This document shows, piece by piece, positions 1 to 39,493 of a DNA stretch of 39,493 nucleotides. Within the stretch, counting starts at the first letter, position 1, and every line of letters begins with the position of its first letter. The stretch comes from a virus. The notes under the pieces were generated by a model. That model was given only the letters and a program-made list of their open reading frames with translations. It made no database searches and was not told the origin of the DNA. The DNA lies in IMG/VR virus record IMGVR_UViG_3300021440_000063, positions 1-39,493 of that record. One strand, written 5' to 3'. The translations under genes were made by a program, and so were the position numbers.

Positions 1-3000
1 GGCCGCCTGGGTGTAGCCGATGTTCAGCGCGGTGTTCATGAAGGAGTAGAAGACCGTGAACAGCTTCAGCGCCGGGCTGCCGCGCTCCACGGCCGACAGG
101 TCTTTCGTGGCCCCGCCGCCCTGCGCATCGATCACCGCTTGGTCGGCCATGGCCTTGGCTCGGCCGTCCTCGTTGCCCTCGCTCAGCGCCTTCTCGTAGG
201 CGCCCAGCCAGGTCGGCACGTCCACCGCCTGCTGGAACCGCATCATCAGCCAGTAGGCGTAGCGGCCGGCCGCCTCCTTCACGGCGCTCTGGCCCTCCAC
301 CTGGTTGCGCAGCTCGGCCAGCTCGCGGAAGCGGGTGCGCTGCCGGCTGGCCATGAACTCGCTGGCCTCGTTGACTTGGCGCGTGGCGTCGATGGGGTGG
401 GCGATGTACTGCGCCACACCACGGGCGATGTGCGCCGCACCGACCCGGACGATGGATTGCGTCAGGCCCAGCGGCTGCATGGCCGCGCTCATCACGTTGA
501 AGCCCAGGCCGGCGATGCTCACGCCCTGACGCACGCGGGCCAGACCGGCCTCCAACGCATTCTGCAGCCCCTTGTCGCCCTCGGCGATGTCCTGCACCCA
601 GCTCTTGAACTGGTGCACCACCTCGGGCCCGTAGTGGCCGCGGATGGCTGCGTCGATCTTGTCGGACCGCAGCAGCTTGTTGACGTCGATCAGCCACTCG
701 TGCCAGGACAGGTCGTGGATGACGTCATTCACCCCGCTGTAGACGCCCTGCAGCGTATAGAGCAAGGGCCGGCCGTTGATCTCGCTCGCGCGGGCCTTGG
801 TGAAGCCGCGGCGCGTCGTGGCGCTGGTGTAGGCGCCCTGCAGCTGGCGCTTGTCCGACTCGGCATCGCTGTGCTGCTCGGCGCGGTTGTTGGCCAGCGG
901 GTCGTACTTGATCGGGTAGTAGCCGCCGCGCAGGGTGACGGTCTTGCCGTCGCTGGTCTGCACCGTCAGCTCCTGCGGGTCGATCCAGTTGGGCTCCTTC
1001 CCGTAGACCCGGCGCTCCTTGGCCGCGATCAGCGGACGGTAGCTCTCGAAGTGGTCCCACACCGCCTGCACTGCCTGCCAGTCGGCCGCGCTCAGTGTGG
1101 CCAGCACGGGCTGGATCTGCTGGATGCTCCAGCCCTCGCCGCTCAGCATGCGCTGGACGTTGCCGGCGTTGCCCATGTTCAGCGCCATGGCCAGCACCTG
1201 CTCGCGATTCATGCTGCGCCCGATGCTCGGGAAGTGCTGCCCCTTGCCGCCCAGCTTGGCCGACTTCATCAGCGGCGCCATGATGGCCACCAGCTTCTCG
1301 GTGGCCTCGGCACGCATGGTCGTCTCCATGTCGCCGCGCTCGTTGGCGGTGCGCACGAAGAACTCCCACATGGGGCCGCCGTCCTTGCCGCCGTCAAGGA
1401 TGCGCGCCCAGCCGGCCGCCTTGATGTGCGAGGCCCCGAAGCGCTTGACCGCCTGCAGCCAGCGCCCGCCCTTGGTCGCCGGTGTTCGGGTGTCGGCGGT
1501 CTTGCCCTGAGCATGCTCCTCGATGCTGTCGGTGATCTGGTCACGCGCCGCCTCGAACTCGCGCGTGGCCTTGGCGGTCAGCAGCTTGTTCTTCAGCCGG
1601 CCCAGGTGCTCGATCTGCTCGATGGTGTCGCGCAGGCCCCGGACCTGCTCCACCGTCATGTCCTTGTAGGACTGCAGCGCGGCGGCCTGCTCGATGGCGT
1701 CGGGGATGTCGGGCTCGATGCCCTGCTCCCGCTGCGCCTCGATCCATTCGGCCAGGCTGCGGCGCTTGTCCACCGCGCGCAGGCTCTCGGCCGATCGGAA
1801 CGAGAACGACACCAGCAGTTGCTCGATCTGGTCCTGGTAGTCGACCGCGATGGCTTTCACCCGCTTGTCGAACTTGCGGAAGTAGACCGCCGCCTTCTCC
1901 ATCTCGGTCTGCGCCTGCAGTGCCGCCTTGGCCGCCTCGCTCTGGATCAGCTGCGCCTGCTTGGCCTGGGCTGCGGCTTTGATGTCGCCGGCCTTGGCCG
2001 CCTTCGCTGCCTCGCGCGCCGACCGCGCCTCGCTGGCCAGGTACTGGCCAGGCCGCAGGTCACGCACCTTCAGCCGGGCAATGATGCCCTGGGCGATGCT
2101 GCGGGCCTCGCGCCGCATCACGTCCACCGTGCTGCGCTGGCCGGGCTGCTTCTCGCGCACCTGGGTTGCCTGGCGCAGCGCCAGCAGCTCGGTGGCGATG
2201 AACCGGCTACGCGCGTCGTTGTGCAGCGCCTCGTCGGTGGCGCGCTCCAGCCCCTCGGGCGTGGCCAGGTCGCCGAACCGCTCCAGCATGCGCTGGTCGG
2301 TCAGCGCCTCCACCGCCTCCTTGGGCGGCTGCGCTGCGGCCAGGGCCTGCACCATCTCGTCGCCGCTCTGGAAGCCGAACGTCTCGGCCACCACATCCGG
2401 GTCGATGCCGTTGGCCTCGCTGGTCATGCGCAGCGCGGAGAGCTTGCGCCAGATGGCGTCGGTGGCATTGCCGTAGCGCTCCTTGAGGGTGGCGGTGTTG
2501 AGCTTGCCGAACAGCACGTTGTCGGGTAACGGCTGCACAGGCTCATCGGCCAGGCGCCGCGCCTCCATGTCCTTGGCGTAGTCGTGCCAGTTGCTGTAGA
2601 CCGGGCTGCCCCCCAGTTCGCTGCCGATGGCCGCCTCCAGGTCGTCCAGCGTGGTGCGCCCGTACTCGTCGGTGGTCAGATACCCGGCATCGGCCAGCAT
2701 CTGCGCCATCTCGTCAGCCGTGTGCCCGCCCTCCTTGCGGAAGATGGGCCGCCCGAACACGCCCGATTCGGTGCGGTGGTAGTCAGGGTGCACGCCGGCA
2801 TCGCGCGCTGCGCTGTCGCGGTTGATACCGCCCATCTTGGCGATGGCCACCAGCAGGCTGTCGCCGGCCGTGTCCAGCTGCTTCTGGTCGGGCTGGGCCG
2901 TGTCAATGTCGGCACCTTTGCCGGTCAGGAACTGCCAGGCCCGGTACACCGGCTGGCCCATCACATCGGCCCGCGCCTCCAGCCGCACCTCGCGCCGCAA

Positions 3001-5724
3001 CCCATCGGCCCGGCGCTGCAGCTCCTTGAGCTTGCGGCCGCGGGCGTTCTGCAGCCACTGCATGTCCTTCAGACCCTTGGCCTGCAGGTTGTCGATGGCC
3101 GTCTGGGTGGCGTCCAGCGCCAGCGCTTGGTAGGCCGCCCACTGCTCGGGCGTCATGCCGGCCTGCTCGGCGGTCTGGAACAGCGCGCCCATGCTGCGCG
3201 CAGCCTCGGCCGTCTGGATCTGCTCGGTGGTGGCCAGCATGCGGTCCATCACGCCCCGCACCTCGTCTGTCAGCGTGACGTTCAGCGCCTTCAGCTGCTT
3301 GTAGACGTTCAGCATCCAGGCGCGGAACTTCTGGAACGGGCCCTGCAGTTCGACGCTGGGCGCGCGGCCCTCGAAGGCGTAGGCCTCGAAGCCGCGGGCG
3401 AACTGCTCATGGTGCGGGCGCTTCTCGTCGCTGCTCAGCGTGAACCACTGCGACAGCGCCGACTGCTCGGGCGTGTCTTGGATGCCGAACCACGCCAGCA
3501 GCTTCTGCGCGTCGGCCAGGATTTCGGCCTCGCCGGGCTCGATGCCGGCGCCCTGGCGCTGCTGGGCTTCGATCTTGGCGGCCAGGTCGGTCAGCACCTC
3601 AAGGTAGAAGTGCCCCATCTCGTGCACGGTGGTCGAAAGATCAGCGCCCTGCAGCAGCGTGATGATGCTGGGGGTCGCAGTGATGTCGGCGCCGAGGGCG
3701 ATCTGGCCGCGGGCGTTCTGCTCCAGGATGCTCGGGTTTGCCGGGTCGAAGTTGCCGTTGTTGCCGGTGGCGTGCTTGATCTGCACGGAGTCGAACACCA
3801 CGTAGGTGTCGGTCGTCATGAACCGCATGTCGGGCGAGCCGTGATAGACAACCAGCGGCTTGCCGGCCTTGTCCACCACCTTGCTGCCGCTGAACCATGC
3901 ATCGAAGTTCGGGTTGCCCGGCTGCTCCAGCACCGTCTCCCCCTCGGCCACCGTGCCCTGCACCCGCAGCGGGTAGCGCGCTGCCATCTCGCCCGGCGTG
4001 ATGCCAAGCCGGGCCGCCTGCACCGCGAAGAACGCCCCCAGGGCCGCGCCTTCGGCCTTCGCCACGTCAGGCGTGCGCCCGGCGCTCTGCAACTGCTCCA
4101 CGAACCCGGCCGCCACCTCGTCGCGGCTGGCCTGGAATGCCTCGTCGCCCTGCTTCTCGCTCAGCACACGGCCGATCTCGGCCTGCAGCGCCTCGCCGTG
4201 CTCTTGCATGTAGACCTTGGCCTCGGCCGGGCTCATGGCGTCCGAACCGGTGCGCGCATGCTCGAGCAGCGGCTGGGCGAACTCCTGGCCCGCCGTCAGG
4301 AACTCGCCCGTGGGGATGACCACATCGCCACCGGTAGCCAGCGCCTGGTCGTACTGCGCGGCGACGGACGGCAAGGCCTGGGCAAGCGCAGCCAGATCGA
4401 CCCCCGACTCGCCCAGCGCCTTCGCGTCCACGTACAGGTTCGGCACGTGCTCGTCGGCCAGTGACTGCGCGAAGGTGGCGAACTGGTCCGGCGCGCGCTC
4501 GCGCAGCTTGGATGCCTCGGCCAGAGTGGACATCTCGGCCAGGGCCTGGCCGGCGCGGTCGGCTTGCTCGGCCTGGGCCTTGAATCGGCCGGCGTTCTCC
4601 AACACCCGCTGCCCGGCCTTGGCCGCGCCGATCTGCGCGCCCCCGCCCACGATGACGGACACCACGGTCTGCGCCACGGCCTCGGGCTGCTCGGCCAGGA
4701 AGTCGCGCAGTGACTTCTCCGGGTTGATCGTGGCCCACTCGTTGAAGTTCTGCCACAGCGTGGCCGACACCTCGCCCGGCATCTCCCGGCTGATCTCGTA
4801 CATCGCCAGCTTGGTCGCGCTGGCGCCGGCCGTGGCCTTCTCCAGGAACCCGCCCAGACCGAAGAACTTCTCGGTGACCCACTCGGCCATCGCATCGGCC
4901 GTGCCGTAGATCAACGATGTGCCGACCCCGGCGCCCTGGTCGCGTGCCTTGTTGTAGGACTGGCCGCCCTGGTTTGCCGCCTGCACGGCCAGCGCCAGCG
5001 GAATCGCAATCTCGGGCGCCGCCACCGCCAGCAGTGCGCCGGCCGTGCCCATGGACTGCACGGCGCTCTGGATGCCGGACTGCACACCGCCACCCAGGAT
5101 GCCGCCCATGGTCGGGCTGATGCTCTTGGCGGTGGCCATCGTTTCGGCCGCCAGTTGACCGAAGCCGGCTGCCGCGCGCCCTGCCGGGTTCTCGGGGAGG
5201 ATGCGCGCATCCACCAGCGGCTGAACGCCCTGGGCCAGCACATCGAACCCGGCGCGGGCCAGCCCGCTGACGCCAGCCGAGAAGATGAACGGCGCCGCGG
5301 CCACGTCCTTGATGAGCCCGGCGCCGTTCGGGTCCGCGCTGGTGATGTACCGCGCCGCCTTGCTGATGGCCGTCTCCAGCATCGCCAACGGAGCGCTGTC
5401 GTCGTGGGCCAGCGCGGCGAAGTCGGCGTCGGTGTACCGGCTGCGCAGCGTGGGCGTCTGCGCCGTGTTGTCGCTCAGGGCCTTGAGCTTGGCCGCGCGC
5501 TCGGCATCGGCCGGCAGCGCCTGCACAGCGGGCGGCGTGGTGCCCAGATAGCCGGCCACGCGGCGGGCCCGCGCCGTGGCGTCGGGGTCAACGCCCAGCG
5601 CCTGGGTGGCCGATGCCCGGAACCGCATCTCCTGGTCGTCCCGCTCGGCCTGCATCATGTCCAGGTAGGGGTTGGCTGCGGCAGGGCTGCCGGCTCGCAC
5701 CAGCGAGAGGTAGTCGTTGGGCAT
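1..5724 (-). CDS. Giant polyvalent ejection protein (T7 gp16 position), N-terminal 1908 residues; continues at the other end of the window
   Basis: An open frame with no stop runs from the ATG at 5724 to base 1 (checked triplet by triplet) and continues, through an 8-base end overlap, to a stop at 39000, giving about 2069 residues. It follows gp14- and gp15-like genes, the position of T7 gp16, the large internal virion protein ejected into the host. Residues ~608-665 match the two ends of the ART-PolyVal ADP-ribosyltransferase fold: WF..SKVVD, YHG at 627-629, then YVVF at 641 and an ATGN..NFDP tail. Only about 11 residues lie between YHG and YVVF, so the toxin core looks deleted. Immediately after comes a zinc metallopeptidase motif HEMGHFYLE (HExxH at 701-705). 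The middle (~1200-1420) is Ala/Glu/Lys-rich and probably helical. The ATG is 3 nt after the gp15-like stop. Ejection role is inferred from position; the motifs are seen directly. Confidence 0.85.
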   Translation of the reverse strand, partial: MPNDYLSLVRAGSPAAANPYLDMMQAERDDQEMRFRASATQALGVDPDATARARRVAGYLGTTPPAVQALPADAERAAKLKALSDNTAQTPTLRSRYTDADFAALAHDDSAPLAMLETAISKAARYITSADPNGAGLIKDVAAAPFIFSAGVSGLARAGFDVLAQGVQPLVDARILPENPAGRAAAGFGQLAAETMATAKSISPTMGGILGGGVQSGIQSAVQSMGTAGALLAVAAPEIAIPLALAVQAANQGGQSYNKARDQGAGVGTSLIYGTADAMAEWVTEKFFGLGGFLEKATAGASATKLAMYEISREMPGEVSATLWQNFNEWATINPEKSLRDFLAEQPEAVAQTVVSVIVGGGAQIGAAKAGQRVLENAGRFKAQAEQADRAGQALAEMSTLAEASKLRERAPDQFATFAQSLADEHVPNLYVDAKALGESGVDLAALAQALPSVAAQYDQALATGGDVVIPTGEFLTAGQEFAQPLLEHARTGSDAMSPAEAKVYMQEHGEALQAEIGRVLSEKQGDEAFQASRDEVAAGFVEQLQSAGRTPDVAKAEGAALGAFFAVQAARLGITPGEMAARYPLRVQGTVAEGETVLEQPGNPNFDAWFSGSKVVDKAGKPLVVYHGSPDMRFMTTDTYVVFDSVQIKHATGNNGNFDPANPSILEQNARGQIALGADITATPSIITLLQGADLSTTVHEMGHFYLEVLTDLAAKIEAQQRQGAGIEPGEAEILADAQKLLAWFGIQDTPEQSALSQWFTLSSDEKRPHHEQFARGFEAYAFEGRAPSVELQGPFQKFRAWMLNVYKQLKALNVTLTDEVRGVMDRMLATTEQIQTAEAARSMGALFQTAEQAGMTPEQWAAYQALALDATQTAIDNLQAKGLKDMQWLQNARGRKLKELQRRADGLRREVRLEARADVMGQPVYRAWQFLTGKGADIDTAQPDQKQLDTAGDSLLVAIAKMGGINRDSAARDAGVHPDYHRTESGVFGRPIFRKEGGHTADEMAQMLADAGYLTTDEYGRTTLDDLEAAIGSELGGSPVYSNWHDYAKDMEARRLADEPVQPLPDNVLFGKLNTATLKERYGNATDAIWRKLSALRMTSEANGIDPDVVAETFGFQSGDEMVQALAAAQPPKEAVEALTDQRMLERFGDLATPEGLERATDEALHNDARSRFIATELLALRQATQVREKQPGQRSTVDVMRREARSIAQGIIARLKVRDLRPGQYLASEARSAREAAKAAKAGDIKAAAQAKQAQLIQSEAAKAALQAQTEMEKAAVYFRKFDKRVKAIAVDYQDQIEQLLVSFSFRSAESLRAVDKRRSLAEWIEAQREQGIEPDIPDAIEQAAALQSYKDMTVEQVRGLRDTIEQIEHLGRLKNKLLTAKATREFEAARDQITDSIEEHAQGKTADTRTPATKGGRWLQAVKRFGASHIKAAGWARILDGGKDGGPMWEFFVRTANERGDMETTMRAEATEKLVAIMAPLMKSAKLGGKGQHFPSIGRSMNREQVLAMALNMGNAGNVQRMLSGEGWSIQQIQPVLATLSAADWQAVQAVWDHFESYRPLIAAKERRVYGKEPNWIDPQELTVQTSDGKTVTLRGGYYPIKYDPLANNRAEQHSDAESDKRQLQGAYTSATTRRGFTKARASEINGRPLLYTLQGVYSGVNDVIHDLSWHEWLIDVNKLLRSDKIDAAIRGHYGPEVVHQFKSWVQDIAEGDKGLQNALEAGLARVRQGVSIAGLGFNVMSAAMQPLGLTQSIVRVGAAHIARGVAQYIAHPIDATRQVNEASEFMASRQRTRFRELAELRNQVEGQSAVKEAAGRYAYWLMMRFQQAVDVPTWLGAYEKALSEGNEDGRAKAMADQAVIDAQGGGATKDLSAVERGSPALKLFTVFYSFMNTALNIGYTQAA

Positions 5725-5727
5725 GGG

Positions 5728-7560
5728 TCAGTTGATGAGGCGCCCGGCGGGCGAGGCCTTGCGCAGGTACAGGCGGCGGATGTTGTCCTCGGTCGGAGCA
5801 AACGCCGGGTTGTTCGGCTGCTGGGCGTTCATTGCCTTGAGGGCTTGCACGATCTGCTGGCGGTCGGCTGCGGGCACCTTCACGCTACCGGCCTGGTCCT
5901 TGTTCAGCTGGATCACCGGCACGCTGTCGCTGCTCATGCCGAACCAGGCGGGCACGGCCACGGTGCGCGCCATCTCCTGGCGCATCAGCTCCATCTTCTC
6001 CTGACGGTCCAGCGGCCCGCGCTTGGCGCCCTGCGCCTGGTCGATCAGCTGCTCCACCCGGTATTGCAGCGTGCCCAGCATGCGCTTGTGGTCCTCGCTG
6101 TTGTCCTTGGCGAACGGCTTCAGGCCCATCTGGTCGGCGATCTGCTCGAAGTCCTGTTTGTCCATCGACGCGGCCAGCTTGCCCTCGCGGGTCTGCAGGG
6201 TGTCGAACTTGGCCAGCAGGTGCTGCGTGCCCTCCAGCCCGAATACCGGGCGCAGCGCCTCAACCTGCGTGCGGCTCATGGTGCCCAGCACGGCCGGGTC
6301 GCCGTACCGCATGTAGGCGTCACCGTTGTTCAGCAGCAGCAGATGCTGTTCGCGCTGCAGCCGGGTGTAGTCGCGGGCCTCAGCCGCAGCCGCGCGGGAC
6401 TCCCGGGCCGCCGCGCGGGACTCGCGCGCTGCCGCCTCCTGCTCCAGCGACAGCGTGATGCGGTGCTGCTGGTCGCCCGGCAGCGCCAGCCATGCGGGCG
6501 AGCGTTTCACCGTGTTGACGCCGGCGCCGCTGTCGAGCATGCGGTACACGCTGGTGGTGTTGGCGGCGTGATACTCCGACTGGCTGGCGTTGAACGCGGC
6601 GGCGCGCTCGCGCAGTTCGGCGATGGTGGCCTTCGCCTTGGCCGGGTCGCCCTCGAACGCGGTGCGCGCCTGCGCTTCCATCTTGAACAGGTCCACCGGC
6701 GCATTGCGGTCCTGGCCGGGGCCGGCCGTCGTCCAGATTTCGTCGGCCTTGCGCGTGGCCTGCACCGCCACGTCGGTCTGCTTGACTGCCTCGCCCAGCT
6801 GCAGCCGTGCCTGCGGGGTCAGCTCGGCGTCCACCGCCTTCATGTACTCGCGGGCGTAGTCCACCTTGCCGGCCTGCAGCGCCTGGCCGATCACGGCATG
6901 GTGCGCCACACTCAGCGCGTCCACGGTCTTGGCCAGGACCTCGGCCGGCGCCAGCCCCTGCAGCCGGCCGGCCTCGGCCACCGCCGCCTTGATGGCGCGC
7001 TGCCCTTGCGCCACCGCCTCGGGGTTGCCCCACTCCATCGCCATCTGGTCGGCAGCCACCTTCACCGTGCCGGCCTGGGTGGACAGCGCGAACTGCTGCG
7101 ACTCCTTGGTCATGTGCTGTTGCACCTGGCCGGTGAACTCGGCCAAGACCTTGCCGGCCTGCATCTGGAAGGCCCGGCGCTGCGCATCGTTGCCCAGGCT
7201 GGCGCTCAGCTCCGACAGCGTGGCCTTGTACTTGTCGCCGTACTCCTGATCCAGCGGCACGCCATCGGGGCGCTCCAGCGCGGCCTTGCCCTGCAGCGTG
7301 GTGTAGCCGGCGTCCTTGTCGTGGGTGAGCTTGAGCCGGGCAGCGATGGCCTGGTTCATCGCGTCGTTCACGCGCACCTGGTTCTGCTGGTCGATGGCGC
7401 CCAGCATGATCTTCGACAGTGCGCCGCCAGCCTGCGTCATGGCATCGCCGGCCTGCATCGACTGGCGCCCCTGAACCTCGCCAGCGGTCGGGCCGGCGAC
7501 GTTCGGGGCGGCGGTGCTGATGCTGGTCTGGAAGTTGTCCAGGGTCGGGACTTTTGCCAT
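5728..7560 (-). CDS. Internal virion protein, T7 gp15-like
   Basis: This 610-residue protein is mostly polar and helical. It contains an Ala/Arg/Glu heptad-like repeat around residues 382-400 (AARESRAAARESRAAA) and a long region rich in Gln, Ala and Lys. No signal peptide or membrane segment is evident. It lies exactly between a gp14-like gene (overlapping by 3 nt at 7560) and the giant gp16-like gene (3 nt gap), so gene order matches T7 genes 14-15-16, whose products form the ejection channel through the cell envelope. Assignment rests mainly on synteny, size and composition; the sequence itself has no diagnostic catalytic motif. Confidence 0.7.
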   Translation of the reverse strand: MAKVPTLDNFQTSISTAAPNVAGPTAGEVQGRQSMQAGDAMTQAGGALSKIMLGAIDQQNQVRVNDAMNQAIAARLKLTHDKDAGYTTLQGKAALERPDGVPLDQEYGDKYKATLSELSASLGNDAQRRAFQMQAGKVLAEFTGQVQQHMTKESQQFALSTQAGTVKVAADQMAMEWGNPEAVAQGQRAIKAAVAEAGRLQGLAPAEVLAKTVDALSVAHHAVIGQALQAGKVDYAREYMKAVDAELTPQARLQLGEAVKQTDVAVQATRKADEIWTTAGPGQDRNAPVDLFKMEAQARTAFEGDPAKAKATIAELRERAAAFNASQSEYHAANTTSVYRMLDSGAGVNTVKRSPAWLALPGDQQHRITLSLEQEAAARESRAAARESRAAAAEARDYTRLQREQHLLLLNNGDAYMRYGDPAVLGTMSRTQVEALRPVFGLEGTQHLLAKFDTLQTREGKLAASMDKQDFEQIADQMGLKPFAKDNSEDHKRMLGTLQYRVEQLIDQAQGAKRGPLDRQEKMELMRQEMARTVAVPAWFGMSSDSVPVIQLNKDQAGSVKVPAADRQQIVQALKAMNAQQPNNPAFAPTEDNIRRLYLRKASPAGRLIN

Positions 7561-8072
7561 TACCAGACCCCCGTGAACGGTGCCGGCTTAGGCGCATCAA
7601 ACGCCCCGGCCTTGTTCATCGTGTACCAACTGCCGGCCACCTGGCTGGCGCCGCCCATCAGGGTGGTGAGCGCCGACATGCCGGGGCTGATGGCGCCGGC
7701 CGTGGCTCGGCTCTGCGCGCCCTGCGTCCGGTATCCCCAGGCAGTGCGCAGGGCGTTGGCCGCGATGGTCTGGGCGTCCACCTCGCCCACCAGGTCGGTG
7801 CTGGTCAGCACGCGGTTGGCGGTGCCGCTGCTCAGGTCCACGCCGTTGGCCGCCATCGCGGCGCGCTGGGCGCCCTTGACCTGCGCCGTGTTCAGCCGGC
7901 TGCGCTGCTGCTCGCGCTCGCCGGCCAGCATCGTGGACTTTGCCGACACCTCCGCAAGGTCGGCCTGCAGTTCAAGTGCTGAACGCTGCGCGCCTGCCGC
8001 GTAGTACGAGCCAACGGTCGAATTGATGGCGCCAGCCCCCTGCAGGGACAGCGCGGCGGTGGGGCTGCACAT
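7560..8072 (-). CDS. Internal virion protein, T7 gp14-like
   Basis: This 170-residue protein starts MCSPTAALS, like T7 gp14, which also begins with Met-Cys. It has a small Ala/Gly-rich hydrophobic N-terminus and then a long helical segment (residues ~35-130). The stretch around AANGVDLSSGTANRVLTSTD resembles the gp14 region AAIGESMLEGSSMDRI, a pattern I recognise from the family. T7 gp14 is ejected first and sits in the outer membrane. The gene lies between a gp13-like and a gp15-like gene, as in T7, and a repeat GGTGCACCTGA lies 49 nt upstream of its start. It shares its MC(E/S)PT opening with the small protein at 17778-18068. Confidence 0.7.
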   Translation of the reverse strand: MCSPTAALSLQGAGAINSTVGSYYAAGAQRSALELQADLAEVSAKSTMLAGEREQQRSRLNTAQVKGAQRAAMAANGVDLSSGTANRVLTSTDLVGEVDAQTIAANALRTAWGYRTQGAQSRATAGAISPGMSALTTLMGGASQVAGSWYTMNKAGAFDAPKPAPFTGVW

Positions 8073-8120
8073 CGGTTGCGTCTCCGGTAGACAGCGGCAT
8101 GGTCACCGCCGCCGCGGTGG

Positions 8121-8131
8121 TCAGGTGCACC
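8121..8131 (-). repeat. GGTGCACCTGA repeat, copy 1
   Basis: Leftward reading GGTGCACCTGA covers the last codons of the gp13-like gene, 49 nt before the gp14-like start. Other copies lie at 14205, 18121 and 38988, each shortly before a leftward start codon. Confidence 0.6.
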
Positions 8132-8585
8132 GGCTGAACCGGTGGAACAGCGCGCCGTGCGGGCCGCAGCGCTGCACCGGGTGGATGGTGAAGCCCAGCC
8201 GCTTCAGCCACCGGATGCTGGCCGCGTGCCTGGCGTCGACGCAGTTCTCCAGCCGGCCGTACTGCCGCAGCCATTCGCCTACCGCCTGCCGGCCGCGCGC
8301 CACGAAGATGCGTGCATGGGCTGCGCATTCGTCCGACCCCATCAGCCAGGGGATGCCGCTGGGTGTGAGCATGGTCCCGCCCGGCGCACACCCCAGCAGC
8401 GCGATGACCAGGCCATCCTGCACCGCGGCCAGGGCATCGGGCGTGACAGCCAGGCCGTGCCGCAGGATCGCCAGGGCATCGGCATCTGCGCCGTGGGCCG
8501 CCCGCAGCTCCTCGATGTCGGCCGCCCGCAGGCGCGGCGCCAGGCTGTTGGCATCGGCCAGGGTGGCGCGGCGGAACTCAACCAC
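8121..8585 (-). CDS. T7 gp13-like, GNAT-fold phage protein
   Basis: This protein of about 154 residues begins at a GTG that overlaps the end of the nozzle gene by 8 nt. The N-terminus (VEFRRATLADANSLAPRLR) and the later segment (ASIRWLKRLGFTIH) have the layout of GNAT acetyltransferases: a first strand-helix, then the final helix with xxxRWLxRLGF. Phage proteins of this type occupy the T7 gene 13 slot between tail nozzle and gp14 and are needed for normal virions in T7, without a proven enzymatic role. No clear acetyl-CoA binding loop (Q/RxxGxG/A) is visible, so catalysis is doubtful. Confidence 0.65.
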   Translation of the reverse strand: MVEFRRATLADANSLAPRLRAADIEELRAAHGADADALAILRHGLAVTPDALAAVQDGLVIALLGCAPGGTMLTPSGIPWLMGSDECAAHARIFVARGRQAVGEWLRQYGRLENCVDARHAASIRWLKRLGFTIHPVQRCGPHGALFHRFSRCT

Positions 8586-10623
8586 CGACTGCCGCCTCCA
8601 GCGTCATGTTCACGATGGTCATGGGCAGCGGGTCGGACTGGCGCACGCACACTTGGCCGCCGGACTGCCATGATGGATCCAGGTCGATCTGAATCTCGTC
8701 CGTCTTCAGGCCAGGCGCCGTGCCGTACACCTCGGTGCTGCGCTGCTTGGCCTGCTTCAGGCGGTCAAACGATGGGCCAGCGAAGATTCCGCTGGAGCGG
8801 TAGACCCGCAGCCACACGCGGTTGATGTTCTTCGGCCGCCCCTGGCCGAAGGCCATGGTCTCGAAGGCCATGGGCAGGCTCTGGAAGTCGGCCGTGATGG
8901 GCAGGCCGACATGCACCTTGCTGGCCGGCTGGTCCAGCGTGATGGCGCCACCGGTCACCACCATCTGCCGGTGCACCGCGCCATCGGCCAGCACGCTGAC
9001 GGTCTTGCCCTCCAGCCAAGTCAGGCCGCTGATGCTGCTGGTCGGAGCGCCGCTGTAGGTGCCGCCGCAGTCCACGAAGAAGGCGTCCTCCGGTGCGCTG
9101 AACATGCGCCGGCCCATCCGCTCGATGTAGCGCACGCTGGCGCCGTTGACGATGCGCCGGACGATGACATACAGCGCATCATCGAGGCCTTCGGCCACCA
9201 CGCAGCAGGACTCGAACACGCCGTCCGTGTCGTGCTGGTGCCATGCGCCGACCTGCTGCTCGGGCACGTAGGTCAGGCCCAGCAGTTTGCCGCTGGTGCT
9301 GATGGCCCACACCAACGGCTGCGGGCTCTTGGCATAGGCCAACTGCACGATGTCCAGGCCGTCGAACAGGTGGGGGGCCTTGAGCGACAGGTCGCCGGTC
9401 AGGTAGCCCTGTGCCTGCCAGTTGAACGCCATCTCGCGCATGTGCCCGCCGCGCGCCGCGGCGAACAGCAGGGCGTTGTTGATGACCAGCGGCTGCGCCA
9501 GGCCGGCGCCGACGTAGCTCTGCGGCTTCAGGCTGACGCTGGTGGGCGTGATGGCATCGCTGTTGACCGACGTCAGCCGCCACTCGGCCGAACTGGTCAG
9601 CAGGACCATGTTCGACAGCGGCACGATGTGCCGGATCACATTGGCCTCGCGCGCCGCCACGCGGAAGCTCAGCGCGTCGTCGTCGCGCGTGGGGATGCTG
9701 TAGGACAGGTCCGACTCGGTGCCGCTGCGGGTGGCCCAGAAGGTTTGCGGCAGGTTGGCCGTGCCGGCGAACCACCGCCGCTGCTCGAAGTAGCTGACGG
9801 CGCCCGGGTAGCTGCCGACGCCGCTAAACGGGTTGCTGGCCTCGGGCGGGGTGATCGAGATGTCGGCGAAGATGTTCTCGTCCACCAGCGAAGTGCCGTC
9901 TGTCTCGCCGATGTAGCCGAACAGCCCGTTGCTTTCCTTGTAGACCTTGTACCGCACCGCACCAGCGACCGCGGACCAGCTGAATGTGTTCTTGTTGCCG
10001 GTGGTCAGCAGGTTGTTGGTGCACGAGGCCGATGCGCTGGCCAGCGACTGCTGCAGCCCGCCCGTGGCCACCGCCGTGACCTTGTACGAGTAGGTGGTCG
10101 TTCCCGCCCCCGTGGTGGCCACCGCCGACACGCCGCCGGGCGGTGCCAGCGATGCCCCGAACGCGATGTTCGTCAGCGCCCAGGACAGCGCTCCGAGCCG
10201 GCGCAGCTCGGCCGGCTGGTAGTTCTGGTGGCAGATCGTCAGCACGTCGGCCGACTGCACGTAGCGCAGGTCGAACAGGTCCGCCTCGTCGTAGCTCGTG
10301 GCCACCTCGTAGGGCACGCCGGGCGACGATTCCAGCGTGGCGCCGTTGGTGTGGAACCGGATGTAGTTGTGCCCGAACTCCAGCACGAACGTCTGCGTGG
10401 TGCTGAAGGTGAACGGGATCAGGCAAGTTCGCCGGGCGCTGGTCTTGACCTCGCGGACGAAGGCGAAGCCCGCACGGTTCTCGACTGGTCCGTGCGGCTT
10501 GCAGATGAAGTTTCGGCACAGGGCCAGCCCGGTCTGGTAAGAGGCATTGGCGATCTGCCCCCAGAACTCGGGCGTGACCTCGCCGCCGCTGAAACTGCGC
10601 GTGAGGGTGCGGACGTTGGCCAT
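8578..10623 (-). CDS. Tail tubular protein B (nozzle), T7 gp12-like
   Basis: This 681-residue protein has the typical opening RSFSGGEVTPEFWGQ...L.LCRNFICKPHGPVENR.G. That opening is shared by the beta-propeller nozzle proteins of podoviruses that cap the short tail below the gp11 ring. The rest is Gly/Ser/Thr-rich beta-type sequence, with no signal peptide. It begins 2 nt after the gp11-like stop and is followed by the gp13-like gene. In virions the nozzle closes the DNA channel and carries the fibres. The length is close to that of similar BPP-1/P22-type proteins. Confidence 0.85.
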   Translation of the reverse strand: MANVRTLTRSFSGGEVTPEFWGQIANASYQTGLALCRNFICKPHGPVENRAGFAFVREVKTSARRTCLIPFTFSTTQTFVLEFGHNYIRFHTNGATLESSPGVPYEVATSYDEADLFDLRYVQSADVLTICHQNYQPAELRRLGALSWALTNIAFGASLAPPGGVSAVATTGAGTTTYSYKVTAVATGGLQQSLASASASCTNNLLTTGNKNTFSWSAVAGAVRYKVYKESNGLFGYIGETDGTSLVDENIFADISITPPEASNPFSGVGSYPGAVSYFEQRRWFAGTANLPQTFWATRSGTESDLSYSIPTRDDDALSFRVAAREANVIRHIVPLSNMVLLTSSAEWRLTSVNSDAITPTSVSLKPQSYVGAGLAQPLVINNALLFAAARGGHMREMAFNWQAQGYLTGDLSLKAPHLFDGLDIVQLAYAKSPQPLVWAISTSGKLLGLTYVPEQQVGAWHQHDTDGVFESCCVVAEGLDDALYVIVRRIVNGASVRYIERMGRRMFSAPEDAFFVDCGGTYSGAPTSSISGLTWLEGKTVSVLADGAVHRQMVVTGGAITLDQPASKVHVGLPITADFQSLPMAFETMAFGQGRPKNINRVWLRVYRSSGIFAGPSFDRLKQAKQRSTEVYGTAPGLKTDEIQIDLDPSWQSGGQVCVRQSDPLPMTIVNMTLEAAVGG

Positions 10624-10624
10624 G

Positions 10625-11302
10625 TCAGCGCCCGTTGAGCCAGGACACGTTGTGCGCAGGCTTCACGCTGCGCTGGTTGGCGTCGGACTCGACGGCATCG
10701 CTCAGGCGCGACTTGAACACCTGGTAGGTCTTGGTGGCTGCCGATGTCCCGGTGTCACCCTTCAGCACCGGCCCGGCCAGGTGCGAGGCCAGCAGCCACG
10801 ACAGGCACTCGACGAACAGCGGGCTGAACTTGCTGGTGTCGGTGATGCGCACGGTGTAGCGCAGCACAGCGTCAGGCTGGTTGGTGTAGATGACCTCCGC
10901 GCCGTCATCCTCACGCGACTCCAGCACGAACGGCTGCGGGGTGTAGGCCCCGAATGCCGACAGCGGGTAGGCCGGGTAAGCGTTGACCCAGGAGTTCGTC
11001 GGCGCGTTGCTGTAGTCGTCGCCGGCATCCGGCGCCAGTACGGCGATGACGTTCAAGACGTTGTTGGGCACCGCGTAGCAGTAGGCCCAGGAGGCGGATG
11101 TGTTGTCCAGCTGCGCCAGTGCCGCACGCCGGGTGGCGAACCCCCACTGATGCATCTCCAGCAGGGCGTCGCGGGCGATGGGGTAGAACCGCGAGCAGTG
11201 CTCGGCCTGCGCCGACCCCTCGGGCGGATCGATGGTGGTCACCGTCGCGCTGTCGCCCAGGTGGGCCAGCGCCAGGTTGCAGATGTCTACCGCTGAACTC
11301 AT
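10625..11302 (-). CDS. Tail tubular protein A (adaptor), T7 gp11-like
   Basis: This 225-residue protein opens with a helix carrying ICNLALAHLGDSATVTTIDP, then a pattern of FYPIARDALLEMHQWGFATRR. Both are characteristic of the gp11/gp4 adaptor family that joins the portal ring to the nozzle. The later part (CLSWLLASHLAGPV...) is also family-typical. A GAGGTGA ribosome binding site precedes the ATG. It is the first gene after the intrinsic terminator at 11317-11340, so tail genes may be expressed at a lower level than the capsid block or need their own promoter. Confidence 0.88.
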   Translation of the reverse strand: MSSAVDICNLALAHLGDSATVTTIDPPEGSAQAEHCSRFYPIARDALLEMHQWGFATRRAALAQLDNTSASWAYCYAVPNNVLNVIAVLAPDAGDDYSNAPTNSWVNAYPAYPLSAFGAYTPQPFVLESREDDGAEVIYTNQPDAVLRYTVRITDTSKFSPLFVECLSWLLASHLAGPVLKGDTGTSAATKTYQVFKSRLSDAVESDANQRSVKPAHNVSWLNGR

Positions 11303-11316
11303 GCCGTCACCTCATG

Positions 11317-11340
11317 AAAAAGGGGGCGCGAGGCCCCCTT
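11317..11340 (-). terminator. Intrinsic terminator between capsid and tail blocks
   Basis: Read leftward, a GC stem AAGGGGG/CCCCCTT with a short loop is followed by five T. It lies between the 107-residue gene (stop at 11360) and the gp11-like start (11302). T7 has its main terminator at the same map position, after gene 10 and before gene 11. Partial termination here would give more capsid and cement than tail protein. Confidence 0.8.
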
Positions 11341-11359
11341 ATGTCGCGCCTCGCCAGGA

Positions 11360-11683
11360 TCAGGCGGCTTGCTTCTTGCCGGCCTTCTCGGGCTCGGCCG
11401 CAGCCTTCAGTTCGGCCACGATCTGCGCCATCTGCGCGCCCACCGCCGCAGCCACCGCGGCGGCGAAGTCGTTGGGGTCCGACTGGCCCAGGTTGCGCGT
11501 GTTGGCGATCAACGCCTGCATCGCATCCTTGGCTGCCTTCTCGGCCTCCACCACCTTGGCCTCGCCCTCGGCGTCCAGCGGCTTCAGGTTGCGGCCCGGC
11601 AGGCCGTCGAAGTCGATGACGGCGCCGGCTTCCACCAGGTGGTTGTCGATGAACGACTTTTCAAGAACTTCGTACTTGGGCAT
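11360..11683 (-). CDS. Small virion-type protein, unknown (capsid-proximal)
   Basis: This 107-residue protein starts at ATG 11683, preceded by GGAGG at good spacing. Residues 1-37 (KYEVLEKSFIDNHLVEAGAVIDFDGLPGRNL) form a small beta-type motif often seen at the start of phage head-associated proteins. The remainder is an Ala/Glu/Lys-rich helix ending in a Lys-rich tail. A similar opening (F.FGGRTYFAGE) starts the deacetylase at 14249-15760, so both may use this motif to attach to the capsid. That link is inference. The gene sits between the cement gene and the terminator. Confidence 0.6.
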   Translation of the reverse strand: MPKYEVLEKSFIDNHLVEAGAVIDFDGLPGRNLKPLDAEGEAKVVEAEKAAKDAMQALIANTRNLGQSDPNDFAAAVAAAVGAQMAQIVAELKAAAEPEKAGKKQAA

Positions 11684-11696
11684 GGTGCCGCCTCCT

Positions 11697-12140
11697 TCAG
11701 ATGACGGAGAAGCCGCTGGCGTAGAACTTGGCGCCGTCCTGCACCTCGACGCCGATGTCCGAGGTGATGGTGCCGGCCGAACCGGCGCCGACAATGACGT
11801 AGCGCGCGCCGAGGTAGCGCTGGCCCTTGCTGCCCAGGCGCGGGTTCAGTTCGACGGCGAAGCGGGCCGCGGCGGTCAGGCTGGCCAGCGGAATGGCGCC
11901 GGACGAGCCGACCACCGTCACGTTGGTGGTCAGCGCCGCGTCGTCGGCGGTGATGGCCTGGATCTCCACCGAGGTGGCGCCGGCGAAGGCCGTGCCGACC
12001 TGCGAGCGCAGGTACAGATCGCGGCCCTCGCCCATGTCACGCTGGGTGCCCAGGTCGATGGTGTTGGTTGACAACACCGAGGTGTTGGTGCCCGTGACGG
12101 TCTGAACCGAGGACAGGCTGAGGAAGTTGTCGGCGTACAT
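11697..12140 (-). CDS. Capsid cement/decoration protein, Bbp16-like
   Basis: This 147-residue beta-rich protein follows the major capsid gene directly. The sequence layout (MYADNFLSLSSVQTV..TNTSVLSTNTIDLGT.RDMGEG.DLY) is the one I know from the Bbp16 family of phage BPP-1, where it stabilises the capsid surface. A strong AAGGAG precedes the ATG. No signal peptide or enzyme motif is present. It is co-transcribed with the capsid upstream of the terminator, consistent with high copy number. Confidence 0.75.
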   Translation of the reverse strand: MYADNFLSLSSVQTVTGTNTSVLSTNTIDLGTQRDMGEGRDLYLRSQVGTAFAGATSVEIQAITADDAALTTNVTVVGSSGAIPLASLTAAARFAVELNPRLGSKGQRYLGARYVIVGAGSAGTITSDIGVEVQDGAKFYASGFSVI

Positions 12141-12167
12141 GGTGCATTGCTCCTTGTAGGTTCAGGC

Positions 12168-13193
12168 TCAGACCACGCGGGCCTCGGTGTTGAGGATCTG
12201 GTCCACACGACGCAGCGGGACGCCTTCAAAGCTGGTCCAGTTGCCCGGCGTGCCGAACTGGTCCAGGCCCTGCTGCAGCGCCAGCGCGTTGACCGACTTC
12301 TCCATGGCGATGCGGCGCAGCAGCGAGTACACCGACCGGTTCATGTAGAAGGCGGCGCGGCCCATCTTCATGTTCGGGATGCGGTCCAGCGCACGCACCA
12401 TCATGTGCAGCACGTTGGTGGCCACCGCGCTGACCGCCTGCGTGCCGGACATGCCGGCGAACACGGCGGTGTCCAGGTTGGCGATGCGCACCACGTAGCG
12501 CCAGTCCTTGACCACCAGGCCGTTCTTCCACTGGTAGTGGGTCTGCAGCGCCTTGAACGGGTTGTTGTTGCTGTCGTAGATCGTCAGCTCGCCGTCGTCC
12601 TCGTGCACCAGGCCGGCCTTGCTGCCCTTCGGGAACGGGCAGAACACGGTGTTCTCGCCCCACACCACCAGGTACACCGAGGTGTTGGCCGAGCCGGTGC
12701 CGCCCGCGTCCAGGATGTTCTGCGCGTTGCCGGCGCCGCTGATCGTGCCGTAGCGCGCGGCCAGGCCCAGGTACTGGCGCTGGTCGGTGGCCGGGTTGCC
12801 GTAGAACATCGTGCCGGCCTGGGTCTGGTTCATCGCCTCCAGGAAGGCGGTGTCCTCGCTCAGGCGGAACTGCGCGGTGTTGCCGTTGAGCATGGCCAGG
12901 TCGCGGTCCACCGCGGCGTAGGCTTCCAGCATGCCGCACGACTCGTCCACCTGGGCGGTGGTCGACTTGCTGCGCGGCACGCCCTGGTTGATCGAGCGCC
13001 AGTAGACGGTCGGCAGGCCGGTGCGGATGACGACGCGGTGGCCGGTGGGCAGGTTGCCCTCCATGAACACTGCGTCCTCGAGGATCTCGTTCGACTGCGA
13101 CAGCAGCTCGGCAACGACCGGCACCTTGCCGTCCGGGTCTTGCCGCTTGGCCCAGTCCGCGAGGGTCAGGGCGGTGGTGGAAAGGGTAGCCAT
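12168..13193 (-). CDS. Major capsid protein (HK97-like fold, BPP-1 type)
   Basis: This 341-residue protein lies directly after the scaffold gene. The N-terminus (MATLSTTALTLADWAKR..PDGK) and the central GNPATDQRQYLGLAARYG, ENTVFCPFPKGSKAG and NGLVVKDWRYVVRIANLD segments match podovirus capsid proteins of the BPP-1 group. The leader GAAGGACTGAATCATG is identical to the one in front of the deacetylase gene at 15760. No maturation protease gene was recognised nearby. Confidence 0.88.
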   Translation of the reverse strand: MATLSTTALTLADWAKRQDPDGKVPVVAELLSQSNEILEDAVFMEGNLPTGHRVVIRTGLPTVYWRSINQGVPRSKSTTAQVDESCGMLEAYAAVDRDLAMLNGNTAQFRLSEDTAFLEAMNQTQAGTMFYGNPATDQRQYLGLAARYGTISGAGNAQNILDAGGTGSANTSVYLVVWGENTVFCPFPKGSKAGLVHEDDGELTIYDSNNNPFKALQTHYQWKNGLVVKDWRYVVRIANLDTAVFAGMSGTQAVSAVATNVLHMMVRALDRIPNMKMGRAAFYMNRSVYSLLRRIAMEKSVNALALQQGLDQFGTPGNWTSFEGVPLRRVDQILNTEARVV

Positions 13194-13204
13194 GATTCAG
13201 TCCT

Positions 13205-13870
13205 TCAGTGCTGATTGGGGTAGAGAGACTTGGCGAGGTCTTTGCCTGCGGGCTGGTTGCCCTGCTGGCCGCTGACCACGCGGCTGTCCTCGCTGATTGC
13301 CTTGCCGGCCCGGTAGAAAGCCCGGATCACTTCCGGGTGGTTGCCGAGCCCGGAGTCGTTCAACAGCGCGCGCAACTCGGGAGTGCCGAAAGTGGTCATG
13401 GCCTTCTGCGCCGTGGCCAGGCTCGCGGGCAGGTTGTCGCCCCCGAACTCCTTGTCGGCGCGGGCGGATTCGGCCCACTCGGTGCGCGCTTGCTGCACCA
13501 CCTGGGCCTGCTGCGCCGCCATGCGCTCGGCCACCTTGGGCGCGAGCTTGTCGACCACCAGCTGCGCCTTGTCCTGCGGCAGGTTCAGTTCGCGGGCGAT
13601 GCCCTCGAACTCGCCCATCAGCTCCGAGTCCAGCGGCGTCCCCTCGGGGGCCTTGAAATCGTACTTCTCGGGCGCACCAGCCGGCTTGTCGTCCGGCTTG
13701 GCGGTTTCCTGCGCGCCTTCTGCCTTGGCGGCGGCGGCAGGGGCTTCCTGCGTGGCCGGCGCGGCAGTGGATGCGGCTGCTGCTTGCTGCTCACCCGCAG
13801 GGGCGGCAGCGGGCGATGCGTCAGCGGCGCTTGGTGTGGGCGCTTCCGTCATCAGCGTTGGGTTCGTCAA
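13205..13870 (-). CDS. Scaffolding protein
   Basis: This 221-residue acidic protein has a disordered N-terminal third very rich in Ala, Pro, Glu and Thr. It then has KYDFKAPEGTPLDSELMGEFEGIARELNLPQDKAQ, a pattern common in podovirus scaffold proteins, followed by helices. The start is a TTG at 13870 with AAGGAG 7 nt upstream, better than the internal ATG at 13852. It overlaps the end of the Bbp19-like gene by 50 nt. Position between Bbp19-like gene and capsid equals T7 gene 9. Confidence 0.8.
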   Translation of the reverse strand: MTNPTLMTEAPTPSAADASPAAAPAGEQQAAAASTAAPATQEAPAAAAKAEGAQETAKPDDKPAGAPEKYDFKAPEGTPLDSELMGEFEGIARELNLPQDKAQLVVDKLAPKVAERMAAQQAQVVQQARTEWAESARADKEFGGDNLPASLATAQKAMTTFGTPELRALLNDSGLGNHPEVIRAFYRAGKAISEDSRVVSGQQGNQPAGKDLAKSLYPNQH

Positions 13871-14174
13871 GTGCCTGCTCCTTGAGCATCACGGGGAAAA
13901 GCTCGGGGCAGTGCGCGTTGACCTGCGCCAGCATGCGATTGCCGAAGTTCCTGTTTCCCTCCGCGAATGCCATCTGCATCGCGTTGGTGTTGAACGACAG
14001 CCGGAACACGCCCGCCTGGTCAAGCAAGCGCCACACGATGCGGCGCCCTCGCTTGCTGCCCATCAGCCACTTCAGATCCTCGACTTCACCCTGGGCCAGC
14101 AGCTTGGTGCGCTCGCTGCGCTCCGTTTGCCGCTCGTCCAGTGCATCAGGGTCGGTTGGATCGTGAAAGGCCAT
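13821..14174 (-). CDS. Bbp19-like phage protein
   Basis: This 117-residue protein contains GSKRGRRIVWRLLDQAGVFRLSF, followed by a phrase on an NRNFGNRMLAQV helix and PELFPVMLKEQ. These are the hallmarks of the Bbp19 family of BPP-1-like phages. Family function is unknown, but it is always found between portal and scaffold genes. ATG at 14174 is chosen; a TTG at 14183 (three codons earlier) is possible. Neither has a convincing ribosome binding site. A GGTGCACCTGA repeat lies about 30 nt upstream. Confidence 0.75.
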   Translation of the reverse strand: MAFHDPTDPDALDERQTERSERTKLLAQGEVEDLKWLMGSKRGRRIVWRLLDQAGVFRLSFNTNAMQMAFAEGNRNFGNRMLAQVNAHCPELFPVMLKEQALDEPNADDGSAHTKRR

Positions 14175-14204
14175 CTGCCGCAATGGTGCGAGGCCGTGGG
14201 TTGC

Positions 14205-14215
14205 TCAGGTGCACC
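14205..14215 (-). repeat. GGTGCACCTGA repeat, copy 2
   Basis: Lies in the gap between the deacetylase stop (14249) and the Bbp19-like start. It is intergenic, so coding constraint does not explain it. Confidence 0.65.
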
Positions 14216-14248
14216 GGGGTTGGGTGTGTACCGGCAGGGGCTTGGAAA

Positions 14249-15760
14249 TCAGTAGCCCGACCAGACCGACGCCGACGCCAGCTCGGGCATGGTCACGGCC
14301 TCCAGCGTGCCGGCATCGATCCCGGTCTTGATGGCCGCCGCGATGGTGTCCAGATCGCTTTGCCGGATGTTCGTGTTGTTCGCCGCGCCCATGCCGGCGT
14401 CGTTGGTACCAGTGGGCATCACCCGATGCAGCATCAGGAGTGCATCGCCACGGCTGGCCGACAGGTTGCTGATGGCCGTCGTGATGCCGGTGATGTTGGT
14501 CGCCTCAGCCGCCGTGGTGCCGGCCCACAGGTGGCCGATGATCGGGCAGACCAGGCGGTTGTACTTGGACAGCGCGTCGAACTGCACGCCCTGCGGGTAC
14601 AGGCTGCTGCCGACCAGGTTGCTCACGCCTCGGCCCAGCGTGAACCCCGCTGAAATCGCGGCATCCAGCAGCGCCGTGTCGTTCACGCTGCGCTGAAACT
14701 GCCCCTGCGGCCAGACATAGCAGCGGTCAGCACCAGGCACCAGCAGGCCGCGGTCGGCCAGCCACTGACGGTTCTGCCGCATGTCGGCGATGGCGTTGGC
14801 GATGGCGTTGGCATCGCCCGTGCCGTTGTAGGCCGAGAACAGGTTGCCGGCTCCCTGATTCGGCCACGGCCCGTGCGCCACCAGCGCATTGCCGGCATCG
14901 TAGAACGCCCGGAGCTGGCTGGTGTAGCTGAACGTCCCGCCCGCGTCCTGCGCCGATCCGATGACGCTCAAGGTCTGCTTGATGCCGCGCGATGCAAACA
15001 GGTCATATCCGAGCTTGAAGAAGGCGTCATAGCCATCGTCCCAGGTGACGCAGATTCGCCCCTTCGCCTGCGGCGCGGCAATGCCGAAAGCGTAGATGTA
15101 GACGGTGGCCGGGTTGGTCGTGCCCAGGGGCCGCAGCCGCAGCTTGTTGCCGCCCAGCGTGGCCGGGTAGGTCGGGACACCGAAGTTGGAGACCGCGCCC
15201 TTGCGGAACCAGAAGGTGTTGGCGCCGCCCTGCTCCAGATAGATGTTCTGCGGCGTCGGCTGCACCACCTGGATCTGCGTGACGCCGCCCTTCGCATAGG
15301 TGCCGTCGTCCTGGCTCCAGTACCACGACACGTAGTCGAGATTGCCCAGGCTGTTGGTGCCGTGCATCACCAGATAGGCCTCGCCGTAGTAGGCGGCGCC
15401 GGCCAGCGCGGGGAAGGTGATCTCGGTGTTCACGTTCGCCGCGCAAACGATCTTCAGCGCCGGTTGCCCGTTCGGCCCGGCTTCCAGGGTGATCGTGGGC
15501 GACCCGGCGACCGCCGTGACATCCGCCAGTGACAGCGGGTTGGAGCCGCCCACGGCCGCAAAGGGGGCCTTCTTGGAGTTCCCAGCCTTTGACACCAGGG
15601 CTTGAAGCGGCGACGTCGGCCAGTCTTGCCCGCCCGTGTCCAGCGTGGCGCTGCCGTCATTGATCCACTGGCGCGCGATCTGCGGATCCACGTCCGGGTT
15701 CTCGCCGGCAAAGTAGGTTCGGCCGCCGAAGGCGAAGGTGCGGGTGATGTTGACGAGCAT
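14249..15760 (-). CDS. NodB-like polysaccharide deacetylase with virion-type N-terminus
   Basis: This 503-residue protein carries a carbohydrate esterase family 4-like domain at about residues 230-440. It shows ICVTWDDGYDAFF (metal-binding TFDDG motif), ALVAHGPWPNQ (histidine motif), a DMRQNRQWLADRGL helix and YVWPQGQF (third motif). Residues 1-45 (FAFGGRTYFAGE...DPQIARQWINDGSATLD) resemble small capsid-attached proteins, and residues ~55-220 form a Gly/Thr-rich beta region. The gene sits inside the head module and has the same leader GAAGGACTGAATCATG as the major capsid gene. I infer a virion-bound enzyme that removes acetyl groups from capsule or envelope polysaccharide on adsorption. The second histidine of the usual HxxxH pair is not obvious. 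Confidence 0.75.
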   Translation of the reverse strand: MLVNITRTFAFGGRTYFAGENPDVDPQIARQWINDGSATLDTGGQDWPTSPLQALVSKAGNSKKAPFAAVGGSNPLSLADVTAVAGSPTITLEAGPNGQPALKIVCAANVNTEITFPALAGAAYYGEAYLVMHGTNSLGNLDYVSWYWSQDDGTYAKGGVTQIQVVQPTPQNIYLEQGGANTFWFRKGAVSNFGVPTYPATLGGNKLRLRPLGTTNPATVYIYAFGIAAPQAKGRICVTWDDGYDAFFKLGYDLFASRGIKQTLSVIGSAQDAGGTFSYTSQLRAFYDAGNALVAHGPWPNQGAGNLFSAYNGTGDANAIANAIADMRQNRQWLADRGLLVPGADRCYVWPQGQFQRSVNDTALLDAAISAGFTLGRGVSNLVGSSLYPQGVQFDALSKYNRLVCPIIGHLWAGTTAAEATNITGITTAISNLSASRGDALLMLHRVMPTGTNDAGMGAANNTNIRQSDLDTIAAAIKTGIDAGTLEAVTMPELASASVWSGY

Positions 15761-15763
15761 GAT

Positions 15764-16087
15764 TCAGTCCTTCGATCCGTAGAGGGCTTCGGCGGCATTG
15801 CGCAGCACCTGGCCGGCCTGCACGCCCATGTCGGTGATCTGCAGCGACAGGCTGACCTCGTTGCCGCCGCCGTCGCGGTCAGCATCCAGGCTTTCGGTGG
15901 AAGACACGACGATGGCCTTGGCCTGCAGCGTGACCTGCGCGCCGGCCCGCAGCGCCTTAGTCAGGCCCAGCTTCTCGCAGGCCTCATCGTCCAGATACAG
16001 GCGCAGGCCGTAGCCGTAGCGCTCCATGGGCATCGGGCAACACAGGTCGCCGGCTTCCGTCTCGCCCTTGAGGTTAACCATCTTCAT
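15764..16087 (-). CDS. Putative capsid staple/stabilisation protein
   Basis: This 107-residue protein contains YGYGLRLYLDDEACEKLGLTKAL.AGAQVTLQAKAIV and ends with SLSLQITDMGVQ. I recognise this layout from the small podovirus protein annotated as a capsid staple, located next to the portal. The start at ATG 16087 has GGAG upstream and overlaps the portal stop; a GTG one codon earlier is possible. No catalytic motif. Function is by family recall and location. Confidence 0.6.
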   Translation of the reverse strand: MKMVNLKGETEAGDLCCPMPMERYGYGLRLYLDDEACEKLGLTKALRAGAQVTLQAKAIVVSSTESLDADRDGGGNEVSLSLQITDMGVQAGQVLRNAAEALYGSKD

Positions 16088-17778
16088 CACGCTGCTCCGG
16101 TATAGCCACTGAAGGCCCGCATCACATCGTTGGCCGCATTTCCTGCGCCCTGCCCTGTCGGCACGCCGCCGAGCTTCTGCATGGCGCTGGCAGCCTGCTC
16201 GGCCTGCGCTGTCTGCTGGGCCGCGGCTTGCTGCTGCGCGCGCTGCTGGCGCACCAGAGCCACCTTGTCGTTTGCCACCACCATGCGCGGGTCGACTCCA
16301 AGCATGTCGGCGTACTCGTCGGCCCAGTGGTCGGCGTCGAACTTGTCCAGCACATCCGGCTTGAACGCCGCGATCTGGCCGAGGTTGGCCACGTACCGGT
16401 CGATGCCGTTGGTGGCAATGGCGCGCTGCGCCTGGGCCAGCATCGAGACGAACTCGACGTTCAGGTCCACGCCCTGCATCTCAGGCGGTGGAGTCGGGAC
16501 GATGCCGGCGGCCACCATCTTTGCAAAGGTGCACTCCACCAGCGGGTCCAGCAGCTCGTTGTGCAAGCGCTCCAGCACCGGCCCGAGCATCATCATCTTT
16601 TCCTCGTTGCGCCGGGCCACCTCGTAGGCGGTCATCTTCCCGTCCGACTCCGAGATCATCATGAACAGGTCGGTGTAGAAGGCGCTGTTGATGCGCTGGC
16701 GCACGTCCTGGATGTCGGTGAGCAGGTAGTCCAGCCGCAGGTTCACATCGAACATCGTGCGGATGCCGGCCTGCGGGCTGTTGTTGTCGTAGAACGTCAC
16801 CCCACCCGGCAGCGCGTCCACGTCGCGGTTCTTCAGGCTGGTGGGCACCTGCAGCGGCGGCTTGGTCTGGTAGTCGATGACCTGGCCCTTGCGCAGCTGC
16901 TGGTGCTGCAGCTGGCGCACATCGCCCAGCGCGTCCATGGCGGGACTGGTGCCGTAGATGTCGCCGCCCTGCGTGGCCCAGCGCGCAGCCAGCGCCGGGA
17001 AGCTCTTGAATCCGCCTTCGCGCAGCCGCTTGTCGCCATCGGCGCCAAGCTCCATGTAGACCGACCGCCAGGCCATGTTTCGGGCGTCCTTCATGCGCGG
17101 GTCGCGGTCATCGCGCGGCTCGATGGCATGAACCAGCGTGACCCATGAATCGAGCGTGCCGCGGTCGAACAGGTTCTGCACCGTCGTGCTGCAGTTCTCC
17201 CGGCCGAACTCCTTGACGATGGCGCCCACCGGCTTCTGGAACTCGCGGTAGAGCGTGTCGACGTCGCCGCGCCAGTTCGCCGCCACGCAGAACTCGCCAG
17301 TGGTCAGCGGGTGGTGGTGGATCACCGAGGTGTAGTCCTCGGTCACGATGCTGGCGAACGTGCCGAAGCTGCCCAGTTCCTCGTAGCCCTGGTGCAGCGC
17401 GCGGTAGGTGTTGGACTTGGCGAACACCTCCAGCATCAGCATCGTCACGTCCGACAGCCACTCGCGCACCGCCGTCTGCTTGTTCAGGTCGGCATGCGGC
17501 GTCGTCAGGCGGAACCACGGCCGGGCCGGGCTGGTCATGCCGCCCATCAGCCCGGCGCCCAGGATGCGCAGGCTTCGCGTTGCCGTGCTGTCGTAGATCG
17601 ACTGGTGGCGCTTCTGGCCGCGGTTGCGGTCCTGCACGAAGAACCGGCCATAGCGCGGCAGCAGCGTGGTGCTGATGTCCTGCCAGTGGCTCCACCAGGA
17701 TGCACGCTCGGACTTGAGCATGCCCCAGCGGGTCAGCAGATCGCTGCGAGCGACCGGCGGATTGACGGGCTGAGCCAT
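16087..17778 (-). CDS. Portal (head-tail connector), T7 gp8-like
   Basis: This 563-residue protein shows the head-tail connector family signatures. These include WWSHWQDISTTLLPRYGRF near the N-terminus, SLRILGAGLMGGMTSPARPWF at ~70-90, YEELGSFGTFAS, and RINSAFYTDLFMMISES.GKMTAYEVARRNEEKMMMLGP in the C-terminal half. The C-terminus is Gln/Ala-rich. Twelve copies form the DNA channel at one capsid vertex, to which the gp11-like adaptor binds. It overlaps the upstream small gene by 1 nt (stop/start overlap at 17778). Confidence 0.92.
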   Translation of the reverse strand: MAQPVNPPVARSDLLTRWGMLKSERASWWSHWQDISTTLLPRYGRFFVQDRNRGQKRHQSIYDSTATRSLRILGAGLMGGMTSPARPWFRLTTPHADLNKQTAVREWLSDVTMLMLEVFAKSNTYRALHQGYEELGSFGTFASIVTEDYTSVIHHHPLTTGEFCVAANWRGDVDTLYREFQKPVGAIVKEFGRENCSTTVQNLFDRGTLDSWVTLVHAIEPRDDRDPRMKDARNMAWRSVYMELGADGDKRLREGGFKSFPALAARWATQGGDIYGTSPAMDALGDVRQLQHQQLRKGQVIDYQTKPPLQVPTSLKNRDVDALPGGVTFYDNNSPQAGIRTMFDVNLRLDYLLTDIQDVRQRINSAFYTDLFMMISESDGKMTAYEVARRNEEKMMMLGPVLERLHNELLDPLVECTFAKMVAAGIVPTPPPEMQGVDLNVEFVSMLAQAQRAIATNGIDRYVANLGQIAAFKPDVLDKFDADHWADEYADMLGVDPRMVVANDKVALVRQQRAQQQAAAQQTAQAEQAASAMQKLGGVPTGQGAGNAANDVMRAFSGYTGAA

Positions 17779-18068
17779 CAGCCCCCCAGCAGGGTGCTTT
17801 TGCCGAGCAGCAGCGAGGACGGATCGACGCCGGCCGGGCTGGTCAGCATCGTGCTGCCCGCGCCACCCGAGGCGGCCATCTTGTTGGCATCAGCCAGGGC
17901 AGAGCTGTTCGGGCGCTTCGGGTTGGCCGCGTTGAACTGCTGGTCAGCGGTCTCGCGCGCCTTGTCGGCCGCCTGGTGCTGGGCCTTTCGGGCCTGCTCC
18001 CCTTGGTAGACCGTAGCGGTTGCGGAGGCCGCTGCGAGCGCCAGCCCGATGGTGGTAGGTTCGCACAT
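17778..18068 (-). CDS. Small conserved podovirus protein between terminase and portal
   Basis: This protein of about 96 residues begins MCEPTTIGLALAAASA, then has a Gln/Ala/Lys helix, and ends with GSTMLTSPAGVDPSSLLLGKSTLLGG. That C-terminal pattern (ST.LT..GV....L.LGK.TLLGG) is familiar from many podoviruses at the same position, function unknown. ATG 18068 is chosen because the MCEPT opening is conserved; ATG 18080 is also in frame. Its opening matches that of the gp14-like protein, which may point to a shared virion role. Confidence 0.65.
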   Translation of the reverse strand: MCEPTTIGLALAAASATATVYQGEQARKAQHQAADKARETADQQFNAANPKRPNSSALADANKMAASGGAGSTMLTSPAGVDPSSLLLGKSTLLGG

Positions 18069-18083
18069 GACGCATCCCATTCG

Positions 18084-19628
18084 CTATGAATAGGGGTCAT
18101 GCTCCCGCGCCCTGCTGCGCTCAGGTGCACCCGTGGCCCAGTCGCGCACGTCGTCCGGGTCAGCCACCTCGGGCACCGGGTGGGCGAACGTCAGCGCCAG
18201 CGCATCGCCATCATCCGGGCTGGCCTGGCCGCGCTGCTCCATGTGCTCCTTGCTCTCCAGGATGATCCGGTCGCTCTTGTCGAAGCTGTACTCGGGCGCC
18301 GTCAGGTCGGTGGCCAGTTCCTCCGACTTCTCCAGCGCGCCGATCTTCAGCCACTCCTTCGCGCGACCCCACATCTCGGCGCGCTTGTTGGCGTACTTCC
18401 GGTCGTCGTCGGGCTTGCCGCCGAAGTTGACCTCGATGGGGTCGTGGTTCAACCGGCGCAGGTTGTCCACCACGCCGCCGCCCACGCCGCCGCCGTCGAC
18501 GAACAGCACGCAGCGCAGGCCCAGGCTGCGCAGATAGCCCGCATGCTCGGCCACCCGGCTGGCCAACTGGTTGGTGTCCAGCCCGCGGTACTTCTTCGGT
18601 GGGATCGACCGGCCATCTCTCCCCACCCGGGTGCGGATGACCGACTGCGCCGAGCCGAAACGGGCCACGTCCACACCCACCGCCGCAGTCAGGCCCCGGA
18701 AGCGCTCGACGCCGTACTCCCTGGCCATCGCCATGTCCACCAGGTCGCGCGGGATGAACTGCGCACTGCTGGCGCGCGGGAACACGCCCCGAACGCGAAC
18801 CCGTACGAAGTCGCTGTCCTCGCCGTAGTCGTCCACCCACTTCTGCAAGGTCGCCTTGTTGGTGATGGCCACGCTGCGGCTGTCGATCTGCCGTGTGTTC
18901 CACCGGTGGCGGGACTTTCCGAATGCCTCCGCGAACGTGCCCGTGTTCCGCGTCGGGTTGCCGAACGCGAAGTGCATGGGCTCGCCGTCCGTCTTGCCGC
19001 CCTCGGCCACCTCCCAGATCTTGGCCGGGATGGCGCTGGCCTCGTCAAACAAGTACCACGGGGTTGAACTCGCCGCGTGCAGGCCGGCGAAGCTCTCGCT
19101 GTTTTCCTCGCGGCTGGTCTGAGCATCGACTCGCCACGACTCCGGGTGCTGGTTGTGAACCAGGCGCATGGCGCCCTTGCCGGTGGTGATCGTGAACCAG
19201 TGCTTGTTGACTGCCCTGCTCAACCACGCGGCGACACCCGCCCAGGTCTTGCTGGCAAGCTGTTCGCCCGTGTTGGCCGTCACCACGCCGCGGCTATGCG
19301 GCCGGGTGGACATGATCCACAGCACCAGCCAAGCCGCCATTGCTGACTTGCCGATACCGTGGCCGCTGCTCACCGCGTACTGGATCGGCTCTACCGCGCG
19401 CACGCCATCGAAGGCGCGGGCCTCAACGTCGCGGCCGATTGACTCCAGAAGCTCGCACGCCCAGGCGTCAGGCCCGAACTTGGCGCCGTACCGGCTGGCC
19501 CAGGGCTCTTGCAGTGGGACCAGCTGCAGGCTGCGGTCAGTGTCCCAAGGAAACGCATAGAGAACGAAGCCCAGCGGGTCGGCGTAGAAGCCGCCCATGT
19601 CCTCGGCCAGCATCTGGTCGAGGCTCAT
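18084..19628 (-). CDS. Terminase large subunit (packaging ATPase/nuclease)
   Basis: This 514-residue protein has a Walker A motif SSGHGIGKS at residues 87-95 and Walker B WYLFDEAS with Asp195-Glu196. The nuclease domain carries acidic residues in GVDVARFG (Asp320), LFVDGGGVGGG (Asp378) and PDDGDALAL (Asp472-475). It pumps DNA into the prohead through the portal and cuts the concatemer. It overlaps the small subunit by 4 nt. The C-terminal coding end contains one copy of the GGTGCACCTGA repeat. Confidence 0.93.
   Translation of the reverse strand: MSLDQMLAEDMGGFYADPLGFVLYAFPWDTDRSLQLVPLQEPWASRYGAKFGPDAWACELLESIGRDVEARAFDGVRAVEPIQYAVSSGHGIGKSAMAAWLVLWIMSTRPHSRGVVTANTGEQLASKTWAGVAAWLSRAVNKHWFTITTGKGAMRLVHNQHPESWRVDAQTSREENSESFAGLHAASSTPWYLFDEASAIPAKIWEVAEGGKTDGEPMHFAFGNPTRNTGTFAEAFGKSRHRWNTRQIDSRSVAITNKATLQKWVDDYGEDSDFVRVRVRGVFPRASSAQFIPRDLVDMAMAREYGVERFRGLTAAVGVDVARFGSAQSVIRTRVGRDGRSIPPKKYRGLDTNQLASRVAEHAGYLRSLGLRCVLFVDGGGVGGGVVDNLRRLNHDPIEVNFGGKPDDDRKYANKRAEMWGRAKEWLKIGALEKSEELATDLTAPEYSFDKSDRIILESKEHMEQRGQASPDDGDALALTFAHPVPEVADPDDVRDWATGAPERSRAREHDPYS
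18121..18131 (-). repeat. GGTGCACCTGA repeat, copy 3
   Basis: Lies in the last codons of the large terminase gene, about 50 nt before the small MCEPT protein start. Confidence 0.55.
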
Positions 19629-20155
19629 CGTTTGGCGCGGCTCCTGGCGGCCACGATGGCATCAGCCAGCGCTACGCTGCCAGATAGCTCCACGCGGTCA
19701 ATGAACATCTTCAGGTGCCGCCCCAGCCGCTCCAGGTTGGCGCCCTTGTCGGCCAGCTTGTACTTGCGGATCACTGTCGTGCCGGCGTCCTGATCCCGCC
19801 CGCGCTCCGTCGCCGACTCGATGCCCACAATGGCCGCCGCCGTGTCGTCGTCCAGATCCTGCACCGGGATGGGCTCGCCATCGTCGCGGTGCAGCTTTCG
19901 CACGTCGAAGAACGCCAAGCGGGCCAGCTCTCGCACCACGCGCTCGACGGTGACCTCGTTGGCGCTGGCTGCTTTGCTGGTCAGTTCGGCCACCCTCGCC
20001 CTAACCTCGCCATTGGCCGCCAGCAGGGATGCCTTGCGCCAAACCGTCTCGTCCTTCCAGTTCACGGAGCGCGGGAACGCCTTGCGATGGGCGGCAGCCT
20101 GGGTCAGCCCCGACGCCAGTCCGGCCGCGAACTTCTCACGCTGCGGCGTTAGCAT
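19625..20155 (-). CDS. Terminase small subunit
   Basis: This 176-residue protein has an N-terminal helix-turn-helix (LTPQREKFAAGLASGLTQAAAHRKAFP) typical of small terminase DNA-recognition domains. A central helical part follows (VERVVRELARLAFFDVRKLH), then a C-terminal region LERLGRHLKMFIDRVELSG that contacts the large subunit in related phages. It lies immediately upstream of the large subunit with a 4-nt overlap, and overlaps the preceding gene by 20 nt. Confidence 0.88.
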   Translation of the reverse strand: MLTPQREKFAAGLASGLTQAAAHRKAFPRSVNWKDETVWRKASLLAANGEVRARVAELTSKAASANEVTVERVVRELARLAFFDVRKLHRDDGEPIPVQDLDDDTAAAIVGIESATERGRDQDAGTTVIRKYKLADKGANLERLGRHLKMFIDRVELSGSVALADAIVAARSRAKR

Positions 20156-20441
20156 CGCTACCCTCCCTCACCGGCCGCGCCGTCAGCCGCTTCACATCCG
20201 GGCTCGCCACCCGCTGCACCACCTTCCAGTCGGTCGGCAACTGGCTGCGCTTGCGCCCCAGGCAGATGTTCCGCGCCTGCGACTTGCTCACCTCGAACTT
20301 CTCAGCCAGCGCGTCGTAGGTCCACACCGCGGCGTTCAGCGCCCGCAGCGTGAGCATCAGTTCAACGTCGCGGTCGGTCAGTTTGGCCTGCGGGTGCGAC
20401 TGCCCCACCCTGCGGCCGATCTCATTGATCGCAATCAGCAT
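20136..20441 (-). CDS. Small HTH DNA-binding protein
   Basis: This protein of about 101 residues starts at ATG 20441 with AAGGAGG upstream. The segment AVWTYDALAEKFEVSKSQARNICLG is a helix-turn-helix; TDRDVELMLTLRAL precedes it. It sits between replication genes and the terminases, so it could regulate late transcription or assist packaging, but nothing in the sequence decides this. It overlaps the upstream gene by 20 nt. Confidence 0.65.
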   Translation of the reverse strand: MLIAINEIGRRVGQSHPQAKLTDRDVELMLTLRALNAAVWTYDALAEKFEVSKSQARNICLGRKRSQLPTDWKVVQRVASPDVKRLTARPVREGSDANAAA

Positions 20442-20604
20442 CGCGGTCCTCCTTGAAATGTTCGGGGTACTGCCAGCGCAGCCGGGCAATGCAGCGCTCG
20501 ATGGCTTCGATCCGGCTGCGGTCGTCTGGCCCGGCCACCGGCGTGCGGGCTGCGCGCTGCAATTCCTCGCGGGCGTGCTGCGGCAGCAGGCTGGTTTTGC
20601 TCAT
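20422..20604 (-). CDS. Small protein, unknown
   Basis: This 60-residue charged protein (MSKTSLLPQHAREELQRAARTPV...) is predicted helical, with SRIEAIERCIARLRWQYPEHF in the second half. Its start overlaps the preceding stop (ATGA type), indicating translational coupling. I do not recognise the family. Confidence 0.55.
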   Translation of the reverse strand: MSKTSLLPQHAREELQRAARTPVAGPDDRSRIEAIERCIARLRWQYPEHFKEDRDADCDQ

Positions 20605-20804
20605 CGACCGGCCTCCCACAGTGCTTTCATCGTCCGCCGAAGCCTGTCCGCCTCATCCTTACCCCGCCGCTTCTCGACCGCCTCCAGCCAGGCCCGGCGG
20701 TCGGCCAGGGTCGGCAGCGCGGCGATGGCGCGGGCTTCACACTCGTGCCTGTAGGCCTCGCTGGCACTGTCCGCCTGGGTGCCGTCGATCAGCGTGACGA
20801 TCAC
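20601..20804 (-). CDS. Small conserved phage protein, DUF7696-like
   Basis: This 67-residue protein starts at GTG 20804, overlapping the preceding stop. The pattern SEAYRHECEARAIAALPTLADRRAWLEAVEKRRG...A..LR...KALWEA is one I recognise from short proteins in betaproteobacterial phages and prophages. Function is unknown. Position in the early-to-late transition block is the only context. Confidence 0.6.
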   Translation of the reverse strand: MIVTLIDGTQADSASEAYRHECEARAIAALPTLADRRAWLEAVEKRRGKDEADRLRRTMKALWEAGR

Positions 20805-20962
20805 GGCAGCACCTGCGACACGCGCCACGTCACGCCGGCCAGATCGAAGCGCATGCCGACGCGGGCCTCCACAAGCATGGGCAGGCAGCCCTGGCGCGCG
20901 GGGTCGTACTGCAGGCGCAAGGGGGACCAGTTCCCACGGCCTACGCGGCGCAGGATGAGCAT
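20801..20962 (-). CDS. Short protein, unknown
   Basis: This 53-residue basic protein (MLILRRVGRGNWSPLRL...) overlaps both neighbours by about 4 nt, which supports real translation. Sequence hints at a small beta barrel (FDLAGVTWRVSQVLP). No family recognised. Confidence 0.5.
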   Translation of the reverse strand: MLILRRVGRGNWSPLRLQYDPARQGCLPMLVEARVGMRFDLAGVTWRVSQVLP

Positions 20963-21459
20963 CACGCGGCTTGCCCCTGCAGCCAATGCGCCAGAAGGAC
21001 CGCTTCGGCGCGGTTGTGGTCCTTGACCCGCTTCAGCTCGCCCGCCAGCGTCGGATACAGCACGCGGGCCCGCTCCAGGCTGGCGCCCTTCTCCGTCCGC
21101 AGCAGCCCGAAGTGGCGCTTCCACGTTGCCGGCTGCACCGTGCTGACCGTCAGCTTGGCGATGTCGGCCACGGCCTCCACGATGCCGCGGCTGCGCATCA
21201 GGCTACCCTGGCTGTGCATGGTGTTGCCGTGGGTGCCGCCGTTGCCCATTGGGCGCGGCCGCACATCCTCGAACACCAGCAGCGCCGGCTCACCGGGCGG
21301 CACGAATTGCCGAATGGCCGCCAGCAGGGCGCGGCCGCACAGGCGCCGGCTCTTGCCGTCAGGCACGGTCGGCAGGTCGATCACCCGGGCGGTGCCGAAA
21401 CTGTCCACTGCAGCCAGCGCGCCGGTCAGGCCAATGTCGATGGCGAGGGCGATGGTCAC
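20962..21459 (-). CDS. RuvC-like Holliday junction resolvase
   Basis: This 165-residue RNase H-fold protein has a first strand IALAIDIGLTGALAAVD (catalytic Asp8), a second motif LLVFEDVRP (Glu64) and a C-terminal DHNRAEAVLLAHWL (Asp147/Glu152). This is the acidic set expected for RuvC-type resolvases. It starts with GTG overlapping the HNH stop. In phages, such enzymes trim branched replication intermediates before packaging, which fits its place between helicase and terminase genes. Confidence 0.8.
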   Translation of the reverse strand: MTIALAIDIGLTGALAAVDSFGTARVIDLPTVPDGKSRRLCGRALLAAIRQFVPPGEPALLVFEDVRPRPMGNGGTHGNTMHSQGSLMRSRGIVEAVADIAKLTVSTVQPATWKRHFGLLRTEKGASLERARVLYPTLAGELKRVKDHNRAEAVLLAHWLQGQAA

Positions 21460-22046
21460 AGGCCGCCCCCGAAGTTGAACACGCTTGATCCACTCACGCC
21501 CGGACGCTGGTGCAAGTGCTTGCGCTGCGCGATCTTGCTGGCCGTGGCGATGTGAATGCCGAACTCGGCGGCCACCTCGCGCTGCAGGCTCCCGGAGTCC
21601 AGCCGCTCGACCACCAGGCGCACGACGTCGGCGCTCACCGCCTGCGAGGCCGCATTGCGCCGGCTGATTGCCGCGATCCGTGCATGGCCTCTGCGGTGCC
21701 CGCTGGCCGACATCCACGCGCCCTCTTCCGCCTTGGTGCCCGCCATCAGGTGCGCCGGCGCGCAGCAATCGTCCTGGCAGCAGGTGCGCCACACCACCTG
21801 GTCGTCGCGCAGCTCACGCCCGGACAGCAGCCACGCGGCGCGGCTGGCCGAGGTCGAGTACTTCGCAGGCCTCAGAACGCCGGGCGGGACGTGCAGCCGG
21901 GCCGTTCGCTTCGATCCATGGTGCCCGTTGTCGGACATGGCCAGCGCCCAGCGCCAGCAGCCGGTGATGCTGTCGATGCGGCACCGGTCCTTGATGTCGG
22001 CCAGGGTGCGCACGCCGTCATTGCGCTTGCGGCGGGTGTCGGTCAT
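21456..22046 (-). CDS. HNH endonuclease-like protein with C-terminal HTH
   Basis: This 196-residue protein has an N-terminal CRIDSITGCWRWALA segment, then a zinc-type cysteine cluster TCCQDDCCAPAHLMAGT. This matches HNH proteins whose last helix reads C.NP.HL; the central histidine is displaced, so activity is uncertain. Residues ~150-180 (SLQREVAAEFGIHIATASKIAQRKH) form a helix-turn-helix that could direct DNA binding. It overlaps the neighbouring genes by 4 nt on both sides, so it is integrated into the operon rather than freshly inserted. Confidence 0.65.
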   Translation of the reverse strand: MTDTRRKRNDGVRTLADIKDRCRIDSITGCWRWALAMSDNGHHGSKRTARLHVPPGVLRPAKYSTSASRAAWLLSGRELRDDQVVWRTCCQDDCCAPAHLMAGTKAEEGAWMSASGHRRGHARIAAISRRNAASQAVSADVVRLVVERLDSGSLQREVAAEFGIHIATASKIAQRKHLHQRPGVSGSSVFNFGGGL

Positions 22047-22246
22047 GCCTGGGCTCCTTCGGTGGTCGCCAAATGCGCGCGCGCGCTGTCCGGGCACATG
22101 CCGATGCGCCGCGCCGCCTTCACGTCGCCATGCTCGAGCGCCCGGATGGCGTCGTCGGCCCACTGGCGGCGCAGGTTGCTGGCGTTCGGGTCGTTGGCCA
22201 CACGCCGGGCCATGGCCAGCGTCATCTCGCGTTGCTCTTCGGTCAC
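22043..22246 (-). CDS. Small protein, unknown
   Basis: This 67-residue protein starts at GTG 22246 overlapping the helicase stop. It is helical and charged, with QWADDAIRALEHGDVKAARRIG. No motif identifies it. Coupling with the helicase and HNH genes suggests a replication accessory, which is only a guess. Confidence 0.5.
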   Translation of the reverse strand: MTEEQREMTLAMARRVANDPNASNLRRQWADDAIRALEHGDVKAARRIGMCPDSARAHLATTEGAQA

Positions 22247-23175
22247 AGGGTCTCCTGCTGCAGCGCGTAGGGCTCGATGGCGCTCACGCGGTCGTCGGCA
22301 AAGCGGAAGCTGGCGTCGTCGAACCAGAGCTTGATGCGGCCCTCCCAGCTCCCGTTGCGCTGCTTCTCCACGCACACCAGCGCGTCGGGCGCGGCGCCGG
22401 CGTCGACGTCCTGCGGGTTCGCCTCCAGCTTCGCCTTCTTCGCCTTGTTGGCCCAGACCATCACGACGTTGTGCGCCTGGTCGCTGATGGCGGCCGAGCC
22501 GCGAAGGTCATACTTCGTCGGCGGCTTCGTCTCGTCCACCGGCTTGCGGCAGTGCGCCACCAGGTGCAGGTGAAGGCCCGTCTCCTGGGCCAGGCGCACC
22601 AGGTCGGTCATGAACTGCTTTTGCTCGTCCAGGCTCTCCTCGCTGGCGCAGACCATCATCATCGAGTCGATGAAGACGTGCTGGCCCTTCAGCTCGTCGG
22701 CGAAGTAGCGGCACACCGCCAAGCACGTCGCCGGGGTGATCCGGCCGATGTGATCGAACAGCCAGAGCCGGCCATCCGTCCAGCGGCTGAAGGCGTCCAG
22801 CGATGCCGCGGCCGGCTTGGCCACCGCGAAGCACTGCCGGGCCATGCGCGCCAGCGACCGGGCAGGCGCCATCTCGAAGCTGGCCAGCAGGGTGCGCTCG
22901 CGCTGCACGCACAGGTCGAGCGCCACCTGGCCGGTGAACATCGACTTCCGGTGCCCGTTGTACCCGGACCAGACCGTGACCTCGCCGGGGCGGAACTCGA
23001 TCAGCCCGCGCAGCTTGGTGCTGAACATCGCCGGGTATTCGTGGGCGCCGGCTGGCGGCGTGAAGTGTCCGCGCAGCTGCTCGGCGTAGAGCGAGGCGCG
23101 GCGGACCTTGATCTTGACTTCGGTCTCGCGCAGGTAGGCCGCGAAGTCGATGTCGTCGGGGATAAGTTCAGCCAT
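22243..23175 (-). CDS. DnaB/gp4-type RecA-fold ATPase (replicative helicase-like)
   Basis: This 310-residue protein lacks a primase or DnaB N-terminal domain. The P-loop reads SGYNGHRKS at residues 70-78, where the family normally has GHGKS; an Arg replaces the last Gly. Walker B is HVFIDSMMM (Asp170). Motif H3 is LHLHLVAHCRKP (~201-212) and H4 is LRGSAAISDQAHNVVMV (~224-240). It starts at ATG 23175 after GGAGG. It lies beside a DUF1376 replication protein, a common initiator/helicase-loader plus helicase pair in temperate phages. Family assignment is firm; ATP hydrolysis with the altered P-loop is uncertain. Confidence 0.78.
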   Translation of the reverse strand: MAELIPDDIDFAAYLRETEVKIKVRRASLYAEQLRGHFTPPAGAHEYPAMFSTKLRGLIEFRPGEVTVWSGYNGHRKSMFTGQVALDLCVQRERTLLASFEMAPARSLARMARQCFAVAKPAAASLDAFSRWTDGRLWLFDHIGRITPATCLAVCRYFADELKGQHVFIDSMMMVCASEESLDEQKQFMTDLVRLAQETGLHLHLVAHCRKPVDETKPPTKYDLRGSAAISDQAHNVVMVWANKAKKAKLEANPQDVDAGAAPDALVCVEKQRNGSWEGRIKLWFDDASFRFADDRVSAIEPYALQQETL

Positions 23176-23518
23176 GGGCTGCCTCCAGGGTGTCGGTGAA
23201 GCACTCGACGGTGCGGGATTCGTCCGGGCTGCAGACGGCAGCCATGACGCGGGAAGCCTCGGCATCGCGGCAGGCATCGGCAATGGCCTGCACCCGGTCT
23301 GCGTCCGTGCCCTGCACCAGGACATCGAGGCCGATCAGGCAGCGCAGGTCCAGCAGTCCGGGCTGGTCGGTGGGCTCGATCTGCAGGTGGGCCATGCCGG
23401 GCGTCAGGCTCGGCCAGTCGCGCCAGCAGCGCAGGCTGTCGTGGTCGGTGTCGACCCAGACGAAAGCCGGGCGGTGGCCGCGGCGACGGAAGGCGATCAG
23501 CTGGTCAGCGCCGCGCAT
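23168..23518 (-). CDS. Small protein, Toprim-like fragment possible
   Basis: This 116-residue protein begins MRGADQLIAFRRRGHRPAFVWVDTDHDSLRCW and contains LLDLRCLIGLDVLVQGTDADRVQAIADACRDAEASRVMAAV. The alternating strand-helix pattern and acidic residues (VDTDHD, GTDAD) might suggest a nucleotide-binding fold. It overlaps the DUF1376 gene by 3 nt and the helicase by 8 nt, so it belongs to the replication set. I do not recognise a specific family. Confidence 0.5.
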   Translation of the reverse strand: MRGADQLIAFRRRGHRPAFVWVDTDHDSLRCWRDWPSLTPGMAHLQIEPTDQPGLLDLRCLIGLDVLVQGTDADRVQAIADACRDAEASRVMAAVCSPDESRTVECFTDTLEAAHG

Positions 23519-24234
23519 CAGTGGGCTCCTGCGAAGGGGTCGTCGCCACTGCTGGCGCCGTTGCGGCTGGGGCCGAAATCCACGGCCTTGCGCACCCAGT
23601 TCCGCCACGTCGCCTGCCAGTCGGCTTTCGATGCATCCGCCCCGGTCTTGGCCGCCCAGTGGTCCCGGAACCGCGCCAGTTCAGCCTCTACCCTGGGCCC
23701 TGAAAGCCCCTGCTGAGAGGCAAAGGCCACCCCGGTTTCCCCTGGGGTCCAATCGGCTGGGAGGCGGGTGCCGCGCTTTGCGGCGCCCCCATGAGGTAGC
23801 TCTGCTACTGAATGGTTACTGGTTACTGGAGACTGGGGACGGGCGCGCGGTGCATTGCCTTCGCTATGCGTTCGCATTGCGTCGGCAGATGCGTTCGCAT
23901 TGCCTTCGCTATGCGTTTCGGTCTTCGACCACCGTGCGTCAGCGCTGCGTTTCGCCTTCGCCTGCTTGTCCTTGAACCGTGCGATTTCACGGTCACAGCG
24001 GGTCTGCGAGTGCGATCCATCGGCCAGGATGAAGAACTCGCCGAGCACGGCCTGCAGGGCCTCGCGCTCGTCCTTGGACCTGGCGCCGACCAGGCGGGCT
24101 ACCTCGCTGGCCGGGATGGCGCCTTCGCGGGTGTAGTACACGTCCATCAGCCGGGTGTAGACCCCATGCTCAAGCAAGGACAGGTGCGCCGTGTCCTTCA
24201 GGTAGTCGCCGATGTGGCGTTCGTAGTAGTTAAT
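23518..24234 (-). CDS. DUF1376-type replication protein with a probable ATT start
   Basis: This protein of about 238 residues opens (I/M)NYYERHIGDYLKDTAHLSLLEHGVYTRLMD, the diagnostic start of DUF1376 phage/prophage replication proteins. These proteins usually begin MNYYxRHIGDY. Here the codon at the expected Met is ATT, with GGAGG 5 nt upstream, and no ATG, GTG or TTG lies close upstream in frame. The C-terminal part (VEAELARFRDHWAAKTGADASKADWQATWRNWVRKA) is the primosomal DnaT/replication O-like tail. A repeated THSEGNA segment lies in the low-complexity linker. The upstream HNH gene ends on the same bases (TAA within ATTAAC). Confidence 0.72.
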   Translation of the reverse strand: MNYYERHIGDYLKDTAHLSLLEHGVYTRLMDVYYTREGAIPASEVARLVGARSKDEREALQAVLGEFFILADGSHSQTRCDREIARFKDKQAKAKRSADARWSKTETHSEGNANASADAMRTHSEGNAPRARPQSPVTSNHSVAELPHGGAAKRGTRLPADWTPGETGVAFASQQGLSGPRVEAELARFRDHWAAKTGADASKADWQATWRNWVRKAVDFGPSRNGASSGDDPFAGAH

Positions 24235-24706
24235 GGCCGCCTCCGCTGATGTGCAGGCGCTGCTTCGCGGCCATGTGTGCGGCGTGCGCCGCCTCAACCG
24301 TCTCGAAGTAGCCGAGATGGTGCCGCTTGCCGTTCGCCATGATCTTGGCCTGCCAGCGCTTGTGCTGCTTGTTCCATGTGGCGCCCAGGAACCCGTGCGA
24401 ACTGTCGCGATGGGCGATGCGCCGGTTCTGTGAGTTGCCGGCGCGATCAACGACGCGAAGGTTGTCCAGCCGGTTGTCAGACGGGTTGCCGTTTATGTGG
24501 TCAACCTCTCCATCGGGCCAGGCGCCATAGGAAAGGAACCATGCAAGCCGGTGGGCGCGCACTGACTGGCGCCCAAGCTTCAGCACAACATAGCCGGAAC
24601 GGGTCAGGCTCCCGGCCGGCGCGCCGCGCGTGCACCCGGGCCTCGAAACCGCCCAGCGAAATGCGCCTGTGGTTGCGTCGTAGGTGATGGTGCCGTAGTA
24701 GTTCAC
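24230..24706 (-). CDS. HNH homing-type endonuclease with AP2-like domain
   Basis: This 158-residue protein starts at GTG 24706. The HNH core is VRAHRLAWFLSYGAWPDGEVDHINGNPSDNRLDNLRVV (residues ~50-88), followed by QNRR. The C-terminus (GFLGATWNKQHKRWQAKIMANGKRHHLGYFETVEAAHAAH) is an AP2-type DNA-binding domain. This combination is typical of mobile, free-standing phage HNH genes. Its stop overlaps the first codons of the DUF1376 gene, which has lost an ordinary start codon, suggesting insertion at that point. Confidence 0.85.
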   Translation of the reverse strand: MNYYGTITYDATTGAFRWAVSRPGCTRGAPAGSLTRSGYVVLKLGRQSVRAHRLAWFLSYGAWPDGEVDHINGNPSDNRLDNLRVVDRAGNSQNRRIAHRDSSHGFLGATWNKQHKRWQAKIMANGKRHHLGYFETVEAAHAAHMAAKQRLHISGGGH

Positions 24707-24873
24707 GCCACCACCCACCCGAATGCCGCCACAGCGGCGCCCACCACCAAGCCGAACCCGGCGCCGACAACGGCGGCCAGCAGCAGTACGGCGCTGATAG
24801 CCCCCAGCAGCCCGAATGATTCCCCACCCTCAATCCAGGCGGCGGCGATCAGCTCAAGGAGGATGTCTTTCAC
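24703..24873 (-). CDS. Small membrane protein
   Basis: A 56-residue frame from GTG 24873 overlaps both neighbours by 4 nt (GTGA junctions). It is very hydrophobic: two Gly/Ala/Val-rich helices (LLGAISAVLLLAAVVGAGFG and VVGAAVAAFGWVVA), with KDILLELIAA before them. It could be an inner membrane protein of the early leftward operon; function unknown. Confidence 0.55.
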   Translation of the reverse strand: MKDILLELIAAAWIEGGESFGLLGAISAVLLLAAVVGAGFGLVVGAAVAAFGWVVA

Positions 24874-25073
24874 GCCCGCGCCTCCCCGACCCGCCGCGGC
24901 ATCGCGTCCTCACTGCGCGGCCTCACCAGCCCCATGCGCACCAGCTCGTCGGTGATGGCATCGATCCGCGCCGGGCGCATGTGCGCCGGCCAGTTCTGCA
25001 GGTCCACCAGGGCATTGCGCTGGCTCGCGGGGAACAGCTGCGCCACAGGCAGCTTGCAGGCGTTGACGATCAT
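24870..25073 (-). CDS. Small protein, unknown
   Basis: This 67-residue protein (MIVNACKLPVAQLFPASQRN...) has a helical second half (PARIDAITDELVRMGLVRPRSED) that could be half of a winged helix. It overlaps the stop of the preceding gene; a GTG one codon upstream is an alternative start. No family recognised. Confidence 0.5.
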   Translation of the reverse strand: MIVNACKLPVAQLFPASQRNALVDLQNWPAHMRPARIDAITDELVRMGLVRPRSEDAMPRRVGEARA

Positions 25074-25849
25074 CACCAGGCCTCTCCAGTCAAGGGGTTG
25101 ACGCCCGGCCGGCTCGTGCTGAAGCCGCCGGTCAGCAGCTCGCCCGCGCCCACGCTGTACCGCGGCGCCGGCGTAGGCGCTACGGTGACGCGCGCCCGGC
25201 TGTAGTCGATGGGCGCATCACACAGCGGCTTGGCGACCTTCGAGTCACCGGCCGTGTAGCGCAGCAGGTCAGGCGGGCCGCTCTTCTTGCTCAGCGCCTT
25301 GCCGCGGGTCAGCGCCTTGCCGCGGGTCAGCGCCGGCTTCTCGCGCGGCGTCGTCGTGTTGACGTTCTCGCCAGACACCGGCGCCAGCTCCCACTCGGAG
25401 GCCTCGGCGGCACTGCCGAACCAGCGCAGCCGCATGCCGGCGCGCTTGGCGCGGTAGATCATCCCGGCATCGACCATGTGCAGCATCGGCGGGGCGACGT
25501 CGCGTGCGGTCATGCCCAGCGCGTCCTGAATCTCCTGGCTGCTGGCGCCACCGGGCCGGCGCACCAGCTCACGGATCAGCTCGCGCTTCGGCGTGGGCTT
25601 GGGTGCCACCTTGGGGATGGGCTCGGACAGCACGGTCGCCAGCTCGAGAAAGCTGATGTCGTGCTGACGCAGGAGGCGCACGCAGATGGCGATGGCGCCG
25701 GGCCGCGTGACCATCCCCTTCTTTCGGGTGCTGGCCGCGCATCCAGCGCTGTGCATTTGCCCATCAGCCGACGTGCGTACATCACACGCGGCCGGGCCTT
25801 GAATGTGGTGGGGCTGGCGCTCAAGCTTGGGCATGGCTGCTGCTTCCAT
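25073..25849 (-). CDS. Winged-helix DNA-binding protein, unknown role
   Basis: This protein of about 258 residues has residues ~85-135 reading RELIRELVRRPGGASSQEIQDALGMTARDVAPPMLHMVDAGMIYRAKRAG. This is a clear helix-turn-helix with wing, as used by phage regulators that sense lysis/lysogeny state. The region LTRGKALTRGKALSKK results from an 18-bp tandem duplication at 25299-25334. The N-terminal start is uncertain: ATG 25849 is chosen, ATG 25834 is also possible. It is the third or fourth gene after Cro in the leftward early operon. Confidence 0.6.
   Translation of the reverse strand: MEAAAMPKLERQPHHIQGPAACDVRTSADGQMHSAGCAASTRKKGMVTRPGAIAICVRLLRQHDISFLELATVLSEPIPKVAPKPTPKRELIRELVRRPGGASSQEIQDALGMTARDVAPPMLHMVDAGMIYRAKRAGMRLRWFGSAAEASEWELAPVSGENVNTTTPREKPALTRGKALTRGKALSKKSGPPDLLRYTAGDSKVAKPLCDAPIDYSRARVTVAPTPAPRYSVGAGELLTGGFSTSRPGVNPLTGEAW
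25299..25334. repeat. 18-bp tandem duplication inside the winged-helix gene
   Basis: The unit gccttgccgcgggtcagc occurs twice head to tail and adds six residues (LTRGKA twice) in frame. It looks like slipped-strand duplication in a Lys/Arg-rich linker. Confidence 0.8.
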
Positions 25850-25856
25850 CACCGAC

Positions 25857-26099
25857 TCACGCCAGCACCGGGCGGGCCGGTGCATCGTTGGCGGCGCTGA
25901 TGCCGCTCAGCAGCTGCTCGCAGCGCCAGGACTCGAAGGCGCCGCGCTCCAGCATCTGGCGCAGCCTGGAGGCCTCGGCCGGTGGGAACCGCCCCGGCAT
26001 GCGGTACACGGTGCGCGCGGACTGGTAGAGCAGTTGCAGGCCGGACTGCACGGCGTGCAGGTGCGCGGCCACGGCGGTGGGGCTGATGGTGGTGAGCAT
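25857..26099 (-). CDS. Small protein, unknown
   Basis: This 80-residue protein starts at ATG 26099 with a strong AGGAGG upstream. It is helical (VAAHLHAVQSGLQLLYQSARTVYRM, then ASRLRQMLERGAFESW). It lies between the zinc-type small protein and the winged-helix gene in the early leftward operon. No family recognised. Confidence 0.6.
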   Translation of the reverse strand: MLTTISPTAVAAHLHAVQSGLQLLYQSARTVYRMPGRFPPAEASRLRQMLERGAFESWRCEQLLSGISAANDAPARPVLA

Positions 26100-26102
26100 G
26101 GG

Positions 26103-26297
26103 TCAAACCTCCTGCTTGTCGAACAACTCGCCAACCGGGTCGGGTGTCTTCGGCGGTGGCTGCCACATGCGCGGCGATGGGCCCTCGGACCACGCCTTGC
26201 GGCGGCTGGGGCATTCGATGTGGCTGCACTCCCAATCGAGCGCTTCGCGCAGGCGCTTCAGCTTTTCGGCGCTCTTTCCGCAGGTGTCGCAGGGCAT
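26103..26297 (-). CDS. Small zinc-binding-type protein
   Basis: This 64-residue protein begins MPCDTCGKSAEKLKRLREALDWECSHIECPSR. The CxxC...C....C spacing suggests one zinc site bridged by a helix. The C-terminus is Pro-rich. It is the second gene after Cro. Function unknown. Confidence 0.55.
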   Translation of the reverse strand: MPCDTCGKSAEKLKRLREALDWECSHIECPSRRKAWSEGPSPRMWQPPPKTPDPVGELFDKQEV

Positions 26298-26300
26298 GGG

Positions 26301-26567
26301 TCAGGCCTGCTCGGTGGGCTGGGGCGCCGGCACGGCTGGGGCGCCTTCGGTGCCGATCAGCTCGGGCCAGATGCGGTGCCAGTCGGTGGGGCGGAGGTGC
26401 CAGCGCCTGATGGCGCCTCCTGCTGCTGCCTCAATGGCTGCGCAGTGCTCCACCGGTGCCCCGCGACCTCGCCAATTCGAGACCGCCTGCGTGGACGCGC
26501 CAATTTGCTGGGCCAGCTTCGCCAGCCCGCCGCAGGCACGTGCTGCGTTGTCGATTGCATTGCTCAT
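26301..26567 (-). CDS. Cro/YdaS-type regulator
   Basis: This 88-residue protein begins MSNAIDNAARACGGLAKLAQQIGASTQAVSNWRGRGAPVEHC, the standard helix-turn-helix of YdaS/Cro family phage regulators. It opens the leftward operon and diverges from the CI-like repressor. The -10 box of its promoter lies only 7 nt before the ATG, so its transcript is probably leaderless or nearly so. The 17-bp operator lies between its -35 and -10, so repressor (or Cro itself) would shut it off. Confidence 0.8.
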   Translation of the reverse strand: MSNAIDNAARACGGLAKLAQQIGASTQAVSNWRGRGAPVEHCAAIEAAAGGAIRRWHLRPTDWHRIWPELIGTEGAPAVPAPQPTEQA

Positions 26568-26574
26568 GCGCCGC

Positions 26575-26603
26575 AGTCTAAACGCTGTGTTTAGTTTGGT
26601 CAA
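26575..26603 (-). promoter_or_regulatory. Leftward early promoter (PR-like)
   Basis: Read leftward: TTGACC, a 17-nt spacer, then TAGACT, followed after 7 nt by the Cro ATG. This is a good sigma-70 promoter and drives the whole leftward operon. The operator palindrome fills the 3' part of the spacer and overlaps the -10. Confidence 0.8.
26578..26594. promoter_or_regulatory. Repressor operator O1
   Basis: A 17-bp perfect-arm palindrome: CTAAAC, 5 nt, GTTTAG. An identical-arm copy lies at 27889-27905 in the second early promoter. Shared arms and promoter position identify it as the immunity operator. Confidence 0.85.
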
Positions 26604-26616
26604 CGGAACGTGTCGG

Positions 26617-27249
26617 ATGCACACACACAATGCGTGTATGCCTATCGTCTGGGATCGCGTCGACGCCGAACTTGCCCGCCGAGGGCTGACGTGGGCCGAC
26701 CTCGGCCGGCGCATTGCGGCGACCGACCAGCGCATGAACAACTGGCGGCGCCGGGGTGTCCCGGCAAAGGAGCACAAGGCCATTGCGACCGCACTCGGCA
26801 TGACCGTAGATCAACTACTCGCCGAGCACTGGATGCCCGAACATCCCCCCGTTGGGGGCGCTCATCTGGGTGGCGCACCCCCTTCGCTGGCGCACCAAAT
26901 GAGCCACCCCAAGTCAATGATCGACCCCATAACAATCCCCTGGGAGTCGATCTTGTCTGAGCCTTTGCCGGCGCTGTTCCGGGCTGTCATCCCGGACGAC
27001 GCAATGGGTGCGGAGTACCCTCGCGGGTGCACCGTGAACTTCTCCACTATCGAGGGCCCGCCGCGGGCGCGTGACCTGGTGCTAGTCAAGGACGCCGACG
27101 GAGGCGTCTACTTCCGCGAGTACCAGGTCGGTCGCGCGGGGCGCTGGCAGGCTGTGGCGCTGATGAGCGGCTACCAGGCGCTCGACAGCGAAGCCGATGG
27201 CCTGCAGGTGCTGGCGATCAGCATGGGGCGCTGGGGGAGACGCGGGTGA
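26617..27249 (+). CDS. CI-like repressor (HTH plus S24-type domain, catalytic Ser replaced)
   Basis: This protein has about 210 residues from ATG 26617, or 203 from ATG 26638. Numbering from the second Met, residues ~10-60 are a helix-turn-helix (RRGLTWADLGRRIAATDQRMNNWRRRG...). Residues ~113-200 resemble LexA/CI S24 C-terminal domains (FRAVIPDDAMGAEYPRG..VNF...PRARDLVLVKD...VYFREY). Where self-cleaving repressors have Ser in the DSM motif, this one has Ala122, and Arg160 stands where Lys is common. It therefore probably cannot self-cleave on RecA activation. It maintains lysogeny by binding the two CTAAAC-N5-GTTTAG sites. Confidence 0.8.
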   Translation: MHTHNACMPIVWDRVDAELARRGLTWADLGRRIAATDQRMNNWRRRGVPAKEHKAIATALGMTVDQLLAEHWMPEHPPVGGAHLGGAPPSLAHQMSHPKSMIDPITIPWESILSEPLPALFRAVIPDDAMGAEYPRGCTVNFSTIEGPPRARDLVLVKDADGGVYFREYQVGRAGRWQAVALMSGYQALDSEADGLQVLAISMGRWGRRG

Positions 27250-27266
27250 ACTGCATAGGAGATCGA

Positions 27267-27776
27267 ATGCCACGACTGATGGCCATGTGCCTGGCCGCTG
27301 CCATCCTGTCAGGTTGCGCCGCCAACCGCCGCCCGGCACCACCGGCACCTACGATGATGGCAACCTACACCCACGCCGACCATGCGGCGCACATCGGTGC
27401 CGGCCCCACGCGCATCGTCGGGCAGGCATTCCTACGCCAACGTGGCGGGGGTGTTGTCACCTGCGCCGGGGCGCTCGTGTTTGCATACCCCGACACCCCG
27501 TACTTCGATGGCCTGATGAACTACCTGCAGGCCGGCGGGAGCGCCCGTGACAGCGCGGTCAGCGAGCATGTGGCCGCCCTCGGCCGGGCCACACGGTGCG
27601 ATGCCCGCGGCGACTTCATCTTGGACAACCTCCCGGCCGCCGACTGGATTGTCATGACTGAGGTGACATGGGTCGCCGGCAACTGGAACCAGGGCGGCAC
27701 CTTGCGCAAGCTCGTATCCACGCGGGCCGCCCGCGAGGCAAAGGTGCTGCTGGGCGAAGAAAGCCTGAGGCGGTAG
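27267..27776 (+). CDS. Prophage lipoprotein, candidate lysogenic conversion/exclusion protein
   Basis: This 169-residue protein has a lipoprotein signal peptide (MPRLMAMCLAAAILSGC; lipobox LSGC). After Cys17 it has a beta-rich domain with GQAFLRQRGGGVVTCAGALVFAYP and DARGDFILDNLPAADWIV, like carboxypeptidase regulatory or transthyretin-like domains. ATG 27267 has AGGAGA upstream; a GTG at 27246 overlaps the repressor end. It is transcribed with the repressor and followed by a terminator, so it would be made in lysogens. Membrane-anchored superinfection exclusion is a reasonable inference, not shown. Confidence 0.7.
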   Translation: MPRLMAMCLAAAILSGCAANRRPAPPAPTMMATYTHADHAAHIGAGPTRIVGQAFLRQRGGGVVTCAGALVFAYPDTPYFDGLMNYLQAGGSARDSAVSEHVAALGRATRCDARGDFILDNLPAADWIVMTEVTWVAGNWNQGGTLRKLVSTRAAREAKVLLGEESLRR

Positions 27777-27799
27777 CCCACAACGCACAACACCCCAAC

Positions 27800-27824
27800 A
27801 AGCCCGCCTCGTGCGGGCTTTTCT
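27800..27824 (+). terminator. Intrinsic terminator of the repressor-lipoprotein operon
   Basis: AGCCCGC, a short loop, GCGGGCT, then TTTCT, 24 nt after the lipoprotein stop. It separates the lysogenic operon from the lytic rightward promoter 55 nt further on. Confidence 0.85.
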
Positions 27825-27879
27825 ACGCCCGCGAACTAGGGGGCACTGAAGAAAGTTTAGGCGGAACTCAACAATCCGT

Positions 27880-27908
27880 TTGACTGTGCTAAACGCTTCG
27901 TTTAGGAT
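27880..27908 (+). promoter_or_regulatory. Rightward early promoter (PL-like)
   Basis: TTGACT, a 17-nt spacer, TAGGAT, about 36 nt before the first ATG at 27944. The architecture copies the Cro promoter, with the operator in the same place. It should drive the recombination/DGR arm during lytic growth. Confidence 0.85.
27889..27905. promoter_or_regulatory. Repressor operator O2
   Basis: CTAAAC-GCTTC-GTTTAG, same arms as O1, lying between -35 and -10 and overlapping the -10. An extra half site GTTTAG lies at 27855-27860. Confidence 0.85.
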
Positions 27909-27943
27909 TGACCCCATCGACACCCACCCACCAGGGAGCAACG

Positions 27944-28495
27944 ATGGGCTACCTCCTCACCCCCGCACTCGCCGTCAGCCGCCGCGCCGCAGACCGCGAA
28001 CCGCAAGCCGCGCCGCTGCCGCGCGCCGACCAGATCGTCGCCGAGGGCAGCCGCCGCCGGCTGGCGTATCGGCACACAAACCCGGCCGCCGACACCGCGA
28101 TGGTGTACGGCGTGCAGATCGGTTACCTGCACGGGATGGTGCGCGAGCTGTGCAACGAAGCCGAGGCCCTGGCCGCCAAGCGCGATCCCGCGCTGCGCTA
28201 CTCGCAGGTGTTCTGCGACGAGCTCGACTGCGACGTGCTGGTCGGCTTCGACTACACGCCGGGCGAGGACTCGAAGACCTGGGGGCCGCCCGAGAACTGC
28301 TACGAAGGTGCGCCCGAGGAACTGACCGTGTGCGAGGTCTGGCTGAACGGCGCCGACATTGCCGCCGTCTTGCTCGAGCGAGTGGCGCAGCAGTTGACCG
28401 ACGCGGCGCTGGCCGCCGTGCACGACCAGCAGGAGCAGGCACGCGCTGAAGACGACGAAGCCCGCGCCGAGTCGCGGATGGCGTGGGCACTGTGA
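27944..28495 (+). CDS. First gene of the rightward arm, unknown
   Basis: This 183-residue acidic protein starts at ATG 27944 after AGGGAG. It contains DTAMVYGVQIGYLHGMVRELCNEAEALA and an aromatic/Cys segment (CDELDCDVLVGFDYTPGED...WGPPENCYEGAPEELTVCEVWLNG). The C-terminus is a charged helix. I do not recognise the family. First position after a repressed promoter suggests an early host-takeover or regulatory role. Confidence 0.65.
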   Translation: MGYLLTPALAVSRRAADREPQAAPLPRADQIVAEGSRRRLAYRHTNPAADTAMVYGVQIGYLHGMVRELCNEAEALAAKRDPALRYSQVFCDELDCDVLVGFDYTPGEDSKTWGPPENCYEGAPEELTVCEVWLNGADIAAVLLERVAQQLTDAALAAVHDQQEQARAEDDEARAESRMAWAL

Positions 28496-28599
28496 TGCCC
28501 CGCCCCATCCGCTACGTCCTGCGCACGCTGTTCGCGCTGTGGCTGCTGTTCCTGCTGCTGATGGTCACCGCTTTCGGCGACCCGGAGGACCTGGCATGA
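28495..28599 (+). CDS. Single-pass membrane peptide
   Basis: This 34-residue peptide MPRPIRYVLRTLFALWLLFLL... has one strongly hydrophobic helix with positive N-terminus. Start and stop overlap both neighbours (TGATG and ATGA). It contains a GGAG that serves the next gene. Confidence 0.5.
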   Translation: MPRPIRYVLRTLFALWLLFLLLMVTAFGDPEDLA

Positions 28600-28730
28600 A
28601 GCGCGCCACCGAATCCATGGCCGGCGCCGTGCTGGCTGTCGTCATCGGCATCGCCGCTTCGCTGCTGGTGGCGCACTGGGCCGCCTGCGAGCAGTACGAG
28701 GGCTTTTGCAGCATCGGGGCCGACAAGTGA
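28596..28730 (+). CDS. Small membrane or exported peptide
   Basis: This 44-residue peptide has basic residues and then a hydrophobic helix (AGAVLAVVIGIAASLLVAHW). The tail contains two Cys (ACEQYEGFCSIG), which might form a disulfide if exported. GGAGG precedes the ATG. Unknown function. Confidence 0.5.
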   Translation: MKRATESMAGAVLAVVIGIAASLLVAHWAACEQYEGFCSIGADK

Positions 28731-28798
28731 CCCGACCCGTGCCCTGCTCCACCCTGGCCCGCTGGTATCTGGCGCTGCGGCGCTGGTGGCGCGGCTGA
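28727..28798 (+). CDS. Possible 23-residue basic peptide
   Basis: GTG 28727 overlaps the previous stop (GTGA) and the frame ends at 28798. The peptide is Arg/Trp-rich. Support is only the coupling pattern; it may not be a gene. Confidence 0.25.
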   Translation: MTRPVPCSTLARWYLALRRWWRG

Positions 28799-28885
28799 AC
28801 GATCGACGGGCCGCGATAGCCACCCAGGCACGCGGGGAAGCGGACAGGGCCGGCCCACCCATTCAACGACTGATAGGAGAACCGC

Positions 28886-29674
28886 ATGAGCAACGCGCTC
28901 GCAATGATCCCGCTGAACGACATCCAGGTGATGGCTGACGCCATGGCCGGCTCTGGCCTATTTGGCATGAAGTCCTCGGTGCAGGCCATGGCCCTGATGC
29001 TGGTGGCGCAGTCCGAGGGCCAGCACCCGGCCACCATCGCCCAGGACTATGACGTCATCCAGGGCAAGGCGACCCGCAAGACCCACAGCGTTCTGGCCCG
29101 CTTCCAGGCCGCCGGTGGCCGCGTCGAGTGGCACGAGCTGACCGAGGCGAAAGCCGATGCCACTTTCACCCACCCGGCCGGCGGTTCGCTGCGCATGGTC
29201 TGGACCTTCGAGCAGGCGAAGAAGGCTGGGCTGACCGGGAAGGACAACTGGAAGAACTACCCCCGCGCCATGCTGCGCGCCCGGTGCATCGCCGAGGGTG
29301 TGCGCGCCGTCTACCCGGCCGCCATCGGCGGAATGATGGTTGCCGAAGAGGCGATGGACGCGACGGCCACTGCACCTTCCGCGCCTCCGGCCGTCAAGCA
29401 CATGGGCGCCGCGGACGTGGTGCAGCCGCCTGCGCCGCCGACCTGGCCCGACGCCGCATTCGCCCAGCAGTTGCCCCGCTGGCAGAAGGCTGTCGAGGCG
29501 GGCCTGAAGACCGCTGCCGACATCGAGGCCCTGGCCACCAGCAAGGGCGCGTTGACCGCCGAGCAGATGGCCGCAATCCGGGCGCTGAAGCCGACGCCGG
29601 TCGAGACCGAGCCGGTCGACGCCGACACCGCCGCGTTCGCGGCCGACATGGAAGCTGCCGAAGGAGCCGCGTGA
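28886..29674 (+). CDS. RecT-family single-strand annealing protein
   Basis: This 262-residue protein contains AQDYDVIQGKATRKTHSVLARFQAAGGRVEWHELTEAKADATFTHP and WKNYPRAMLRARCIAEGVRAVYPAAIGGMMVAEEAMD. These are the conserved core of RecT/Bet-like recombinases. The C-terminal third is Ala/Pro-rich and variable. ATG 28886 has a TAGGAGAA site upstream. It pairs with the following YqaJ exonuclease, overlapping it by 1-3 nt, as in RecET/Red-type modules that recombine phage DNA ends. Confidence 0.85.
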   Translation: MSNALAMIPLNDIQVMADAMAGSGLFGMKSSVQAMALMLVAQSEGQHPATIAQDYDVIQGKATRKTHSVLARFQAAGGRVEWHELTEAKADATFTHPAGGSLRMVWTFEQAKKAGLTGKDNWKNYPRAMLRARCIAEGVRAVYPAAIGGMMVAEEAMDATATAPSAPPAVKHMGAADVVQPPAPPTWPDAAFAQQLPRWQKAVEAGLKTAADIEALATSKGALTAEQMAAIRALKPTPVETEPVDADTAAFAADMEAAEGAA

Positions 29675-31434
29675 TGAAGATCACCCCCCGCATCGTCTCG
29701 CACGCCCAAGGCAGCGAAGCCTGGCACCAGCACCGCGCGACCCACCTGAACGCATCCGAGCTGGCCGTTGCCATGGGCTTGTCGCCCTACCGCACCCGGG
29801 CTGAGATGGTGCGCGTCCGCGCCACCGGCATCGAGCCCGAGGTGGACGCGATGACCGCACGCCGCTTCCAGCAGGGCCACGACTTCGAGGCAATCGCCCG
29901 CGAGTGGGCCGAGGACATGCTGCAGGACACGCTTTACCCGAGCGTTCTGGCCGCTGACGTGGACGGCCTGCCGCTGTCTGCATCGCTGGACGGGCAGACG
30001 CTCGACGGTTCAGTGATCTTCGAGCACAAGACGGGCCGGGCCGACCTGCTGGCCAGCCTGGAGGCCGGCGTGATCCCCGAGCACTACCACCCGCAGCTGG
30101 AACAGGGCCTGTTGCTGTCGGGCGCCTCGCGCTGCCTGTTCATGGCCAGCAGCGGCGACCGCGAGGCGATGCGCTTCGCGTGGTACACGTCGCGGCCTGA
30201 ACTTCGGGCGCAGATCGTGCCGACGTGGCGCCAGTTCCTGGCCGACGTGCAGGCCTACGTGCCCGGCACCGCCGCCGAGCCGGCCCAGGCCGAGCCCATG
30301 GAGTCCCTGCCCGCCGTCGCGGTGCGCCTGGATGGCGCCCTGACCGTGGCCGGCAACCTGCCCAGCTTCGCCCAGGCCCTGAAGGCATTCATCGCCAAGA
30401 TGCCGGCCCGGCCCGCGAGCGATGCCGACTTCGCCACCACCGACGCCGCCTGCAAGGCGCTGAAGAAGGCTGAGGAAGCGCTCGATGCGGCCGAGGCCGG
30501 CGCCCTGGCCAGCATCACCGACGTGGAGGCGATGCGCCGCGCGGTGGCTGACTGCCGCAAGCTGGCCCGGGACACGCGCCTGGCCGCCGAGAAGCTGGTC
30601 GAGCGCCGCAAGATCGAGATCAAGGAACAGGCGGTGCGGGCCGCGCGCCGCGCCCTTGATGACCACATCGCCGCCCTGAATGCCGAGCTGGCCCCGATAC
30701 GCCTGTTGCCGGTGGTGGCCGACTTCCCCGGCGCCATCAAGGGCCTGCGCAGCATCGCCAGCATGCAGGACGCGCTGGACACGACGCTGGCGAACGGCAA
30801 GATCGCGGCCGACGCGCAGGCGCGCAGCATCCGCAAGAACGTCGACCACTTCAAGGAGGTGGCGGCCGGGCTTGAATCCCTGTTTGCCGACCTGGGAACC
30901 ATCGTGCACAAGGCGCCCGAGGACTTCCGCATGCTGGTGCAATCGCGTGTGCTGGCGCAGCAGGAGCGCGACCGCAAGGCCGAGGAAGCCCGCAAGGCGG
31001 CCGAGGCCCAGCGCATCGCCCAGGCCGAGCAGCGCGCCCGCGAGCAGGAGGCGGCGCGCATCGCTGAGCAGCAGCGGCAGCAGGCCGAGGCCGAGGCTGC
31101 AGCGCAGGCCCAGGCTGCCGCTGCGCTGGCCGCTGCTGCTGCGCCGGCAGTCGTCAAGGAATCCTTGACCGTTGCGCCTCCGCCAGTTGCCGCGGCGCAG
31201 ATCGCACGCGCCGAGCCGGCCGCCAACGAGCCCGCCACCGTGAACATGGGCGCCCTGGCCGACACGCTGGGCTTCCCGCTGCGCGCCGACTTCATCGCGC
31301 AGACGCTGGGCATCCAGCCGGCCGGCCGCGACCGCGCCGCGGTGCTGTACCGGCCGAGCCAAGTGCCGCTGATCGTGGCCGCCCTGCAGCGCCACCTGGC
31401 GCGCGTGCTGGCCGGGCTGAGTGTGGCGGCTTGA
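29674..31434 (+). CDS. YqaJ-type recombination exonuclease with long C-terminal extension
   Basis: This protein has 586 residues. Residues 1-210 are a YqaJ/lambda-exonuclease fold: WHQHRATHLNASELAVAMGLSPYRT, E72, SLDGQ (Asp106), FEHKT (Glu117, Lys119) and QLEQGLLLSG (Gln141). The usual protein ends near here. This one continues with helices, an Ala/Glu/Gln coiled coil (~400-475) and a C-terminal domain (~510-575, MGALADTLGFPLRADFIAQTLGIQPAGRDRAAVLYRPSQVP). That domain also occurs at the ends of other phage recombination proteins. The extension may recruit a partner such as RecT or SSB. Start overlaps RecT (TGATG) with GAAGGAG upstream. Confidence 0.85.
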   Translation: MKITPRIVSHAQGSEAWHQHRATHLNASELAVAMGLSPYRTRAEMVRVRATGIEPEVDAMTARRFQQGHDFEAIAREWAEDMLQDTLYPSVLAADVDGLPLSASLDGQTLDGSVIFEHKTGRADLLASLEAGVIPEHYHPQLEQGLLLSGASRCLFMASSGDREAMRFAWYTSRPELRAQIVPTWRQFLADVQAYVPGTAAEPAQAEPMESLPAVAVRLDGALTVAGNLPSFAQALKAFIAKMPARPASDADFATTDAACKALKKAEEALDAAEAGALASITDVEAMRRAVADCRKLARDTRLAAEKLVERRKIEIKEQAVRAARRALDDHIAALNAELAPIRLLPVVADFPGAIKGLRSIASMQDALDTTLANGKIAADAQARSIRKNVDHFKEVAAGLESLFADLGTIVHKAPEDFRMLVQSRVLAQQERDRKAEEARKAAEAQRIAQAEQRAREQEAARIAEQQRQQAEAEAAAQAQAAAALAAAAAPAVVKESLTVAPPPVAAAQIARAEPAANEPATVNMGALADTLGFPLRADFIAQTLGIQPAGRDRAAVLYRPSQVPLIVAALQRHLARVLAGLSVAA

Positions 31435-31435
31435 C

Positions 31436-31834
31436 ATGGCAGTCGTCCGCGTCTTCGTGCTGTCGCATGAGCAGGCCCGCAAGGGCGCTGCCGAGTTCAT
31501 GCGCGCCGCGCCTGATGGCTTGGTGGTGACGGTCAGCGAGCCGACCCGTACCAGCGCCATCAATGCCGCCCTGCACGCGAAGCTGGGCGAGATCGCCCGC
31601 ACCCGCGAGTGGGCCGGCCGGCGCTGGGATGCCGAGACGTGGAAGCGCCTGTTGACCGCCGCATGGGGCCGCGCCACCGGCGAGCCGCTGCACATGCTGC
31701 CCGCGCTGGACGGCGCCGGCGTCGACATCGTGTGGCGCAAGACATCGGCCATGACGCAGCGCGAGATGCGCGAGCTGCTGGCCTTCATCGAAGCATGGGA
31801 GGCCGAGACGGCGCCCGAGGACGAGCAAGCATGA
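31436..31834 (+). CDS. NinB-like recombination protein
   Basis: This 132-residue protein contains VTVSEPTRTSAINAALHAKLGEIARTREWAGRRWDAETWKRLLTAAW and MTQREMRELLAFIEAWEAE. These are typical of NinB (lambda Orf), which helps load RecA-like or annealing proteins on SSB-coated DNA. It starts 1 nt after the exonuclease stop and ends overlapping the next start. Confidence 0.82.
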   Translation: MAVVRVFVLSHEQARKGAAEFMRAAPDGLVVTVSEPTRTSAINAALHAKLGEIARTREWAGRRWDAETWKRLLTAAWGRATGEPLHMLPALDGAGVDIVWRKTSAMTQREMRELLAFIEAWEAETAPEDEQA

Positions 31835-32043
31835 ACACCGCCACTGACCCCAACAAGCCCGCCGCCACGCTCGAAGCCGATCCGATGACACAGCCCGACG
31901 CCCTGCACACCGCGCTGGCCGCGCTGCGCGAGCTGCACAGCGTGTGCGTCCTGATGGACCACCCCGACCAGATGAAGCGCCCGACCGAGGACGAGTACCA
32001 GGCCGCGATGGCTGGCGCTGTCCGGGTGCTGGGCCGGCACTGA
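31831..32043 (+). CDS. Small protein, unknown
   Basis: This 70-residue protein starts with an ATGA overlap to the NinB-like stop. It has a Thr/Pro-rich start, then a helical DALHTALAALRELHSVCVLMDH segment. No family recognised. Confidence 0.5.
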   Translation: MNTATDPNKPAATLEADPMTQPDALHTALAALRELHSVCVLMDHPDQMKRPTEDEYQAAMAGAVRVLGRH

Positions 32044-32074
32044 ACCCCTTCCCCACCACGCCAGAAAGGCACCC

Positions 32075-32848
32075 ATGCTGTTCAACCTCCCCACCAACAC
32101 CGAATGCGAGCTGACCACCTTCGTCGGCCGCACGCAGAAGAGCGGCCCCGACGACGTGCCGGCCGTCACCTTCCGCCTCAAGCTCTCCGGCGTCAGTAAT
32201 GCCCTGCTGGACCTGTTCAGCAAGACCATCCGCCACACGATCTACAAGGCTGTCGAGGGCCAGGAGCAGCTGCCCGGCGTGGAAGACACGACGCCGTTGC
32301 TGCAGTCGAAGGACCTGGTGCACTGGGCGCCCGAGACGTGCCTCGAAGGCTGGCAGGTGTTCGTCGCCCGTGGCATCAGCGACGGCGGCGCGCTGCAGAT
32401 GGGCACCTGCAAGATCGACAACTTCCGCTTCGATTTCTTCGAGGGCGGCCGCATGGACGTCGACTTCCGCGTCAGCACCGCCGACGTCGATGAAGAAGGC
32501 GCCGGCATGCTGTGGGGCCGCCAGAAGCGCAAGGTGTTCGTGATGATCAACGCGCCCGAGATGCCCGAGCCGGCCATTGACGGCAGCGTCGAGGCCTTCA
32601 AGCGCGACCACCCCGAGGCCGGCGAAGAGCCTGACGCGGGCGGCCTGTTCGCGGAGCAGCATGCGGGCGACTTCGGCGCGGCCGGCGACGGTGGCGACGG
32701 TGGCGACGGTGGCGACGAAGGCGGCGCCGACAGCGAGGGCGGCGAGACGGACAGCGGTGCGGCTGAGTTCGAGGCGGGCGCCGCTGCGGCCATCGAGAAG
32801 GCCACCGGCGGCCGGCGCGGGCGCAAGACGCGGGCGGTGGTGGAGTGA
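32075..32848 (+). CDS. Recombination-arm protein with acidic Gly-Asp tail, unknown
   Basis: This 257-residue protein has residues 1-160 that form a beta-rich domain (LTTFVGRTQKSGPDDVPAVTFRLKL; GISDGGALQMGTCKIDNFRFDFFEGGRMDVDFRVS). Residues ~200-225 are a GDGGDGGDGGDEGG tract, then an Ala/Glu region and a basic end. Beta domain plus acidic tail, next to RecT/exonuclease/NinB, is reminiscent of phage single-strand DNA-binding proteins. I cannot prove this from sequence, and the tail is not terminal. Confidence 0.55.
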   Translation: MLFNLPTNTECELTTFVGRTQKSGPDDVPAVTFRLKLSGVSNALLDLFSKTIRHTIYKAVEGQEQLPGVEDTTPLLQSKDLVHWAPETCLEGWQVFVARGISDGGALQMGTCKIDNFRFDFFEGGRMDVDFRVSTADVDEEGAGMLWGRQKRKVFVMINAPEMPEPAIDGSVEAFKRDHPEAGEEPDAGGLFAEQHAGDFGAAGDGGDGGDGGDEGGADSEGGETDSGAAEFEAGAAAAIEKATGGRRGRKTRAVVE

Positions 32849-33759
32849 TCGCCGTCGACCTGTTCGCAGGCGCTGGCGGCTTCAGCACCGGCGCCACCAT
32901 GGCTGGCTGCACAGTGGCATGGGCCGCAAACCACTGGCCCACCGCCGTGGAGTGGCACACCGCCAACCACCCCGGCACGGTGCACGCCTGCCAGGACCTG
33001 CAGCAGGCCGACTTCCGAGACGCCCCGGCGCACGATCTGCTGCTGGCCAGCCCGGCATGCCAGGGCCACAGCCACGCCCGCGGCGCCGAGCGCCCGCACC
33101 ACGACGCCCAGCGAGCTACCGCCTGGGCCGTGGTGACCTGCGCCGAGGTGCACCGCCCACCCATGGTGGTGGTCGAGAACGTGCCCGAGTTCGCCCGCTG
33201 GGCGCTGTGGCCGGCTTGGTGCGCGGCGATGAACGCCCTTGGCTATGCCCTGCAGCCGATGGTGCTGGACCTCGCCGACCACGGCGTGCCGCAGCACCGG
33301 CGCCGGCTGTTCGTGGTGGCCACGCGCAGCCGCTGCCCGGTGGAGCTGAAGCTGCCGCAGCGCCAGCACCGGCCGGCCGCCGACTGCATCGACTTCAGCG
33401 CCGGTAGCTGGTCACCCATCCACCGGCCGGGCCGCAGCACCCGCACCCTAGCGCGCATCGACGCTGGCCGCCGTGCGCTGGGTGATCGGTTCCTGGCGCC
33501 CTACTACGGCAGTGGCAGCGGCGAGACAGGCCGCAGCCTGCAGCGCCCCATCGGCACGCTGACGACCCGGGCACGCTGGGCGCTGATCGACGGCGACCGC
33601 ATGCGCATGGTGCAGGCCACCGAGGGCCGGGCACTGATGGGCTTCCCGGAGGGTTACCGCCTTCCCGCCAACGAAGCGACCGCCTGGCACCTGATCGGCA
33701 ACTCCGTGGGGCCGGTGCAGGTTGCCGACGTCATCAATGCACTGAGGGCTGCCGCATGA
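32845..33759 (+). CDS. DNA C5-cytosine methyltransferase
   Basis: This 304-residue protein has motif I DLFAGAGGFSTG (residues 5-16) and motif IV ASPACQGHS with catalytic Cys72 (PACQ instead of the usual PPCQ). Motif VI is VVVENV (111-113), VIII is QHRRRLFVVA (150-159) and X is IGNSVGPVQVADV near the end. The target-recognition region is short. No cognate restriction gene is nearby, so it is probably an orphan enzyme protecting phage DNA from host restriction. GTG start overlaps the preceding stop. Confidence 0.9.
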   Translation: MIAVDLFAGAGGFSTGATMAGCTVAWAANHWPTAVEWHTANHPGTVHACQDLQQADFRDAPAHDLLLASPACQGHSHARGAERPHHDAQRATAWAVVTCAEVHRPPMVVVENVPEFARWALWPAWCAAMNALGYALQPMVLDLADHGVPQHRRRLFVVATRSRCPVELKLPQRQHRPAADCIDFSAGSWSPIHRPGRSTRTLARIDAGRRALGDRFLAPYYGSGSGETGRSLQRPIGTLTTRARWALIDGDRMRMVQATEGRALMGFPEGYRLPANEATAWHLIGNSVGPVQVADVINALRAAA

Positions 33760-34088
33760 CCCAGCTCGCCCTGCCCCTGCAGCCCCGGCGTACACCCGCG
33801 CGTCAGCTGCCCGCCATCGAGCGCCTGCGCGCCGTGCTGACGCGCCAGGGCATCGACTGGCGGTATCGGGCGACGCGCAACAGCATCCTGTTCCGCCCCA
33901 TGTTCGGCCCGCACTTCGGCTGGCAGTTGATGTGCGGCCGGTACTGCTGCCAGGGCGCCGAGCTGGCATTCGAGCGCACCGACTACCGCGAGCTGGAGCC
34001 GGCGGCCGACCGGGAAGACCGCGAGGCCCGGCTGGCATTCCTGGCTGCGCGCCGCGCCCAGATCCACGAACTGTGGGGCTCGCCTTGA
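33756..34088 (+). CDS. Small basic protein, unknown
   Basis: This 110-residue protein starts with an ATGA overlap to the methyltransferase. It is Arg-rich, with a central FGPHFGWQLMCGRYCCQGAELAFERTDYREL (three Cys). It could bind zinc or nucleic acid, but I do not recognise it. Confidence 0.5.
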   Translation: MTQLALPLQPRRTPARQLPAIERLRAVLTRQGIDWRYRATRNSILFRPMFGPHFGWQLMCGRYCCQGAELAFERTDYRELEPAADREDREARLAFLAARRAQIHELWGSP

Positions 34089-34687
34089 GCCGCCGCATCG
34101 CCAGGCCTGTTAAGCCAGAACCCGTACCCATCGTCTGGACGCGGGCCGATCCGGCTGCGCTCGCCAGCTTCGATCCCCGCACCAAGGTGTGCTCGATGAA
34201 CTGCGGACCGAGCGCCACCGACCCACGCACCGCCGCCGAGCGAAAGCTGCTCTGCGATGAGTGCTACCTCTCTTCTAACCCGCCGGTCAGCCCGGCATCA
34301 CCCAAGGAGCAACCCTTGAAGCTCGACACCCTCCCGGCCATCGGCCAGCCCCTCGATGCCGGCCTGTTCGCCGGCCTCACCACCAAGCCCGACGGCACCC
34401 ACTGCGCCGTGGTGCTGCTGGCCGACAAGCCCGCCGAGGCCGTGACCTGGCAGCAGGCCATGGCCTGGGCCAAGAAGCTGGACGCCGAGCTGCCAGCCCG
34501 CCCCGTCTCGGCGCTGCTGTTCGCCAACCTCAAAGACCATTTCGAGCCTGCGTGGCACTGGACCTGCGAGTCCTATGACAGCTCGTATGCCTGGTTCCAG
34601 TACTCCTACGGCGGCTACCAGAACAACATCGACAAGAGCTATGCCGGCTGCGCCCGAGCCGTCCGCTTGATTCAGCTCACCGCTTGA
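34085..34687 (+). CDS. Open frame joining a Cys-rich small protein to DGR target 1
   Basis: From a TTG overlapping the previous stop, the frame stays open for 200 residues. Residues ~18-62 (VWTRADP..LASFDPRTKVCSMNCG...AAERKLLCDECYL) resemble a short zinc-knuckle protein found alone in related phages. After a Pro-rich stretch it runs in frame into the DGR target domain. No stop codon separates the two, so it may be made as a fusion, as the separate target from TTG 34316 (see that entry), or both. Confidence 0.5.
   Translation: MSRRIARPVKPEPVPIVWTRADPAALASFDPRTKVCSMNCGPSATDPRTAAERKLLCDECYLSSNPPVSPASPKEQPLKLDTLPAIGQPLDAGLFAGLTTKPDGTHCAVVLLADKPAEAVTWQQAMAWAKKLDAELPARPVSALLFANLKDHFEPAWHWTCESYDSSYAWFQYSYGGYQNNIDKSYAGCARAVRLIQLTA
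34316..34687 (+). CDS. DGR target protein 1 (small C-type-lectin-fold, VR1)
   Basis: Started at TTG 34316 with AAGGAG 7 nt upstream, this is 123 residues: LDTLPAIGQPLDAGLFAGLTT, VVLLADKPAEAVTWQQAMAWA, LFANLKDHFEPAWHWTCE, then the variable segment SSYAWFQYSYGGYQNNID and KSYAGCARAVR. This is the DUF1566-type C-type-lectin scaffold used by DGR targets, in which TR-copied codons sit on the ligand-binding face. VR1 lies at 34577-34666. It is not fused to a tail fibre, so the binding partner and location (virion, cell surface, or cytoplasm) are unknown; no signal peptide is visible. Confidence 0.82.
   Translation: MKLDTLPAIGQPLDAGLFAGLTTKPDGTHCAVVLLADKPAEAVTWQQAMAWAKKLDAELPARPVSALLFANLKDHFEPAWHWTCESYDSSYAWFQYSYGGYQNNIDKSYAGCARAVRLIQLTA
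34577..34666 (+). repeat. DGR variable repeat VR1
   Basis: Aligned codon by codon to the TR at 35743, VR1 differs at 9 positions in its first 24 codons, all at template A (A to T or G). The only other change is CGC to TGC at 34649, shared with VR2. GAC AAG AGC TAT GCC and GCC CGA GCC GTC CGC are identical. Confidence 0.9.
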
Positions 34688-34701
34688 TCCTTCAATCCTT
34701 T
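34679..34701 (+). repeat. Conserved segment after VR1
   Basis: CCGCTTGATCCTTCAATCCTTT follows VR1. A near-identical copy (one mismatch, A/G) follows VR2 at 35172-35194. It could be part of the retrohoming site or a trace of target-gene duplication. Confidence 0.6.
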
Positions 34702-34723
34702 CAACCCGACGGAGCACCGACCT

Positions 34724-35179
34724 GTGACCACCATCACCCTTGAATCCATCAAGACCGAGCACGAAAAGCTGGGCGCGATGATCGCCGCCCTGGAGGCCGC
34801 CGCGCCGAGGCTGCTGATCCTGCGAGAGGCGCAGATCGAGCTGCGCCAGGGCGAGCGCTACGCCGGCCTGGTGCTGGGCCCCGATGGCCTGGCCGCCCAC
34901 CACCTGATCCTGCTGCCCGGCGAGGCCGAAGACGTCGCCTGGGCCGACGCCAAAGCCTGGGCCGAGAAGGCCGGCGGCGAGCTGCCGACCCGCCAGGAAC
35001 AGGCGCTGCTGTACGCCAACCTCAAGAGCGAATTCCAGCCACGGTGGTACTGGTCCAGCCAGGCGCATGAGTCAGACAGCTCGTATGCCTGGTGCCAGGG
35101 CTCCGACAGCGGCTGCCAGGGCGACAACGACAAGAGCTATGCCGGCTGCGCCCGAGCCGTCCGCAGATTCGCCGCTTGA
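34724..35179 (+). CDS. DGR target protein 2 (small C-type-lectin-fold, VR2)
   Basis: This 151-residue protein starts at GTG 34724 (GGAG upstream). Residues 1-30 are a coiled-coil-like helix (SIKTEHEKLGAMIAALEAAA). Then comes the same scaffold as target 1: GERYAGLVLGPDG..HHLILLPGE...VAWADAKAWAEKAGGELPTRQEQALLYANLKSEFQPRWYWSS. The variable part SSYAWCQGSDSGCQGDND and KSYAGCARAVRRF close it. The two targets are paralogues diversified from one TR. VR2 currently encodes several Gly, Asp and Cys where VR1 has aromatic residues, so they should recognise different ligands. No export signal is seen. Confidence 0.85.
   Translation: MTTITLESIKTEHEKLGAMIAALEAAAPRLLILREAQIELRQGERYAGLVLGPDGLAAHHLILLPGEAEDVAWADAKAWAEKAGGELPTRQEQALLYANLKSEFQPRWYWSSQAHESDSSYAWCQGSDSGCQGDNDKSYAGCARAVRRFAA
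35075..35167 (+). repeat. DGR variable repeat VR2
   Basis: Compared with the TR, VR2 has 12 substitutions in the core, all at template A (to G or T), plus the shared CGC to TGC. Identity with TR continues through GTCCGCAGAT, slightly longer than for VR1. Confidence 0.92.
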
Positions 35180-35194
35180 TCCTTCGATCCTTTT
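35172..35194 (+). repeat. Conserved segment after VR2
   Basis: CCGCTTGATCCTTCGATCCTTT, the partner of the copy at 34679-34701. It covers the target 2 stop codon. Confidence 0.6.
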
Positions 35195-35207
35195 GACTTG
35201 AGCCACC

Positions 35208-35573
35208 ATGGCCCTGCACACCGACCTTCCGATCTACCGCACCGGCGTCCAGCTGCTTGCACTGGCCGTCAAGGTGCAAGAGCAGATGCCGCGCGGCGTC
35301 AAACGCTCGCTGGGTGACAAGATCAGCCAGCACTGCGTCGAGATGCTCGACCTGATGGCGCTGGCCAATGCCACCAAGCACGCCGAGCGTGCCGCCAACA
35401 TAGCCGAGCTGATGAAGCATCTGCGCGCAGCCACCGTGCTGCTGCGGGTGAGCCACGACAGCCGCTACGTGTCGCACAAGCTCTGGGCTGACTCGGTGGC
35501 GCTGCTCGACAGCATCGGCAAGCAGGGCGGCGGCTGGATCAAGTCCGCCACGAACAGGGCGCCTGCAGCATGA
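35208..35573 (+). CDS. avd: DGR accessory variability determinant (Avd)
   Basis: This 121-residue four-helix-bundle protein has the opening ALHTDLPIYRTGVQLLALAVKVQEQMPR, then LGDKISQHCVEMLDLMALANATKH, a helix ending ATVLLRVSHDSRYVSHK, and the C-terminal SIGKQGGGWIKS. Each piece matches Avd proteins that bind the reverse transcriptase and TR RNA in DGRs such as that of BPP-1. It lies between the targets and the TR, the usual order. The stop overlaps the next in-frame ATG. Confidence 0.9.
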   Translation: MALHTDLPIYRTGVQLLALAVKVQEQMPRGVKRSLGDKISQHCVEMLDLMALANATKHAERAANIAELMKHLRAATVLLRVSHDSRYVSHKLWADSVALLDSIGKQGGGWIKSATNRAPAA

Positions 35574-35742
35574 CGGTCAAGGCCCTCATGTCCGTGCGCA
35601 ATTTGAATCTGGTCGCGCCGCTGGCCCACGAGGCCACCGCCATGCGCACCACGGAGACCGCTGCCGCTGCGCAGGCCCGGTCCGGCGCAGTTGCCCCGCT
35701 GATCGGCTACGGCCTTCGGCAGGGTGACGTAGATAGCGCGAC

Positions 35743-35832
35743 AACAGCTCGTATGCCTGGAACCAGAACTCCAACAACGGCAACCAGAACAACAACGACA
35801 AGAGCTATGCCGGCCGCGCCCGAGCCGTCCGC
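35743..35832 (+). repeat. DGR template repeat (TR)
   Basis: This is an adenine-rich copy of the VRs: nine AAC codons stand where the VRs carry varied codons, between invariant AGC TCG TAT GCC TGG and GAC AAG AGC TAT GCC GGC. It lies 169 nt after avd and just before (partly over) the reverse transcriptase frame, as in other DGRs. Its 3' part, GCGCCCGAGCCGTCCGC, is GC-rich, like the IMH region of known systems. Confidence 0.92.
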
Positions 35833-36112
35833 AGATACAGACCTGTTCGAGAAGCTGGTGGCCGCCTTCGTCGACTGCCGGCGCCACAAGCGCAACAGCG
35901 CCAGCACCGTCGCGTTCGAGGCCCGCCTGGAACGCAACCTGTGCGAGTTGCATGACGAGCTGATCGGCGGCCACTACCAGCCCGGCCGCTCGATCTGCTT
36001 TGTCGTCACCCGGCCCAAGCCACGCGAGGTTTGGGCGGCTGACTTCCGCGACCGCATCGTGCACCACCTGCTGTACAACCACATCGCGCCGCGGTTTCAT
36101 GCCGGCTTCACC
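35807..36112 (+). pseudogene. DGR reverse transcriptase, truncated after its N-terminal part
   Basis: The frame encodes DLFEKLVAAFVDCRRHKRNSASTVAFEARLERNLCELHDELIGGHYQPG, then FRDRIVHHLLYNHIAPRF. This is the N-terminal 'fingers' part of DGR reverse transcriptases. After HAGF the match ends at about 36110 and the sequence becomes the reverse complement of an integrase gene; the frame stops at 36268. Motifs with the catalytic aspartates (YxDD) and the thumb are absent. ATG 35807, inside the TR, is the nearest start; an ATG at 35570 is in the same frame. The product cannot synthesise cDNA. Confidence 0.85.
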
Positions 36113-36399
36113 TCCACCACCCTGGCCTGCTTGGCCTGCGCCGGGCTCTCGCCGCGGTCGACCATCGCGCGCAGCTCCTCATGCCTGTCCCGCGCCGCCT
36201 TCAGGCCGAGCGCTGGGTATCTGCCCAGCGTGACTTTCTCGCGCTTGCCGGCCAGGTGGTATTTGTAGCGCCAGACCTTTGAGCCGCCCGGCAGTATCTC
36301 CACCAGCAGGCCGCCGCCATCGGTCAACGAATACGCTTTCGCCTGGGGCTTGGCGTTGTCGATGGCGATGGGTTTGAGCGAGTAATTGACGTGACGCAT
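36097..36399 (-). pseudogene. Tyrosine integrase, N-terminal fragment (DUF4102/P4 type)
   Basis: About 100 residues from ATG 36399 (or 36411): LKPIAIDNAKPQAKAYSLTDGGGLLVEILPGGSKVWRYKYHLAGKREKVTLGRYPALGLKAARD. This is the arm-binding DUF4102 domain of P4-type integrases. The protein ends at a stop at 36097, on the reverse transcriptase junction. The core-binding and catalytic domains (R..H-R-Y, ~300 residues) are missing, so no recombinase activity is possible. It is read leftward, downstream of the late terminator. Confidence 0.85.
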
Positions 36400-36403
36400 G
36401 CCA

Positions 36404-36451
36404 GGGGCCATGAAGTGACCATGGCCCCATTATGGCCCCGCGCATGGCCCC
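36404..36451. repeat. ATGGCCCC repeat cluster, left group
   Basis: ATGGCCCC occurs at 36421, 36432 and 36444, and inverted at 36404-36411 over the integrase start. With the right group this is six copies in about 260 bp. The location next to int suggests integrase arm sites or an attachment region. Confidence 0.7.
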
Positions 36452-36494
36452 GTTTTCGTCGGATGCAACGCAACACGATCAGACAGCAGACAAC

Positions 36495-36527
36495 AAAAAG
36501 CCCCGTTCCTTCATAGGTAACGGGGCC
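36495..36527 (-). terminator. Intrinsic terminator at the end of the leftward late operon
   Basis: Read leftward, an 8-bp stem (GCCCCGTT/AACGGGGC) with a 12-nt loop is followed by TTTTTG. It is the last element of the leftward transcript that passes the fibre and membrane protein genes. A second hairpin, GCCGGG-AGATA-CCCGGC, lies just upstream at 36539-36555. Confidence 0.88.
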
Positions 36528-36555
36528 TTGAATCAGACGCCGGGAGATACCCGGC

Positions 36556-36663
36556 TAGCCTGTCACATGTGGTCGATCATCATATAAATATCGGCTGGAA
36601 ATATAGTATTTACGCGGGGTGTTGACATTCAGCTTCGACCCATGGCCCCATTCATGGCCCCGA
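36556..36663. other. AT-rich intergenic segment with right group of ATGGCCCC repeats (attP candidate)
   Basis: Bases 36560-36615 are markedly AT-rich (atcatataaatatcgg, aatatagtattta) in an otherwise GC-rich genome. CACATGTG lies at their edge. ATGGCCCC repeats follow at 36642 and 36654, plus a TTGACA at 36622. No ORF is supported. AT-rich spacer between repeat groups near int fits a phage attachment site, but no core identity with a host gene could be tested. Confidence 0.45.
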
Positions 36664-36666
36664 TTT

Positions 36667-36885
36667 CTACCGCCGAGTCTGCAACCGTTCTGCCGCCTCC
36701 ACCAGCGCCGCAGCCAGTTCCAGCAGCGCACGCGCGCTCAGCGCGGCCTGGGCGGTGTGGCGCGGGTCCCGCAGGCTGAGGTGCGCGATCGACGCGCCGT
36801 CGTCGACGGTGACCGACACCCGGCCGGATTCGCCAGCCAGCTCCCAGCCGCTGGCGTGGGGGACGTGCTCAAGCGGGCGGAGCAT
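36667..36885 (-). CDS. Small protein at the end of the late operon, unknown
   Basis: This protein of about 72 residues reads MLRPLEHVPHASGWELAGESGRVSVTVDDG..IAHLSLRDP, then an Ala/Leu/Glu helix. It overlaps the end of the upstream membrane protein. It occupies the place where an endolysin or spanin might be expected, but it has neither signal nor catalytic residues of such proteins. Confidence 0.5.
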   Translation of the reverse strand: MLRPLEHVPHASGWELAGESGRVSVTVDDGASIAHLSLRDPRHTAQAALSARALLELAAALVEAAERLQTRR

Positions 36886-37102
36886 CACGGCTGGCCTGCT
36901 CGGTCTTGCGCTGGCTGCTGGCGCTGCTGCCGAGCCAGAAGCCGCTGACGTTGCCCAGCACGGTGCCGGTCACCGCGCCGATGACCATGCTCTGCACCTC
37001 CGCGGAGAAGGGGCCTGTCAGCACGCGCCAGGTCACCCAGTACACCAGCGGCATCAGGGTGGCGGTGATCGCAAGGGTGTAGTGCGCGGCCGGTCGGGTC
37101 AC
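36869..37102 (-). CDS. Holin-like small membrane protein
   Basis: This 77-residue protein starts at GTG 37102 overlapping the previous stop. There are two predicted membrane helices (YTLAITATLMPLVYWVTWRVL and MVIGAVTGTVLGNVSGFWLG) and a short charged tail (SSQRKTEQASRD), the layout of a class II holin. It lies after the tail fibre, as T7 gene 17.5 does. Function is inferred from topology and position. Confidence 0.6.
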   Translation of the reverse strand: MTRPAAHYTLAITATLMPLVYWVTWRVLTGPFSAEVQSMVIGAVTGTVLGNVSGFWLGSSASSQRKTEQASRDAPPA

Positions 37103-37455
37103 GAATGCCCCCCGATGATCCAGGCCTTGACGGCAGCCAGGACCGCGCCGGGGCCGCCGAGCGTGTACAGCGCCACAAGCCCCATGATGAACAGCCCGGC
37201 CTTGCTGAACATCGCGCCGATGGTGCCAAGAAGCCACCCGCCCGCCCGCTGTTTGGCCTGAAGCTGGATCGCTGCGCTGGCCTGCTTCCACAGCTCGGGA
37301 TTGCTGACGGCGCGCATGATCCCCTCCTCGATTGCCACACTGACCTGGGCGCACATGAGCTTGCGCATCGCCTCCAGTTCGTCGTCGTGGCGCGCGATCT
37401 GAGACGCCAGGTAGTCGTCGCGGGTCTCGGCCTGGTGTGGCATGGCGGCACCCAT
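37099..37455 (-). CDS. Membrane-associated protein beside the holin-like gene
   Basis: This 118-residue protein starts at an ATG overlapping the tail fibre stop. The N-terminal half is polar and helical (YLASQIARHDDELEAMRKLMCAQVSVAIEEGIMRA). The C-terminal half has a Gly-rich hydrophobic region (WLLGTIGAMFSKAGLFIMGLVALYTL, then LAAVKAWIIGG). It may be a holin partner or anti-holin; I do not recognise the family. ATG 37443 is an alternative start. Confidence 0.55.
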   Translation of the reverse strand: MGAAMPHQAETRDDYLASQIARHDDELEAMRKLMCAQVSVAIEEGIMRAVSNPELWKQASAAIQLQAKQRAGGWLLGTIGAMFSKAGLFIMGLVALYTLGGPGAVLAAVKAWIIGGHS

Positions 37456-38936
37456 CAGGTGAGCGCCGCGGTCCATTTCCACACCCCGGCCGTGTACACG
37501 CCGACCTTGTTGGTCGAGGTGTCGTAGTAGAAGGGCACCCGGCCAGCCGGTGTGACTGCGGGCGTGCCTGGTACGCCGGCGCCGGACGGCATGTAGTGGA
37601 AGCCGTTGGTCATCGCCGCGGCGCCGGCCTTGCCGTACACGTTGCCGTCAATGTCGACCCTCAGGCCTTCGGTCATCGTGGCCAGGGTGCCGGCGCCGGC
37701 CGGTGCGCCTGCGGCCTTGGTGTAGACGTGGAACCCGCCGGTGTCGAACTTGCACGTGACCGCCACGTCGCTGATGGCCTTGTTGTCCGTCTGCGGGTTG
37801 TAGTTGTAGCCCAGGTGCGGATAGTCCAGCGAAGTCAGCGCCCCGATCATGAAGGGCACCGACGGGTTCACCGTGAACAGGTTGTTCACTTGCAGCGGGC
37901 TGCCGAAGAACGACGGGGCACCCTGTTGCGTCACGTAGATCGGGTAGTTGGCAACGCTGCCCTTGGTCTGCAGCGGGATGTAGATCCCGTAGTTGTAGTC
38001 CACCGTCCCGCCGCCCACCGGGTTGAAGCAGAACAGGCCGTAGTTGTTCGTCGCGTTGCCGCTGTTGAACGTCGGCGAGGACACGAAGTTGTAGACGTGC
38101 AGCAGCGAGCCGCCGCTGCGGCTGACGGTCGGCCTGGCCTGGAAGCCGGCGATGTGGTCATTCGTGCCGGCGCCGCTCGACGTGATCGCGGCGTCGAAGC
38201 TGGCGTAGCTGTTGGCCGTGCGCCCGAAGGTGGTCTGATCCCTGAACCCGTGGCCGTCCAGCACGCCGGCCGACAACGTGCGCGCCGCGCGGAACACCGC
38301 GTCGGGCGTGCCGGTGTCGTCGGTGTTCGTGCCCTCGAACCGCGGCGACTGGATGCGCACGTTCGCCACCACGTTGTCGCTGCCGTCGATGGCCAGGCCG
38401 CGGGCGATGTAGGCGGCCAGCGCCGCCGCCGTGCCGTCGCCGACCGCGGCCATCACCGGATTGCCGCTGCTATCGAACGCCAGGAACAACCCGGCGCGAC
38501 TGGCTGCGGCCGGCAGCAGAGGAAGCCCACCGATCTCGGGCACGCGCAGGGCCTGTACAACGCCCACCACGCCAAGCTGCTGCAGCAGGATCGTCAGCCG
38601 ATCCAGCGCCCCCTCGATGACCTTGGGAAAGAAGCCCCCGCCGTTCGTCAGCGACACCGGCTGCGTTGCCGGCACTGCGCTGGAGATGTTCAGCCGGTAG
38701 CCGATGGGGAGAACGGACGCCAGGTTGACGGTGCCGCCCGGAGAAACGTCCTGGTCGGCATTGAGGGTGACGCTGTAGCCGGACGACAGCACCAGCGTGC
38801 TGATGACGCCCACAGTGTCCGTGCTGGTCACCAGCAGGTCGCTGCCCTGGAAGACTTTGAAGGTGAACGGGTAGACGCTGACGGCACCCGTGCCGGTGTA
38901 GGGGCCGGCGGTCCGGGCTGAGGTGGCGATGGTCAT
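37455..38936 (-). CDS. Tail fibre protein with T7 gp17-type N-terminus
   Basis: This 493-residue protein has residues ~1-115 that follow the T7 fibre attachment domain pattern: YPFTFKVFQGSDLLVTSTDT, SGYSVTLNADQDVSPGGTVNLASVLPIGYRLNISSAVPATQP. The shaft and tip are Gly/Asn/Thr/Ser-rich (EGTNTDDTGTPDAVF, NATNNYGLFCFNPVGGG). The C-terminus is PAGRVPFYYDTSTNKVGVYTAGVWKW. It has no DGR variable repeat. It follows the gp16-like gene across a 63-bp gap that contains a GGTGCACCTGA repeat and a GACTGCCGGCAGTC palindrome, possibly a promoter or processing site. Confidence 0.85.
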   Translation of the reverse strand: MTIATSARTAGPYTGTGAVSVYPFTFKVFQGSDLLVTSTDTVGVISTLVLSSGYSVTLNADQDVSPGGTVNLASVLPIGYRLNISSAVPATQPVSLTNGGGFFPKVIEGALDRLTILLQQLGVVGVVQALRVPEIGGLPLLPAAASRAGLFLAFDSSGNPVMAAVGDGTAAALAAYIARGLAIDGSDNVVANVRIQSPRFEGTNTDDTGTPDAVFRAARTLSAGVLDGHGFRDQTTFGRTANSYASFDAAITSSGAGTNDHIAGFQARPTVSRSGGSLLHVYNFVSSPTFNSGNATNNYGLFCFNPVGGGTVDYNYGIYIPLQTKGSVANYPIYVTQQGAPSFFGSPLQVNNLFTVNPSVPFMIGALTSLDYPHLGYNYNPQTDNKAISDVAVTCKFDTGGFHVYTKAAGAPAGAGTLATMTEGLRVDIDGNVYGKAGAAAMTNGFHYMPSGAGVPGTPAVTPAGRVPFYYDTSTNKVGVYTAGVWKWTAALT

Positions 38937-38987
38937 GCGCTGCTGGCTCCTGATGGACTGCCGGCAGTCTCAGCCGCGGCGCCTATG

Positions 38988-38998
38988 TCAGGTGCACC
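38988..38998 (-). repeat. GGTGCACCTGA repeat, copy 4
   Basis: Lies in the gap between the giant protein stop (39000) and the tail fibre start (38936), followed by a 14-bp palindrome GACTGCCGGCAGTC. It is intergenic. Confidence 0.65.
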
Positions 38999-38999
38999 G

Positions 39000-39493
39000 C
39001 TACCGCTGCTCCTGGAAGCCGAACACCAGTGCGGCCGGGTTCTGGGTCTTGCCCTCGTTCAGCGCCTTCGCACCCGTAACCGTGCGATTGATCTGCGCCG
39101 TGGGCAGGCCGAACACGCCGCCCAGCAGGTTCAGGAACGACTTTCGGAAGGCGTCATCAAACTCGCCCTGCTGCGCCTGCTTGGCGAACTGCACACTGTC
39201 GCCAACCACGCGCAGGCCGGCCGGGCCGCCATAGTCGCGCACATGGTCCTCCAGCCCTGCCACCGCCTTGCCGGCCGTGGAGAACTCGCGCACCAGGGCG
39301 AACAGGCCGATGAGGTAATCCAGCTGCGCGGCCAGCAGCTTCTTGATCGTCTTCTCCTCGTCGTCACCCGGGTCGCCCGGCGTCAGCGCATCCTTCAGCA
39401 GCACGCCCAGCACGGCCGGCACGGAGTACAGCAGCAGCATGTCGGCCGCCAGCTTGGCCCGGCCCTTGGTCGTATTCTCCGACGTGGCCGCCT
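39000..39493 (-). CDS. C-terminal end of the giant polyvalent protein (partial, enters from the window edge)
   Basis: The frame is open from the right edge to a TAG at 39000. It holds a hydrophobic stretch (MLLLYSVPAVLGVLL), an acidic turn and an amphipathic tail ending FGFQEQR. The last 8 bases of the window equal the first 8. If the ends are merged there, the frame reading off base 1 continues in register into this segment, giving ...NIGYTQAATSENTTKG. It is therefore the last ~161 residues of the protein that starts at 5724. Without merging, the two frames do not match. The tail fibre gene follows 63 bp downstream, as gene 17 follows gene 16 in T7. Confidence 0.8.
   Translation of the reverse strand, partial: AATSENTTKGRAKLAADMLLLYSVPAVLGVLLKDALTPGDPGDDEEKTIKKLLAAQLDYLIGLFALVREFSTAGKAVAGLEDHVRDYGGPAGLRVVGDSVQFAKQAQQGEFDDAFRKSFLNLLGGVFGLPTAQINRTVTGAKALNEGKTQNPAALVFGFQEQR

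Follow-up and report, generated by a model that had tools for sequence, protein, structure and literature searches.

Bordetella phage BPP-1 (Rauchvirus) carries a DGR composed of an Avd accessory protein, a template repeat (TR) and a reverse transcriptase (RT), an annotated attP and an integrase at the end of its early operon; both its RT and its integrase are annotated without truncation. Another group of DGRs, found in Magia, Cruim01, the QDWS-type phages and the IMG/VR locus L008, has its target genes in the early operon, includes an RT-15 RNA annotated in Cruim01, and comes with a full-length RT and a complete integrase, mostly on the same strand. The genome analyzed here, a virus record of 39493 bases from an environmental sample (the window, taken as a whole), resembles both. 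Its bbp13-like and bbp10-like virion genes are 63% identical to those of BPP-1 at the amino acid level and its late genes likewise lie on the - strand, but the BPP-1 DGR sits in the late operon beside mtd, the BPP-1 RT is only 37.5% identical to that of the window, and the BPP-1 attP matches tRNA-His. The DGR itself belongs to the lineage of Magia, Cruim01, the QDWS-type phages and L008 (63-85% amino acid identity over the RT fragment, up to 95% for Avd), sharing the RT-15 RNA and the early-operon targets. Unlike in those phages, neither the RT nor the integrase is whole, and the two are cut at one point:

35828..36112, + strand, 5' part of the DGR RT, about 95 of about 365 conserved-region residues; the catalytic core is missing
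36107..36113, no strand assigned, junction fusing RT codon ~95 (+) to the antisense of integrase codon ~100 (-)
36109..36411, - strand, N-terminal part of a P4-type tyrosine integrase, arm DNA-binding domain only, in an ORF that ends at 36097; the core-binding and catalytic domains are missing

The RT start is contained in the ORF at 35570-36268 (+). The initial annotation had placed the end of the RT family match near APRFHAGF, followed by antisense integrase sequence, and alignment bears this out, with homology running from SADTDLFEKL (35828) to HAGFT (36112). The fragment aligns with 80 IMG/VR loci, L008 being the best (85% amino acid identity), and in nearly all RT relatives DNA homology to the window ends at about 36087-36115; the alignments of L011, L013 and L036 trail further, into non-homologous sequence. 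Counted from the same SADxDLF start, the intact relatives whose lengths were printed span 363-370 residues vs. about 95 in the window, and one full-length RT match is present in 80 of 84 loci. The match between this ORF and PHROG 1423 (Reverse transcriptase) has an E-value of 2.6e-30 but extends over no more than positions 109-204 of the 1040 in the profile. Profile searches of the record, which gave matches in control genomes for RVT_1, Phage_integrase and Resolvase alike, found no RVT_1 domain, and thus no complete RT with a catalytic YxDD. Nor did profile search of the record reveal any additional RT, tyrosine integrase or serine recombinase.

The integrase has lost its distal part at the same place. 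Homology begins at about 36105-36109, and the fragment carries Pfam Arm-DNA-bind_3 (PF13356, 4.9e-23). It is 55-76% identical at the amino acid level to the integrases of L088-L092, which extend over 395-415 residues from the conserved MRHVNY region; only about 100 are kept in the window, confirming that everything past the DUF4102-type arm domain is gone. The Phage_integrase catalytic domain, present in L088, is absent from the record by profile search, as is the Resolvase domain of serine recombinases, and the phage has no functional integrase of its own. As a separate observation, the arm-only ORF (36097-36408) is a better match to phrog_3423, a 157-position profile of unknown function, than to phrog_1, the integrase family; phages may commonly encode short proteins with an arm domain.

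When aligned with L008-L023 (RT) and L088-L090 (integrase), the two fragments abut at about 36107-36113, and no more than a few nt fit both genes. At the codon level, the RT can be followed up to the T codon at 36110-36112, and the integrase down to its V codon at 36109-36111, so that the two protein homologies share just a few nt, about 36109-36112. Queries with a full-length RT and a full-length integrase match only the fragments: the missing halves occur nowhere else in the record, which rules out their inversion or translocation. The claim that one event cut two convergent genes, with both DGR activity and self-integration lost in cis, is well supported.

Whether such a junction belongs to a phage or to an assembly depends in part on how the record closes. 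Its ends interrupt one virion gene:

1..5724, - strand, 5' part of the bbp10-like virion gene, running off the left end; BLASTP match to bbp10 up to residue 1889
39000..39493, - strand, 3' part of the same gene, from the right end; the ORF at 39000-39491 matches bbp10 residues 1892-2052

Between the ends (39486-39493 and 1-8) there is an overlap of exactly 8 nt, and no other length from 4 to 59 nt tested gives one; closing them yields one uninterrupted frame (GYTQAATSENTTK), and bbp10 homology resumes at the next residues. Because the ends close in frame inside one bbp10-like gene, the record can be drawn as a circular map, which places the two sides of the junction in one genome. The virion genes agree with BPP-1 kinship: tail protein bbp13, an endolysin-like protein and bbp10 follow one another in the same order. 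The early genes encode, among others, RecT- and RecE-like proteins, NinB, a DNA methyltransferase and a CI-like repressor. No relatives sharing the right-arm gene at 37099-37482 were found. The suspicion that the contig is a chimera of two phages at the junction has become unlikely, since such a chimera would not be expected to close in frame; closure does not argue against an assembly that skipped a segment of the same, intact phage. Skipping of this kind, or the joining of two strains, would mean that RT and integrase are whole in the real population, and it accords with the fact that the junction is seen in a single record, presumably metagenomic: its exact 30-mer was not matched, and the junction not spanned, by any other of the IMG/VR records searched, from which close ones may be missing. 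On the other hand, the few nt common to both sides would be too short for a usual assembly k-mer. We regard an artefact as improbable; the event would have taken place in the phage population.

Beyond the truncated integrase lies what its complete form would have acted upon, and a repressor gene is encoded elsewhere:

36404..36451, no strand assigned, attP arm on the int side, four ATGGCCCC repeats (36404 -; 36421, 36432 and 36444 +), putative arm-type integrase sites
36561..36582, no strand assigned, attP core TGTCACATGTGGTCGATCATCA, whose complement encodes ..MIDHM*, the end of icd
36642..36661, + strand, attP arm on the far side, two ATGGCCCC repeats, in the same layout as in L088
26301..26801, - strand, CI-like transcriptional repressor (PHROG 35, E 3.6e-16), a sign of temperate ancestry

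All six ATGGCCCC copies of the window fall within 36404-36661; a total of six, wherever placed, is attained in 4% of shuffles. The core is identical over 22 nt to the int-icd junction of L089. In L089, L092, L206 and L207, the integrase adjoins the 3' end of a gene encoding one shared peptide or a close version of it; in all three cases tested this gene is Pfam Iso_dh, and it is read as isocitrate dehydrogenase (icd). When the integrase was queried against 768 genomes, icd adjoined two (L206 and L207) of the three strong matches; a tRNA gene was also considered as a neighbor of the related integrases, and none was found, icd standing there instead. The window thus has kin among the icd-integrating P4-type integrases (L088, L089, L092 and L206), with which it shares the attP core and, in L088, the type of arm repeat; unlike the window, these loci encode complete integrases, with Phage_int_M and Phage_integrase domains shown for L088. 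Since arm repeats stand on both sides of the core, the attP appears to be unintegrated: the phage apparently keeps an unoccupied attP for icd, with arms and core intact, but lacks the integrase catalytic domain. It may depend on helper functions or have become obligately lytic, as the initial annotation proposed; as both the attP and the CI-like repressor survive, an integrase supplied in trans could in principle rescue lysogeny.

The probable explanation is a single event, a natural deletion or an illegitimate recombination, by which the phage lost DGR mutagenesis as well as self-integration in cis. The ancestor would have been a BPP-1-like podophage of temperate ancestry in which a DGR at the end of the early (+) operon, with two targets, Avd, RT-15 RNA, TR and RT, faced an icd-specific P4-type integrase (-) with its attP. 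A deletion, or an illegitimate recombination between sequences with next to nothing in common, would have joined RT codon ~95 to integrase codon ~100, taking away the RT catalytic core and the integrase core-binding and catalytic domains. No less than ~1.75 kb would have gone, and perhaps 4-5 kb had there been genes in between. The genome as read would then be unable to mutate its variable regions (VRs) or to integrate by its own enzymes.

Gene order in relatives makes a deletion between such genes plausible, since convergent RT and integrase genes are known among them. Of the 47 DGR relatives with a downstream integrase in reach, 39 carry it in the orientation of the RT and eight in the convergent one. 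The convergent arrangement occurs in three of the five closest relatives by rank (L009, L010 and L012), with a distance of about 3 kb; in L080 (7995-10389), a whole DGR RT and a whole convergent integrase abut by their 3' ends. The initial annotation had called for a relative with both genes intact; L080 provides the convergent pair, but no such BPP-1-like relative is present among 92 loci, none of which combines BPP-1 kinship with either the DGR or the integrase of the window. Because no BPP-1-like relative has both genes intact, deletion within one genome and recombination between two phages fit alike. The main rival is a natural mosaic junction, in which an L008-like DGR end and an L088-like int-attP-lysis end came from two different phages and no ancestor had the genes facing each other. 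It is favored by the integrase that follows the RT on the same strand in L008, the closest DGR relative, by the fact that DGR relatives and integrase relatives are different phages, and by the lack of a BPP-1-like relative with both DGR and integrase; yet with convergent RT and integrase in several relatives, an ordinary deletion takes fewer steps, and mosaicism, though the chief competitor, seems unlikely.

Upstream of the junction the DGR is preserved:

34578..34670, + strand, variable region 1 (VR1), at the end of the first target gene, whose ORF ends at 34687
34724..35179, + strand, DGR target gene 2, lectin-like, with a weak Lcl_C / FGE-sulfatase match
35076..35168, + strand, variable region 2 (VR2), at the end of the second target gene
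35208..35573, + strand, intact Avd accessory protein (Pfam bAvd 4.2e-10; PHROG 3206 Avd 4.1e-23; 95% amino acid identity to L008)
35557..35748, + strand, complete RT-15 RNA (Rfam RF03018, 173.3 bits, E 3.2e-42)
35744..35836, + strand, TR, 29 A in 93 nt, differing from the VRs at A

The TR and VRs are near-identical repeats that differ at adenines, and Avd accompanies them. Leaving out the last 4 nt of VR1, the substitutions fall at A in 8 of 9 and 11 of 12 positions, 19 of 21 in total; the sole non-A difference is one C-to-T, the same in both VRs. This pattern suggests that the DGR was active in the recent past. Both targets are small lectin-like proteins of the early operon. When the whole record was searched with the TR region, copies turned up only in these two genes and none in the tail-fibre gene at 37455-38936, which gives no sign that the variants act as receptor variants, as the initial annotation had assumed. 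Retention of the TR, the RT-15 RNA, Avd and two diversified VRs might also be read as a non-autonomous DGR served in trans by the RT of a co-infecting phage or a related prophage; however, a recent deletion gives the same picture and nothing shows activity after the loss, making such an arrangement very improbable.

Several features favor a recent loss over a long-standing one. The RT fragment has a dN/dS of 0.19 vs. L008 (intact pairs, about 0.12-0.46) and the integrase fragment 0.16 vs. L088 (intact pairs, 0.15-0.37); clear relaxed constraint on the RT fragment was not seen in comparison with the intact pairs. Because both fragments thus behave like intact genes, the loss looks recent relative to the divergence from known relatives. 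The retention of attP, repressor, Avd, TR and DGR RNA, as well as VRs that differ from the TR almost only at adenines, point the same way. The most likely reading is that a formerly temperate phage has recently undergone an ordinary deletion, such as other phages are known to show.

Damaged DGRs do occur among the relatives. L154 (14038-17241), a BPP-1-like IMG/VR record, lacks the counterpart of BPP-1 1934-3009, i.e., nearly all of the TR and the 5' part of brt, and its deletion ends have 10 bp in common. L010 (8001-8428) has lost the middle of its RT to an internal deletion, running out of frame after FTADT while keeping the TR and VR-like copies. The break starts a few codons past that of the window, and a common deletion hot spot was entertained and set aside, there being two cases only. 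The RT of L027 (7158-7910) is cut after residue ~246, with no further RT match in the following 2.6 kb of contig. Overall, the RT is broken inside the contig in two of the 80 related loci sampled.

The window offers a clean snapshot in which hypervariation and self-integration would have been lost in one step, with attP, repressor and DGR templates left in place. Estimates of the rate at which DGRs are shed by phages could profit from it; beyond that, it represents real but ordinary genome decay. The DiGReF survey described DGR RTs inactivated by transposon insertions, nonsense or frameshift mutations (PMC3521204). Unlike these truncated RTs, that of the window ends at a single junction that also removes the integrase.
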